Assembly (NCBI GenBank): GCA_950295325.1
Contig: OX485805.1
Span: forward strand, 56,260,758 to 56,324,757
Direction of reading: 5' to 3'
Source of the DNA: Polytrichum commune
Taxonomy: Eukaryota; Streptophyta; Polytrichopsida; Polytrichales; Polytrichaceae
DNA: 64,000 nucleotides
Position 1 is the stretch's first letter; every line of letters starts with the position of its first letter. The notes beneath the pieces are model-generated. The model was not told where the DNA came from. It saw nothing but the letters and a program-made list of their open reading frames with translations, and made no database searches. Shown here piece after piece: positions 1-64,000 of this stretch. A program made the position numbers and the translations under genes.

Positions 1-3000
1 GTGGTGTCGGGGTGAACATAACCAGCGCGGAGGTTGTAACTGCCCTATGGCAAGTCTTAATCACCTACTTCCCCTAGGGGGGTGGACTCTGCATACCATG
101 TACAAACTAATGTGAGTGTAAGAAGGGGTATTATTTGGGGCATAAGCGTACATAATATACATAAGAGAGAGGTATTATTTACATCTAAAAAGGCTATAAA
201 TTTTCTTAAAAGTAAAAAGTACATGTACAAAGGGGGCCTTAAGGGCTAGAGAATTTTTTTTAACAATAGATGTGTTGGTTTTATTCAGTTCAAATTTTCA
301 TCCATTGTTGTCATATGATCACAATCCTCAATGACTACCATGTCTGATCCTGTTAAGGTTTGCATTTAGGTTCTAGGTTTTTACAAATCAAATGCTCTTG
401 AAACGCTCATGGACTTTCTTGAGTTATATTCTTTGGAATTTGGCTAAGTTATTGCCCTCTTGTCTTTCTTTCTTTGTTTGATATAAGGGTTGAGTTACAT
501 GCTATGAATGAAAATATATTTCTAATCAGGAAGTGGAAATGCCTATTTAATTCATGACATACATAATTTTTGTATATGTAGTGGAGACATTTATCACATT
601 AAATTGAGAAGCTGAGTATAAATACATGAGTCCATTTTCTAACATGCCATTAGTATGCATACATTCATTTTTCTTTGTAAACTTCTCGTATATCGGGGGT
701 TTAATTTCATAGTGACCCAAGCACATAATTTAGGTTTTCCATGAAAAGTCCACCCCTTGGGCTTCTTCCCAACCTGCGCATAGGAAATTTTGTTTCATTT
801 CATGCATTGAACAAGTGCTGAATGATCACAAAAAGTAGGAGAATAAACTGACTATGTAGCCACAAGTGATTTTGGCACTCCATTGCCTCCTCCATTGCAA
901 TCTTCATATTCTTGTGTTGAAAACAAATGCCTTCCCGATTGAAGCCTCCCTTCGGATGCCCTACGAGAAGTGATCACTTCGGCCATTGTTAAAAATTCAC
1001 AATCATACCTTTGCCGCGTCATAAAAGGATGTGATCCATTGTATCTATGGCAATGATGCTTCGACTCTTCACATAGAAGTTAGAAATCCTAATACAATCC
1101 GGAGTAGGAAGATGACTGAAGCCTTCAGCAAGAAGGCCTATAACCTACAAAGAACTGTCTATGATCTATGTGGATGGTAATGCATAATCGCATCATACTA
1201 AATCCACATATATCATACACTTAATGAGGTTATGTAAGCTGACATGTGATGTAACCATGGGTCTTGTACCAACGTGAGCGCCATTGCAACCATGTTGATC
1301 GCTGTCATTAGTGGGGATGCCTGTAACTGCAAGACCACAAGCGTGCCATTGTGAAACTACAAAGCACGACATAATTGTATGTTTACAAACGCATTGGCCT
1401 TTGGGGTAACAATAGGCGTTTTTGGATTGAATCGACGCCCAAGAAACAAACCTGCAAGCTCGTGCAGGTCATTGCCCAAAAAATAGTCGGGGAAAAAAAG
1501 CATAGGGCCCTAGCTCGAAAGGAAAAGAATGTTGCCAAAGCCAAGGGAGGCCCTCTTTAGAGGTGCTAGTGCATGGCCTCTCTTTCATTTCCATGGCCCA
1601 AATAATGTGAGGGATATGGGCTACTATTTGAAGGGATATAAGAGGAGTTGGGTGAACAACAATCACAAACTATTCAATGCGATGAGGTGCATTGCACATT
1701 ACATGTGTGTCAAGAATTCATCATGACATAAGGAGACCATGTTTTGTTCCTCTGGGGAGCTCACATCTTGTAACCTTGTCCCTTATCTCTCAGAGCTTTT
1801 TATATTTTTCATTTTTAAATGAATGAATGATTAAATAAATAAATAGTTAAAAAAGTGGATAAGATTGACCCATTTCCAATACCCCCCCTAATCTTGATAC
1901 ATAGAGTCCCCTAAAGTTGTTAACTTTCACACATGTAGCTGTCATTTTCTAACGTGATGAAATAAGTCATGAAGAATCACACATGTGGCCATCTCATCTC
2001 GCATGAGAGAAAACTAAGTTAAAAGGGCAAGGATTTGGGTTCCTTAAAAATGACACTAATTGCACTCAAGTTTTCAATAGGTTGACCTTTGTTATGAATA
2101 TGGGTTGTGAGAGAATCTTGCATTTGAAAACCTACAATAATTTCAAAACTTGGAAATAAATTATGATTTTTTTTGTTAACGTTATGATATCAATTTCCGG
2201 ACTGGTGAAAATCCGCTCCAACATCATACTTGTACTACACTTATGTGAAATTGCTTAAGTTATCAAAAATGGGTCTGTCTACTATAATACATAGACATGT
2301 ATAATGTCATGTCCTTTGATGTAGACATGTTTGGGGACATGCACCACAAATAGAGCCTTCTTTGGAACACGGAAGCCTACATAACCATGAGCATGCCTTT
2401 ACTCAAGCAAGCTTTGAACACCTTCACATGTCCACAACATGTGAGGATTTTTAAGATGGAATTTCATTGCACATCAATTGTGTCCAACAATGGTGTGTTT
2501 ACCAAATAGTTGGCACCAAAAGTAAGGCAATTTATGGAATGTTATTCCTATGGGGACACATATGATGAAAGATGTAGTGAGGATGCATCGCTTATCCAAA
2601 TTCATCGACCCATCGTGCAACGATTGGAAAAGCAAAGAAACACATGAAATGTAATGCCTTGATAGGATTGGAAAAGCAAAGAAACACATGAAATGTAATG
2701 CCTTGATAGGAAGAAAGAATTATGGCAGATCGCAACAAGTAGAGAAGATGAGTTCACAAACGAAAGAAAGAAATCAAAATGTTAAATACTTGAAGCTATT
2801 TGCCATGTAGGTGAAGTCTTAAGTTTATGGAGACTTACATGATTCCAATGTAAGGACATTTCGAAGAGGTCTTCCCATCACATAGGCAATCCATTGACAT
2901 AACACTCAAGAAATAAGAGTTCGCCTGGACATATGGTGATAGTTATTTTATCTGGTTGCTCTTACTCCTTACCCTTACCTCGCTACCAAAGTTTTATTTG

Positions 3001-3016
3001 TTTGATGTATTGCTCA
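1..3016. other. AT-rich intergenic DNA, no gene recognised
   Basis: I see no coding region, RNA gene or transposon terminus that I can support here. The short open frames lack recognisable motifs and overlap on both strands. The one clear structure is the 45-bp tandem duplication listed separately near 2622. Confidence 0.5.
2622..2711. repeat. 45-bp tandem duplication, two copies
   Basis: A segment beginning ATTGGAAAAGCAAAG and ending CCTTGATAGG occurs twice head to tail with essentially no divergence, so the duplication is recent. No coding role is apparent. Confidence 0.85.
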
Positions 3017-3019
3017 CTA

Positions 3020-3237
3020 CACCGTTCATGGTATTTAGTGTCACTTACTATTCAGAGTTACAGTGTGCTGTAACTTTTCACTGTAGATCTCATTTTTGAT
3101 CAACAAAGGTCAAATTGGTTACTTGAACACTATAGAACAATACTATCTTTACTTGGCAGAAATTCACCTTGACAATAAAATGGTTATGGTGATGTGTAAC
3201 TCCGAATAGTAAGTGACACAAAATACCATAAACGGTG
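3020..3237. mobile_element. MITE with about 43-bp TIRs, TA target duplication
   Basis: The left end CACCGTTCATGGTATTTAGT is repeated as an imperfect inverse at the right end (CATAAACGGTG). The inverted match covers roughly 40 bp, including the GTGTCACTTACTATTC block. TA dinucleotides flank both ends. The 218-bp length, absence of coding sequence and TA flanks fit a Tc1/mariner-type MITE. A related right end recurs near 19.9 and 47.1 kb. Confidence 0.75.
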
Positions 3238-3684
3238 TACTGTGGCTTCAAAAATCACTCAAGGTTGACAAATTGTTATGAAAAGTAGCACTCTTCACTT
3301 CTAGCAACTTAGAACTATGGATCATAACTTCATCCCGGGATTCACAGCTTTGAAATATGGGAGCATGTCATTCCACCCCATGCCTCTCCAAATTTGTATT
3401 TGAATGCTCGAGCTGGGTCATTGCTCTTACATTCTTTAGAGCACCTATCAAAAAGTTTATACTCATAGTGAGGCAGATATGCATGTTTTACCAAAAATAT
3501 TACTATGTGGAGCGACTTAAACATAAAAAGGGTGCAGTCAGTTTTTAAAGTATTACCACAACTCGATAGCATAACTGCACAATACTAATGCCTAAAATAT
3601 TACGGTAATGCAGATATCCTCTCTCGTGGCAAGATTTATGTCTCCCTTGGAGAGTGTGAGAAATATATTAATTTGTTTATACTA

Positions 3685-4117
3685 CACTAAATATGATCTT
3701 TAGTGTCATATGGTATTTATGTCACTGTGGTAACTTTTCTGGTGACAGTTCTTATGAATAAGTGTACAGATACTGTCATGGATGATGGATGATAACTTCA
3801 AGTTCATCCATTGCCAAAACCCTACTTGTGGGTCAGTTTCCTCACTTCCATCTTCTTCCTTAAAGAGATTTCCCTATACTGTGCATCCTAACATTTATGT
3901 TATATAATATTATCATGGATGATTGAAATTTGGATGAAAAATCACTCAGTAAGTGACAGTTAATGCGACACCGTAAATCTATAATCCCAAGACAAATTTA
4001 CAAGGAATAACAAATAATGTTGGGTTAACATTTAGTGTTGGTGACACTACACCGTGGTTTACAGTTACTGTTGAGCAAGACAATTAGAAATGGTGACACT
4101 AAACATCATATTTAATG
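3685..4117. mobile_element. MITE, CACTAAATATGAT-type TIR, TA target duplication
   Basis: The left end CACTAAATATGATCTTTAGT is mirrored at the right end by ACTAAACATCATATTTAATG. TA lies immediately outside each end. The element is 433 bp, non-coding and A/T-rich. Its TIR resembles that of the 9.3-kb MITE, so the two probably belong to related mariner-like families. Confidence 0.7.
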
Positions 4118-4381
4118 TAGTAATCACCATCCTGATTCACAAAAGTAGGTTAGCAGCATGATATTGTCTTTTAAATTGGTCATACAAATGTATCATTTTC
4201 TAAATCATACTGCTTCTCATGAAAGGATTACATTACAAAATCGTCACTTGGAGAGTGAGGCATTCAATCATTATGTTTGTCCAAAAGAATCACCATTCTG
4301 AATCAGAACGAGTTGGTTATCAATGCCCATGTGTATTGCAATGTACACAAACGCAGCACAGAACAATATATATCTAGGACA

Positions 4382-4663
4382 ACATTACAGCAACCAAGCA
4401 TCCAAATCCTCGAACCTGGCAGCAGAGTCCAAATCTCTATTGTTCAAATCAAAGTGGATTCTAAGTGTTGCAGAATCCACTTACCATCAATAGTTGAATA
4501 TTTACAAAATGGGGGAGTATTTCTAGACAGTATTCAAAGGCTAGACAGTGATAAATGAAGCAAGAATAACTACAACATTTCCAGGCGGAGATGGGTGATC
4601 AGAGAATGGTCTTGCCATGTGACTGAGATGCAGCCACTGATCTTTGGCAACCGGAGCTCTAAC
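4382..4663 (-). pseudogene. duplicated 3' end of the adjacent GRAS gene
   Basis: This segment is about 80-85% similar by eye to 4709..4994, which covers the terminal codons, stop and 3' flank of the GRAS gene. Read on the minus strand near 4565-4660 it still spells a degenerate version of the GRAS carboxyl end (ISGCISVTWQDHSLI against the gene's TSGCISLTWQDRSLI). It is a tandem duplication of only the last exon end, with no upstream GRAS sequence, so it cannot encode a functional protein. It could act as a duplicated 3' UTR or alternative poly(A) region. Confidence 0.75.
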
Positions 4664-4900
4664 AAACACAGAGACAAGCCGATGATTGCTCATATATAAT
4701 CAATGACGATATTACAAACCAAGCATCCAAATGTCCTGAAACTGGCAGTAGAGTCAAAAAAATCTTGTAAAAAGGCAAATAAGGTGGATTCTGAATGTTG
4801 GCAGAATCCACTTGCCATCACTAGTTGTATATTTACAAAATGGGGGAGTATAACTAGACAGTATTCAGAGGCTAGACAGTGAGGAATGAAGCAAGGCTAT

Positions 4901-7900
4901 TTACAAGCATTTCCAGGCAGAGACAGAGATCAGAGAACGGTCTTGCCATGTAAGTGAGATGCAGCCGCTGGTCTTTTGCAATCGGAAGCTCTCGCAATAT
5001 TGCCAGAGGAGTTGCTGGGCTTGGCTGTGGGCGTAGTGGCTGAGCTGCACATTCACAAACCCCGTTGACTGCATGAGGTTGATCCACCTTTCTGTGCTCT
5101 CGTGTCGCTCGGTGCGATCGGCGCCCTCGTACGCAACGATGTTCTCGACTTCTTTCGCGAAAAATGAGCTCTCGACTGTCAGCCGGTCCTGACAGTCACG
5201 TGGCATGGTTGCGTCCAAAGAGTCAAACACAGCACAGTAGAAGTGGAGAGCGTCCATAAATCGGGGGTGGAATGCAGGGCCGTTCAGAGCCGCGTCGTAC
5301 TCTGTCAATGTCACAAGCGCAGGGCAGAGAGATGACACTGATTTCAGCAACTGCTTGACAGACTGCGTTCCGTCATCTTTGAGCAGATGGTGGAGCTGCA
5401 ACATGAAGTTCACCACCAGCTTCTCATCAGGGTCGATTCGGAGACGATCCAGGGGGAAATCCTCAAATGGGGCGACAATGGGGCAGAACTCAAACTCAAT
5501 GTTGAACATTTCTGCAAAGAGAAGAAACTTTGGTTCAGGAATTGTGGGGATTCAGACCTCCTAGTTTGAGGTTCCCGGAGGCAATATAAGAACCATACAG
5601 TTAAACCCATGTATTTAGTAGTTCAGAGATATGTGGGAACCCTGAACCTTGAATCGAGAGCGATTGAGTGTATCAACTCTACAAATGAGGTGTTTGCGGG
5701 AAACGCTCAGGGTGTAATTATACAATGAGCATACCTCCTAAATTGTCATACTTTAGCATTCATACTATGACTAGGCCATACCTTTGAACATTCCGCTACA
5801 TCTACTGCCCATGCATAACACTCGCACACAAGACTTTAGCAACCTCAGTGACAGGTCACTAGTTGCATTCCAAATATCCTCCGAGGAATATTTCTGGGTT
5901 CGCATAAAAATGGCTAAAAGTTGCTGAAGTAATCATAATGCAGATATGGAAGGAACCTAGACATTTTTGTAGAGAGCGATTGAGTGTATCAACTCTATAA
6001 ATTAGGTGTTTGCTGAAAATGCTCAGGATGAAATCACACCTTTACTGTCAAAGTTGAGCATTCATACTGTGCCTAGACCATACCTGCAAACATTTCCACT
6101 ACACCTATTCCCTGTGCATAATTTTCTCTACCACAAAACTTGAGGAACCTCAGTGACAGGTTACTGGTTGCATTCCACATATCCTCAAATGACTATTTCT
6201 GAGCCTATATAAGAATGGCTGAAAGTTGCTTGAAGTAATTTTAGTGAAGAGGTGGATGGGAACTAAAACAACTGCATTCAAGGTAATTGAATGTATCAAC
6301 TCTAAAAGTAGGTACGTGCCGAAACTGCTCAGGATGTAAGCACACCTAAACTGTCATACTCTAGCATCATACTGTGCCTAGGCCATACCTGAGAACACTC
6401 CACTACGCCTACTGCCCATGCATAATTTTCTTGAACACAAAACTTGAGCAACATCAGTGAGAAAATGATGGTAGCATTGCAGATATCCTGCGAGGACTAA
6501 TTTCTGGGTTCATACAAAAATGGGTAAACCCATCCCAGTGAGAAAATGCAGATTAGGAGCATCTGCTCAGATTTGCTGACCCCTTCATAATTTGACATGA
6601 TACACTTAATCCAGGAACAAGCAGATAAGTAAAAGGCGACCATTTAAGGTTGACGCAGCTTACTGCCAATGCATGATACTCTTCAACAAAAAAACCTTGA
6701 GCAACCCCAGTAACAGGGTACTCGTTACATTGGAGACATCCTGTCAGGACTAATTTCTGGGTCCATGTAAAAATGGCTAAACCCCATCACAGTGCAGAGA
6801 GCAATTGCAGAATAGAGAAAGTTCTATAACCCATCACAGTGAAAAGAGTAATTGCAGATTAGGAGATTTTTTCATAACCCATCACAGTGCAGAGAGTAAC
6901 TGCAGATCAGGAAATTTCTAAAAATCCTCAGGATGTGCATGATGATACCTGCGAAGGATTGGAGCCTGTTGCCAGTTGCAAGGAGAGAGGCGGAAGCATC
7001 AGAATTAGAACCCGGTTTCGGGAAGCAGATACCCGTGATCCTCACCCTCGGGGTAGGCTTTCCTTTTGGCCTGCTGGCGAAAGCTTGCAACAATGCAGCC
7101 CACTGCACCCCATGGGCAACACCGAAATCCACAATATGCACCGCCTCACACCCCTGAACGGCCTCAAGAATCGCTTGGTTGGCTGTCAAATGAGCAAATT
7201 TCAAGTAAGGGCATGCGTCATTGAGCACTTGACATGCCACAAGCGAGTCCTTGATGTGTTGCCCCCCATCATCCACCACCGCAGCACCAGCAGATAAATC
7301 CGTCTCCCCCTTTGCTCTGTCCACTCGCTTAGTGAGAGCATCGCAGAAATAAGCTGCAACTCGTTGCATGGGGTCACCGAATGGGGATGACAGGTCTCGG
7401 AGTCTCCGAAGAGTTGAAAGAGCAGAGTGATGATTCTTCTCAATGAACTCCGCACATTCTAAGAGAAGATGCACAAGATGAACACTATGATCTTTGTCAA
7501 GGCCCCCACTGTAATCGCTCTCTGTTTCCCTTTCCTCAGCTTCCATGTGCGCTGTGTGAACCGTGTGCTCAGTATGCTCCGTATGCTCCGTATGTTCTGT
7601 ATGCTCTGTGTGTGCACTTGCATCGAAGCTTGGCTCATCTTGTAAGACATTCGGTCCCGCATGGCCAAGCTGCTGCAATGTGCGCAGCCTATGTTGCATA
7701 TCATACTCTTCTTGTCTCTGTAACGCCATGGCCGCTGCATCACCATTACCTTCGATTCCCCGAATTCGAAGCTCCCGGGGTAAGGGAAGCTCTCTTGGAA
7801 AAGCGAAGTCATTCTCCCAGGCATCCGAAACCACAACAGGAAGCGCTGAGCTTTCAGTGCTCTCACAAGGCTGGAGATCGCTCATCAAGTCCATCCACTC

Positions 7901-8611
7901 CGTTCCTGGTGCTGCACCATAGCCACTCCCTCCCCCAAACCCTACGTTGAAGTCATCCATCTTGAGAGGAGGCGGGGGCACATGATGCTGCTTCTGCAAG
8001 CTCTGATGACGATCCATGGTGCGGTGCATTGATTGCAACTCATCCAATTTCAATGGTGGCATCCCATGGTGATGATGCATCCCATGTGGGGAATGGGGGG
8101 AAGGGGATGCATTCACATTTGGATTTGCACTTCCCACATGTTGGCCTCTGCGAAGAGGTGAGTTAACCCTCTCAAGATCCCGAACGTGACGAGAGTGCTG
8201 CAAGTTGAGAGAGTCCAGAGGTGGCGAACACAGGTCCAGAACTGACGTTGGTTCTACCTGGCCATGGTGATTGTTGCTATTCCGCATGTGCGTATGATGA
8301 TGATGTTGCTGATGATGCATCTGCGTTTGCACTCTGCGGAGCGGACTAGAACCCGCAACTAGCTCCCCTTGTTGTTGCAAGGTTTGCGAATCCAGGGCGG
8401 ATGGCGAGCGGATGTCTGCGAGGTAGAGTGGGGACGTGCCATACTGAGGTTTGCTTGGAGAGTAGAATTGCGGTTTACTGCTATTGTTGCTATTGTTGTT
8501 GCTGTTGTTGTAGAGACATTGCGGATGCTGCTGTTGCTGTGGGAGAAGAGCGATCGAGGGGTCAGACCCGGATGACATGCACATTGTGGATCCGACATCG
8601 TTTCCTGCCAT
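4901..8611 (-). CDS. GRAS transcription regulator, SCL4/SCL7-like; two exons, join(4901..5511, 6949..8611)
   Basis: The product is a plant GRAS-family nuclear regulator, predicted 757 aa. Exon 1 (8611 to 6949) encodes a long disordered N-terminus with His-, Gln- and Asn-rich runs and an EHT tandem repeat. The GRAS domain starts near residue 375: LHRI around 375-470, VHIVD motif near 491-495, then RITGICFPKPG. A GT donor after TTCGCAG and an acceptor TTTGCAG at 5512 join codon-perfectly to give SFAEMFNIEFEFCPI. Exon 2 carries DPDEKLVVNFMLQLHHLL (PFYRE region) and the terminal SAW region ending SLISVSAWKCL. The order and wording match the SCL4/7 subfamily. The start ATG is followed by AGNDVGS and preceded by a telo-box leader. 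Oddities are a 1.4-kb intron made of tandem repeats and a duplicated 3' end. Family assignment is firm; the orthologue is an inference. Confidence 0.93.
5512..6948 (-). repeat. GRAS intron composed of roughly 310-bp tandem repeats
   Basis: Units beginning near 5661, 5974 and 6281 share the phrase GATTGAGTGTATCAACTCT, then a GCTCAGGATG block, ACTGCCCATGCATAA-type text and ACCTCAGTGACAGG. A fourth, partial and more diverged unit occupies about 6510-6900, with short repeats of CCCATCACAGTG. Divergence between units is modest, so the array is fairly old but recognisable. The ends are canonical GT and AG. Confidence 0.8.
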
Positions 8612-8739
8612 CTCATCAGCTGCTGCTGCTACTGCCGTCTACCTCCTCAGCTTTCATTTGCAATACCGATTTCGTTGCGAAGGTCGATGCCCTCTTCGAA
8701 TCTGCACATTCCAAACGACGACCTCCATGCGTAATGGGG

Positions 8740-8775
8740 GCCTCCAAAGGTCACTAAACCCTAAACCCTGAGTCT
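8740..8775 (-). promoter_or_regulatory. telo-box repeat upstream of the GRAS gene
   Basis: CTAAACCCTAAACCC occurs about 140 bp upstream of the GRAS start codon. AAACCCTAA telo-boxes are common near plant transcription starts, so this probably marks the GRAS promoter or leader. I cannot place the transcription start exactly. Confidence 0.5.
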
Positions 8776-9069
8776 AATGCGGCATTATACCTACTGCTGA
8801 TCTGTATGCGATACATTGCAGTATGTCTTGTCTTCCGACTCTGAAGTTCGGAGGGGAACATTACTCCAGATGCATGATGTCTTGAGGAAATTCTAACTAA
8901 AGCCTCCGAGCGAACACTTGGAAGCGCAGAGGACTTGCGGCATTGCGAAACTCCGAGCAGCTTGCAAAATCTCCACACAAACTCTCAAGGTACCGCGTTC
9001 ACACCTGCGGCAGGTCCTGTCGCAGTTCAAATTCAATGGATAGAACAAACCGTTGGTACGTGAGCAGTG

Positions 9070-9310
9070 ACTGGGAATACACGTGTTGTGCGGGTATCGT
9101 TTCTGCGGTATACCAGCGGGTAAGGGTATTGGAAGTAGAGTTCCATACCCTGATGATACCTCTCCAGCTCAGCTGCTGCTGGGAATACCCGTGGTGGACG
9201 GGTATCGTTTCTGCGGTATACCAGTGTGTAAGGGTATTAAAAGTAGGGATCGGACTGCGCCATACCCGGCTGGTATCGGTCCAGCTCAGCTCCTGCTGCT
9301 GCCGCCTCCT
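9070..9310. repeat. about 114-bp tandem duplication upstream of the GRAS gene
   Basis: Two successive units each contain CGGGTATCGTTTCTGCGGTA, then GTAAGGGTATT, a CATACCC block and CCAGCTCAGCT. The sequence is more G/C-rich than the surrounding DNA. It lies 460-700 bp upstream of the GRAS start codon, so it may belong to the promoter; no binding site is recognised. Confidence 0.75.
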
Positions 9311-9344
9311 CCTCAGCTTTCCTTTCCAAATACACCTTGAACTA

Positions 9345-9652
9345 CACTAAATAGGATAGTTAGTGTTTGATACAAACGCATACACTACATATCAATAACC
9401 CTATGAAAGTAAGTAACATTATATGTAAACGCAAACCCGAAATACCAATCGTGGTAATATGTGGAAGTTACATGTTTGAATTTAGTGTTAGTAAGGATAT
9501 GAAAAAAAAATAACAATGATAAAAGGAGAATCTCAGCATATCTTCTAGCATATCTTCTAACATTAATTGTCAAAAAATTGAAAACTAATGTTGAGTAGGG
9601 TAGGGTGGTAACAACATTAAATATAATCAAACACTAAATATCCTATTAAGTG
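9345..9652. mobile_element. MITE with TA target duplication
   Basis: The left end CACTAAATAGGATAGTTAGT and the right end ACTAAATATCCTATTAAGTG are imperfect inverted repeats, each bordered by TA. The 308-bp element is A/T-rich and non-coding. It resembles the 3.7-kb element in its first bases, and a further decayed relative appears to follow at about 9676-9892. Confidence 0.7.
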
Positions 9653-9892
9653 TATTGGTTCACATGTAACTGCACCGAATATCCCAATTAGTGTGTGTCA
9701 CTATTCGGAGTTATGCAATGCTATGACTACTTAATGAGAATGTAGTATTTTAGCAAGCAAAGTCATTTATGTTCTATAATGTCCGAACAACCTATTGAAC
9801 TTTAATGAGTAAAATTTGAACTCATGAGTAAGATGTTATTGCACTAAGTAACTCTAGATAGCAACATGCACTGATTGGGATAATTAGTGTAT

Positions 9893-12500
9893 CCTACTTC
9901 TCCTAGGTTATGAAATACGTGATTAGTACGATATAATTAGCAAATCCATATCAAAGTTGTTGACTTTACTGTTCTAATTTTTGGGACTCATAAGATATCT
10001 TATCTAGTATCAAACTGAAGATTTTTGTGCTCATTAAATGGTCTTATAGGTTCCCTCCGATTATGATCACTACTGAACTCAAAATGATTATCATATATTT
10101 AAGTGTTTTGAGTGGCAATGTTTGGAATTATTCATAAATAATAAATTGGGACCTAGGTAGCATTAGTTGTAAATTATCACATCAATCATAAATGTACTGA
10201 GTAATGTGGCCCACCTTATTTGTGCATAAAACATTGAGGCATGGTTTCATAATAATTAATATTAGATAAAAACAAGTGTTTTGTTGAGATTGTAATTATA
10301 GATTGAATGCCCAAATGTGATGTTATAGCTTGTTGACCCCTAAATGCTTTTGGTGATTGTGGCATGAAAACGGGCTATTTTAGTGTCAATGATTTATGAA
10401 TTGTTTGTCAGCAAACCACTCACATTTCATGGGGATCTAACCATACGCATGAATGCAATTTGAAGTCTAGATTATTAACATTATCATTTTTAAATTTAAT
10501 TTTCTCTTTTGGCTGTCCTTGTCATGTAATTTGGTTGATTATATTGCATTTGTGGTAGGTGGTGTGAAGTGGGAAAAATTGTGAGTTTTATTTGGAGGTA
10601 GAAAAAAATGATCAGTTGCACACAATTTGAAAGTCTTGCTATTAGCTATGGGGAATCTCTTTGAATTCTCAATACTATTGCAATACAAAAGAGTTCATTC
10701 AAATGTCATTTATTTGTCCAATGCTTGCAATGACCTAACCCTAAATTGTGCCTCGAATGAGCCCAAAACTTTTGCATATTGGTTCGGCAATCAACACTTC
10801 AAAAATTCAAAATCCAAATGATGGATCTATTTTTGATTGTAGGTCTAAACCTCCACATAATCAAGTAACGCTTGCCTAGTGTAGTGAATACAATCAACTG
10901 ATTTAGGCGTTTAGTGGGTTAGGTGGTTGATTGGCCAAGTTCCCTAATCTCATTCATTATGGGGATGGATCATGAAGAGAATGGCAATGTTGTATCCATG
11001 TGGTCTCACCCCTTAGTCACTAAAAAATTCCTAGGCCACAAATCAAATCAAAATGCAAATCCTATTTATTTTGCGCTTGTCCACACATATTCCCACACAA
11101 CTATTGCCCAAATTTCACCCCAATTTGATCAATTTTACCCTTGCAAAAGAACGTTTTCCATGATTTGGGGTCATATATGACCCCAAAAGCATAAGGGGTT
11201 AACTTAATTTAATTTTAAGTTGGGATTCAATGCTTGACATCAAGCCCGCAAGCCCAGGCTTGCTTGATCTTTATATATTTCCTCAAATGTAAAACTAATG
11301 ACGCATAGTGGATTGCGGCTACATGTAGGAAACCACATGTCAACAAGTCTCATAAATGAGATGAAAGTTTCATGCAAATGCATTACATCATTATTGTATA
11401 GCCTTATGAAGGATGTGAAGTCACCAGAAGGCTTTTAAGAATTGTGTAAAAAGTTCTGCTCATTGACATGCCACAAGAAAAATAGTTAATCATCTAAAAG
11501 CTCACCACCCAACATGGAGACACACACATAAAACATAGTTTGTGCTCCCCTTCCCTAGAGCCCAATACATACTCAATATCCAAGAGATACCTTTAGAAAT
11601 CTAACAATATGTAGACTATAGTCTCCTTATCTATATACATGAATCCTTCTACTTTATGATCCTCCTCTTAACCTACACATAGTCTAGGGTCTAGTCCCGT
11701 CCAAACTTATTCCAAAACTAATATTGGTAAATAACTAAGTCCTTGGACTCAAATGTTACAAATTGTTTTATGTTGATATCGTATGTCAGGCATAATACAT
11801 GTCACATGTAGGCTCATATCATTACTCAGCTGATGAGTTGTGTTCACGGGCCTAGTAGTAAATTCGATAATAAAGACTCCGGATGTCGGAATTCTAGTGC
11901 TTCAAACTAAATGTGAAGTCTGTGCAACTGAATAATGTTATGCTGGTCAAGTGCAATTTGTGATTGCACTAGTGGAATGGAGAAGTCCCCTTGAAGCGCA
12001 TCTTCTATATGTTGACCATGTGAGTGTTACAATGACTAACCTACTTGACAATTGTCTTCCATTCTCAATAACTATTAGTACTAACCTATTTTGGAGATCA
12101 ATAAACCTATGCTCACTACAAACAACTATAATATCCACATGTTGGTTCAAGTTCATCACCTGAGATCATGCCAGACACCACACAAACTCAATCAGAGCAT
12201 CCCAACAAGGATTCAGAATGAGTGCCATTCAACCTTAAGTGTGTGTCAGTGCAAAGATTCAATGTCATGGCCCATAAGAGCTTTCCCATCTTCCCAGAGA
12301 CAAGAGAATTGGATGCCTTTTGTCAAACACTTCCCAGATGACAAGAGAACATAGCATCCAATTGTTCCATGGTTGATTTATTCCTCCTAGACTACAACAA
12401 AATCCTCTAGGGGATGATCCCTGATGTGTATTTTCGGCTTTCCTTGACACGCGTGCATAGAAATATTGCAACTCAATCAACAAGGAGTGCGCCAATTACT
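9893..12500. other. AT-rich intergenic DNA, no gene recognised
   Basis: I found no recognisable protein motifs, RNA gene or element ends in this stretch. The open frames around 10.6-11.2 kb and 11.9-12.5 kb are short, unmatched and partly overlapping on both strands. Confidence 0.5.
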
Positions 12501-12517
12501 TCTCTCCAGACAATGAT

Positions 12518-12841
12518 TTAAGGTAGGTTGTCGTGCTCTTGCATCATGCTGGTTTTGTCAAGGAAACAACGGGCTTGGAACACCAGCGACGTTGCAGACA
12601 GGATGGATCGATGTCCATTCACGCAAACTTTAAATTTTGTGCCTCTACCAACTACCAGAGTCACATCGGAGTTGCGGCCTTCTTCCAACAACTTGAGCAT
12701 CCGTTGAGTCCCAAACTCTGAAATTGAGCGCGGCGCATGTTCAAAATGGTTTGCCTTCTTCAAGTACTTGGTCACATCGATGTTCTTCTCTACATAAGCC
12801 ATTTCAGATAGTCTGAAGCCCTCCAGCAACACAAGAATCAT
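12518..12841 (-). pseudogene. BTB/POZ domain fragment
   Basis: The 107-residue frame contains GRNSDVTLVVGRGTKFKV followed by VNGHRSILSATSLVFQA, which matches the first half of a BTB/POZ domain (strands and helix leading to the HRxxLxxxSxxF motif). BTB domains dimerise and often act as cullin-3 substrate adaptors. The second half of the domain is missing: the frame stops soon after CFLDKTSM. No continuing exon was found downstream on this strand. It is a gene fragment, or the first exon of a gene whose remainder I cannot see. Confidence 0.6.
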
Positions 12842-13460
12842 AAATCATAAAACCGATGACTGTGCAAACGTCAATTAATCTTGAGGAGCACTCATCTGTA
12901 AATCATGTGGTAACTTCCCATCCTATTCATCATTTTGAAAAAAATCTATATCTCCACAAGACGTTGGTTCATCATGGTAATCGCACGATCAATCAATGAA
13001 GGGTACATTAAGAAAAAGGGAAAGCCCAAAATCCTACATCTGTAATCAGTATTTCTAGAACTTACAATTTTATCAGGACTTGGGCTCGGTGTGGGTCTTT
13101 GAGTATAAATAATCTAAATTATGATTATAGCAGTAACCACCTAATTAGACAGATGCATGTGAATGATCAAGCCCTTCTCGCCTTTGACCACAACAACACT
13201 GATGATTGTGCGGCACTTGGAGGTTGCCCCAAAAGATCAATCTCAATACCATGAGCATCTTCACAAGTGAGGATGAAATGGGATGAGCTTTGAGGACTTA
13301 AGTACATGTATAGTCTTTAATGTGAATGTCAATCAAGGCTAGTGGTATAGCCGGGTATGGTCTCGCCAAGGGAGGCTGCAGCTTGTGAACACTCCGATCT
13401 TTGATATGAACCACCTGAATTTTCTGCTCATCTCATGTTGCAATATTTTGCGTTTGGCAT
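12842..13460. other. intergenic DNA, nothing recognised
   Basis: No coding frame, RNA gene or repeat boundary can be supported between the BTB fragment and the minisatellite. Confidence 0.45.
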
Positions 13461-14888
13461 TCTTGAAAGTTGAGATCACAACATTGCATGAGGAAAAGGG
13501 AGGAGAAAGTTGAAGTCTGGGGGAAGGGATGAGTCAATTCCACACCGCATTCTAGAAGGTTGAGATTCTAGAATTGCATGAGCTAAAAGGAGGATTAATA
13601 ATTAGAGGTTCCTGTTCTTGAAGGTTGAGATGGCAACACTGCATAAAGAAGAAAAGGATAAATTAGAGGTTCAGGGGAAGAGATGCGGTTGCTCCAAACT
13701 GCATTCTTGAAAGTTGAGATTTGCATAATTGCGTGATGTAAAAGGAGGACAACATCAAGAGGCGCATTCTTGAAGTTTGAGATTGCAAAATAACATGATA
13801 TTAAAAAAAAAAAAAAAGGAGGAATTTGAGAGCCCCTTCCTTGAAGGTTGAGATTCTAGAATTGCATGAAGAAAGGGGAGGAATATTCAGAGGTTCACAG
13901 GAAGAGGTGTGGCGGCTCCACACTGCATTGTTGACGATTGAGATTCAAAATTGCATGGTGAAAAAGAAGGAGAAATTTGAGAGCCCCGTCCTTGAACGTT
14001 TAGATTCTAGGAATTGCATGAGGAAACCAGAGAGAAAAAATTTTAGGTCGTGTCCTTGAAGTTTGAGATTCTAGAATTGCATGAGGAAAAAGGAGGAGAA
14101 ATAATTAAAGGTTCCCGTCCTTGAAGTTTGAGATGACAAATTTGCATGATGAAAAAGCCCAAGGAGATATTTGAGGTTCGGGGGAAGAGATGTGCAACTC
14201 CACACTACAATCTTGAAGGTTGAGATTGCATAATTGTGTGATGTAATTTCAAAATGCGCATTCTTGAAGGTTAAGATTACAAAATTGCATGAAAGAAAGG
14301 GAGAGATTGGATGTTCCCATCTCTCGAGGGTGAGATATTAGAATTGCGTGAGGAAAGGGGAGGAAAAATTCGAGGTCCCCGTCATTGGATGTTAAGATTC
14401 TAGAATTTCATGAGAAAAAGGGAGGAGAAATTCTAGATCCGCGGGAAGAGATGAGGTAGCACTGCTTTGCTTTCTTGAAGGTTGAGATATGAGAATTGCT
14501 AGAGGAACATCCTAGGAGAAATTCTAGAGCGCCATCCTTTGAAGGATGAGTTTTCATCATTGGACAATGAAAAGTGAGGAGAAATGGTAGGTCCCTGTCC
14601 TTGAAGGTTGAGATTCTCAAATTACATGAGGGAAAGGGAGGAGGAATTCGAGGTCCCGGGAAGAGATGAGTTAGCTCCACACTGCATTAATCTTGAAGGT
14701 TGAGATTCAAAAAATGCACGATGAAAAGCCTCTAGGAGAAATTTAAGAGCCCTAGCCTATCCTTGAAGGCTGAGTTATGAGAATTGCAGGAGGAAAATGG
14801 AGGAGAAATTCAAGGTTCAGGGGAAGGGATGAGGTAGCTCCACATTGCATTCTTGAGGATTGAGCTTGTAGAATCCCATGAAGAGTCC
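13461..14888. repeat. degenerate minisatellite, units of about 60-95 bp
   Basis: About 20 units each begin near TTCTTGAAGGTTGAGATT, then AATTGCATGAGGAAAAGG, then GGAGGAGAAATT and GAGGTTC. Longer units add AAGAGATGAGGTAGCTCCAC. Units are diverged and of uneven length, so the array is old. Open frames across it are shadows of the repeat. Confidence 0.85.
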
Positions 14889-15159
14889 ACCCTCCACGCC
14901 ATGTTAAGGCGCCACAGAGCTCTTCCTTCCTGTTGACCAGCGGCTAACGCAGACTTGCCTCTTTCGTTAAGGTTAAGGCTTTAGGCTAGCAAAATGAACA
15001 TAGATATGTGGCTTGATTCCCATAATAGTTCCCAATGATGAAATTTTGGAATAGCTTGAGGATAAGCTCATGGTCTTTTACACGATGATGGCTGTTTGTA
15101 CCAACACTTGGAAGTTTTAAAATCCAAATGAGTTAGAAGATGGAGGTCAAGGTGTAATT

Positions 15160-16090
15160 GATCACAATTGCAATGTGCATGATGTTCTTTTGCACATGAG
15201 AGCCATATTTCAAAATTTCAATACCTTTACGAACTTCACCTTAGTTGAGTTCGATGGGCTATGTGAATTAGTTGTATCTGTGATTGCCTCTCATGCTCAA
15301 TCTATAGTTGAGGTTCATAAGCCATCCAGTCGTCCCATGAAGTTGTGCCCGCAACAACGGCTTGTCAATTTCCTTCTTTATCTTTTACATTTAATCATGT
15401 ACTAAGCTGGTGAGATGGTATGGCTTGATGCGGCATAACATGCTTGTTTAAATACCTTGAACCTTCATTTTTCCAAATGCATCAGGATTGTTGATGGCAC
15501 CCTTGTGAAGATACGAAACCCTTGAAACAATCCGGAGCACTTGAAGTGGTTTAATGGCCGCAAGAAAATGTGTTGTATGAATATTATAATTGTTGTCTCA
15601 CATGAGGATTTGTTTTTTGTATCTGAACTTGGGCTACCTAGGCTCTTATCACGATGTGTTTATCTTGTGACACTTAGGATTGTACAAGAATTGGTGTAAC
15701 CCTTTCGAGCATGAACATGACAATAAATTCCATTTCGAGTAGGCATGTACTACAAGCTTCCAATACCTTCTTGGGTTTCTTGAGTACATGGTTGTAGAGA
15801 TGTTCATTCTTTGCCGTATTGGGGTGAATGAGTGTCCCCCCAACGTGCCTCCCAATTCTATCAATATATACAAGTTATGGAGTGGATGTGGAGAGCATTG
15901 GAGGCTTGAAGCGAAAGCTGTAAGGTTGATGACATAATTTGATACCACAAAACCAAAGTATACACATTTGTTTAAGTCTTTTGCCCTTTTGACAAACTTT
16001 CTTCACCCAAGAAGGATGGATTTGTCACTAGAGGTTATTAGAGATAGATTTGAGAAGCTAGAGCCTCATGGATGGGAGGGAGACTACTAG
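15160..16090 (+). pseudogene. PIF/Harbinger transposase relic
   Basis: The plus strand preserves pieces of a DDE_Tnp_4 transposase in order: LVEFDGLCELVVSVIASHA with SRPMKLCPQQRLVNFLLYL (about 15.2-15.4 kb), then RIVDGTLVKIRKP, WFNGRKKMCCMNIIIVVSH, an SYHDVFIL-like catalytic segment near 15.64 kb, and finally TKPKYTHLFKSFALLTNFL with a DLSLEVIRDRFE tail near 16.0 kb. Frameshifts and stops separate the pieces, so no active enzyme is made. A SANT-like companion ORF lies in convergent orientation at 16.6-17.7 kb, the usual PIF/Harbinger pairing. TIRs were not located. Confidence 0.75.
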
Positions 16091-16618
16091 TGGGTTGACG
16101 TTATGGTTTTTACATGTAAGCATTTCTAAGAATAAAGCCACACTTTTCATTGGCAATGCACATACATACCTACCTTGATTACAAAGAATGAGTCCATAAA
16201 ATAAATAAAGTGCAACTTGTACAATGAAATTAGATACATGTGAGACCCTCAACCATATATAGCTAGAAAGAATGATACACCCAAGCAAAGACAAATAGTC
16301 CATAGATTGAATAGAGTGCAAACTTGCAGAAAAAAGGTACATGTGAAACCCTAGATAACATATAAAAAGCTAAAAATTGATACACTTAAGAACAAACAAG
16401 TTGTCCATAGAGTGGATAGAATGTAAGAATAAACCAAAAAGATACTATATGTCACATGCTCAATCACATGAAACTAGAATGAATGATACACTTAAATAAA
16501 AGTCCTAATTTATAGGCAAAGTGAAACGTGTGTGAACAATACATATTTGAAATAGTCCAAGTAATACTATATCAAAGTACAAATCCTTGAAGACCCTAAC
16601 TTACTCCTTCAAACTCTC
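16091..16618. other. spacer of the decayed PIF/Harbinger pair
   Basis: An A/T-rich stretch between the convergent transposase and companion ORF relics. It contains a loosely repeated phrase (ACATGTGA...CCATAGA...GAATGATACAC, about 95-bp spacing, several diverged copies). No gene was seen. Confidence 0.5.
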
Positions 16619-17671
16619 TTATGTGATTACACCTAAATCATGAGCCTTCTCCAAGTTCGCTATCTTGAATTGTAATTCTTTTTGTTCATTGACCTTAACC
16701 TTGGTGGCCAACAACAAGTCCATAGCCTTGCTACTAGCCTCCCACATCCTTGCCATGCTAATCATCCTCTTAGATTGTGCTCCTAACATCTCTCCCTTTG
16801 TTATAGGCATCTCTGTTTGCTCTTGTGTATTTGTGACACTAGCAACCTCTAGTGTGCTTGAAGACTAGCCGCATTATCATCTAATAGAATGGTTGACTAG
16901 ATCTCTCCCTGAGTGGAGGCAGAACCTTGCAAGATGGGTTGGTGGTGTTTAAGATCATTCCTAGTTGCATGCCCATCAATGCTCTTCAATCTCTGCAATA
17001 TCTCGTCACATTGAGTTACGGCAAGGGTTAAACATTCTTGGTACCTTGCTCATCAAATGTCCATGTCTTAGTGGAGTTCAATGCGTATCTTAGTGTCTCC
17101 TTTAGCATCTCTTCTTGATATGTAATATTAGGAAACTCCTTCCAAAAATCTTCGTACACTTTCCACCACACTAGATTTGACACTAATTGGGTGACATTCT
17201 TCCTTATGCGAGAGTACTCCGCAAAATGCACATAGTAAGAATGTGACATCTTGGCCAACATTCCAATTCAAGTGTAGGGATGTATCTCTTTTCCTTCCAC
17301 AATCTCTTAGAGGGTGGCACATGTACACCGGCATCTTGGGGCGAGAGCTCCGGTGGGGAGGGCTGAGTTGGAATAGGTGGTTGTCATGACATGGGGTCCC
17401 CCATGCCATCTATCACCCTACAGTCCTCATCTTCTCTTGCCAAAGTCTCTAGTAATACCTCATCCTCATCCGACGTAGAGTGATGATCATGATTGCGAGC
17501 TATCTTAGCGGCTATCAAGCTCTCATAGTTTGGTGTGTTCAAACCGGGCCATGCCATACTTGGAAGAAAAGAAAAGAAAAGAAAAGAAAAGACCACAGAT
17601 GTGAATAATGGAAAAATAAAAAAATAAAAAAATTCGGCATGGCTTCTGCACTTGATCATGAGGTTGCACAA
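16619..17671 (-). pseudogene. SANT/trihelix-like companion ORF relic of PIF/Harbinger
   Basis: Minus-strand pieces include an N-terminal acidic segment (DEDEVLLETLAREDEDC), then RIRKNVTQLVSNLVWWKVYEDFW, and a C-terminal coiled-coil-like QKELQFKIANLEKAHDLG. The pieces lie in different frames, so the gene is broken. Placement convergent to the transposase relic supports its being the DNA-binding partner ORF of the same element. Similarity to trihelix/Myb domains is weak and is inferred mainly from context. Confidence 0.5.
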
Positions 17672-17845
17672 TTGGGATTCTACTTTAGGAAAATATGAGC
17701 ATGGCTTCCACGAACCGTACTAGCCCATGAGAATGCACAATTGGGAATCTAGTTCAACAAAATTTGAGCATGGCTTCTGCACTAGACCATGAGATTGCAC
17801 AATTGCAAGTTTGGGATGCAAAAATTTCAGCATGGCTTTTGCACA
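17637..17845. repeat. about 64-bp tandem repeat, 3.3 copies
   Basis: Units start with GCATGGCTTCTGCAC and contain CATGAGATTGCACAATTG. They are preceded by an AAAAG microsatellite near 17565-17590. Divergence is moderate. Confidence 0.7.
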
Positions 17846-19409
17846 ATTCTGAGTTTAGGTCTGAAAAAGCTCAACGTGGCAACCTTGCCATAGTTCAATA
17901 TAAAATAAGACCAACAAGCATTTTGTGGTTGTCAGAGATTGAGACAATATAGGCTCTATTGGAACCCAAAGAATGGTCCCAAAAATTGGAGTTGGGCCTC
18001 ATGGATTTTAGACTTGGGCTCTCATATTTTTGCCTTGGCTCTCAGCCTTGTAGGCGCCTCTCCGAACTTTCGCCGCAGTCACCTCTCCGAACTACATTTC
18101 GACCTCTCCAAACTAGGCGCCTCTCCAATCTTAGCCCACAGTCGGATCTCCAAACTACATGCTGGCCTCTTCGAACTCTGGATGCTTGTGTCTCTGAACT
18201 AGGAGCTACAAGCTAGGCTCTCAACCTTGCAGACTACCTCTACGACCTCCTAGTTGAACTATAACTTGGATGCTTACGTCTCCGAACTAGGAGTTGCACA
18301 TTGGGCTCTCAGCCTTGCAAACTGCCTCTCCAACCTTCGGCTAGGTGATGGCGTTCAAATGAAAGGTTTGTGGCCGAGGAGGGAAGGTGGTTCATACCTG
18401 AACTCAAGTTCCGGGCCAAACACAAGAAACTTAGTTTCTCAGACCAAACGGGATTGATACTGGATTTTATTTTGGAATACATAGAGCAGTTCCCCGGAAT
18501 AGAACAGTTATAGTTCATCCTAAACACCCAACTTTGACCCGTGTTAGTTACTTTGCGGACAACTTTAATGCCGACATTCCAAAATCTCCATCAGCTGGAT
18601 GTGCAGTGTGCAACCATCAAATCTCACTGCCAGAGGTAGTCGTTAGCTTTAATCATGATGAGGAATTTCCCTTGGTCCAGCTTGTCCTCGACGATACCCG
18701 TGGAAGGTTCTGGTCTGCATGACATATCTGTTGAGGAGATGATGGTGAAGTGATCCTCAATGCATGCTAGACATGTCTTTCGATCCAGATTTAGGGTCCA
18801 TCGTTCCGCATTTAGCTTTTTCTTTTAGACACAAATGGCTGATTCACGAGCTGGGAAGTATGTATAAAACATGAGTTTATACTGCCCCCATCGAATAAAC
18901 TCCAGATCCAAAACCCATTCTGTATATATCTATCATAGTTGGTCCGGGTGGTCACGTATCTGACTACCCTGTGCAAAGAACTGCATCACGATATGTTGCT
19001 TCTACTAAATCGCGGATACAATATTGATGAATAAATATTCTCACATGATTATATGTAGCACGAGTATAATATGGATGTCAATGTTACTTATTGAAGTGAG
19101 GTTCTCAAGCAGACCAATTTGTGTGTGGCTAACTTTATGAATCACTGAAATACAAAGCAAGGTTACAATTGTGACATTTGCCAATCCCTAGTTTGCAGAA
19201 GTTGAAGATTTGCAATGAAGCATCAGGATGTTCACTGTTTCAGATGAAGCCTGAGGTTGGAGATAATATGAGTGAAGTTCTATGAGAGCCATTCATATCC
19301 TCATAAGCTTATTCCTTGCCTAGTGATTGCCTCTCCAGTCACAAGTTTGTCTACTCCTTTGCCAGAATGACATCAAATAACCTTCAACTGATGTAGCTGC
19401 ATTTAGAAC
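17846..19409. other. intergenic DNA with low-grade repeats
   Basis: Between 18.04 and 18.32 kb, short phrases (CTCTCCGAACT, CTCAGCCTTG, GGATGCTTACGTCTC) recur irregularly. Open frames here lack motifs. No gene or element boundary is supported up to the MITE at 19412. Confidence 0.45.
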
Positions 19410-19411
19410 TA

Positions 19412-19947
19412 CACCATTTATGGTATTTAGTGTCACATGCGTAATAGTGTCACTTACCTTATTTTGAGGCGTATCCTAGGTTAAATTAATAGTTAACAAC
19501 TTCACCATCAGTGTCATCTCATGACACTTGGCATTTAAGTGTGCTTACTAATGTCTTGGCATGAGTACGTTCAATAGTGTTATAAGGTGCATGCCTATGT
19601 TCCAAAATGGTCCACAAGTTGACTTAAGGTTAGACAAATGACACTCGTCATTAGTGTGCTCAAGAATATCTTCCTCTTGCATGCTAAAATGTAAACACAT
19701 GACATTTGCCATTACTATGCTTAGAAATATCTTCCCCTTGCATACGGAAATGCAAGACTATCATCTAAAGTATGTCAATGTGCTACTGTAAATACCATAA
19801 TGTAGATATATTTTCTCACTTAAAAAAGTTACTTATGTTGACGAATGAAACCATATTGGCAATTAGCTTATGACACTTTGAGACCTCTAGACATCTAGTG
19901 TAGGCCTTCACAAATAGTGTACGTGACACTAAATACCAGGAACGGTA
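19412..19947. mobile_element. 536-bp MITE, mariner-like, TA target duplication
   Basis: The left end CACCATTTATGGTATTTAGT and the right end ACTAAATACCAGGAACGGTA are inverted relatives of the 3.0-kb MITE TIR. TA sits outside each end. The interior has no coding capacity. The right half is duplicated at 46.29-47.13 kb together with the neighbouring gene; that copy lacks the left end. Confidence 0.7.
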
Positions 19948-20446
19948 TAGTACGCATCCAATTAAGCACACTCCATTAAAGCACACCAATTTTATTGCAC
20001 ACTAAGTCAGAATCTCAGATGTATATATTGGAACTCAAAGACGGTATTGATATCTATTAAGGATACTGTTGCAGGAGACTATAAAAGTCTAGTGAAACCC
20101 AAGATTGAGACTGATGATGCAAAATACAAAATTCCACAGAGCTCTCTACACGCATATGAAATTATATACAGCTCTGACTTGCTGCCACATCCTCGATCCA
20201 CCATCATCAAAAACGTCTAGGATAGGTAAAGTCACTGAAGTGCTGAATTCGTAATTCAACTTCCAACTAAAACCCTATTGCACTGTGCTGGACCACAATT
20301 TGCAACAATTAACCCCTGTGACCACCAGATTACTTACAAAGAGGGGCAATTAACTTATGAGGAACAACAGATTTTGTCGAAGGGGCCGACAGCTACAGCT
20401 TTGGTGGATTACCATATTCAACAAGCACGCGGACAGTGCACCCCTA

Positions 20447-21388
20447 TCATCTTGGGGGTTTGCTCTTCAAGTAACTCCATATTGTCTGGACTGCTCCTTT
20501 GGCCCAACTCCATATTGTCTGGACTGCTCCTTTGACCCAACTCCATATTGTCTGGACTCTAATTCCTTTGGCAGAACTCCATGCCCTGTCTATCATAAAT
20601 CCAAAATATGAGTTCCACCACTGCTGAGATGACGACTGGAATGGCATTGAGTCTGTGGAAATCATCTGTACATCGCCCTGCTCTAAGTCTGTAGAAACGG
20701 TGGTATCATTCTGAACAGGTGGATGCTGCAGAGGGGGCCTTTGCTCATCGCAATGAAGATCGTCTATGTGTTTCACAGCTTTGGATTTCAGCAATTCTAA
20801 TAGACCTTCAATGACTGCATTCTGAGCACTGTTTTCTTTCCCAATGTCTATGGTATCCGTAGATGTACCCCTTTCACCACTGGGTCCATCTACAGGGATC
20901 CTAGATACCCCACTGAAGTGATCTACTTCAGAGACCTTGTGGACAGGAGGAGGAAGCTGGTGTTCCTTGGCCGAGCTAATGGGAATGCTTCGCTCAACAT
21001 TGAGAGCAGCAGGAATCGACCATTCCCCCTGTCTTACCTTCCCTCGCACTCTGGGGAAGAAGCTTTCACTCTTCATCATCTCCAAGGTTCTGGAGTTACC
21101 CCTAAAAGCTTGAAGGCGGGGATGATTAAGATTAGCTTTCTTCAAGTTCACGGTGATGCTGCTCAATGCAGCCTTGCGGAATACCCATAACCTACGGTTA
21201 TCCAGAGAGAATAGGACGCCATCCACTTCGACAACACAGATGCATGCGAACGTGGATGCAGTCCATTCCCCACCAATGATCATGTCGACAGCATCGTCGA
21301 TCCGTGTTGAATCGAATGGAGCCTTGAATGTCACGCCTATGTTGTCTTGGGTGAACCGCAAGTCACTGGGATGCACTTCAACCCTCAT
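20447..21388 (-). CDS. protein with ParB/sulfiredoxin-like LDNRRL domain, 313 aa
   Basis: This uninterrupted frame starts MRVEVHPSDLRFTQDNIG and carries DGVLFSLDNRRLWVFRKAAL at about residues 55-74. The pairing of a HPxxxRFTQDxI segment with a LDNRRLxVF segment is a pattern I associate with ParB/sulfiredoxin-fold proteins in plants, fungi and bacteria; biochemical function is unknown. A linker rich in Ser, Pro and Glu follows. The C-terminus repeats a Trp-bearing 11-12-residue unit (AVQTIWSWAKG) about three times, from a 33-36-bp tandem DNA repeat. The start ATG is the first in the frame. A truncated copy at 47.6-48.2 kb has only one C-terminal unit, so the repeat expanded here or contracted there. 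Confidence 0.7.
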   Translation of the reverse strand: MRVEVHPSDLRFTQDNIGVTFKAPFDSTRIDDAVDMIIGGEWTASTFACICVVEVDGVLFSLDNRRLWVFRKAALSSITVNLKKANLNHPRLQAFRGNSRTLEMMKSESFFPRVRGKVRQGEWSIPAALNVERSIPISSAKEHQLPPPVHKVSEVDHFSGVSRIPVDGPSGERGTSTDTIDIGKENSAQNAVIEGLLELLKSKAVKHIDDLHCDEQRPPLQHPPVQNDTTVSTDLEQGDVQMISTDSMPFQSSSQQWWNSYFGFMIDRAWSSAKGIRVQTIWSWVKGAVQTIWSWAKGAVQTIWSYLKSKPPR

Positions 21389-23560
21389 GATGCTTCAGCT
21401 TCCAGTACCTGGCTTCTAATTCCTCTAAGAACGCAATAAGCTTGCACAATGTTGCTGATCTGCACAAACTGACGGTAGAGTTAGTCACCACTAGGACCTG
21501 GATTACATGTCCCTTCAACTTCCGCGAGAAACTTCGGTCGCTTCAAATGTGAACTCTCATGGTCATGTTTTGGGATACCTAGGGAGAGAGGCTGGGGCAC
21601 CAGGCTTCCTCTCTGCACCACTCGGAATGCACAGCTCACATACACTTGAGGAGGTGGGTGTCCGCTCTCCCTTAGTCTATCGTTTCCAAAATCATCGCGC
21701 TATCTGCAGTCCGAATCAGACCTGCAAACTACCTGTTTGACACAAAACAACCTCAAACCCTTCATTCATCATCTCTAGAGTTCTGTAAATGCTTGCTGAT
21801 TTTTTCCAAAATGATAAAACAAGCACCATTCAGCTCTAATTTCGAGAGGGCTCCAACCGTAGGCTAGGCTAACTAAGCACTGACTAACTACAGTCACTCA
21901 ACTCCTGAGTATGAGTGACAAGTCCTAATCGTCCTTCCTAACCTTACTATTAAGACCTCCATAATCTTCACTTAGGAAGGGGATACTAGTCAATCTGTTT
22001 GGAGGTACAACATGGTGATTCTGATGAGGGGTAAAAGTATATAGTAACACTAAGGGGCAGAAGATTGACAACACAAGATCAGGTGTAATGAACAATCTTG
22101 TTCCCACATCCAAGTGTGCAGGTGTACTGCAAATGAACGCTTCATCTGCAGGACCGTTGCAAATTCTGTTTGGAGATAGATGTACGTGCACATGTATCGC
22201 TCATCACTGCAGTCAATCAACAAGGTTGCAGGGAGGCGAGCATGATCATGGTCGAAGAAATTTCTGGATGTCTATTGCGAAAGGGGGTTGAAGGGTGGGA
22301 TTTGTGGGGATGCGCCTGGGGAAGTGTGAGGGCTATCATTTTTTATTAGCGCATTCTAGGTTTACGAGTTACAAGTTTCTATGACTGCGGCAGTCTACAC
22401 CGATTTAATGGCTGTGGGAGTAAGCATGACTGCGGCAGTCTTCACTGATTTAATGGCCATGGAGCAAGCATGGTCAAGTATACAAAAAAAGGGTGCAATG
22501 GCATATTAAAATCATGATTTTTTGGTCCAATGTTTAAAAGTAGTAGTAAAGTGTTGTTGAATTGGATTTTTTTCATGGCATTCTTTATTGTTGTGTTAGG
22601 AACTCAAATATAAAATATCAAGATGATATCTTCAAATTTTATTATTAAAATATCGCTCAAAAGGTAATGGCTAATTTTGGTTTTGGATGTAGATTTCATA
22701 ACCTTAAATGTTTTTGAAGTAGGATTTTTTATTCATATTCCTTAAATTCAATATAACCTTGAGGGCACTATTGCAAAAAAAATTTGAAAAAAAACAATCC
22801 ATTATATCTTTATCATGTTTCAAACAAATTCTAGACAATTACATGTTCAATATATCTACTTGCAAACTAATTGCATTCTCTTCTAGAATATGTAGACTTT
22901 TCTTGAAAAAAAACTTTGGCGTAGTGATGTCCACTCCTCGATCTGGGTGATCTTTTTTACTGCATTTTCGGCCCAAGCCTTCCTCCCGTGCCACAAACAT
23001 AGAAATATCCTTGCATTTGGCCACACTACATTGCAAAGATAATGGTGTGAGTGGTGGACCAAAAAGTACACTTGGAGAACACCACAAAACATTGAAGCGC
23101 ACTTTGAAGAACACAACCTCAAGCATATATTATTTGAGTGTGTTGATTACACATTAGGTATTGTCCACAATTATAGAAGATGGTTTCCGCACTACATTTA
23201 CACTTTTGACCCATGCCTCCAACGATTGAAGGACATGTTGTAGGTCCAATTTATGTATACGGGATATGATAAAGAAAGCAACTGCAATGTCATTTCGCCA
23301 ATCATCAAATACCATGATAATGTATAATGCATATTAAATTCCAACCACAACACACAAAATTAATCCACGTGCATAATACTTGGAAGGCAATGCACAACAA
23401 AGTAGCACATTGTAGAACACAAGTTTAAGTTCCGCACCCTAGATGTTCCGCATAACATATTTATACTCCACAAATTCTTACAAAACCAACTTAAAACTGC
23501 CACTTTAGCCGCATACAACTCATGCATAAACTTTTCACAGTCTAAAGACCAAAGATTCAT
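21389..23560. other. intergenic DNA, no gene recognised
   Basis: Near 22.38-22.47 kb a roughly 52-bp unit (TGACTGCGGCAGTC, GATTTAATGGC) is tandemly duplicated, and its GACTGC/GCAGTC text is itself palindromic. The remainder has short unmatched frames. No promoter or element ends can be assigned. Confidence 0.45.
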
Positions 23561-24799
23561 TTGCCCACCCATCACCGCCCCAACCTCACACTAATCACAA
23601 AGGAATGCAATCCAGACAAAGATATCATTGCCACCAGCCCCACCATACAAATACAAGGGACAAAAGCCAATGTATACGACCAAAATGGGGCATACTTCCT
23701 AACCATGCCAACCACAAGATTACAATGGTTATGGGAACGATATAGCCAAAATCAAAAGCACCCTATGACAAGCTTCTTCAACCCCCCACCCGAAGACTTT
23801 GCCATTGAGGTCTTATGGCTAACCCAAAGATATGTCACAATCCTCCCAAAAAAAAGCCAAAAAAACATAACCCAAATAACAACCACCAAACCCTCCACCT
23901 TTCTACTCTGCAAACCCTAATAACAACCTACAACATTACACACTCATATTATTCCTCATCCCTCACCTACCCAACAACACTCACACAATATAACTCCCCA
24001 CATGATAGAGATATAATATTTGGGTCAACTGGCCTCGCCCACTCATCAAAATGGAGAGGCAATGGCCTAGCTCATCCCCCAGACCTTAGAACAGCGATGA
24101 CATCAATCCAATGGGCCCGCATGGTAACCCAAACAAACTATGACGCCACAACCATCATAATAATCAATCATATAGAAAAAACCCTTCCTTTCACCCACAC
24201 AAAATTGCACATAATAGCAACCATCCCCCCTAACACCATCCAATACAACCTCGCATCAGAATGGCCAAAATACCTACAACAATTAGAAAAGCAATACACC
24301 ACCATAATAAGAATTCACAAACATGACCCTCCCTCAAATAACCCCCAACTACCCAACGCAATCATATCCAACATACTTGGACTCTATAACATTAAAAGTA
24401 AAAATAGCCCAACCCAAACTAACCCCCCCCCCCCTAAGAAAAAATCAAAAAAATACTCCAAGGCATGGCATCAAGCCCCACAATACGACCACCCAGAATT
24501 CAACCACCCAACACATCCATTACCAATAGAACTATACAACATCCACCCCCTTAAATTCAAACCTCAACAATGCATATACACCGACGGATCATTCATACCC
24601 CCCCCCCCCCCCCATGAGCATGGTATAGGTAACACAGTTGGATCCCGTGTATACTCCCCCGCCAACAACCTCAGAATTGCAGATAGGCTCCTAGGCCTAC
24701 AAAACATCCTCAGAGCTGAACTAAACGCCATACTAATAGCAATCCAAAATATACAACACGTGAGATATCCACATCCTGATTCCTTACAGATAGCCTCAA
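23561..24799 (+). pseudogene. LINE polyprotein C-terminal part 1: RNase H N-terminal half
   Basis: The plus-strand frame includes an uncharacterised segment (DIIFGSTGLAHSSKWRGNGL) and then RNase H: QQCIYTDGSF with the first catalytic Asp, and LRAELNAILIAI with the catalytic Glu. A slipped frame encodes TDSL with the second Asp at about 24786-24798, directly before an insertion. Composition is C/A-rich, unlike its neighbours. The reverse transcriptase region is absent, so the copy is 5'-truncated. The upstream segment faintly resembles a methyltransferase-like module I have seen beside such RNase H domains; that is a guess. Confidence 0.7.
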
Positions 24800-24875
24800 A
24801 CATAATATTCATTCAAATGAGAGTTTTCCAGTGAATTGAGAGTACATAAAGCAAACTATTAATCCAAGAATGAAA

Positions 24876-25212
24876 CTCGGGGGGGTAGTCATTGGTTGGA
24901 GTAGCAATATACGTGCGAACAAATGATAGGGTATTTTAAAAACATAGGGGCTAAAAATTATAAATGGATTTAAGAGTAATATAGGGTATCAACCATGACA
25001 CTGGACATCTTTAAAGTACTATAGGGTATGGAATAATAGGTAATTTGGAATTATAAGTAATGCAAGCCATTTTTCTATTAACCCAAAGTAGAAATTTACA
25101 TAATGATAGCATGTGAAAAAAAGAAGAGAATTGAAAGTAATACCCCCCTATAAAATAGTGGTTGTTCGCACCTATATCCTTAACTTTTTAACACACTGCC
25201 CCCCCCCCCGAG
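24876..25212. mobile_element. hAT-type MITE, CTCGGGGGGG TIRs, 8-bp TSD
   Basis: The element begins CTCGGGGGGGTAGT and ends in CCCCCCCCCCGAG. Exact 8-bp direct repeats GAATGAAA flank it (24868-24875 and 25213-25220), the hallmark of hAT insertions. The interior is 337 bp in all, A/T-rich, non-coding and close to 95% identical by eye to the inverted copy at 51048-51388. Confidence 0.92.
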
Positions 25213-25289
25213 GAATGAAATGAAAACCACTGGAAAGTTGTAGAGTACAAGTAAAAAAATAACATTTGATTTTCTGCCGTAAATTCCGT

Positions 25290-25741
25290 TGTAGTTTCCA
25301 TTAAAAAGAGAGTATGTTAAGCTGGGAAATCGACTCAATTAGGTCGACTCAACCTAAAATGACAACATATTATCCTCATTTAGGTTGACTCAACCTAAAT
25401 TGACTAACATATTGTCCTCATTTAGGTCAACTCAACCTAAATTGACTAACATAATTATCCTCATTTAGGTCGACTCAACCTAAATTGACAAAATATTGTC
25501 CTCATTTAGGTCGACTCAACCTAAATTGACTAACATAATTGTCCTCATTTAGGTCGACTCAACCTAAATTGACTAACATAATTGTCCTCATTTAGGTCGA
25601 CTCAATCTAAATTGACAACATAATGTCCTCATTTAGGTCGACTCAACCTAAATTGACAAAATATTGTCCTCATTTAGGTCGACTCAACCTAAATGAGTCG
25701 ATTTCCCAGCTTAACATACTCTCATTTTAATGGAAACTACA
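25290..25741. mobile_element. foldback element with internal 43-bp palindromic array
   Basis: The ends TGTAGTTTCCATTAAAA and TTTTAATGGAAACTACA are inverted repeats that continue through GTATGTTAAGCTGGGAAATC. The core holds about nine units of roughly 43 bp, each containing TTTAGGTCGACTCAACCTAA, itself a near-perfect palindrome with a short loop. A short CGT may be the target duplication. Confidence 0.8.
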
Positions 25742-25851
25742 CGTATGAAGTATAATCTAGTATTTTTCAACCTAACATGACTTTTAGGTATCCAAATGGC
25801 CAATATTATTTTGAGAGGATCATACTCTCTCAAAATATTGAATATCGTGTT

Positions 25852-26341
25852 CTCAACAGTATATACCTAATAAATAACCACATACGACACCCGTCATCCC
25901 AACACAACCACCCGGACAAATTACTTATAGCCGCTATAGTTAACCTCGTAACATGGTCCGCACACAATATCACAATACAGAAAGTTAGAGCACACATAGG
26001 GATAACAGGCAATGAAATAGCAGATCAATTAGCAAATGAAGGAACCCTCCTAAACAAACATGCCAATACCCCCATAATACATATGGCCCATACTGTCCCA
26101 TACTAGCTCAACGGGGTCCCAATGGGTATACACACAGGTGCCATACAAAATCTACAAACATACATCAACAAAGAACATAGGAACCAAGAACTAAGAATAG
26201 TACAATCCAAATTTACATACGTAGACAAATGGACGTTTAACGACCAAATAAACCACTGGAAAAACCCCGGGACCACAGACACCCAAATCACACAAACCCT
26301 AAAATTCCGATACGCCCAATACATGGGTAACCATTGTAAAC
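25852..26341 (+). pseudogene. LINE polyprotein part 2: RNase H C-terminal half and linker
   Basis: The frame resumes with NSIYLINNHIRHPSS, then VRAHIGITGNEIADQLANEG, which is the last RNase H motif (His and final Asp). A linker follows up to KFRYAQYMGNHCK, where an hAT element interrupts it. A stop near 26104 separates two sub-frames, so the copy is dead. Confidence 0.75.
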
Positions 26342-27694
26342 CACGGGGGGATCACACCCTCTTACATTTTGTAACCACGTGCGATAATGGGGTATTTAAT
26401 GGGGGGGTATTTATGCACCTCTCGGTATTTTTTCCCTCCCTATTTGTAGATATATAAAGTTGTTTTGATATATTTTTAAGCACCCTATGTTTATTTGTAA
26501 TCATTTGGAAAGACCAATTTTAAGCATCATATTTTTTTTTTTATAAATTGTACATGTACCAAATAATGAACAGAACACTATAGCATTGCAAAATCGACTA
26601 TGTAAGCTACAAATGTTCCATACCATCCATCTTGTCATTTAATCGGTTTCAATTAGTTATACCAATGCTAAAGCATTCAAAGTGCCATTCAAAACACAAT
26701 CAATAACACTTGGAGTTTAGTTAAAAGATTACCAATGAACATGGAGATGACAAAATGTACAAGCTAACATAGACAAGTTGTAAACACGCATAGAACAAAA
26801 GAAGAAATATAATCAATTGTCATAAGACATGAAAATTTTGCATAATTATTTACTCCAAAACAAAAGATTGCATTCAATTGAAAAAACTAAATACACAAAT
26901 TGAAAACATTTACTTTAATTGTGTTCACAAACACATTCAACCTTGTACCAAATATTTACAATGTGAAGGTTAGGATATAACTATGCACCCTCCAATACAT
27001 GTCAAGGTACAGATCAATATCCTCTACAATGTCATGATAAGACAAAAATTTTGGAGAGGTTTAACACCAATGATGATAAAGAACTAAAACTAATTGTTGG
27101 CATGAGGCGGACATACCTCACGATAGCGGAGCAAGCCGAATCTTTGGCGCTTGTGAAATACCCTGTGTGAATGTTGTGAATGCTATGGAGCAAAGAAAAA
27201 AGCTCCAAAAAATGTGTCTTACCTACCGCCTTTGTGCCACGCTTCACCAATGCAAGACCTCCTACTCAAACGCTTCACCGCCTTCACACCACTATGCTTG
27301 TCCAAACCCTAAGCAAACCCAAGGGCCGTTAAGAAGTCACAACATTCTTTCCCCCAAAAAAATCCACAACGTTTCCCTCCAAACTAACGTGTTCCATTCA
27401 AATTTGGACAGAATATATACAATTCTTCATCCGAGTAGTCAAACCCATAATTATTCTATTGATTCTACTACACACATTTGAGGGGATCCAATATCTGTAA
27501 TCCTATTTTTTTCTACTGAATACTAAAATGGAGGAATTATTCATTGCCTTATTTTACATATAAACATGTAGGGGACATATTTCCAAAGCTATGGTAGATC
27601 TAATGAATGTATAAATTTTACCCTCAACGAATTAAATTGACCCTATTTTTTTATCTCACGTGATTTCTAAAATTCCGATAGTCACCTCCCCGTG
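26342..27694. mobile_element. hAT-type element, CACGGGG TIRs, 8-bp TSD
   Basis: The left end CACGGGGGGATCAC and the right end GTCACCTCCCCGTG are inverted repeats. Exact direct repeats TTGTAAAC (26334-26341 and 27695-27702) flank the element and fall within the LINE codons for the HCK segment. The 1353-bp interior is A/T-rich with no transposase frame that I can recognise, so it is non-autonomous. Confidence 0.9.
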
Positions 27695-27702
27695 TTGTAA
27701 AC

Positions 27703-28418
27703 ATATATTATGGCCTAACCTATACCCAAATCCGAATTGTACGCTATGCTCCAACAATACCATAGATACATGGCCACACTTACTATCTACATGCTCAAAC
27801 CCACACATAAAGGGACTACAAATAGCATGCCATAATAAAGCAATACACCAAATCGTAGATGCGCTTTAATCAAATAAACACACAAGATATTACACACTCG
27901 TGAATGCAGGCCACCTAAACTCTAAACCACAAGACAACACAGTCCCACAATGGTTACTACAATGCACATGTCCCGCTACACCATGCGCATGCCTAGCTAG
28001 GCTACGACGTGACATACTATGCGTACTAGGTGCCCTCACAGATAGCCAACCCCCCCTAAGGAACGCCCCATCACATACCATACAATTCATTGAATTCACC
28101 TATTGCCATGACAAATTCCCAAAAAAACCCGTAATGAAAAAGCCGCCAAATACAACCCACTCATACACAACTTAAAAGAGATGGAATAAATACAATTAAA
28201 TGCAAATGTTAAACCCCCTCATCACCATTATGGCAAGTGTTAGAGGAGTTATTCATGAACAACCAATTAAAGAATTAGAAAACTTTAAAATACCCAAAAC
28301 TGAAGTAAAAACACTTATGAAAAACTTACACCTAATTGCCATCAAATACCTCACATTTTTTATACTAAACAAAAGAAATTTAGACAACAAACAACCCCCA
28401 GTAGACCCCCCTTGAAAA
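27703..28418 (+). pseudogene. LINE polyprotein part 3: Zn knuckle and restriction-like endonuclease
   Basis: After the hAT element the LINE frame resumes with NPNCTLCSNNTIDTWPHLLS (Cys/His zinc knuckle), NPHIKGLQIACHNKAIHQI, then RLRRDILCVLGALTD and IQFIEFTYCHDKF. The latter two segments look like the D and ExT/K parts of a PD-(D/E)XK restriction-like endonuclease, with the usual Pro of PD replaced by Arg. The tail ends LNKRNLDNKQPPVDPP and a stop at about 28416. Several in-frame stops split the region. RNase H together with such an endonuclease recalls Dualen/RandI-type LINEs; that link is an inference. Confidence 0.65.
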
Positions 28419-28477
28419 CGCCCCCCCCCCAACATACTCCCATATACCCCAATGGATAGTAGGAGCCACACTCCCCT

Positions 28478-29112
28478 CGGACCCCTAACATTACCCAGCC
28501 CAAAGGAGGTAAATGTTGTGCTGAAATCGAGGCATGGCAGTGGGTCAACCCCTCGGGGGTCGGGTCCTAGTCTGCCTGCAGCAGAGCCTCTGTTGGCCTG
28601 GGCTGTAACGACACTGTGGCACGCCAAGCTGCCCGTGCCCAACTTCACACCACATCACCTTCCATCATGGCATCCCCATGCCATGAGGACCATGTGGCCC
28701 ATGGCCGACATCCATCCACCCAGGTAACCTAATCACCCTCGGGGACTGTGTTTTGGGTTTAGGGTTTGGAAGACCTCCATCCAGCCATGGTTTAGGGAAT
28801 CATTGTAACCTGCACACTCCGGATTTCTGCCTCCATCCAGCCATGGTTGCTGAATCATTGTACTTGCACACTCCGGATTTCTGCCGCAATGGACTGTCTT
28901 GCATGAAGTGATGCGATTGCAACAATGAAGCGTTGAAGGGGTCGTAACCATGCCTCTCATTGATCGTAACGTAGGCATTTACCAAAGACTGTAGATTTCT
29001 GGCAAAATGGATTGTCTTCTATGTATTAGTTGTACTGCCATTTGTAGTGTTACTAAAGTTACTAAATGTAAATCCAACTTTGCATGGAAAATAAGTAGTC
29101 ACAGCAAGCATG
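28478..29112 (+). repeat. interspersed repeat, copy 1
   Basis: This segment (from CCCTAACATTACCCAGCCC to AGTAGTCACAGCAAGC) recurs in inverted orientation at 37735-39715, where an hAT element splits it. Similarity is high across about 630 bp. It contains the telomere-like phrase TTTGGGTTTAGGGTTTGG. There is no poly(A), TIR or coding domain, so its class is unknown. Confidence 0.75.
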
Positions 29113-29466
29113 CTGGTTTAGGGTTGCTGGTTTAGCTGAAGTTTCTGTGTAAGGGTAAAGAAGAGCATTGTAGAGAAGAGCATTGTAGAGAAGATGATTG
29201 AACATCGGTGTTTATGGTTTAGGGTTTAGAGGTTTTGTTTTATGCTGAGTGCGGCCGCACTATATCACATTGTTGTGGCTTGTTCTTTCATCAGAGATCC
29301 CATCAGAAATGTCAACGCCGTTCTACCAATGTCATTGGCAGTTGTTGTGCCATAAGCCGCTGTCCAGGAATTCTTTTGTTGAGTAGGGTTGAAGGTTGCT
29401 TAGCTCCTCTTTAGGGTTTTGAAAGTCGGATGTGGGTGTTCCAGAGCATGTCACTGACTCATCCTA

Positions 29467-29766
29467 ATTTTTTAGGTGTTTTTGGTTCGGATGTGTCTGT
29501 ATGTCCTCTTTTGAATCAGTTGTTCATTGTAATCATCATTGATGCAGGTGTGAGCAGCTCTAGGCGCAAGTTACGAAAGGCGCATTCTTGTCAATGCTAC
29601 CCAATTTTTTAGGTGTTTTCGGTTCAGATGTGTCTGTATGTCCTCTTTTGAATCAGTTGTTCATTGTAATCATCATTGATGCAGGTGTGAGCAGCTCTAG
29701 GCGCAAATTACGGAAGGCGCATTTCAGTGCGCCCTCAAGTGTGAGGCGCATTCTTGTCAGTGCAGA
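29467..29766 (+). pseudogene. RPL26 (uL24) exon fragment, partly duplicated
   Basis: After an intron-like acceptor (ATTGATGCAG, ending at 29684) the frame reads [20 protein letters not shown], then RRILVSAD, a clear match to the N-terminal region of cytosolic ribosomal protein L26. The preceding 137 bp, including the acceptor and [10 protein letters not shown], is tandemly duplicated (first copy from about 29471, second from about 29608), and the first copy breaks off after KAH. No further RPL26 exons follow. This is a captured genomic fragment rather than a processed pseudogene, because intron sequence is present. Confidence 0.75.
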
Positions 29767-29966
29767 TTTGTTTTTGTACTTCGAGAAAAGTGGACGCACC
29801 TTTGCTATCATGAGATGAAGGACTTTGTTCAAGACATCCTGTCAATGTTTGCAGACAGTGGTCAATGCAACTCGTTTGGTCTTCTGCTTTGTATCTGAAA
29901 TAAGCGAATTACGATCGATGTAAATTTCCTCAACATTCAAGGGGAACAATATTGTGTGCAACATGT

Positions 29967-30071
29967 TACATTGGAGAATTCGAGTTGGTCGATGACCACA
30001 TGGCCGGCAAGATTGTCGTAAAGTTGAACGACAGATTGAACAATTGTGGCGTGATCAGCCCTCGTTACAAT
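29967..30071 (+). pseudogene. RPS15A (uS8) exon fragment
   Basis: The plus strand encodes [20 protein letters not shown] and [15 protein letters not shown], the central part of cytosolic ribosomal protein S15a (YIGEFEYVDDHRxGKIVVxLNGRLNKCGVISPR in the family). Immediately upstream the expected HGY is one base short, and downstream similarity stops abruptly after PRYN. It lies 200 bp from an RPL26 fragment in the same orientation, which suggests joint capture by a mobile element. Confidence 0.8.
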
Positions 30072-30960
30072 AACTTTATGAAAGGTGCCCTTGACTTCTC
30101 TTTGTGAAGGGTATCATTTGAGGTATTCTCAGATATATTATCTAGTGAATGCCAATTTTGTGTCTTCCAAAGCTTTCATTTATCTGAATTCTATTGTGCA
30201 TGCTGTCATGTTACACATTTAAAAAATAAACGTCACTACATATATATGACTTATGCATGTTACAAACAATAACATAGCGTACAACCACTGCACGTACCAC
30301 CATACCAGCGATCCATTAGGGTGTATAGGCCAAGTTGGGCACCTTAGTAATTTCAGGGACTCTTCACTGTTAGGGTGCAAACAATGCAATAAAAAAACGC
30401 TTCATTTTCCCAATTATTAGTATAGTGTGTGTAATGACAAGTTACCTTCATTCATTGGTTACATGACACTAATTCATTTTTTTTACGGGAATTGAAATTT
30501 GCACCTAAACGATTCTGTCGAAATCTGCATTAATTCAAACAACTGCAGCCAAAAATCCATTTACAAACCAACCATTCAAGGCCACAGTAATTCCACAAGC
30601 AAATGCACTGAAGTCCCATGTTACACTTATTATACACGTTACATGTCAAAGTTCATCCTTCGGTATACGTAGAAGTCATAAAAACAACTTCTTAGCTACC
30701 TTCAAATGTTTTCTTTCCTACGTAACATGCATCCAACTAGCAATTCCGAACTTCTAACTTAGGCGGTTGTCTAGTGAGTGGCATCCATGACGGCCTCCTC
30801 TGCAATTTGGGATACCTCAACAAATGTGTCGACGGCCATGACCACGGACGCCTCGGCAGTTTGGGATTTGCCAACCACGTCAAGGTCTTTGGCAAAATTT
30901 TGGGCTGCATTGAGTGAAGAACTAGGTGTAGGAGACACCGAATCTTCCTAGTCTAAATCA
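30072..30960. other. intergenic DNA, nothing recognised
   Basis: No coding domain or RNA gene was seen between the RPS15A fragment and the zinc-finger orphan gene. The phrase ACATGTTACA recurs here and in the introns of that gene. Confidence 0.45.
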
Positions 30961-31061
30961 ACTTGAGTCATGAGATTGTGACATTCGGGTCCAACATGCA
31001 CGTCTCCATGCGTGGAGACCACGTCTTCGGCATGCTTATTGGAGTGTGGTTCCACCGGGGG

Positions 31062-33589
31062 CTACACATCCGCAAGAATATCTGCATTGCTCAAATTTTT
31101 GGTGTTGTCGACATTGGTGGCCTCCACCTCACAGCGAAGCACATCCGCTTCGTGCTGATTTGGTGCTGGCGGATGAACTTCCGATGTCTCACAACGCTCT
31201 CTGACAACATTATCTGCAAGGGCTTGAAGCTCGTACAAGTACTCAGCCGGTTCCTGCGGTGGGTTCATAACACCTGCAAACAAGTATGGCCATCAACAAC
31301 GTGGCGTTCGTAACATCAAAAATGTATGTAAATATGAAAACACCATGTTACAACTTACCTGGATTGGCAAGGACATATCCGATGTCCATGTCCTCTCTAT
31401 ATCGTAGCCACCGTTCGTAATATGCAAGGGGCGCGGAATATTCAGAGGGTTTATCGCGAATCACCCAAGTTTTGAGCCACATGTCCTTGTCGTGGAACGC
31501 CATGTCGAGAACTGCTCTCAATTGCGTCGAGCTGCACCACATCCGCAACTCCGCCCACCATTGAACGCTGGGGTTCCTTAAATCATTCCACGCCCCTTCC
31601 ACGCCTGCAACCCATTGTTTATGTGAATCCACCGGCTTAACTCCTGCAAATAAGATGAAACCTTCTTCTTTCAAATACGCCGTTGCTACCTGCCAAGCAT
31701 GTGAGCCGAATCCACTGACTATTTCTGCGAGCTTGAGCTACTTTGTAACGTTTGCATCAGTGAGGCCGTTCCAAGGATGTGATAGCAGAGGGGGCAATAA
31801 GTTGTAAAACTTCAGAAAACAACGAAGAAGAAAAACGGACCAAGGCACAGGATAGATCCTTCTCACATGCGAATGTTGCAAAAGCTGAGTATGCACATCC
31901 CAACCCTCCGCAATTGAATGTGATAAAGGGTATGCAGGTCTGAAAGAGGCGCAGATAGAATTGGCCACGAAGGAGGGATAAAAAGGGTGCCAACTCCAAG
32001 TAGTTCGCAACATGCGCGGGTAATTATCGTCATCCTATTGCTTCATGGCCCTTGCAATGGCTTCGCCAAATTTTTTTTGGCGGTCGTCCTCCCATTGCTT
32101 TCGTTGTTTCACCACCTCCCGCCTCACAAATATATCCTGGACGTAACCAACTAGAGCAATAATCTCTGTGGCCATAGCAGGTGCGTCATGAATCTTGCTT
32201 ACAACACCCGCAACTGTCTGCGTGATTGCCGCTGTTACTTCTGGTTTGGCCTACATTAACATTGGCATGTTACAGGGACATTAACTTCTCTAAACACATG
32301 TTACAGGGACATTAGCATCCATAAACACATGTTACAGGGACATTAGCAAGTATCTAATGCGAAGGAGAATGAAATCGGCCATAGGCCGCAAACATTTTGT
32401 CCGTGAAAACAGGGTCATTGTTTCATTTCTGCACCTCTTCCTCAAAGCCTTGAAAATCACCACGCTCAAGATCAAAGGTCAGCAACCCACATGCCATTAA
32501 ATGAAATAATCCCGGGGGTTGTACTGATGGCCTCAATGCTGGTTTCGGATTGTCCATCTTAACGTTACAACGCGCTGCGTTTGCGACTCGCATGTGAAAA
32601 TTATGACGATCCTTTCGAAGCGCCAAAACCATATCGTCTGATGGGATAGCGGACAGTGGAAGTGCATCCGGCGGCACAGTTACTGAAGAAGATCGAGCAG
32701 GCAAAAAAACATCCCTATCTGGCGAAGGATTACGAGTTGCAATTGGCGTTACGGAAATGGGGTGGGGAGGAGGTCCATCGCGGCGAACATTCGGAGGATG
32801 AACAGGTCGTGTAGACTTTGGAGCGGCCCGATCTCCACCAACATTCTGCCTCCCGTGTTCAGGGTGTCGTTTCTTGTGGTTTGTCATGAAAACTTGGTGC
32901 TCCTCTACCAACTCGGCATGAGTATGCTTCTTGGTTCGGGGAGGGGCTGCTACATGCTCGTCATCGTCGTTGTCGTCGTCTTGTAGGTCGACGAAGGTTC
33001 GTGGCGCGGGCACGGGCGCGGCGGTATTAGGCCTACGAGGGACTGACATCCTTGGTTTAGGGTGCGGCCAAGGTTCTGTTGGTGTGGCTGGGCAAGCCTT
33101 TAAGGTCTCGAGGGTGGACTCCATAAACCGGCGCCCATGCACTCTCGCTCCGGGGGGCGGGTAAACGGCATCTCTCAATTCGGGGTTGAGATCCAACCAC
33201 ACGTCATTATCGTGGAGGTTGTCCCACACTTCACCATTAGCACGTTGCAAAGTAGCCTTCAGATCCTTACCTTGTTTCGCGGTCTTTAAATTGGGGTAGA
33301 CAGGGAGCTCCAACCTTGATCCGTTTGAATCAACAGGTCCACATGCGCAACCTGCGACGCGGTGATCGGTGAGCCGTAACTTGCTAGGAAAAGTTCCTTT
33401 GCAGTACAAACACAACCAATCATCCCTCGCCTTTCCGGCATCCCGTGTGCGGTTGCGGGTGCACTCTAGCTTCAACTCGATATACACACGCCTCCTCACG
33501 TGTTGCTCCACCCACCCGGCGGAGTCCCTGTTGACGTAGTATGTCACCTCGTCCTCTTTCGGTGCGGGCGCTCGTGGCCGGCGGTCCAT
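31062..33589 (-). pseudogene. zinc-finger orphan gene, three exons with two in-frame TAG stops
   Basis: Codon-consistent splice sites give join(31062..31273, 31359..32250, 32435..33589), about 752 codons. Exon 1 (start ATG at 33589, preceded by a TTTGCAG acceptor) has a C2HC-type finger with Cys60, Cys63, His76 and Cys81/83 (WLCLYCKGTF...HRVAGCAC), then a long Pro/Arg-rich disordered region. Exon 2 contains TTWSWHPFYPSFVANSI and WWAELRMWCSSTQLRAVLDM, and exon 3 ends in ILADV. In-frame TAG codons at about 32036 and 31738 interrupt exon 2 but the frame is otherwise continuous, so decay is recent or the stops are tolerated. No known function. The exon 1 donor (GAG/GTGCAG) is the weakest junction. 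The ACAGGGACATTA repeat fills intron 1. Confidence 0.6.
32255..32356. repeat. about 36-bp intronic tandem repeat, three copies
   Basis: Three units of ACATGTTACAGGGACATTA separated by short variable text lie inside the first intron of the zinc-finger orphan gene. Confidence 0.75.
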
Positions 33590-34590
33590 ATTCTGCAAAC
33601 GGCAATGCAAGTCAATGGCCATGCCCACCATAGGCCACAAAGCGATTACACACAAATGCACTCTGCCATGTCACAACTAAAGAGGAAATAGAATAAAGAT
33701 GCAGCAAGAAGATTGTAACATGCGACATGTTACACTAAACATTATATATTTCAAACAAAGACTGAATTTGCCCGTGTCCACATGGCCCTGAATCAATATG
33801 TGGCCCTACTTTGTATCCATCCAAGGTACACAATTCAACCATAACATCAGGTTGTTGGATCTAATCATAATTGCTGTAGAAGCAACTTCACAGAACTGAG
33901 GTGGACAATGGTGAATTAATGATCCAGAATCTGTTCTGTTTTCTGAAAATTCCCTCAAATGCACATCGCTAGAATGCTTGATGAAATCAAAGGGTTGTTG
34001 CATTTTCTGCACTCCAATGTACCAGATAGTTTAATTCAACCCGTAACTTGAGAAGGAAAAAAAAAACATCGTCTTCATCAACCCTCTCTGCAAAACTATT
34101 ATAAATTTTAACACCAACCACCACAAACCTCCACACATAACGGGAAACTTCAATCAACATTTTCTGCCGCAAGTGTCTTGAAATGTCGATTTGTACAAAA
34201 CTCCTGGCTGCAGGTTGAGATTCACATTCTAACCAAGTGATAGCTCTGATCACCCTACAACTCTTCATTAAAAGTTTCATTAAAAGCTCCTCCTACAAAG
34301 ATCAGAAGTAGCCTTACCTGGGCCAGATGACACTTGCAAGCTCCTCCGCTCTGCTTGAGCCCTTATTGCTTGAAACAAGTGAATTCTGAAGAACGGTTAG
34401 CTTAGACGATGTTGCTGAATTTGAAGTTCTCAAACCTTACACCAAACAGAGAGCATTCTACCCTGTACAACCATGACCAATTATAATCAAATTGCTACCT
34501 TCATAGAAGGAATAGCTTATATGGACGAGTGTTAGTCTATGTATTGCAAATGCAAGCCTCATGCCAACAGCAAGGGAAGAAAAACATACT
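33590..34590 (-). other. 5' flank of the zinc-finger gene; uncertain
   Basis: A CAG acceptor directly precedes AATATGG at 33592, so a 5' UTR exon probably lies upstream, but I cannot place it. The minus-strand open frame at 33987-34280 has no recognised motif and could be a 3' exon or UTR of the gene described at 34.6-36.9 kb. Confidence 0.35.
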
Positions 34591-34599
34591 CGCGGCGTA

Positions 34600-36865
34600 G
34601 GCTTCTGTGGAAGGAGAGATATGTGCGCACATCAGGTGTATCTTCTGCAACGGCTTCCAAAAGGTCAACAATCTTTTGTGTGTATGAAGGAACTTCAAGG
34701 CTGCAGATCACAATAATCATCAGCAATGATGAAACATCTTAAACCAGAGGACATAAATTACTATTCGAAAAGCTCACATCAACTCTCTGCTATCACTGGC
34801 TCCTCCATCACCAACATGATTAGAGAATATAAATATGGACCAGTCTGAGGGAACAAGAGCACTAAGCCATTCTGCAGCTAGCCACAAAGATTGTCACTAA
34901 TCAGTTCTGGTAACCCTACAGATGAGAACCAGATAGGCTCTGAAGGTCTTTTGTTGCCTCACAAATACCGCCTTCACAACATCATCTTCATAGCCACAAA
35001 AGGAGACACAAATCTTTCTGCAAATTGTAAAACTGAATTCACATTACTCAGTTTCTGCAATGCACCACTCAACTTCACAAGGGACACACTGATGGCATTC
35101 ATGTTTTTTTCTGAGGAAATTACCAAAATGATTGCACAACACATAATCTACTAGGTTACATGAGGCAATGGGACGTAGGAGCTCATACCTCCAGCTTCAG
35201 CACCAAGCTTCCCAGCGACAGCACTCAATGAGCGGCAAAATGATGAGCCCTCAGCACTCACAACTCTCACCTACATCATATAACAGCACTCCAGCTAAGG
35301 ATTCACCCTCAACATTCTTTTCAAAAATGGAAGTGCATCAATCATACATAGGAAAATAAAATATAAATGACTCAAACATTGCCATGGGCATGAAATATGG
35401 TGTTTGCTTCATCTTCAGGTTAGTCACAGTCTAAATGTAATCCCGAAACGGGCAGGGTTTAGGGGTTTGGGGTTTAGGTTTCCTAGGATCCAGGTTAAGA
35501 TTCTTGTGCAATCACAAACCTGCTATCATCATACTTCTAAAACTACTACTCTCAAATTTGTCCCTTCTCAACTTAGTGACTCAAGCTAGAATGAAGAGAC
35601 ACTGTTATGAAATAATCATTAGAGTAAGTCGAGGCATGGCCAATAAAACCAAATAGCCCGCCCATACATCTTATTCCTCTACACATAGCCATACCATGAA
35701 CAAACAAGCAGATCAAAATTTGCACCCAATGACATATATCTTTGAAATATGCAAGTCAAGGCTAAACCTGCGCCCATGTAACCAGCAAGGCAATGAGGAC
35801 AATAAAATAATGTAAATACAAGAGAGCTATGAGAGGAAGATGTCCATACTCAGAGAAAGCTTGGCTGTGCCGGATGCTCTGCAGCTCCAGAAGATGTCGT
35901 GGGTTGGGTCCTAACACATTATGACAATGAATCAAAACTTGTTTGAAACTGGAGTAACAGAGCTAATTCAAATCAATCAAAAATGTTTTCCCAGCATTTA
36001 CTTACTTTCTTTGCTGTTGTATATGCTAAAAAGGCAATTTTTAGATCTTGCGAGCAAATGCATGCAACTGATACTACTTCTATTGCATCTTATTCCCAAG
36101 GGACTTGGGACCACACTTGAGTCGTAGTAATAATATTGTTGGTTTCCAGGACAGGGTTGTAAACCATTTATGAGAAAGATACTCCCAAGAATTGGTTCAA
36201 TCTCACCACCAATGTAACCTGAACCTGTAACATGAACCTGTAAGCGGTTGGACTTGAAAATGCTCTAATCTCAACCACTTATGCCCAAAAATCTCCCCGA
36301 TCACTAGCCTGGCGTACCTGAAGGGAGGACCACCCTGCCCAATGGTGTTTCCCAAATTTCTGTCACTGTTAATCTTTTGCGAAATGACGGCTTGCCCTTT
36401 TTGTGGAAATCGTCTATATTGAAATGTAACTTTGTCACCAGGGGGAATATAGCACTGATTGGAACTCTTCATCTGCCTCATTTTCTCTAGAAAAATGGGC
36501 AGAGAGCAAACATCCATGAACTAGAATGTGCCATTCTATCTCTATACAATCTATACTTTACATAAGGTCGCATCTGAGCTGCAACAAAAATATCTAACAA
36601 GAACTGCAAAAGCGCACGGTACTTACCTGCAGGAAGGGCATGCATTATTCATATTGGGCAACAATCTTATTTGCAAATACATATAAAATCATCCAGAATG
36701 AACTCAAATTACAAAAAAGAAAAAAGAAAAACCTTCAGACATACCACTGGAAGGACTGCGTAGTTGTTGTGCTTGAGAGTCGTCGTTGCATGGTAGATCG
36801 AATAAGAAATGGGTATGGCGATGGTGTTCACAACTTCAACACCCTCCCAGTAGTCGTCGATCCTT
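34600..36865 (-). CDS. unidentified multi-exon gene (candidate exons)
   Basis: Several short minus-strand segments look like conserved exons with splice-like borders: about 36862..36745 (DDYWEGVEVVNTIAIPIS and YHATTTLKHNNYAVLPV, donor GTATGT); 36603..36562 (FLLDIFVAAQMRPY); near 35900-35850 (PRHLLELQSIRHSQAF); near 35275-35190 (VVSAEGSSFCRSLSAVAGKL, donor GTATGA); near 34880-34775 (WLSALVPSDWSIFIFSNHV); and near 34710-34600 (LEVPSYTQKIVDLLEAVAED, then TPDVRTYLSFHRSLRREY). These are too protein-like to be chance and are surrounded by non-coding A/T-rich DNA, so a real host gene is likely. I do not recognise the family, and the start, stop and joins are not established; some joins tried give stops. 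Confidence 0.45.
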
Positions 36866-37288
36866 GAAAGCCTTCATTCCACAACACAAAACAAATCCAA
36901 TCAGACTCCTTTCTTCCTTTCCTTCCGTCTTCCACTTAGGCGATTTTTTCAATCACTGCGGCACCACGGAAGACCGTTGCCAGCATTTAAACGGGGAAGG
37001 TGGCTTGAGCACTACACTCACGGGAACATAACTTCATATCAGATCCACAAGAATCTTCGCTCCCAAAAACAGGACAAAAACTGAAGAAAATAAGATGCTT
37101 CCAATTACAATCCTCGCCACGCATGAGGGAGTGAGGCTGAGAGCAGTGAAGGTTTCACTTTTCGCCTCAAGAATCGCCTGAAATAAAAGAGTACTCTACT
37201 CAAAGACTAGAATAGTGGATCACAAATAAATATACTGAGGATGACTGATTGCCTATACCATTCACTTCCTCTACAACCTCTGAATGTG

Positions 37289-37460
37289 CGAAGAAGAGAG
37301 GTTAACTTAATCCTCCTCCGAACCAACAACCTCAGAGTTGGGTCAAGCGGATCACTTGTACACACTTGCAGAGGAAGAAGAGAGGTTAACTTAATCCTCC
37401 TCCGAACCAACAACCTCAGAGTTGGGTCAAGCAGATCACTCGGACACACCTGCAGAGGTT
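37289..37460. repeat. about 88-bp tandem duplication
   Basis: Two copies of a unit beginning GAAGAAGAGAGGTTAACTTA and containing CAACCTCAGAGTTGGGTCAA lie head to tail. They precede a second tandem array. Confidence 0.8.
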
Positions 37461-37477
37461 GCACATCAGATTCGCAG

Positions 37478-37693
37478 GATCGCCTTCTCCGACTCCGAAG
37501 GAGTGAAAGCTGAAGAGGAGTGTAGCCCTAGGATTGCCTTCTCCGACTCCGAAGGAGTCAAAGCTGAAGAGGAGTGTAGCCTAGGATTGCCTTCTCCGAC
37601 TCCAAAGGAATCAAAGCCGAACAGGACTGTAGCCCTAGGATCGCCTTCTCCGACTCCGAAGGAGTCAAAGCCGAATAAGACTGTAGCCCTAAC
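37478..37693. repeat. 54-bp tandem repeat, four copies
   Basis: Units carry GCCTTCTCCGACTCCGAAGG (a CTCCGACTCCGAAGGAG hairpin) and end TGTAGCCCTA. The repeat is open in several frames on both strands, giving shadow frames with no protein family. Confidence 0.85.
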
Positions 37694-38048
37694 CCTGGGC
37701 GGCATTTCGGGGAAGCACCTCGCACGCTTGCTGTGACTACTTATTTTCCATGTGAAGTTGGATTTACAATTAGTAACTTTAGTAACATTACAAATGGCAG
37801 CACAACTTATTACATAGAAGACAATCCATTTTGGCAGAAATCTACAGTCTTTGCTAAATGCCTACGTTACGATCAATGAGAGGCATGGTTACGATCCCTT
37901 CAACGCTTCATACGTTACGATCAATGAGAGGCATGGTTACGATCCCTTCAGCGCTTTATTGTTGCAATCGCATCACTTCATGCAAGACAGTCCATTGCGG
38001 CAGAAATCCGGAGTGTGCAGGTTACAATGATTCAGCAACCATGGCTGG

Positions 38049-39351
38049 CAGGGTTGTCTATTGTGTCGTGACGGAGGCTAATCCCGGCATAATGTCGTGC
38101 CGTCACGACACATATCCGTCACGACATTATGCTGGATGCTGTCTTTATCCTGACGGACTTGAATTTTACCGAATTTTGTGTGTAATTACATTACCCCATT
38201 TCGGACACGTAGGATGTAAGATGTCCACGTGTGATGACATGTCAGCAAAGTAGAGGTAAAGTGGGGAAAAAATTACTAGCGCCCGTCCGCTCCGTTCCCA
38301 ACCCCGTACGCTCCGTTCCCCCCTGTCCGCGCCCCGTTCCCCCCCGTCCGCCCCTCCGTCCGCCCCATTTTTTTTTTTTTAAATTTCCCCCCCCCTCCGT
38401 CCGCTCCCGTTCCCCCCCGTCCGCCCCCGTTCCCGACCCTGTCCGCTCCGTTCCCGACCCCGTCCGCCCCCGTTCCCGACCCCGTCCGCTCCGTTCCCGA
38501 CCCCGTCCGCTCCGTTCCCCCCCGTCCGCGCCCCGTTCCCCCCCATCCGCCCCATTTAAAAAAAAAAAAAATTCCCCCCCCTCCGTCCGCTCCCGTTCCC
38601 CCCCGTCCGCCCCCGTTCCCGACCCCGTACGCCCTGTTCCCCCCCGTCTGCGCCCCGTTCACCCCAGTCCGCCCCTCCGTCCGCTCCCCCGTCCGCCCCA
38701 GGTTTTTTTTTTTTTTTTTGCCCCCCTTCCCCGTCCGCCCCATTTTTTTAAAAAAAAAATTCCCCCCCCTCCGTCCGCCCCCGTTCCCGACCCCGTCCGC
38801 CCCCGTCCGCCCCCGTTCCCGACCCCGTCCGCCCCCGTCCGCCCCCGTCCGCCCCCGTCCGCCCCCGTCCGCCCCCGTTCCCGACCCCGTCCGCCCCCGT
38901 TCCCGACCCCGTCCGCTCCCGTTCCCCCCCGTCCGCTCCCGTTCCCCCCCGTCCGCCCCCGTTCCCAACCCCGTCCGCTCCATTCCCCCCCCGTTCCCGC
39001 CCCCGTTCCCGACCCCGTCCGCTCCGTTCCCCCCCCACCCCCGTCCGCCCCACCCTCGTCCCCCGTCCACCCCACATCCTCCTTAGTCATTTTTTACTAC
39101 TTTGATTTTAACAAAATGGTAAACAAAATGGCAAAATGATTTACCTGGCGCTAGGCATATCCACGACCACGTCGGCGTTTTCGCCACATAGGACGCCACC
39201 TTGGCAAGAAGGTAAGTATTTTACCCACCCTAGTCCGTTCCCCCTATGTTGACCCTACGTGGACCCTATTGTGTTGTGACGGAGAGGTCCGTCACGACAT
39301 GACACGACATGACGGCACGACACCGTCATAACGGCAGGATAAACAACCCTG
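38049..39351. mobile_element. hAT-type element, CAGGGTTG TIRs, 8-bp TSD, minisatellite core
   Basis: The ends CAGGGTTG and CAACCCTG are inverted, and subterminal CCGTCACGACA/TGTCGTGACGG motifs recur on both sides. Exact direct repeats ATGGCTGG flank the element (38041-38048 and 39352-39359). About 800 bp of the 1303-bp interior is a C-rich minisatellite and no transposase is encoded, so the element is non-autonomous. Confidence 0.92.
38276..39075. repeat. C-rich minisatellite (CCCGTTCCC / CCGTCCGCC units)
   Basis: Mixed 9-20-bp units built from CCGTCCGCCCC, CCCGTTCCC and CGACCCCGT form an almost pure pyrimidine-biased G/C array. It is interrupted by four T or A homopolymer tracts (near 38365, 38560, 38705 and 38745). 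Long Pro/Arg or Gly/Arg frames across it are artefacts of composition. Confidence 0.9.
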
Positions 39352-39715
39352 ATGGCTGGATGGAGGCAGAAATCCGGAGTGTGCATGTTACAATGATTCC
39401 CTAAACCATGGTTGGATGGAGGTCTTCCAAACCCTAAACCCAAAACACAGTCCCCGAGGGTGATTAGGTTACCTGGGTGGATGGATGTCGGCCATGGGCC
39501 ACATGGTCCTCATGGCATGGTGATGCCATGATGGAAGGTGATGTGGTGTGAAGTTGGGCACGGGCAGCTTGGCGTGCCACAGTGTCGTTACAGCCCAGGC
39601 CAGCAGAGGCTCTGCTGCAGGCAGACCAGGACCCGACCCCCGAGGGGCTGACCCACTGCCATGCCTCGATTTCAGCACAACATTTACCTCCTTTGGGCTG
39701 GGTAATGTTAGGGCC

Positions 39716-41414
39716 CCTCGGACTACTATGAAAAAGGAGCCCACCTCCCGAGAGGGAGGAAATACTCCTACGATGATGCTTGGTCAAACATGAACACGGT
39801 AGAGAGGAATGGGCTCCCATTCATGTCGGAGTACAAGTAAAACTCCGACGTTATTTTTATTCCGCACCCTAGTCTAGTTGGTCCTGAATATCCTAGGCTC
39901 AGTAATCAATGTAAGTGAGGGTACCTATATGACCAATTTATTAGCTTGAAAATCTTTACTTCGATAATGAATAGGATATCCATGTGAGCTTCAAAGAATA
40001 TGAGGCAAACAACTAGTACAGACAGTTTTTGAATTGGCAATCATCTCGCACCAATTGTGTGTTTCGCATCACAAAAGAAGTGGATGCATAGAACAAAATG
40101 TGCATTTAAGGCATGCTTACCTTACCCCACTTAAGAATGCTGTATGTTTATTTTTTGTTCATTTCAGTCTTTTCTATACATAAATATATTAAACAATTTT
40201 AAAAAAAAGGTGTGCTCTTGGAAGATAATTTGTTTAGATTAGTAAAGCGAGGTTTCAATCCTTGCTCCTATGGGTTATGGGTCCACCATGCTTCCATTCA
40301 CCACTTTTAATTTGGATGATGTTACTATTGCCAATGCATTAGCACAACTTGTCTAGTCACCTTGATAGGACACCTACATTTGAGTGGCATGATTAAAATT
40401 GGATCTAAGAACAACCAAAAATTTATAATAATTTTTCATTTTTGAATTTAATAAAAAGGAATTTATTATTATTTTATTTTTAAAACATGCATGTAAAGAG
40501 ATTGAACCACAAACATTGCTAAGCTACATATGCCGCTCATAACATCCTTCAGTCTTGTGTCATGCATTGTGGGCCCATGTATCAAAAATGGATTATCCTC
40601 CCATTATGTGTGGATCACCATGTTTCAAATTGCTCAGCTTGAGTGTTGTTCAGTTGGTTCCCCCAAACCACCGGCCTCTATTGGCTAGGACGTAGGGTCC
40701 ACCAACTATCCAAGGTGGGAGGCACAACAACGACCCTACTAGCACAATGGGAATAGAAGGTTGCTCCTAGTTATGAACCGGTCTCGCTATCAACACGGAC
40801 AACACCCCTAAAAATATTACATGGGTTCTTAAGCAAAGGTGCAAGGCATATTTGCTTAGTAATGTTAGCATATCCATCAAGCATGGCACACTGTAAAAGA
40901 GAGAAAAACAAACCAACCACCAAAGGCACCCCCCAAGGCACCCCCCCCCCAACACACACACACACACACATACACACACATACACAATTAAGCACCTCCT
41001 AAGAACTTGGAATCTTCCAATTCCAAATGATCTTGAGATCATTACGCTTACAAAAGATCTCTCTCGCACCTCACGAGCGGTTGAAATTGTCAAGCAGGCG
41101 TTTCTTCACAAGCTACTAAATCTTCCCTCAACCATGCCGTCTCCCCATAGAGGACGCACTCATCCCAAATAAGGTATTCAACCTTACCCCAACAATGGTT
41201 AGTGTGCAAGTAGGCAACACATTAGAGTTATTCGTAAAGTAAAGCGGATGAAACCATGAGTTTATGAGAATTAACACAAAGCCATCCAAGTCTTCTTCAT
41301 GCTTAAATTATCAACCACAAAGAGTGGTGTCGGGATATTAAAAACCGTTTTCTAGGTTGTCGTACTAAGATGGGTGTGGCCAAGCTAGATTTGCATAAGC
41401 TGATCCAAGATTTA
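39716..41414. other. intergenic DNA with tRNA relic and (CA)n microsatellite
   Basis: Apart from the decayed initiator tRNA at 40239-40310 and an ACACACAC tract at about 40953-40986, no gene or element boundary was recognised. Confidence 0.5.
40239..40310 (-). pseudogene. decayed initiator tRNA-Met (CAT)
   Basis: On the minus strand GGAAGCATGGTGGACCCATA and GGATTGAAACC align along the whole length of the intact tRNA at 45315-45386, keeping the CCCATAA anticodon loop. The acceptor and D stems are mutated (TTAAAAG against CTTTACT), so it should not fold well. It may be a dead gene copy or the head of a tRNA-derived SINE. Confidence 0.7.
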
Positions 41415-41830
41415 GGGCCGCTTTACACCTAGAGGCCGGGTCAATTTGTTGTGTAAGAGGCTTGAAATCCTCGCTTGTGATTGGTCAAAAGGCTGAAATC
41501 AGCCCCAACCCCTTTACACCTAGAGGCCGGGCCGATTTGTTGGTATAAATTTTTTAATCAAAAAATGGATGGTCTGACACGGCCCGAGCTCACTCAAATA
41601 GATGCACCGAAAATGGAAGGCCAATTCATGGCCTAGGGGCCAATGTCAGATTTTAATAAAATATATTTTTTCAACAAAACAGCTCCGTTGGATTATGTGG
41701 AAATCTGAACGGCTCTTATGGTTCATCGTGACTTCATCCTCTCTTCTATTCTTTTTTTTTCCCCTTAGAGTTTTTCTTGCTGATTTTTTTTTGCGCTTGC
41801 AAGATTGTTGCTACCGTTTCTAGGGTTAGC

Positions 41831-43066
41831 ATGGAGGGGTCTTTAGAGAGGAGTGGATGGAATTCTAGTGAAGTGTATGAGGCGATGCAAAGGTATCAAA
41901 GTGCTAAAGCTCATGCTTTCCAACCCTATCAAGCTCCTCTACAAGAACATGGAGGTAGTGTAGGGGTTCCCGAATTTTTTCAACCACTTTGTGGAAATCA
42001 TATTCCTCCTCCGCCTCCGTTGATTATAGACATGTGTGCAAGTAAATTGAAGAGAAAGGCTACGGAAGAGATTGGGGATGAGGATGTTCAGATTATAGCT
42101 CCCTTAGCACCGAAGAAGAAAAGAATCGCACCTTCAAAAAAGCCTCGGAAAAAAAATGTGAAGGAGGTGGAAGAAGATGAAGAACTCGGATCAAAGAACT
42201 AGAGGGATCGCGATGTGGAGACAATGATTGCACTGCGCGGTGAGATGGAACCTGAATTTTTTAAGAACACAAAGAAACAAGGTAAGATTTTTGCAACCCT
42301 AAAATTTTTGAAAAAAATAGTTCTGATTTCAGATTTGGCCAATTTGGCCTTTTTAAAGGCCTTCGCATTCACCTCTCGCCCCCGAGCCCCCCTTTACCCC
42401 CCCAATGCTTGGGTCAAGTCTTGGGAGAGCAAGTTGTGGGTGCTAAGGTTTGATCCCTCTACCTTCCACACACGAGAAGATGTATCCATCGGAGTACCAA
42501 CTCTATATTCCTTTCCACCGTGTCCACTTTGTCTCATATGGAGTAATTAAACTAGAATCATTTTTGTAATTTATCCTCTTTATGACGCTCTCATGTTATG
42601 TGCATGGGTGGATACATGGTTGAAATTGCATGTTCGTTTGCTTGCAGTAATTCTTGGACTGAACCGAACTTCCGAGGGTTGCAAAAAAAAATTCAATACC
42701 TTGTACAAGTTGTACAAATAAGACAAGCTGACAAATGAAATTTCAGGATCAGATCGTCATGCTTGTAAGTTCTATGATTCTTTTGATCAGAGGTGGCATG
42801 AAACTGGAACTGTAATGAAGCATGTGACAGCATATGTTAGCGATTCTGTTAGTGTCGAAGACAACACCACAAACAATGAGAATGATTTGCATTCAAATGA
42901 CACTCCAATTCCAGCTATGACAACGATTCCAAATTCAACAATAAAAGTGGACAAGAGGAATTTTCAAGAACGATGCTATGGAGTTTTTGTACAAATCGCT
43001 GAAAACAGTTCAGTCATGGTGAAGAATTTTGAGAAAACCAATGCTTTATTAGAAATGGTAGACTGA
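41831..43066 (+). pseudogene. PIF/Harbinger trihelix/Myb-like ORF, nonsense-mutated
   Basis: The first exon starts at ATG 41831 (MEGSLERSGWNSSEVYEAMQ), with a basic acidic-tailed segment, then a TAG where the first conserved Trp of a trihelix domain would sit, followed in frame by RDRDVETMIALRGEMEPEFF. A GT donor after AAACAAG (42281) and a TTGCAG acceptor near 42646 remove a 370-bp intron. Exon 2 reads ILGLNRTSEGCKKKFNTLYK, then a TAA, DKLTNEISGSDRHACKFYDS, and ends at TGA after ALLEMVD, where the frame would continue QMDRLIDKF. It is the DNA-binding partner of the transposase, now dead. Confidence 0.8.
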
Positions 43067-43098
43067 CAGATGGACAGGCTTATAGACAAATTTTAGAA

Positions 43099-44583
43099 TT
43101 AATCCTCTTCCGAATCATATACATCATGGTTATAAGGGAAGAAATTTTTTTTCTCCATCCTCAAATGGGCTTCCCATAAAGATTGAGCTAGTAATTCATG
43201 TGCTTGTGTTGCTTGCACCAACAAGTTTTTAATTCTTGTTTTTTTGTCTTTTTTTGTTTCAACAACCTCTGCACTCTCATCTTCATCTTCTCCTACATCT
43301 TCAAATGCATTTACCACAGTTTCTTCAAGGTCTTCAATTTGCATAGTTCCTGCTTCAACCTCGTCCATTTTTAGGTACCTCCTCATCTCTTTTGCAGCTT
43401 GTGTAGCTGTCATAAATATATCTACATTTTCTAGCTGTCCAAGTTGATTTGTACTCTCCCTATGCATGATTCTTTCTCCTTCTTTTGTCCATTCATCATC
43501 AAATTTGTCTCGGTGTATTATGCACAAGTTGTGAAGACAAATGTAAGTAGTAACCAAATTAGGTACATGTCGGAGAGGCATGTCAATTCTTTTCAATTAT
43601 ATCCTCCACCTCCCTTTCAATATGCCAAAAGCTCTTTCTACTGACATTTTTGTTGATGATTGGATGAAATTCCAATGCGCCTTTGGTCTAGGTAATCCAT
43701 CTTTTTCACCTTTGAAAGGAGAGTAGAACCATGGTCTCATTGTATAAGCAGCATCACCCATAAGTTTGTAAGGTAATAACTTACCTTTCATCATTTTTTT
43801 CCCAATATCTGAATTTTGGAACAAAGTCCAATCATGACAGCGCCCAGTCCATCCAAAATCATAACCTTAAAACCTACATTTGCTATCCACTACACCTTGA
43901 AGTAGAGCTAAATAGAAACATATTCTACAATAATATGAAGTAGGATCTATAGGAGGAGCAATGATAGGTATATGACTACCATCAACTGCTCCAATTACAT
44001 AAGGTAATCCCCTAAGTTCCTCAAACTCGGCTGCAATTCTATTCAATGTAGCTTTAGATTGTTTCTCAATTACTAGTGGTTTTAAATGTTTTTCAATTGC
44101 TGCATAAAACTCCCTTATAATGATAAATGCAGTACTTTCATGAATTCCATAAGTTTCAACACAACCGCGTAATGAATTACCACTACTAAATCTATTAAAA
44201 GAAAGAACAATCCGGTTTCTAAGAGTAATGGATGCTCTAAAATTTGTATCCTTACGACTTAATGATGGAGATAAGACACCGCATAAATAATCAAAAGTTT
44301 CGGGAAGTAATCTTGTATGTTGTTTGAATATCTTAACCGAGTAACATCCAAATAACAATCTATCCGCAAAAATAGTACTCCGGTCATACATCCAAATACT
44401 CCGTGTCCTCCTAGACGTACTACTCTCCACAACCATCGTAGCAAAAACGATTGTCATGGCAACATAATGTTCATGCAAAGCAATTTTTTGCAAAATTGCA
44501 ACAACTACCATAACATGTCGCACGGCCATGAAGAACACAAGAGTAACTAAAATCTTCTGTCTACGTTCATCTATCTTGTACAA
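43099..44583 (-). pseudogene. PIF/Harbinger DDE transposase, two in-frame TAA stops
   Basis: About 495 codons remain in a single frame. The N-terminal HTH-like region is followed by SFNRFSSGNSLRGCVETYGI, then the catalytic residues: Asp in LPYVIGAVDGSHIPI, Asp in KLMGDAAYTMRPWFYSPFK and Glu in MSVERAFGILKGRW. RIDMPLRHVPNLVTTYICLH and an acidic C-terminus follow. TAA codons at 43867-43869 and 43597-43599 interrupt the otherwise collinear frame. The absence of frameshifts suggests inactivation was fairly recent. Confidence 0.88.
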
Positions 44584-44936
44584 ATGACAATGAAAAGAAA
44601 TAAAGAGGGGCTGAAATTTTCCTAAATTTATTGAATCGGCTTGGCTTCTTGGCCCGAGGGCCTTTACATATGGGAAAATTGGCCCCCGTTATAATCTTAT
44701 TATAATGTGTAGTAGGGGCGCGGCCTCCAACCCAAAAAAGGCTCAATTTTTGTGCAATCGGCCTCAAGGGAAATTGGCCTGGCCTCTAGGTGTAAAGTGG
44801 CCCTTAGAATAATGGGTCTCATGCACAGACCCTTTTCTAGATCATAACATTCTCTCAAAGTTTGAGAGGTGGAAAGAGGAGGTCCTAAAATTTTCACCCA
44901 ACTTTCAAAATAACCTCCAAAACATAATGAGCTAGT

Positions 44937-45330
44937 AAGCTCTTAATAGAAAGTTTTCTCAAAGAAGGATCACACCCACAATTTCATCCCTCTTTGAGGC
45001 TCTTTGAGGCTCTTTATGGATAGCTCTATTGTGTGTATATTCTTATGCAATATCTTTTATACACTGGAACTTTACATGAAACAAGATTTCTTTTCCATAA
45101 AAAGACCTTGATGTAGGAAGCTTGTATCTATGGGTTATCAGAGCGAGCTCTTAATAGAAAGTCTTCTCGGCTATTAATTGAGGGACTTTACAGATAACTC
45201 TATTGTGGTTATATTTTTGTACAATATATTTTACTGTATACACTAGGTATTTACATGAAACAAAACAAAAATTCCACAAAAGAATTTCGGTGTGGGAAGC
45301 TTGTATCTCTGTATTATCAGAGCGAGGTTT
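44937..45330. repeat. tandem duplication next to the initiator tRNA
   Basis: Two diverged units share CTCTTAATAGAAAG, AACTCTATTGTG, TTACATGAAACAA and GGAAGCTTGTATCT, then TTATCAGAGCGAG. The first unit ends with the last dozen bases of the tRNA 3' end; the second runs into the complete tRNA. This looks like a tandem duplication of the tRNA downstream flank, or a SINE-like arrangement. Confidence 0.65.
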
Positions 45331-45386
45331 CGATCCTCGGACCTGTGGGTTATGGGCCCACCACGCTTCCGCTGCGCCACTCTGAT
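45315..45386 (-). tRNA. initiator tRNA-Met (CAT)
   Basis: The 72-nt gene reads from ATCAGAGTGGCGCAGCGGAA through GTGGGCCCATAACCCAC to a 3' CTCTGATA. The acceptor stem ATCAGAG/CTCTGAT pairs fully, the anticodon stem GTGGG/CCCAC encloses CCCATAA, and the T arm CGAGG-ATCGAAA-CCTCG pairs. The AUCGAAA T-loop and the A-U first pair are initiator features. The T stem uses CGAGG/CCTCG, where I recall CCAGG/CCTGG in other plants; pairing is preserved. Confidence 0.95.
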
Positions 45387-45561
45387 GCGGATGAGAGGTA
45401 AGATCGCTGCATTCCCAAGGATTTGGTGGCTATGGCGAACCAATCCCCACCACCAGTCTCCCTCATCGCCACACGATCGTCAGCTCGAATCAGAGCTTTC
45501 ACAAGCCTAGCACAAGACTCCCTGGGCGCCTTTAATCTGGAAGAGACGAAATAACTCCGAA

Positions 45562-45816
45562 ATGGCACTGAAAGGCTCGCCTCTGGGTCTCAGAGCTTTC
45601 TTGCTGCGAAGCCACACTCTGCGTCTGAGCTGCGTTGCGGTCTGCGAAGCGTGCTCCAGAATCTTCATGAATCTTCCTTTGCCTGTCGACCGTGAATCTA
45701 TGAACGAATGTCGTAAAGGTTTAGCTGAGTTTGATGGTTGGATTTTGGTTTGGTGTGGACGAGGCGTAGGGTTAGCTGCAAATGGTCTTGCTCAGTGGTT
45801 GTTTGTTTCTTGTTAG
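45562..45816 (+). CDS. small open frame, uncertain
   Basis: An 84-residue frame lies just upstream of the tRNA gene in divergent orientation. Its N-terminus (MALKGSPLGLRAFLLRSHTL) is Arg/Leu/Ser-rich and almost free of acidic residues, as in organelle-targeting presequences. There is no known domain and no continuing exon was established. The local G/C is higher than in flanking DNA. It could be a first exon or chance. Confidence 0.25.
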   Translation: MALKGSPLGLRAFLLRSHTLRLSCVAVCEACSRIFMNLPLPVDRESMNECRKGLAEFDGWILVWCGRGVGLAANGLAQWLFVSC

Positions 45817-46526
45817 GTTTGGAGTCCTGATTTTGAAGGAGGTTCGGTTGCTCTCTGTTTTGTCATGATCTTTTCGAAGCATTCTGTCCATGGTAGGACA
45901 TAGAATGCTGAATTCGGATGAAAAACAGATAGAAACAGAAGAAATTTAGACGAACTGTAGGGTAGTTGAGGTCCAGAGAGCGATGTAGTTTGTGCCTAAG
46001 CAGAGTCAAATTTCAAATTCTGCTCAAAGAGACGTAGACTGTGGTTTCGTTGGATTGATTACGTTGTTTTCTATGCATCTGAGAAGTCAAGCATGAGTGC
46101 TACCTTTCTGTGCACTCATCAGGCCTCAACTGTTCAAACTCTATCTGCTCACAATTCATCAAAGCGGATGTGCATTGAAGTAAATGGATGTGAATTTGTT
46201 CCACCTCGGTTGGTTTATCCATGGGCAACAAGGTGTTATAGAAGATGGCGCTAGTGGTGCTGAAACCCACCCCATTGTTCTTTGGCGTTCAAGTGCGCTT
46301 ACTAATATCTTGGCATGAGTACGTTCAATAATGTCATAAGGTGTATCTTTATGGTACAAAATGGTCTACAAGTTGACTTAAGGTTAGAAAAATGACACTT
46401 GTCATTAGTGTGCTCAAGAATATCTTCCTTTTGCATGTTAAAATGTAAACACATGACATTTGTCATTACTATGCTAAAAAATATCTTCCCTTTGCATACT
46501 AAAATGCAAGACTATCATCTAGAGTA

Positions 46527-46947
46527 AGGTAGAAATACCATAACCCGTTAACCACCCTCTAGCCATGCACTAGACCGCCGTCATAATGGTGAAGTGCCAT
46601 TTCTAAAATTGATCATGGCTCGGCGGCAACTTCAATGCGTGGACACTTAGTGTAGCCAATGGGAGTCAAGTGCTAATTTACTCATGAGGTAACCGATTTA
46701 GGTGATGTTCTGTATGGAAATGCGGATTACTGTGTTCGGTGTAGGGAGAATCAAGTGAACAAGTAGGGGTTTGGACAACTTTCCACTTTGAAAAATTGTA
46801 GCATTTTTTGTATAGGGCACAAAAACATGAAACAACTTGCGTTCTTCATGAATCCTTCTCATCTATCTTGGAAAATTATCTCATGATTGTCTGACCAAAT
46901 CTTCAATGCGAATCACCTTATTTTCATGGGTTATGGTATTTCTACCT
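46527..46947. mobile_element. mariner-like MITE, 19-bp TIRs, TA TSD, empty site known
   Basis: The ends AGGTAGAAATACCATAACC and GGTTATGGTATTTCTACCT are perfect inverted repeats. TA flanks both sides (46525-46526 and 46948-46949). The paralogous sequence at 19771-19772 has a single TA with matching flanks and no insert, which fixes the boundaries exactly. Confidence 0.93.
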
Positions 46948-47599
46948 TATCCCAATGTGCTACTCTAACTGTCACAATGTGGATATATTTTTCCACTTAA
47001 AGAAATTACTTATGTTGACAAATGGAACCATATTGGCAATTAGTGGGCATGACACTTGAGACCTCTAGACATCCAGTTTAGGCCCTTTGCAAATAGTGTA
47101 CGTGACACTAAATTCCAGGAACGGTGTAGTATCCCTCCAATTAAGCACACTCCATTAAAGCACACCAATTTTATTGCACACTAAGTCAGAATCTCAGATA
47201 TATATATTGTAACTCAAAGACAGTATTGACCTATTGAAGATACTGTTGCAGGAATCTATAAAAGTCTAGTGAAACTCAAGATCGAGACTGATGATGCAAA
47301 ATACAAAATTCCACAGAGCTCTAAATACGCATATGACATTATATACAGCTCTGGTTTTCTGCCAGATCGTCAATCATCAAAAATGTCCTGGATAGGTAAA
47401 GTCATCTAGGTACTGAATTCGTAATTCAACTTCCAACAAAAACCCAATTGCACTGTGGTGCACCACATTTTGCAACAATTAACCCCTGTGACCACCAAAT
47501 CACCTACAAAGAGGGGCAATCAACAACAGATTTGTTGAAGGGGCCGACAGCTACAGCTCTGATTGATTACCATATTCAACAAGCACGCGGACAGATGCA

Positions 47600-48230
47600 C
47601 CTCTACCATCTTGGAATTTTCTCTTGAAGTAACTCCATATTGTCTGGACTGCTCCCTTGGCACAACTCCATGCCCTGTCTATCATAAGACCAAAATATGC
47701 GTTCCACCACTGCTGAGATGACGACTGGAATGGCATTGAGTCTGTGGAAATCATCTGTACATCGCCCTGCTCTAAGTCTGCACAAACGGTGGTATCATTC
47801 TGAACAGCTTGGTGCTGCAGAGAGGGCCCTTGCTCATCGCAATGAAGATCGATCAGCTATGTGTTTCAAAGCTTTGGATTTCAGCAATTCTAATAGACCT
47901 TCAATGACCGCATTCTGATCACTGTCCTTGCAGTTTTTGTCACAATGTCTATGGTATCCGTAGATGTACCCCTTTCACCACTGGCTCCATCTACAGGGAT
48001 CCTAGATACCCCACTGAAGTGATCTAATTCAGAGACCTTGTGGACAGGAGGAGGAAGCTGGTGTTCCTTGGCCGAGCTAATGGGAATGCTTCGCTCAACA
48101 TTGAGAGCAGCAGGAATCGACCATTCCTCCTGTCTTACCTTCCCTCGCACTGTGGGGAAGAAGCTTTCACTCTTCATCATCTTCGAGAATCTGGAGTTAT
48201 ACCTAAAAGCTTGAAGGCGGGGATGACCAA
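47600..48230 (-). pseudogene. truncated copy of the LDNRRL-domain gene
   Basis: The copy lacks the first roughly 90 codons, including the entire LDNRRL domain, and begins with HPRLQAFRYNSRFSKMMKSE. A frameshift lies near 47.85-47.93 kb. The C-terminus has one AVQTIWS unit instead of three and then runs into a foreign frame. It should not be functional. Confidence 0.85.
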
Positions 48231-48577
48231 AACATCCAAAACACAAGGAACCTGTACAGCACTACCACATGGGAAAACAACATGTTCTACCCCGTGGATC
48301 CCTCGAGAATATAAAGCATCTCTGAAATGTCACGCACCTGAGAAACTTAGGACTTTGCCTCATGACGAATCCTTCATGACTATAGAAGAGGGCAAAAGAA
48401 GTGGCATTAGCATGTTATGAAAGCGAATACATTCCCACATGTATGTTGAGAAAAAAGGAATTGTTTATCACATGGTAAAGTCTTAGACCTCTTGGCCTCA
48501 TTGTGGAATGGATGGAGTCTACATGAGAAATTCTAAAAGAATTCTAATTCTAATTTGCCTCTCAAACAAATTTTGAG

Positions 48578-50726
48578 CTAAAGTTTCTTGATGTTATCTA
48601 AGAACAGTAATTGTGGCCCATCACTCATAGGTGGAGCATTGATGATGCCTACTTTGAATTCCTTCAACGCCGAAGCCACCACCAAATCGAGGTGCTGAAA
48701 TCTCCTCCCACGATCAATTTCTTCCTTCCTAGTGTTGATGAAGAGTTCATGAAAATTCTTGCTTGCAAACTCAGAAATTTTAGGGAGTATTTCGTAGGTC
48801 TTTCCAAGTCCCATGACCACCATGGCAATCGCTTTCTTGGAGCTTTCGGGAAGAGTGTTCATTTGAATCCCCTGAAATAATTCAAGTTCAAGAGATGTTC
48901 AGCTAACATATAATAAAGATTCGAACCAATAAATAGTTTGAAATCAACAAAAACAAGTTATTTTCTCTTACCTGATATTGCATACCCATGTCTTTAGCAA
49001 GTGCCGCATCCAAAAGTTTGTCTCCATCGACTGTGGATTTTTTGGCTTTTGGTTTACTGGCCTCCATTGTAGTATCACAAATTGCTTCGACCACTTTAAG
49101 AGTTGCGATCCTCTTTCGTTTGAGGTTACTTGAAGCAACCTGATCAATGCATGATTATAAGCCAAGGGTTGTGTTAATGTACATCATATGTGATAACATC
49201 AAATTTGATTGGTTTCAACCTAAATTTCTAAAGCTGATATGAATTTGGAATTACTCACTGGATTGAATGACCGTTGGCACTCTAATTCCAACTCATCAAC
49301 CATGAGAAGAAAACAGATCCACACTATAGGGTTTAATGTATGTGTAAGAATAAGGATTATTTTACCTTGATTTGTGGAAAGAGTTCTAACATCTTTGTCT
49401 TGTTCTCCAATACTCTTTCATTCCTCAACCGCTCATATTCGTTGCTTTCATTTGAGTTTTCTTCTTGCACCTTTTTGACTTTGTTCTTTTGGCCTTGTCC
49501 GACCCTACATGACATATTTTCAGATAAAGCTTCACCTGCACATGACATCCAACACAAGGCAATTAATGAAGTAAAACAAAAGGTAATCGATGAAAGATTG
49601 ATTTATAAAGTGCAAGAGTAATATACAAACCTTGTGCAATATTATTCTCATTATGTTCTCGTTGAATGCCATGTGGTTCTTGAAACCTCGTGTCCATAGA
49701 TTGCAAAGCCTCCATGTTGTCTTGTTGTATCACGCTCCTAAAAAAAGAACAATTGCATAAACTTTATTATTCTCATTATGTTCTCATTGAATGCCATCTG
49801 GTTCTTGCAACCTAAATTCATATCTCAAAAATTCTCAAAAATTTCAAGAAGCTCAGAATTTTTAGAATGGGAGCTTTTGAATACCTAGTTTTTCTTGTTT
49901 TAGCACCAAAGTAGTGCTTGTGCCCCTTGAACCATTCGTAAATTTCATCCACTTGCCAACGAACAAGCAACATACTTCCACTTGATTGGAAAAGTAAAGC
50001 AGAAAGAGAAGGCTCCCTGGTTTTGATGTAAGCTTTCACTTTCTCTGCCATCCCTTGTTGATTCCTCAAATTGCTCTTCAACAACGTAGCTATATCAGCA
50101 ACCTCTTCATCATAGAACCAAGACTGCACCATACTCACATTTTGCTTGTAGACTTTCCACTGCAAGGGGTGATATTCACGCAAGAAGTTTCTTCCCCATA
50201 AAAACCCTGTCATGTTACTTGGCGCCTTCTTGTAGATGCGATCATACAACTCCTGTTGGCTATAATTGCCTGGTTGATAAGGATCTTTCACACCGGAATA
50301 GGCAAGTACTCCTTGCCGACTAATGAATCTTGTTTCCTTATTCATGTCTTTGCTCAGTGAGCATCCGGGCTCTAAGTTTCCTTGTTTGGCCGAAGAGTGC
50401 CCTTCATTGACTGTAAAGTGTCCCTCTGTAACTCTCTTGTCTTCGGAAGGATGGAGTAATTTTGAAGATACTTCAATGTGTGGAAGGGCAACAATGGAAT
50501 AAGGCACAAGAGATAACATGTAAGTTGCTCCAGCATCTAATGTATCCATGCTTAGGCCATCATCATCCGCTTCAAGAATACATCCGTCTTCCATAATTGC
50601 CATTTTTGAGTTCAAACAGGCAAGGATGTTTGCCACCTTCACACTCTTTTTGTCCGGCCCGAAAAGATTCACTTTCAAGATTTGTGATTTGTCATCTCTA
50701 TTCACAAAAGTTACTTTGGCTGCCAT
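48578..50726 (-). CDS. orphan protein, 537 aa, six exons
   Basis: Splice signals and codon phase agree at every junction: join(48578..48871, 48972..49139, 49259..49291, 49366..49535, 49631..49737, 49885..50726). The start ATG lies in GCCATGGC, directly after a CCAG acceptor, so a 5' UTR intron precedes it (about 50730-51038, donor GTAAGT). The N-terminus (MAAKVTFVNRDDKSQILKVN) reads like a beta-rich, ubiquitin-like fold; the middle holds GFLWGRNFLREYHPLQWKVY; exons 2-3 are Gln/Glu-rich and likely coiled; exon 5 has a Lys-rich KRKR patch that may be nuclear; the end is LLFLDNIKKL. I do not recognise the family. No stops or frameshifts were found, in contrast to the neighbouring orphan genes, which argues for selection. 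The 33-nt exon 4 is the least certain piece. Confidence 0.65.
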
Positions 50727-51047
50727 GGCCTGGAGAAAACAAAAACTAGTCGTTAGGTTGTAAAAGTGATGCCATTAAAAGTTGTATGTATTCTTTTTCA
50801 CAAAGAGATGAGGAAAAATTGACTAGTACAAGAACGCTACCTATAAAAAAGATCTCACTTATAATTCTGCTACATTCAAACAAGTACATGATTATTCACA
50901 TATTGTGAAGAGCTCATCAATTCACAAGCACAACAGGAACTCAATCATTAAATTGCAAGCACTTCGAGGCAAAAGATTGCAAGTAGGACTAATCTAGAAA
51001 TCTAACTTGCTATGGATGTAAATGAAACTCATACTTACCGTTGGTAT

Positions 51048-51388
51048 CTCGGGGGGGGGGGTAGTGTGTTAAAAAGTTAAGGATATAGGTGCGAACAACC
51101 ACTATTTTATAGGGGGGTATTACTTTCAATTCTCTTCTTTTTTTCACATGCTATCATTATGTAAATTTCTACTTTGGGTTAATAGAAAAATGGCTTGCAT
51201 TACTTATAATTCCAAATTACCTATTATTCCATACCCTATAGTACTTTAAAGATGTCCAGTGCCATTTTTGATACCCTATATTACTCTTAAGTCCATTTAT
51301 AATTTTTAGCCCCCATGTTTTTAAAATACCCTATCATTTGTTCGCACGTATATTGCTACTCCAACCAATGACTACCCCCCCCCCCGAG
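51048..51388. mobile_element. hAT-type MITE, CTCGGGGGGG TIRs, 8-bp TSD
   Basis: This is an inverted relative of the element at 24876-25212: it begins CTCGGGGGGGGG and ends CCCCCCCCCCGAG, 341 bp. Exact direct repeats GTTGGTAT flank it (51040-51047 and 51389-51396). It sits about 9 nt upstream of the predicted donor of the 5' UTR intron of the 537-aa orphan gene, so it would be part of that transcript's leader. Confidence 0.92.
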
Positions 51389-51794
51389 GTTGGTATACTC
51401 TTACAACTTCTCTCGTATTGTGTGTCCATAATTTTGATGCTTTCGCTTATGCTCTGGTGTTCTCACCAACGCTCCTTCTAATCAAACACTATAGTCGGTA
51501 ATTGGAGACTTTTTGTTGATTTTGAGACTATTTAAGGACGTGGCTTTCACATTTGTAGGAAGGAAAACACTAAAAATATGCTATGTTCCCAATTTTGGAA
51601 ACAAATAAGAGACTCAAATGCATGGAACTACACATTAAAAATAAGAAAATGGGATATATGAAAACATTTGCATATGGAAAATCAATATCATATTTATTGA
51701 ATAGGGGTTGAAGTACAAAATGCAAGTGGAATATCCAATATTAGGCGAAAGTCCTAGAAACATAATTCCACAACTACATGTATGTTAATATAGC

Positions 51795-52679
51795 CTATAC
51801 GTTCGGATCATGATTACGACTCACTACTTTTGCTTTTGCAATACTATTATTAGCATTTACGGTCGTTTCACGTTCTTTTGCTTTCATGGCCTCCATGGCT
51901 CTAAAGATCTCGGGTCCGCGGCTGTAACCTTGTTTATTTGTCGACCCCGAATATGTGCCATTTGCCCATATTTGCCGACCCCCTACCAAATAAGTGGAAT
52001 ACGAATGCGTTTGGGAAACCGAACGTCTTGCACTCTTCCGTAGGGCCAAACAACGATCAGACTCGCAAGAAGCAGTCTTCAGTGTTCGCCTATCCAATGA
52101 CGAAGTCGAGGATGAACGGCCCACATTCATGTGTATTGGGGTCTGAAACAATGACCATAAATACATATAATGACGTGGGTTAGTATAAGTTACGGATGGA
52201 AGTCCGAAAAACCCAAGAATATGAAATCCACTAATGCACGGAAATCATGAAGGAAAAACTTGAGAATGCCAATAATTGGGCACCTTGGCCTGCGGGGCAG
52301 TGGTTTGAGCTTCTGCGACATCGAGGGGGGCCACAAGCACAACAAGGACGCTCGTAAACGCCGGGACATCAATTTGGGGTTCATCCATACAAAGGCGTCT
52401 GGTCGACCGCGAGTTTCGAACGTGCTTCTCATTGCGGAGGGGAGATGGAGATGGAGATGGAGCGTAATTGAGTTTTGCAACCTTTGGAGGAGGGCTATCG
52501 ACAACTCCGTCTTCAAACCCCGAGTCCTTGGAGTAATCAACAGCAGAGGCGGCATCGACGGCTGAAAATTGAAATAGTGAAGGCATTGAAATGTCGGTCA
52601 CACCAATGGAAAGGGAGCTGGGGCCCGGTTTAGATGCACACATGCCATCGACGAGACTTTGGGATGCTTGGTGAGGCAA
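51795..52679 (-). CDS. Ser/Pro-rich orphan protein, two terminal exons (partial)
   Basis: Exon 52284..52679 (acceptor CTTAG) and exon 51795..52142 (acceptor TTTCAG) join in phase: SLVDGMCASKPGPSSLSIGV and YAPSPSPSPLRNEKHVRNSR lead into TPIHMNVGRSSSTSSLDRR, ending NHDPNV. The segment is Ser/Pro/Arg-rich and apparently disordered, with no known domain. The initiating exon is not identified; the upstream HAD-like frame ends 89 bp away with a stop. It could be the tail of a larger alternatively spliced transcript. Confidence 0.45.
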
Positions 52680-52767
52680 CTAAGACACAAAAATACATTT
52701 ACAAAATAGGGGGAGAAATGTTAGATATAAACATGGAGAGTCCAAGTACAAACCCAAAAAGCAGTTC

Positions 52768-53535
52768 TCATATTAATTTATTGAGTTTGGCATAGCCGTA
52801 CAACCTCCTAAATTCCTCATCTCTTGGGCCTAGAGGCCTATTGCCAATGGGGTTGGAGAGGACAAAATCCGGGACACTTCCGGGGTGATAGGCAAGCCTC
52901 CTAATGTAGGGTCCTAGTTCATTCTCTAGAAAGTTGTCATTTCTATCACTCTCCCAAGGATCCGGGAATATGCAACTGCCCGGGGGATTGAGAATACTCT
53001 TTGCCGGGCTGTCGTCAATGAGGAGCGTGTTCTCCGGGGTGGGCCAACAACCGTGGGGCACCCCCTCCAACATAGGGACGCCCACCCAAAGGTTCTTCCT
53101 CAGTACATTTAGGAATTGAGGCCCTCGGCCTCCTCCGACCTTGGGTACAATGTTGCCATTACGGTCAAAAAAGTTATCACAGTGTTCTTGACCGAGAAGC
53201 AAGCATGGCATTGCGAGTTCTCGGAAAAGGAAACCGACGATGGCCTTCGTGTTGTCCATGAGCATAGAGCTCCAGATGATGACATGGGCCAACCCAAGGA
53301 CCTCACGAAGGAAGCACCTCAACCCCGGCCGGGCCCGTACAACCTTCTTGTTAATGAGAGTATCGAACTGTCCGCCGTAATCCATGTCTTGTGGACTACG
53401 GAAGGGACCCTTCGACACACTATTGGAGATATGCATGGAATGACAAAGCACCCCATTGAGGTCAAATATTATGAACGGTTTCCTCATGGGCCGGCTTGGT
53501 CTTTCAGCAGGGTTGCGACATATCTCCGACGGACC
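52768..53535 (-). CDS. FCP1/NIF-like HAD phosphatase domain protein (exon)
   Basis: The frame after a CATCACAG acceptor reads MRKPFIIFDLNGVLCHSMHI, then VRARPGLRCFLREVLGLAHV with IWSSMLMDN, and later TLLIDDSPAKSILNPPG. This is the FCP1/small CTD phosphatase-like HAD fold: nucleophile motif at DLNG, Ser after IW in motif II, and the DDSP motif for Mg2+. The second Asp of DxD is Asn (DLN), as in some plant FCP1-like proteins, so acid/base catalysis may be altered. The stop at 52768 looks genuine. A first exon was not found in the 200 bp before the upstream gene's stop, so the model is partial. Confidence 0.7.
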   Translation of the reverse strand, partial: GPSEICRNPAERPSRPMRKPFIIFDLNGVLCHSMHISNSVSKGPFRSPQDMDYGGQFDTLINKKVVRARPGLRCFLREVLGLAHVIIWSSMLMDNTKAIVGFLFRELAMPCLLLGQEHCDNFFDRNGNIVPKVGGGRGPQFLNVLRKNLWVGVPMLEGVPHGCWPTPENTLLIDDSPAKSILNPPGSCIFPDPWESDRNDNFLENELGPYIRRLAYHPGSVPDFVLSNPIGNRPLGPRDEEFRRLYGYAKLNKLI

Positions 53536-53831
53536 CTGTGATGGAAAATACTATCTAGGTGAATGGTACTACCCATGAAAACCAATTGACAAGCATGCAC
53601 AAACTCAACAAACAAATATAAGGCAAAAAGAATACGAATACGCAGTTCAAAATTTTTGTATTAATGTGCTTGGTTTAATACATTTCGCGAATAATTTACA
53701 TTGTCACAAAAGGCCTCCCCTAAAACTAATTGAATCTATGCTGGCAAAATTGCATCCACCCGCCGGGCGAAGTCGAGCATCGAACTCGACAATATGCACA
53801 CGCCACGAAGTTGGCAAACAAGGAAGTTTTG

Positions 53832-53957
53832 GACGCGCGTCCGTAACGTGGGAGGCAAGCTCAAAGGTGGATTACATCTTTCAGTGGAGAGGCCCTCGCC
53901 AGCAGTGCCTCCCTCACCAGGCCCCATCGTGGGCACAGGTTCCGGACGCGCGTCCGC
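53832..53957. repeat. two exonic copies of the GGACGCGCGTCC palindrome
   Basis: GGACGCGCGTCCGTAA at about 53832 and CCGGACGCGCGTCCG at about 53942 sit inside the open frame of the large orphan gene, where they encode LRTRV and ADARPEP on the minus strand. They share the core of the intronic palindromes. Confidence 0.85.
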
Positions 53958-55369
53958 AAAATTGTGCAAGCTATCCTCCACCACCAAGGCACCTCCAGCC
54001 GCTTGCGACCCCTGGGTATCGACATGAGGTTGATCTTCATCTGTGGTGTCTTGGCTGCCCCGCCTATCTTCATCTTCTTGGCTGCCAATGGTTGTGATGT
54101 CTTCAATGGCGCCTTTCTCGTGAGCACCTGCCGTATAACGTGCAGGTCTCTCCTCCTCTCGTACGGTATGAGAGGAGGGCTCTGGGGTGGCGGCAACCTG
54201 GGGAGAGGGCGGGACATACAAGGCGGGGGCTGGATAAGTATGCTCTGGTATGTACACCGTATGGCTACTAGACGGAGGCCGCATGAGAGTGGGAGGCATC
54301 GACATGCCGGCTTCGGGAGCTGCATACATTACTGGGGGTCTTGCTTGCAAGCTCTGCATGAGGCTCATAAATTGTTGGCTCTGGGCCAAGAATTGTTGAT
54401 TTTGAGCCATGAGATCGGCGTGCCTTCGAGCAGACTCCAACCTAGCCTCCTCCATCTCAGCTTGGATGGCGGCCATCTTTTTGGCGTGCTCCTCGTTAGC
54501 TTCTCGAAGCCGTTAGTCAAGCTCTTCCTTCATTCTCTTCTCCAGTTTCTCGTCCAATTCGGCCACAGACTTCGGCTCTTTCTTCACCTTGCCAGGTTCA
54601 GAAGGCAACGCAGAGAGGGCATTGTACATCCTAACCTCATCCTCGTCTTCATCAGAGAGTTCCAAGACGGCGCCTTCAGGGTACTCGTTGTAAGGAGTCT
54701 TCTTCCTCTGTCGACAACTCTCACGGTATGAGGCGATATCCGGCCTCAAAATCAACTCCAGCACATCTCTACCCTCCATAGGTGGTAGCTCTGCCTGTTC
54801 AGAGCCCCCTCCAGATGAGGCTGTGCATCCGGCTTCTGTCGCAACGTCCACATCCTTCTCTGCCATAAGCCCAGCAGCACGCGATGGACCCGCAGTGGAA
54901 GGAAACCCAACTCGAGAAGTGGGAGTCCCAAAGGGAGAGGGAATAGGGGTAGGATGGACCCTTATTGGAATGAAGTCTTCATGCGCCCCCTCTGTATTCA
55001 TGCGGTCTTCGCCCAAGACAAATTGATGTGGATGAACAGGATCACGAACAAGGCCGGGCACGTGATCTTGTCTGGTTGGCTGCTCTCTTGGGGAGACGGG
55101 CTCTTGGTCTCCGTCACTGTCCCACTCTGTCGCAGGAGTTCCCTCTTCTCTTGAGGCAAGAGGCACCACAAGATGGGAGGTAAGGACATCGATGATGTCT
55201 TCGATATCCATTTTGGAGGCAAGAACCCTATGAGTATTCGCCTCATCCATGTCGCGAGCCTCCACAAACGAATTTACCTGCAACCCAAGCATCTGCACCA
55301 AAACAAGGAAATTCTAGTCATTCCATTGTTGAGAGTAAGTATCAGGACAAATATAAACATGAAGCAGTG

Positions 55370-55585
55370 CAATTTACGGACGCGCGGCCGTAAATTTGCA
55401 CTGCATATGTGGTGGACAATGTTACGGACGCGCGGCCGTAAATTTGCACTGCATATGTGGTGGACAATGATACGGACGCGCGGCCGTAAATTTGCACTGC
55501 ATATGTGGTGGACAATGTTACGGACGCGCGGCCGTAAATTTGCACTGCATATGTGGTGGACAATGATACGGACGCGCGGCCGAAA
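55370..55585. repeat. intronic 48-bp array of CGGACGCGCGGCCG palindromes
   Basis: Cores start at 55377, 55425, 55473, 55521 and 55569, exactly 48 bp apart, separated by near-identical spacers (TTTGCACTGCATATGTGGTG). The array lies wholly within the 55293-55632 intron of the large orphan gene. The core is a CGCGGCCG variant of the 22-bp palindrome used elsewhere in the cluster. Confidence 0.95.
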
Positions 55586-56980
55586 ATTTCAATTCAGATG
55601 GAGCATGGAAAGAGGTGCATACAAGTACTTACCAATGCCGCATAAACAAATTTAGTGCCTCCGAAGACGTTGTAAACTATTTCACTCATCACAGTCACAG
55701 CCTTCAAGACTCCAATATAAAAATCCATTCGGAGCTCGTACGCCGGGTAGAGTGCATACATAGTCTCCGCGACAAGCTTCTTGGGGTGTGGTGGTAGCAA
55801 CGAGTATACTTTCTTGAACACGTTCTGCGCTTTGATAGGCATCCGCCCACTTGGTAAAGACTTGTGTGTCAAGAAATAAAGTGCCAAAGCCCCGACCTGC
55901 TTCGCCCCTCTTGCCTCTTCAATAACACTGATCCCTTCCGTCTTCGCGGGGATGTATGTGTTGTGGTAAAGATCGTATTGGAGGTTCATCGTCGATGTGT
56001 AAAGCTGGACGACCGATGCGGACCTCTCTTGATCTACAATCCAGAGCCACACATTTGGCTCAAAGAGGGCAGGCAACCGATAGCTCTTGAAGGCCTTGAA
56101 GAAGTTGTCATAGAAAGCGGTCCCGCTAGCGTTTTGTCTCCAAGATCCGGGAAATGCACGGAAATCAAATAGTGCGAACGGACAACCCCGGGGGTCATCT
56201 CTCACAGAGGCTCTTGAAGCATGTGTGTCCCATGTGCCAAACTTCAAGGCCGATGTCACTGTGCAGAATCTTGCGACCCCTCCGAATTTTTCTTTCTTTT
56301 TTCTGTCAAGAAAATGCACGTACAACGCCGTCTTTCTTTCGTCGATAGACCCTTTCTTCTCGTTCCTCCTAGATCGTTGGGCTAGGAAGGGAGATGCGCC
56401 TCTTATCAATGATCGCATGGAGACTGTGAGGCCAAACCCACCACCCTTAAGCGTCCTAGTCCGGATGATGGGTTTGTGAATCACATGTGTGGTATCAAAT
56501 CTCGATGATATAAGAAATATCCTTCATCTCAGTGAACTTTCTAGTTCTAAGGTTCATGATGTTTTATTAATACTTGTTCCTTGAACATATGAGGCATTAG
56601 CCTTCTCCAAGGTCCATCCCGCGGCTTTGGCCACGCATACCCGTAAAGACATTCCCCTAGCACCTTTAATCTTTACTTCCTTTGCCTTGTCATTGCTAGG
56701 ATCAACCACATTCTCCATTCTTGAACAAGTAACTTATTTTGACCAAGAAGATGCAAGTGTTTAGAAACACTGTTCTTGATGATCCACCCCAATTACATTT
56801 ACTAGCAAACCACACCTCACGCTAATTAGTCCAATAAATCTAACACTTACATATGTGCTAGGATAATCTAAATGCCTAACTTGAGCCATGCTTAGTTTGA
56901 ATGATAGTACTCGATTTGAGCTAAGCTTTAGTCACCCAAGCATGCTCCCTACTACCCACTACTTCTTGAGACCTAACCAC

Positions 56981-57284
56981 CCTCGGCTGCTCCAGCAGCT
57001 GGCTCGGTTTCAGGTCCTCGGCTGCCCAGCAGCTGGCTCGGTTTCAGGTCCTCGGCTGCCCAGCAACTGGCTCAGTTTCAGGCCATCGGCTGCCCAGCAG
57101 CTGGCTCGGTTTCAAGCCCTCGGCTGCTCCAGCAGTTGGCTTGGTTTCAGGTCCTCGGCTGCCCAACAGCTGGCTCGGTTTCAGGCCCTCGGTTGCTCCA
57201 GCAGCTGGCTTGGTTTCAGGTCCTCAGCTGCCCAACAGCTGGCTCGGTTTCAGGTCCTCGGCTGCCTAGCAACTGGCTCGGTCC
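56981..57284. repeat. 34-36-bp minisatellite, nine copies
   Basis: Units of CCTCGGCTGCCCAGCAGCTG followed by GCTCGGTTTCAGGT repeat nine times with light divergence. G/C content contrasts with the A/T-rich flanks. The array is open in two plus-strand frames but resembles no known protein. Confidence 0.9.
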
Positions 57285-57465
57285 AGCAGTGTTTGGACCG
57301 AAGTCTAATGAATCCTTCAAACCATTCTCCCTTCTAGTCATTAACTTAACATTCTTCTAACCTTTCAACTCATAATTAATCTATCCTCCTACTAATTTCC
57401 TCAAGTTAATAACTAATCACACGTGGTTTTTTTTTCCTAATCATTCTAAGGAATCCCTACACATG

Positions 57466-59271
57466 TGTGAGCCCAAAATTGATGCCCACATTGGTTGTTA
57501 ACACTTGTAAAACATTACAAATGGTGTTTTGGTGATTTATGATTATTCACAAAAATATAAAAAGAGTGAAGCTTGAAAAAAACTTAGTTTGAAGCATTAG
57601 GCTTTTGTGGAGTGGATTTAAGTAGGAGAAGGACAAACCTTGGTAAAGTGTGGTAGGTAGAAAGCCAAGGTTAGTTAAATGTTTGAATTATGATCATTAT
57701 TAATCATTTGAGGGAGGAAGGCTTAGGAGATAGGATAAGAGCCTACAAAGTAGGAAAAAATCTCGAGGACTTATCGTGAGCCTTAAGGGTGCTCACTCCC
57801 TCAAACTCACTATATAATTCCTCATTCTTCCCTCATTCATCCTCTCTTTCCTTCGTGCTCCTTGGCACTCCACGTGTTATAAGTGTGGGTGCGTGGGAAG
57901 CAAGATAGGAGCACGTGTGTGTGCAAGGATGTAAGGTTAGGAGCCAAGGCTAGTTGGCCTTGAAGAGGGCTTGACCTCTTGTTAGTAATAGTTGGGCGTG
58001 AATGATTTAAAGTTCAATTTATGGCTTTGTTTGAATACTTGGATTTACATTGATTAGCCTTATACTTATGCGGATGTGCAAAGTTTCTTATTGGAGCATT
58101 TAGTTTTGTTGGACTTCATATGAATTTTTGAGAGCCAAAAAACCGAGACTATGTCCAAACTTCCAAAAACTAGTGAAAAAGTGTAGATTCAAAGGGAACA
58201 GCGTAGAATTGCGACCATATACTTTGTGGCAGTAAAAATATTATTGCATATTCATGTAGAGGACTTCATTACCTATCCATGGATACCAAGAACTCATTTT
58301 TTGGACTTCATATGAATTTTTGAGAGCCAAAAAACCGAGACTATGTCCAAACTTCCAAAAACTAGTGAAAAAATATAGGTTCAAAGGGAACAGCGTAGAA
58401 TTGCGACCATATAATTTGTGGAAGTAGAAATATTATTACATATTCATGTAGAGGACTTCATTACCTATTCATGGATACCAAGAACTCATTTTTTGGACTT
58501 TATATGAATTTTTGAGAGCCAAAAAACCGAGACTATGTCCAAACTTCCAAACTTCGAGATTAAGGAGTGTAAGAAGACATAGTATAGACTTGGCTAAGTT
58601 GCGTATATTCCAACGATAGATTGGAATCATACATTGTGTTACAAAGAGAGAAATCTCTACATGTCATTATAAACTTCTCCATTCGGGCTAGGACGAAATT
58701 GAAGGGTAGAGGCTTTTTGGTGACAACATGAGAGAGATTGAGAGAGAGAGACTAGCTCCTTCACTTCACTACAACTAATCAATCTACACACGTGGCTCAA
58801 GCTCTTAAGAGCTCGCTCTCTTGAGAGCACTAAATAGAGAGAGAGGAAAATGAGAGAAAAAACACCTTAAGTAGCAAAGAGGGAGAGAGGGAGAGAGGGA
58901 GAGAGAGGTGAGGATAGGGTGAGAGGATTAGCACCCCCAATTACAATCCTTTAACCTTCTCCTCCAAAGTAGGGACTAATCCCCATCCACCAAGCTTCCT
59001 TCTTCCTAAACTACCAAGGTGGATCCAAAAGTGGGCATTTAACCCGTGGAGCTCACCTTGCTTCACCTTACCCCCTACTCACATTATCAAGGCATACTCT
59101 TATTGAATTCAACCTTGAAATAATCACACAACACATTCTAAAGCCTAAACTTAAATCCAAACCACACCTCACTTTTTTTATGTTTTGTGAATAATCATAA
59201 CACATCAAAGTCAAACTAAAATTGGTTTCGAAGAGTTAATCACCACATGTGGGCACCATTTTGGGCTCACA
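57466..59271. mobile_element. 1.8-kb element with long imperfect TIRs, class uncertain
   Basis: The left end TGTGAGCCCAAAATTGATGC and the right end, read inverted, TGTGAGCCCAAAATGGTGCC match, and the inverted similarity continues patchily for about 100 bp (TTATGATTATTCACAAAA). No clean target duplication is visible. There is no transposase. TG...CA ends also allow an LTR origin. It truncates the ParB-like gene: that frame ends within four bases of its boundary. Confidence 0.6.
58109..58552. repeat. 192-bp tandem repeat, 2.3 copies
   Basis: Units starting at 58111, 58303 and 58495 share GGACTTCATATGAATTTTTG and CCGAGACTATGTCCAAACTT. They lie inside the 1.8-kb TIR element and are highly similar. 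Confidence 0.9.
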
Positions 59272-59880
59272 GAGACCCATTGATGTGGTATTCCTCCTTG
59301 AGCGTCCTCCAGTTTTCCCACATTATCTCACCATCTGTATTAGTGAGGTTGTGGGAGGGCAGCAGCTTGCTAATCTTCCTTATAGCCATGGTCTTTTTCT
59401 TCTTGTATTCGCACCATTCCTTAATGTGGTACGTAGAAGGCTTCATGTGCTTCGGCTGCTTCAGGAAGATTTTGGGGTAAAGCAGTATCCTCCTCGGAGT
59501 CTCCAACAGGATGTGTTGTGCCGCTCTGTAAAGCTCGGAGTCGAACAATCCTTGGAGGGGACGAAGAACTCTCTCAGAATAGATGGCACTTTAACCTTCG
59601 AATCGCTCTTGTACGTGTTTTCAGCATCCGGGTTGATAAGATCTCCGTTGTTGTGGGTATCGAATAGGCGCAACCAAATTGCCCATGTCTCTTCTGTGGC
59701 AGTGATGAGCTTAAGTTCCCCCTTCAGCTCTTGCACCGTCTTCATACCGCTCGTCTTCATGTCAATGCTGGAGAACTTTGTCAAGATGGCATTGCTGAAT
59801 GTCTGCAATGCCATGTATTACAAGAAATCAGCAGAGTTTAAATTGAAGGAATTAAAGAATTGGAAGGAGATGGGAAGAAG

Positions 59881-59902
59881 TTTACGGACGCGCGTCCGTA
59901 AA
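59881..59902. repeat. single 22-bp perfect palindrome in a 117-bp intron
   Basis: A core of ACGGACGCGCGTCCGT with TTT/AAA arms forms a perfect 22-bp palindrome 17 nt downstream of the minus-strand splice donor of the ParB-like gene. Confidence 0.95.
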
Positions 59903-60952
59903 ATTATACTGAGACATACCTGCCATTTGGAATTCTTGATGACTGCATTCTCCCTCTCTTTTGGGGGACAATTGTGCTCCACCCACAAGGTCCTTCCAGC
60001 CACGATGTTGGCAGCCCATGAAGCCTCGAACTGCCTCACTTTATTCCCTTGGTTCATGAAGGCAAATATTGCGATGAGCTGGTTCGAGTCTTTGGAATGA
60101 ACGACGAATGCCTTCCAGTATCGGATTGTTTCTTTTAAAGGGCTCTTCCACTCATCGTCCTCGAGGAGAGCTTTTGCAGCCATCACGCTATGTTAGCCGT
60201 CGATTATGTAGAACTTTCCATCTTTGAGAATTGGCCAATTTTGCATTGTGACTTCAACCACAGGATCCTTTGGTGTCACACATATCGTTTGCCTATCAAA
60301 CTTGGAGTTGTTTATAATGTTATTCATTTGCCACCACACCCCGCTCTCTTCTTTGGCACGAGTATTCATACTCTCCGTGCCCTTGTGGCATTTGTAGACA
60401 TCCACATCAAACGTGAAATATTTGCCAAGCGGCCAGCAGCCCTTTGTCTTCTCGTCGAACTCTTGGAAAATCTTTGTGGATAGTTCGGCATCCAGACGTT
60501 GTCCTTTCTTGAGAAGTGGGGCGACTGTAAGAGTAAAACTCACATCTGGACCCTCTGTTAGCCCAGACGACTCCATCTGTGAGTGGGAGCGTTTACTGGC
60601 CTGCTTGCTCCCTCTTGATACTCCACTGTGTAAGGGTCTGGATGTTTCTGGCACGTGTTTAGGAACACGCTTAGGTCGTTCAGGAACAACTTGTTTTTTC
60701 TTCTCTTTTCCTTTCTTGGCCTCCAGTAAGGCCCCATTTATTCTTGTCACATTGTTCAAGAGACGTCCAAGCCGTTTACCCGTCCAGGGTGCATTGCATG
60801 CATAGTCAGCGAATTCAGTCTGTAAATTGAAGCAAGACGCATCTGGGCTGGCATTCTCACATTCATTTTTGTTGAATGGATGGTACAACTCGTGCAAAAT
60901 GAATTTTTGTTGAATGAATGTGATTCTATCATTCTTCTTTTCAAGGTCAATG

Positions 60953-62261
60953 CTCGGGGGGGGGGCACTCCCTTGTATATTTTGCATACACCTACGATAA
61001 TGACCTATTAAAATGGGGGCTATTTACCTATGAGAAAGGATTATAAGGGATGCTAATTTTTGAAATAATGGTAAATTGTTGTGATTATTTGCACCCTATT
61101 GGTAATTATAAATTCTTGGATGGTTGATTTAATGGTACCCTATATTACTTATATGTAATTTTTTCCCCTGATTGCCCCCATTCCTTAAAGTGTATGATAC
61201 AGTAGAATTCTCGTTAGAAGCACATGTACAGAGTAAGAGAAACAAACATTTATTAGGGTTTAGGGTCCAGGGTCACACTGAAGTCCGGGCAAAGCAAAAC
61301 ACTAAACAATAACAACAAAAGATTGCAATTACATGTCATTAAGCAACACGAGCCAACGAATAAAAGTTGTGTTGGATAACACAGTTAGAAACCTTGAGGT
61401 CTTAGGGAACAAGCCAACCACATGTGTCTCAAAGTCACATTTACAAGGTTTGCAGAAGCCCTACAATTGATGCCTTGATCTTCCAATCCTACACATTGGA
61501 GGAAAATCCCACGCCATGCAAGCAAAATCCACCTAAACTAGCTAGGATACCATTTACACATGTGGGAGATATGAGGGTACTCGAACTGAAATGACTATTA
61601 CAGATCTCAAGGTATACTAATGATCATTCAACCCTTTTTCCAAATTATATCTCCACATGTGTGAGATAGTACAAATTTAGCAGGTTTTATTTTTTATTTG
61701 AAATGAACTCATTCAATGAGTTTGCATCTACCTCATCTAAGGTGTAGATTTTGCTAGTTGATTCATACACTAGAGACACAGTTGAGATAATAGCATCCAC
61801 ATCAACCCACACACATTCACTCTCAACATACTTATATTTGTTGAGACCCGGCTGTTTTTTGAACCAATGGAGGTAAGTCATAGCAGTTGGGAAGAGCGTT
61901 TCTCTATTTCCGTTCTGGACTGCACGTTTCATCAAGTCAATGGGTTGCCAACAATTGCCCCACTTAGTACCAACCTTCACCCTTATCTTTTGAACCCTTC
62001 CTATATAGAACATGCCATATTTTGGTAGCAAAGTATTTAATTTTTGAAACTATCGCTTTTTCTCCATGCTATTTTATATGTACCACTTAGGTAATTTAAT
62101 CATGTTTTTCAAATGCTATATTACATATAATCATGTTTCACAATCCTAGAGCACCCTATACTACATCTAATAATTTTACAAATTTTACGCCAAATTTTTA
62201 TACAAGACCCTATATTTTATCGCACGTAGTTCCTACGTTTTTCGCCAGTGCCCCCTCCGAG
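60953..62261. mobile_element. hAT-type element, CTCGGGGGGG TIRs, 8-bp TSD
   Basis: The element begins CTCGGGGGGGGGGGCACTCC and ends CAGTGCCCCCTCCGAG, with exact direct repeats GGTCAATG (60945-60952 and 62262-62269). It belongs to the same TIR family as the 337-341-bp MITEs but is 1309 bp long. No hAT transposase is seen. It contains a 114-residue minus-strand frame, described separately. Confidence 0.92.
61687..62031 (-). CDS. 114-aa frame carried inside the hAT element
   Basis: The frame reads KIRVKVGTKWGNCWQPIDLM, then LFPTAMTYLHWFKKQPGLNK and ECVWVDVDAIISTVSLVYES. It is not an hAT transposase. The style resembles the N-terminal half of the surrounding orphan proteins, so it may be a captured gene fragment. 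There is no known family and no splice partner. Confidence 0.4.
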   Translation of the reverse strand: MLPKYGMFYIGRVQKIRVKVGTKWGNCWQPIDLMKRAVQNGNRETLFPTAMTYLHWFKKQPGLNKYKYVESECVWVDVDAIISTVSLVYESTSKIYTLDEVDANSLNEFISNKK

Positions 62262-62544
62262 GGTCAATGACAACATAATCACCTTGGGCTACCGCACACT
62301 CTACTGTCCACGTTTTAACCTTGACCCACTTCTCTGATTCATCTATATCTGCTTTTATTTGGTAGGCAAATCTAAGGACAAATATCTCCTTGTCATTTTT
62401 TTCTACAATAACTGTCCAGTTATCTACAATGTCATCGCGCGGCTTGTAATGGTCGTTATGGCTGATATCTTTTATTGCGTCTGGAAGCGGAGGATGGAAA
62501 AGCTCTGCGAACATATCAATTGCAGGTCTTCTTATAGATTCCAT

Positions 62545-63583
62545 CTGCAAGAGTAAAATATACAAGCCAGTATTAAGGTCAAGGAATGTAGAGCCTATCT
62601 TACGAACGTGCGGTCGTAAACTTTTTGCGTACCCTCTTGTAGAATGTGGTTTCTACACATGTATTATGTTATCGTAAGTTTACGGACGCGCGTCCTTAAA
62701 CTCCTGCGGAATCACCCTTTGCGTACCCTCTACTATAGAATGGTTTTTTTTCACATGTATCCAGAAGTCTTTGTTTCTATAATTTACAAATATAATAGGT
62801 TCCTCACTCTTAGATAGCCCTCATTTACGGACGTGCGTCCGTAAATTTTTTTGAAAATGTTTTGTTGCAGTTTTATTTTGTAGAGATTATATGTCTAGAA
62901 TTATAATATTACTTGCGTAATCTTTGATGTATTATAATATTGTGATGTTTTCTCTACCTTGTTTACGGACGCGCGTCCGTAAACAAGGCACTTGTATTAT
63001 GTAATATGAGATTGTGATGTTTTCTCTACAAAGTTTACGGACGCGCGTCCGTAAACACTGCATATATATCATATATGAGATATCTTTTGCTTAGATATCT
63101 CAAGTTTACGGACGTGCGTCCGTAAACTTTTCATAGATGTCATGTGAGAGAATTTCTTTTTAAAATATCTCTACAATTTACGGACGTGCGTCCGTAAACT
63201 GTTCACACATAGTGTGATGCTTATGCACAGAGTCCCTTGAGGTTTACGGACACGCGTCCGTAAACTGTTCACACATAGTGTGATGCTTAAGTACAGAGTT
63301 CCCTGAAGTTTACAGACGCGCATCCGTAAACTCCAATTCATTTTTTAATTATTATGAATTTAATTACTTCACAAAATTTTGGTTAATGTGTCTTTGGATA
63401 TTCTTCCGAAATTTTCGGAATGAGGTTTTCTTTTCATCTGCAATGCTCATCTTAGATTGGAATGCAACATGGATTTGCACTGCAAATAAGAATGTATCAG
63501 GTGTTGCATTGCAATAGCAGATCCTACACTCCAAACTAAGAAGAATGTAGCATTTCAATTTGCAATGTACTAGAAACACTTAC
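62545..63583 (-). repeat. 5' intron of the ParB-like gene, about nine palindromes
   Basis: An intron with donor CAAAG/GTAAGT (63583) and acceptor TTGCAG (62545). Inside it, copies of the ACGGACGCGCGTCCGT palindrome or near variants occur near 62599, 62678, 62823, 62957, 63033, 63102, 63177, 63242 and 63307. The 62957-62988 copy is a perfect 32-bp palindrome. Variants such as GGACGTGCGTCC differ mostly by CG to TG or CA changes. The last few are 65-73 bp apart and partly share spacers (TTCACACATAGTGTGATGC). Confidence 0.9.
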
Positions 63584-64000
63584 CTTTGTACAATGAACGC
63601 TGCTAAACCACAGCTGCAGCTAGGACAGACTGCAAATTAACAATGAAATTGAAGTTAGAAACCTCTGGTAATGGAATGTGCACATTCAAGAATCAATTAA
63701 ACTGTGTGTTGCTCCTAAAATACATCAAACCCACAAAAAACCCTACTACAAAGATTGCACTGGATTGAACATTGACATCAGATAGAAGTGAACAAAGCAA
63801 AACATATGATTTCTTAGAACTTGGACAAAGTGAATTGAAATGAAGTGAAGACAATTACAAACTGGAGGGAGGAGCACTCTAAAACAACTGAAAATACTCC
63901 AACCCTAAAACCCTTGCAACAACTAAAACTACTCCAATAATGTCCTAATGAAACTCCAAGCAAAAAAACTACTCAATTTCTGATGGTACTTGCAATTGTG
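63584..64000 (-). other. leader region of the ParB-like gene, window end
   Basis: Sequence upstream of the donor at 63583 is A/T-rich and has no convincing coding frame; it probably holds the non-coding first exon and promoter. A TTTGCAG that could be a further acceptor lies near 63630. The window ends before a promoter can be defined. Confidence 0.4.

Follow-up and report, generated by a model that had tools for sequence, protein, structure and literature searches.

In a 64,000-bp stretch of the Polytrichum commune genome, referred to here as the window, a CpG-rich palindrome recurs within what the initial annotation described as an orphan gene cluster, raising the question of what this repeat belongs to and why it is kept. 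At least 17 copies had been counted at 53.8 to 63.3 kb and nowhere else in the window, and this localization holds: a search of the whole window with a general pattern (up to 4 substitutions) finds 18 palindromes at 52.2 to 63.3 kb and 0 elsewhere. Allowing up to 3 mismatches, ACGGACGCGCGTCCGT has 16 matches across the 64,000 bases, at positions 53,829 to 63,327, compared to 0 expected by chance and 0 in 100 shuffles. Up to 5 substitutions from the 22-mer, searched between positions 51,001 and 64,000, yield 17 sites, the 17th at 62,599. The 18th site is degenerate and lies at 52,189; the general pattern finds none below it.

Structure of the Transposon

What had been called an orphan gene cluster is a single copy of a DNA transposon of 17 to 21 kb, a nature missed in the initial annotation and recognizable from the ends, target duplications, and copy number of the element. 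Introns of ordinary host genes were rejected as a reading of the cluster. Terminal inverted repeats of 28 bp are found at both ends of copy W, the copy in the window, and of copy A from elsewhere in the genome, and matches to the terminal repeat number 1,316 and 1,315 genome-wide (up to 3 mismatches). Target duplications of 4 bp flank 10 of the 11 elements with both ends read, comprising all 8 readable pairs (10 tried, 2 with one end not found), copy A, and copy F2 of the type-II group described below. The exception is copy W, which shows no 4-bp target duplication at its ends (acat and tgat). Copies are present on all seven large contigs, and a genome search with the ParB-like exon gave 150 scored matches among 771 candidates.

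A complete element contains two divergent genes, a DUF7869 transposase gene and a second gene with ParB-like and NIF parts, along with ∼20 to 30 palindromes located between both genes and in their introns. Copy A has no palindrome in or beside the terminal repeats; the nearest, a degenerate one, lies ∼0.7 kb from the right end, and all others are at least 2.3 kb from both ends. The features of copy W are as follows, with introns predicted from GT-AG borders and reading frames.

51485 to 64000, minus strand (that of the second gene): DNA transposon copy W, with ends from the comparison with copy A and the terminal repeats; it runs past the window to G000:C3:56333430, for a total of 21.2 kb
51485 to 51512, no strand: terminal inverted repeat AACACTATAGTCGGTAATTGGAGACTTT, partner at G000:C3:56333403-56333430
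51795 to 52679, minus: 3'-terminal coding blocks of the second gene (open reading frames 51795-52244 and 52245-52679), with counterparts in copy A
52189 to 52210, no strand: degenerate palindrome at the border between the two 3' coding blocks
52768 to 53535, minus: NIF exon (NLI-interacting-factor-like, HAD phosphatase; PF03031, E = 2.2e-12), acceptor placed by GT-AG
53536 to 53875, minus: intron 3 (predicted from GT-AG and reading frame), one palindrome at 53826-53847
53876 to 55292, minus: exon 3, fast-evolving, with an in-frame palindrome at 53939-53960 (peptide FADARPEP)
55293 to 55632, minus: intron 2 (predicted), five palindromes in 48-bp register (55373-55586)
55633 to 56424, minus: exon 2, 3' part
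56425 to 59271, no strand: 2.85-kb stretch inside exon 2, missing in copies A, C, and D (alignment breaks)
59272 to 59802, minus: exon 2, 5' part
59803 to 59919, minus: intron 1 (predicted, 117 bp), containing a perfect palindrome at 59881-59902
59920 to 60952, minus: exon 1 (ParB-like), 3' part, with a DGQHS-type motif
60953 to 62261, no strand: 1.3-kb stretch splitting exon 1, missing in copies A, C, and D (alignment breaks)
62262 to 62544, minus: exon 1, 5' part; ATG immediately 3' of a splice-acceptor-like AG
62599 to 63330, no strand: array 2, a run of nine palindromes 5' of the ATG, of which the one at 62599 belongs to the A..T type

The "ParB-like gene" and "large orphan gene" of the initial annotation look like one gene in the alignments of the copies. 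The stretches at 56,425-59,271 and 60,953-62,261 may be either insertions in copy W or losses in a related copy (D). The placement of the palindromes agrees with the earlier description: nine are located in the 5' noncoding region, one in the 117-bp intron, five at a 48-bp register in another intron, one in an exon, and one in the adjoining intron. Past the window end, copy W carries 9 further palindromes, giving 27 for the whole element. The five-copy array consists of the variant ACGGACGCGCGGCCGT. Changes of CG to TG or CA, to which most variants had been ascribed, fit part of the residual variation only, and ACGGACGCGCGGCCGT is not such a change.

Proteins of the Two Divergent Genes

The putative DDE/RNase H-like transposase carries a DUF7869 domain (E = 5e-40) and motifs of the D...DN...HTHEDID type. 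Pfam scans of the exons and open reading frames of both genes bring DUF7869 and NIF above the cutoff and show no MULE, DUF1985, or DUF287 domain. AlphaFold modeling of the catalytic part with 8 sequences gave a poor model (pLDDT of 50), for which Foldseek finds no match at an E value of ≤0.001 and VIA-align finds none at a Z score of ≥5. The term DUF7869 is absent from the open-licence PubMed Central literature searched.

The second gene is fast-evolving and combines the ParB-like part with two further blocks and a NIF-phosphatase-like part, in whose exon the active-site motif reads FDLNGVL. Between types I and II, exons 1 to 3 are 44, 53, and 33% identical and the NIF part is 61% identical, compared to 76 and 84% for the transposase. 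Within groups where dS is unsaturated, dN/dS values are 0.04 to 0.34; the second gene is thus under purifying selection within groups yet evolves faster than the transposase between types.

The ParB label is a motif-level assignment from a short motif and a match of copy A exon 1 to the ParB-like PHROG 1033 (E = 0.02 over 35 residues; one of two exon-1 proteins scanned). A Pfam scan of 13 exon-1 proteins returned no ParB row; under the cutoff, YEATS appears in 3 of 13 (best E value of 0.015) and DUF6551 in 3 of 13 (0.11). NCBIfam gave a single row (E = 0.15), and none of the demethylase or chromatin domains reached the cutoff. Profiles of exons 1 and 2 searched against PDB sequences returned only weak rows (best E values of 0.5 and 0.06), among them one nonsignificant row for a ParB-C chain with exon 2 (E = 0.56), and AlphaFold modeling of exon 1 with 13 sequences yielded no usable fold (pLDDT of 41).

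Palindrome Types and Families

The palindrome is built from two 10-bp half-sites and a 2-bp center; type I mostly has CG there, and in type II the center is free. Rather than being confined to the cluster, as had been assumed, the palindrome recurs throughout the genome in association with it: the G/C palindrome with a free center occurs 1,394 times in the genome (reversed control, 1). Nor is the distribution uniform and unrelated to the genes, the pattern named beforehand as contrary to such a link; among the first 50 of 1,097 type-I sites, all on contig C1, 49 lie within ∼11 kb of a ParB-like match.

In a second group of elements, whose ParB-like exon is ∼44% identical to that of type I, both arms of the palindrome are switched together, from ACGGACGnnCGTCCGT to ACGAACGnnCGTTCGT. 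This two-arm switch between element groups is a new finding. The A/T palindrome occurs 5,602 times genome-wide, compared to 145 and 129 one-arm hybrids and a single pyrimidine form. The stretches read of 8 type-II loci have A..T at 130 of 130 sites, one copy being exonic, and the 224 type-I sites in 18 loci divide into 185 G..C, 14 A..T, 24 hybrid, and 1 other; these sites are not independent because copies A and B and copies F1 and F3 are near-duplicates. The counts leave out L061 (no site), L044 (a decayed copy), and the first 2.5 kb of copy S, which is the end of a neighboring type-II element. The A..T sites of type-I elements concentrate at one fixed spot, 74 to 77 bp before the first ATG (11 of 14). 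A hybrid site lies just beyond the counted stretch of type-II element F2 (L044:1014), and hybrid sites recur among type-II elements. Type II also shows signs of a recent burst.

Six of nine further DUF7869 loci carry an array of their own, as judged against 5 shuffles per locus in which 2-base blocks were moved, so that dinucleotide content was only approximately kept. Two additional DUF7869 families have palindromes unrelated to those of types I and II in the equivalent position; CCACGGGTGnnCACCCGTGG is found 819 times in the genome (reversed control, 0) and GGTGAGGCAYRTGCCTCACC 150 times (control, 0). In family III, the array lies directly 5' of the transposase gene, and the gene itself holds one site, between its two open reading frames. 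A fifth family (L069) has both divergent genes, with no array detected. Second-gene profiles of families I and II match those of family IV and the array-less family weakly (E values of 0.072, 0.0025, and 0.019), and therefore no homology is claimed.

Constraint on the Palindromes and Possible Functions

The earlier suggestion that the palindrome itself is kept is borne out by comparisons between copies. CpG differences inside palindromes amount to 3/154 for copy A against copy C, 1/60 against copy D, and 2/75 against copy W, compared to 15, 35, and 26%, respectively, in the spacers. The palindrome CpGs are thus nearly frozen while the spacers diverge in three of five comparisons; the constraint is absent against copy S and reversed between the near-identical copies A and B.

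We propose, with a probability of about 0.5, that the palindromes are sites at which each family's own protein recognizes its own copies. Among the functions offered initially, a protein-binding site is the best supported, the binding itself being inferred. The product of the second gene would bind the palindrome as a dimer on the noncoding DNA of its own element, and bound copies would be kept open for transcription and transposition by sequence-specific anti-silencing or activation. As the specificity of the protein drifts, the arrays would be rewritten through substitution and tandem duplication, leaving each family with a private code.

The transposase itself is a less probable reader, although assembly of a transposition complex or autoregulation of its promoter would fit arrays lying upstream of its gene, a site in its intron, and the arrangement in family III. 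The lack of sites in or beside the terminal repeats argues against this, as does its conservation between palindrome types, the highest among the element's proteins. The change from type I to type II happened once in evolution, and on its own it cannot show which protein recognizes the palindrome. If the reader were instead a host transcription factor or a chromatin protein, the palindromes would serve the transposon as promoter or enhancer sequences. Arrays upstream of both genes are also compatible with this, but a host factor should impose a single motif, whereas four different palindromes occur in related families of one genome and both arms changed jointly between types I and II; this makes a host factor more doubtful still.

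Hairpins in RNA or single-stranded DNA, acting in splicing, small-RNA production, or recombination, are very unlikely, even though the palindromes are inverted repeats and many are intronic. Among mismatches between the arms, G.U pairs do not clearly outnumber A.C pairs (46 versus 43, and 12 versus 7), so the RNA hairpin proposed earlier gains no support from arm statistics, a result that speaks against RNA pairing only and not against single-stranded DNA. Left out of these statistics were copy B, which is 99.5% identical to A, copy F3, which is 97% identical to F1, as well as L053, L061, L062, L044, and the initial 2.5 kb of copy S. No support was found for a recombination signal. The least credible proposal is a very small mobile sequence inserting repeatedly into introns: it would explain why palindromes are kept while spacers differ, but within one element the arrays consist of tandem duplicates at constant periods of 48, 95, and 135 bp, and elements of both groups have an in-frame palindrome near the 3' end of exon 3, translated as DARP and as NARS.

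Comparison with Known Systems

Several known systems share features with the moss element. VANDALs are Mutator-like elements, in which, to our knowledge, sequence-specific transposon anti-silencing is best worked out. CACTA/Spm elements carry subterminal repeats bound by TNPA and thus likewise have repeated short sites inside a DNA transposon; unlike these, the moss palindromes lie in the interior of the element, in introns and in the region separating the divergent genes. In bacterial ParB/parS systems, a ParB protein acts with arrays of palindromic sites, a likeness limited by the motif-level ParB homology of the moss element. Target duplications of 4 bp are formed by Sola1 elements. They are also described for Sola2 in the relevant passages of PMC3627910.

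The passages on Sola1-1_Ec32 in PMC12477816 describe a giant transposon of 21.5 kb from the brown alga Ectocarpus with a ParB-like gene on the strand opposite the transposase. Those authors suggest that proteins of this kind bind their own transposon and change it epigenetically. The algal ParB-like protein has a DNA methyltransferase domain, none of which is seen in the moss element, and the main text of the paper contains no word beginning with "palindrom".

The passages on VANC in PMC5735166 describe target motifs arrayed in introns and in upstream DNA, with differences among related elements, and a transposase more conserved than VANC. As far as these passages and those of PMC10398659 go, VANDALs and the moss elements share element-specific tandem arrays of short motifs in introns and upstream noncoding DNA, different motifs in related elements (C-type and T-type, VANC21 and VANC6), and an accessory protein more variable than the transposase. 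They differ in that the moss element has DUF7869 and ParB-like/NIF proteins in contrast to the DUF1985 and DUF287 domains of VANCs, and its motifs are palindromes of 16 to 22 bases, compared to VANC motifs of 8 to 9 bases, in a single orientation for VANC21. Judged by titles and the openings of abstracts, only the VANDAL papers and the Ectocarpus paper look close within the open-licence PubMed Central literature searched; the arrays are not claimed to be unpublished. By this analogy, the best reading of the moss palindromes is self-recognition that would work like the VANC motifs, with a different transposase and accessory protein. A more speculative and rather improbable version is a transposon-borne eukaryotic counterpart of ParB/parS, in which the ParB-like protein would load at the family-specific arrays, spread across the element, and mark "self" chromatin, with each family's private code rewritten whole upon a change in the protein.

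At least four families of a non-VANDAL transposon in one land-plant genome thus appear to carry their own palindrome codes in large numbers. A plastid-type rbcL and a GRAS gene point to a land plant. Confirmed binding would provide orthogonal protein-site pairs. If self-recognition is correct, the coevolution of protein and site would become directly testable, with the type-I protein on type-II sites, and the strategy would seem to have arisen more than once.

Palindromes as Part of a DUF7869 Transposon

The palindrome-bearing gene cluster is a transposon, and the palindromes belong to it. The 408-Mb genome holds 1,097 exact matches to the palindrome core, and 1,394 when the centre is left free, compared to a single match for the reversed pattern, used as a control. 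Among the matches listed, the copies are clustered, each cluster being ∼10 kb wide. Comparison of clusters A, B, C and D, all on contig C1, with W, the copy partly inside the window, shows an abrupt loss of match at both ends of A and W, the copies with both flanks read. Copy B has its right end at the same point and lacks the left part. The element ends are 28-bp inverted repeats, AACACTATATTCGTTAATTGGAGACTTT, with 1,316 and 1,315 genome-wide matches at up to three mismatches. Of the 11 elements in which the two ends could be read, 10 are flanked by a 4-bp target duplication: all 8 readable pairs (10 were tried, with one end not found in 2), A and the type-II copy F2 (atct/atct); it was sought at both ends of W and not found. 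Copy A measures 17.35 kb, F2 18.2 kb and W 21.2 kb.

The initial annotation confined the palindromes to ∼53.8 to 63.3 kb of the window. The 16-base core indeed has 16 matches with up to three mismatches, where none is expected, all at 53,829-63,327; a general 22-base pattern finds 18 sites in the whole window, all at 52,189-63,330, and the same element carries nine more just past the window end. The suggested link to ParB-like homologues also holds among the matches listed: 49 of the first 50 of the 1,097 type-I sites, on contig C1, lie within ∼11 kb of a ParB-like match, and the remaining one is in a small site group (L043). The window contains the following features:

4,904-8,638, minus strand: GRAS-domain gene in two pieces
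25,334-25,694: 41-bp tandem array, its unit including the inverted repeat TTTAGGTCGA-c-TCAACCTAAA; it may be the palindrome array of some other element
51,485 to beyond the window end: copy W
52,768-53,535: NIF part of copy W
56,425-59,271: 2.85-kb stretch within exon 2, missing in other copies, with 34-bp and 192-bp tandem repeats

The earlier placement of the palindromes in introns and one exon agrees with the sequence, but the ParB-like gene and the large orphan gene, taken as two, appear to be a single gene, because 56,425-59,271 and 60,953-62,261 are absent from related copies. Copy A contains 23 palindromes. With approximate exon borders, nine precede the transposase gene, six precede the second gene and exon 3 contains one; the other seven (two degenerate) lie in introns or between coding blocks according to the reading frames.

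Genes of the Element

The DUF7869 gene (E = 5e-40), the putative transposase, has two exons on one strand and D...DN...HTHEDID-type motifs. The second gene, long and on the opposite strand, begins with a ParB-like exon containing a DGQHS motif (PHROG E = 0.02), followed by a conserved second exon, a fast-evolving third exon and finally one of NIF-phosphatase type (E = 2.2e-12); the exon joins are predicted by reading frame and GT-AG sites. In both element groups the NIF part has FDLNGVL where a phosphatase would usually have DxDx(T/V), and it may therefore be inactive. All counts and comparisons concern one genome, and the protein counts obtained by searching it are minimum values. The ParB-like exon gives 771 candidates, 150 of them scored, on all seven large contigs. 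In the whole-genome search, 23 type-II copies score identically over 218 residues (483.8 bits), which suggests a recent burst. A decayed ParB-like copy next to a type-II element (C1:57033349-57034557; 38% identity, 17 stops) perhaps represents a third old clade.

Within groups, dN/dS is 0.04 to 0.45 in all parts with unsaturated dS; the element proteins are therefore under purifying selection, now or formerly. In the same pairs (elements A, C, D, S and W; stretches L001-L008, L020-L021 and the window), dS of exons 1-2 (0.19 to 1.7) exceeds that of transposase and NIF (0.10 to 0.33), and the element centre may be an older module swapped between copies.

Palindrome Change between Element Types

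Should an element's own protein be the reader of its palindrome, diverged elements would be expected to carry a different one. The ParB-like search reveals a diverged group with ∼48% identity over 127 residues, and three fetched members contain TTTACGAACGnnCGTTCGTAAA in place of the type-I palindrome, a left-arm G to A change together with a right-arm C to T change. Every one of the 130 sites in the read stretches of eight type-II loci is A..T, whereas the 224 sites of 18 type-I loci comprise 185 G..C, 14 A..T, 24 hybrids and 1 other. Eleven of these 14 A..T sites occupy one fixed spot, 74 to 77 bp before the first ATG. Genome-wide, the A/T palindrome occurs 5,602 times (reversed control, 4) and the one-arm hybrids 145 and 129 times (3 and 1). 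Many hybrids, among the matches listed, share one recurrent spot, located downstream of the type-II ParB-like exon at a distance of ∼5.4 kb; F2 has one there, outside the counted stretch. The pyrimidine form has one genome-wide match, a simple repeat, and its reversed control, another common word, has 88. The switch between types I and II is a single evolutionary event, not many independent ones. Dense type-II arrays are found at C1:640400-646400 (L042), many of them with GG or CC at the centre and spacings of 33 to 34 bp and 93 bp.

Both groups have an in-frame palindrome close to the 3' end of exon 3. The type-I peptide at this place is DARP and the type-II peptide NARS, as though the DNA were kept rather than the peptide.

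The DUF7869 search yields 1,492 candidate places, 150 of them scored; none of 14 control genomes has a match, a control of little weight because the five of them that are named are prokaryotic. Nine loci outside types I and II were examined, seven of them among the top eight DUF7869 rows, so the sample is not random. The palindrome finder detects an own array in six: a third palindrome, CCACGGGTGnnCACCCGTGG, at L064 and L072 (819 genome-wide; reversed control, 0) and GGTGAGGCAnnTGCCTCACC at L065, L067, L068 and L071 (150; reversed control, 0). Block shuffles give at most two members; of seven window slices, all but one give one or two, and the exception gives seven, from a tandem array. No array is found at L066, a rearranged locus where the second gene adjoins the DUF7869 part, at L070, which has no open reading frame of 140 amino acids, or at L069, a true exception with both divergent genes present. 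By the family grouping used here, four of five families have arrays, each with a different palindrome. Listed sites of the third palindrome adjoin DUF7869 matches at C1:19.88, 33.99 and 48.45 Mb; its other listed clusters have no match among the 150 scored of 1,492. Three copies of the family IV transposase, at L065, L074 and L077, carry an in-frame stop at one common position (HRK*RLPP), where L075 has R.

Nature of the Site

The palindrome of types I and II consists of two half-sites and a centre, which is mostly CG in type I (166/224) and nearly free in type II. An RNA hairpin, one of the options initially proposed, would tolerate G.U pairs. Among 154 distinct type-I and 105 type-II sites (pairs 4 to 9), G.U mismatches are hardly commoner than A.C (46 versus 43 and 12 versus 7), which disfavors an RNA hairpin; the symmetry seems to fit a dimer that recognizes DNA better. 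Compared with A, copies C, D and W differ at 3/154, 1/60 and 2/75 palindrome CpGs versus 17/115, 27/78 and 22/84 spacer CpGs, with sites chosen in A only and a possibly ambiguous array alignment. The contrast is not clear between A and S (3/37 versus 2/19) and is reversed between A and the near-identical B (3/149 versus 0/185).

Comparison with Known Systems

The giant Sola-1 transposon of Ectocarpus carries, on the opposite strand, a ParB-like gene with a fused methyltransferase, and the authors who describe it suggest that the ParB-like protein binds its own transposon sequence; palindromes are unmentioned in the main text of that paper (PMC12477816). Hosaka and colleagues show that VANC21 binds short motifs, which are arranged as tandem repeats within introns and in upstream regions; the motifs of VANC6 differ, and the VANDAL transposase is better conserved than VANC (PMC5735166). 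Array layout and evolution in the moss element closely parallel this system, although its protein families do not match, so that it is not a member. When type I is compared with type II, protein identity is 76 and 84% for the two parts of the transposase, 61% for NIF, 44% for the ParB-like exon, 53% for the second exon and 33% for the third. Because it is more diverged than the transposase, we infer that the second gene is the better candidate for the changed specificity here, as VANC is in VANDALs.
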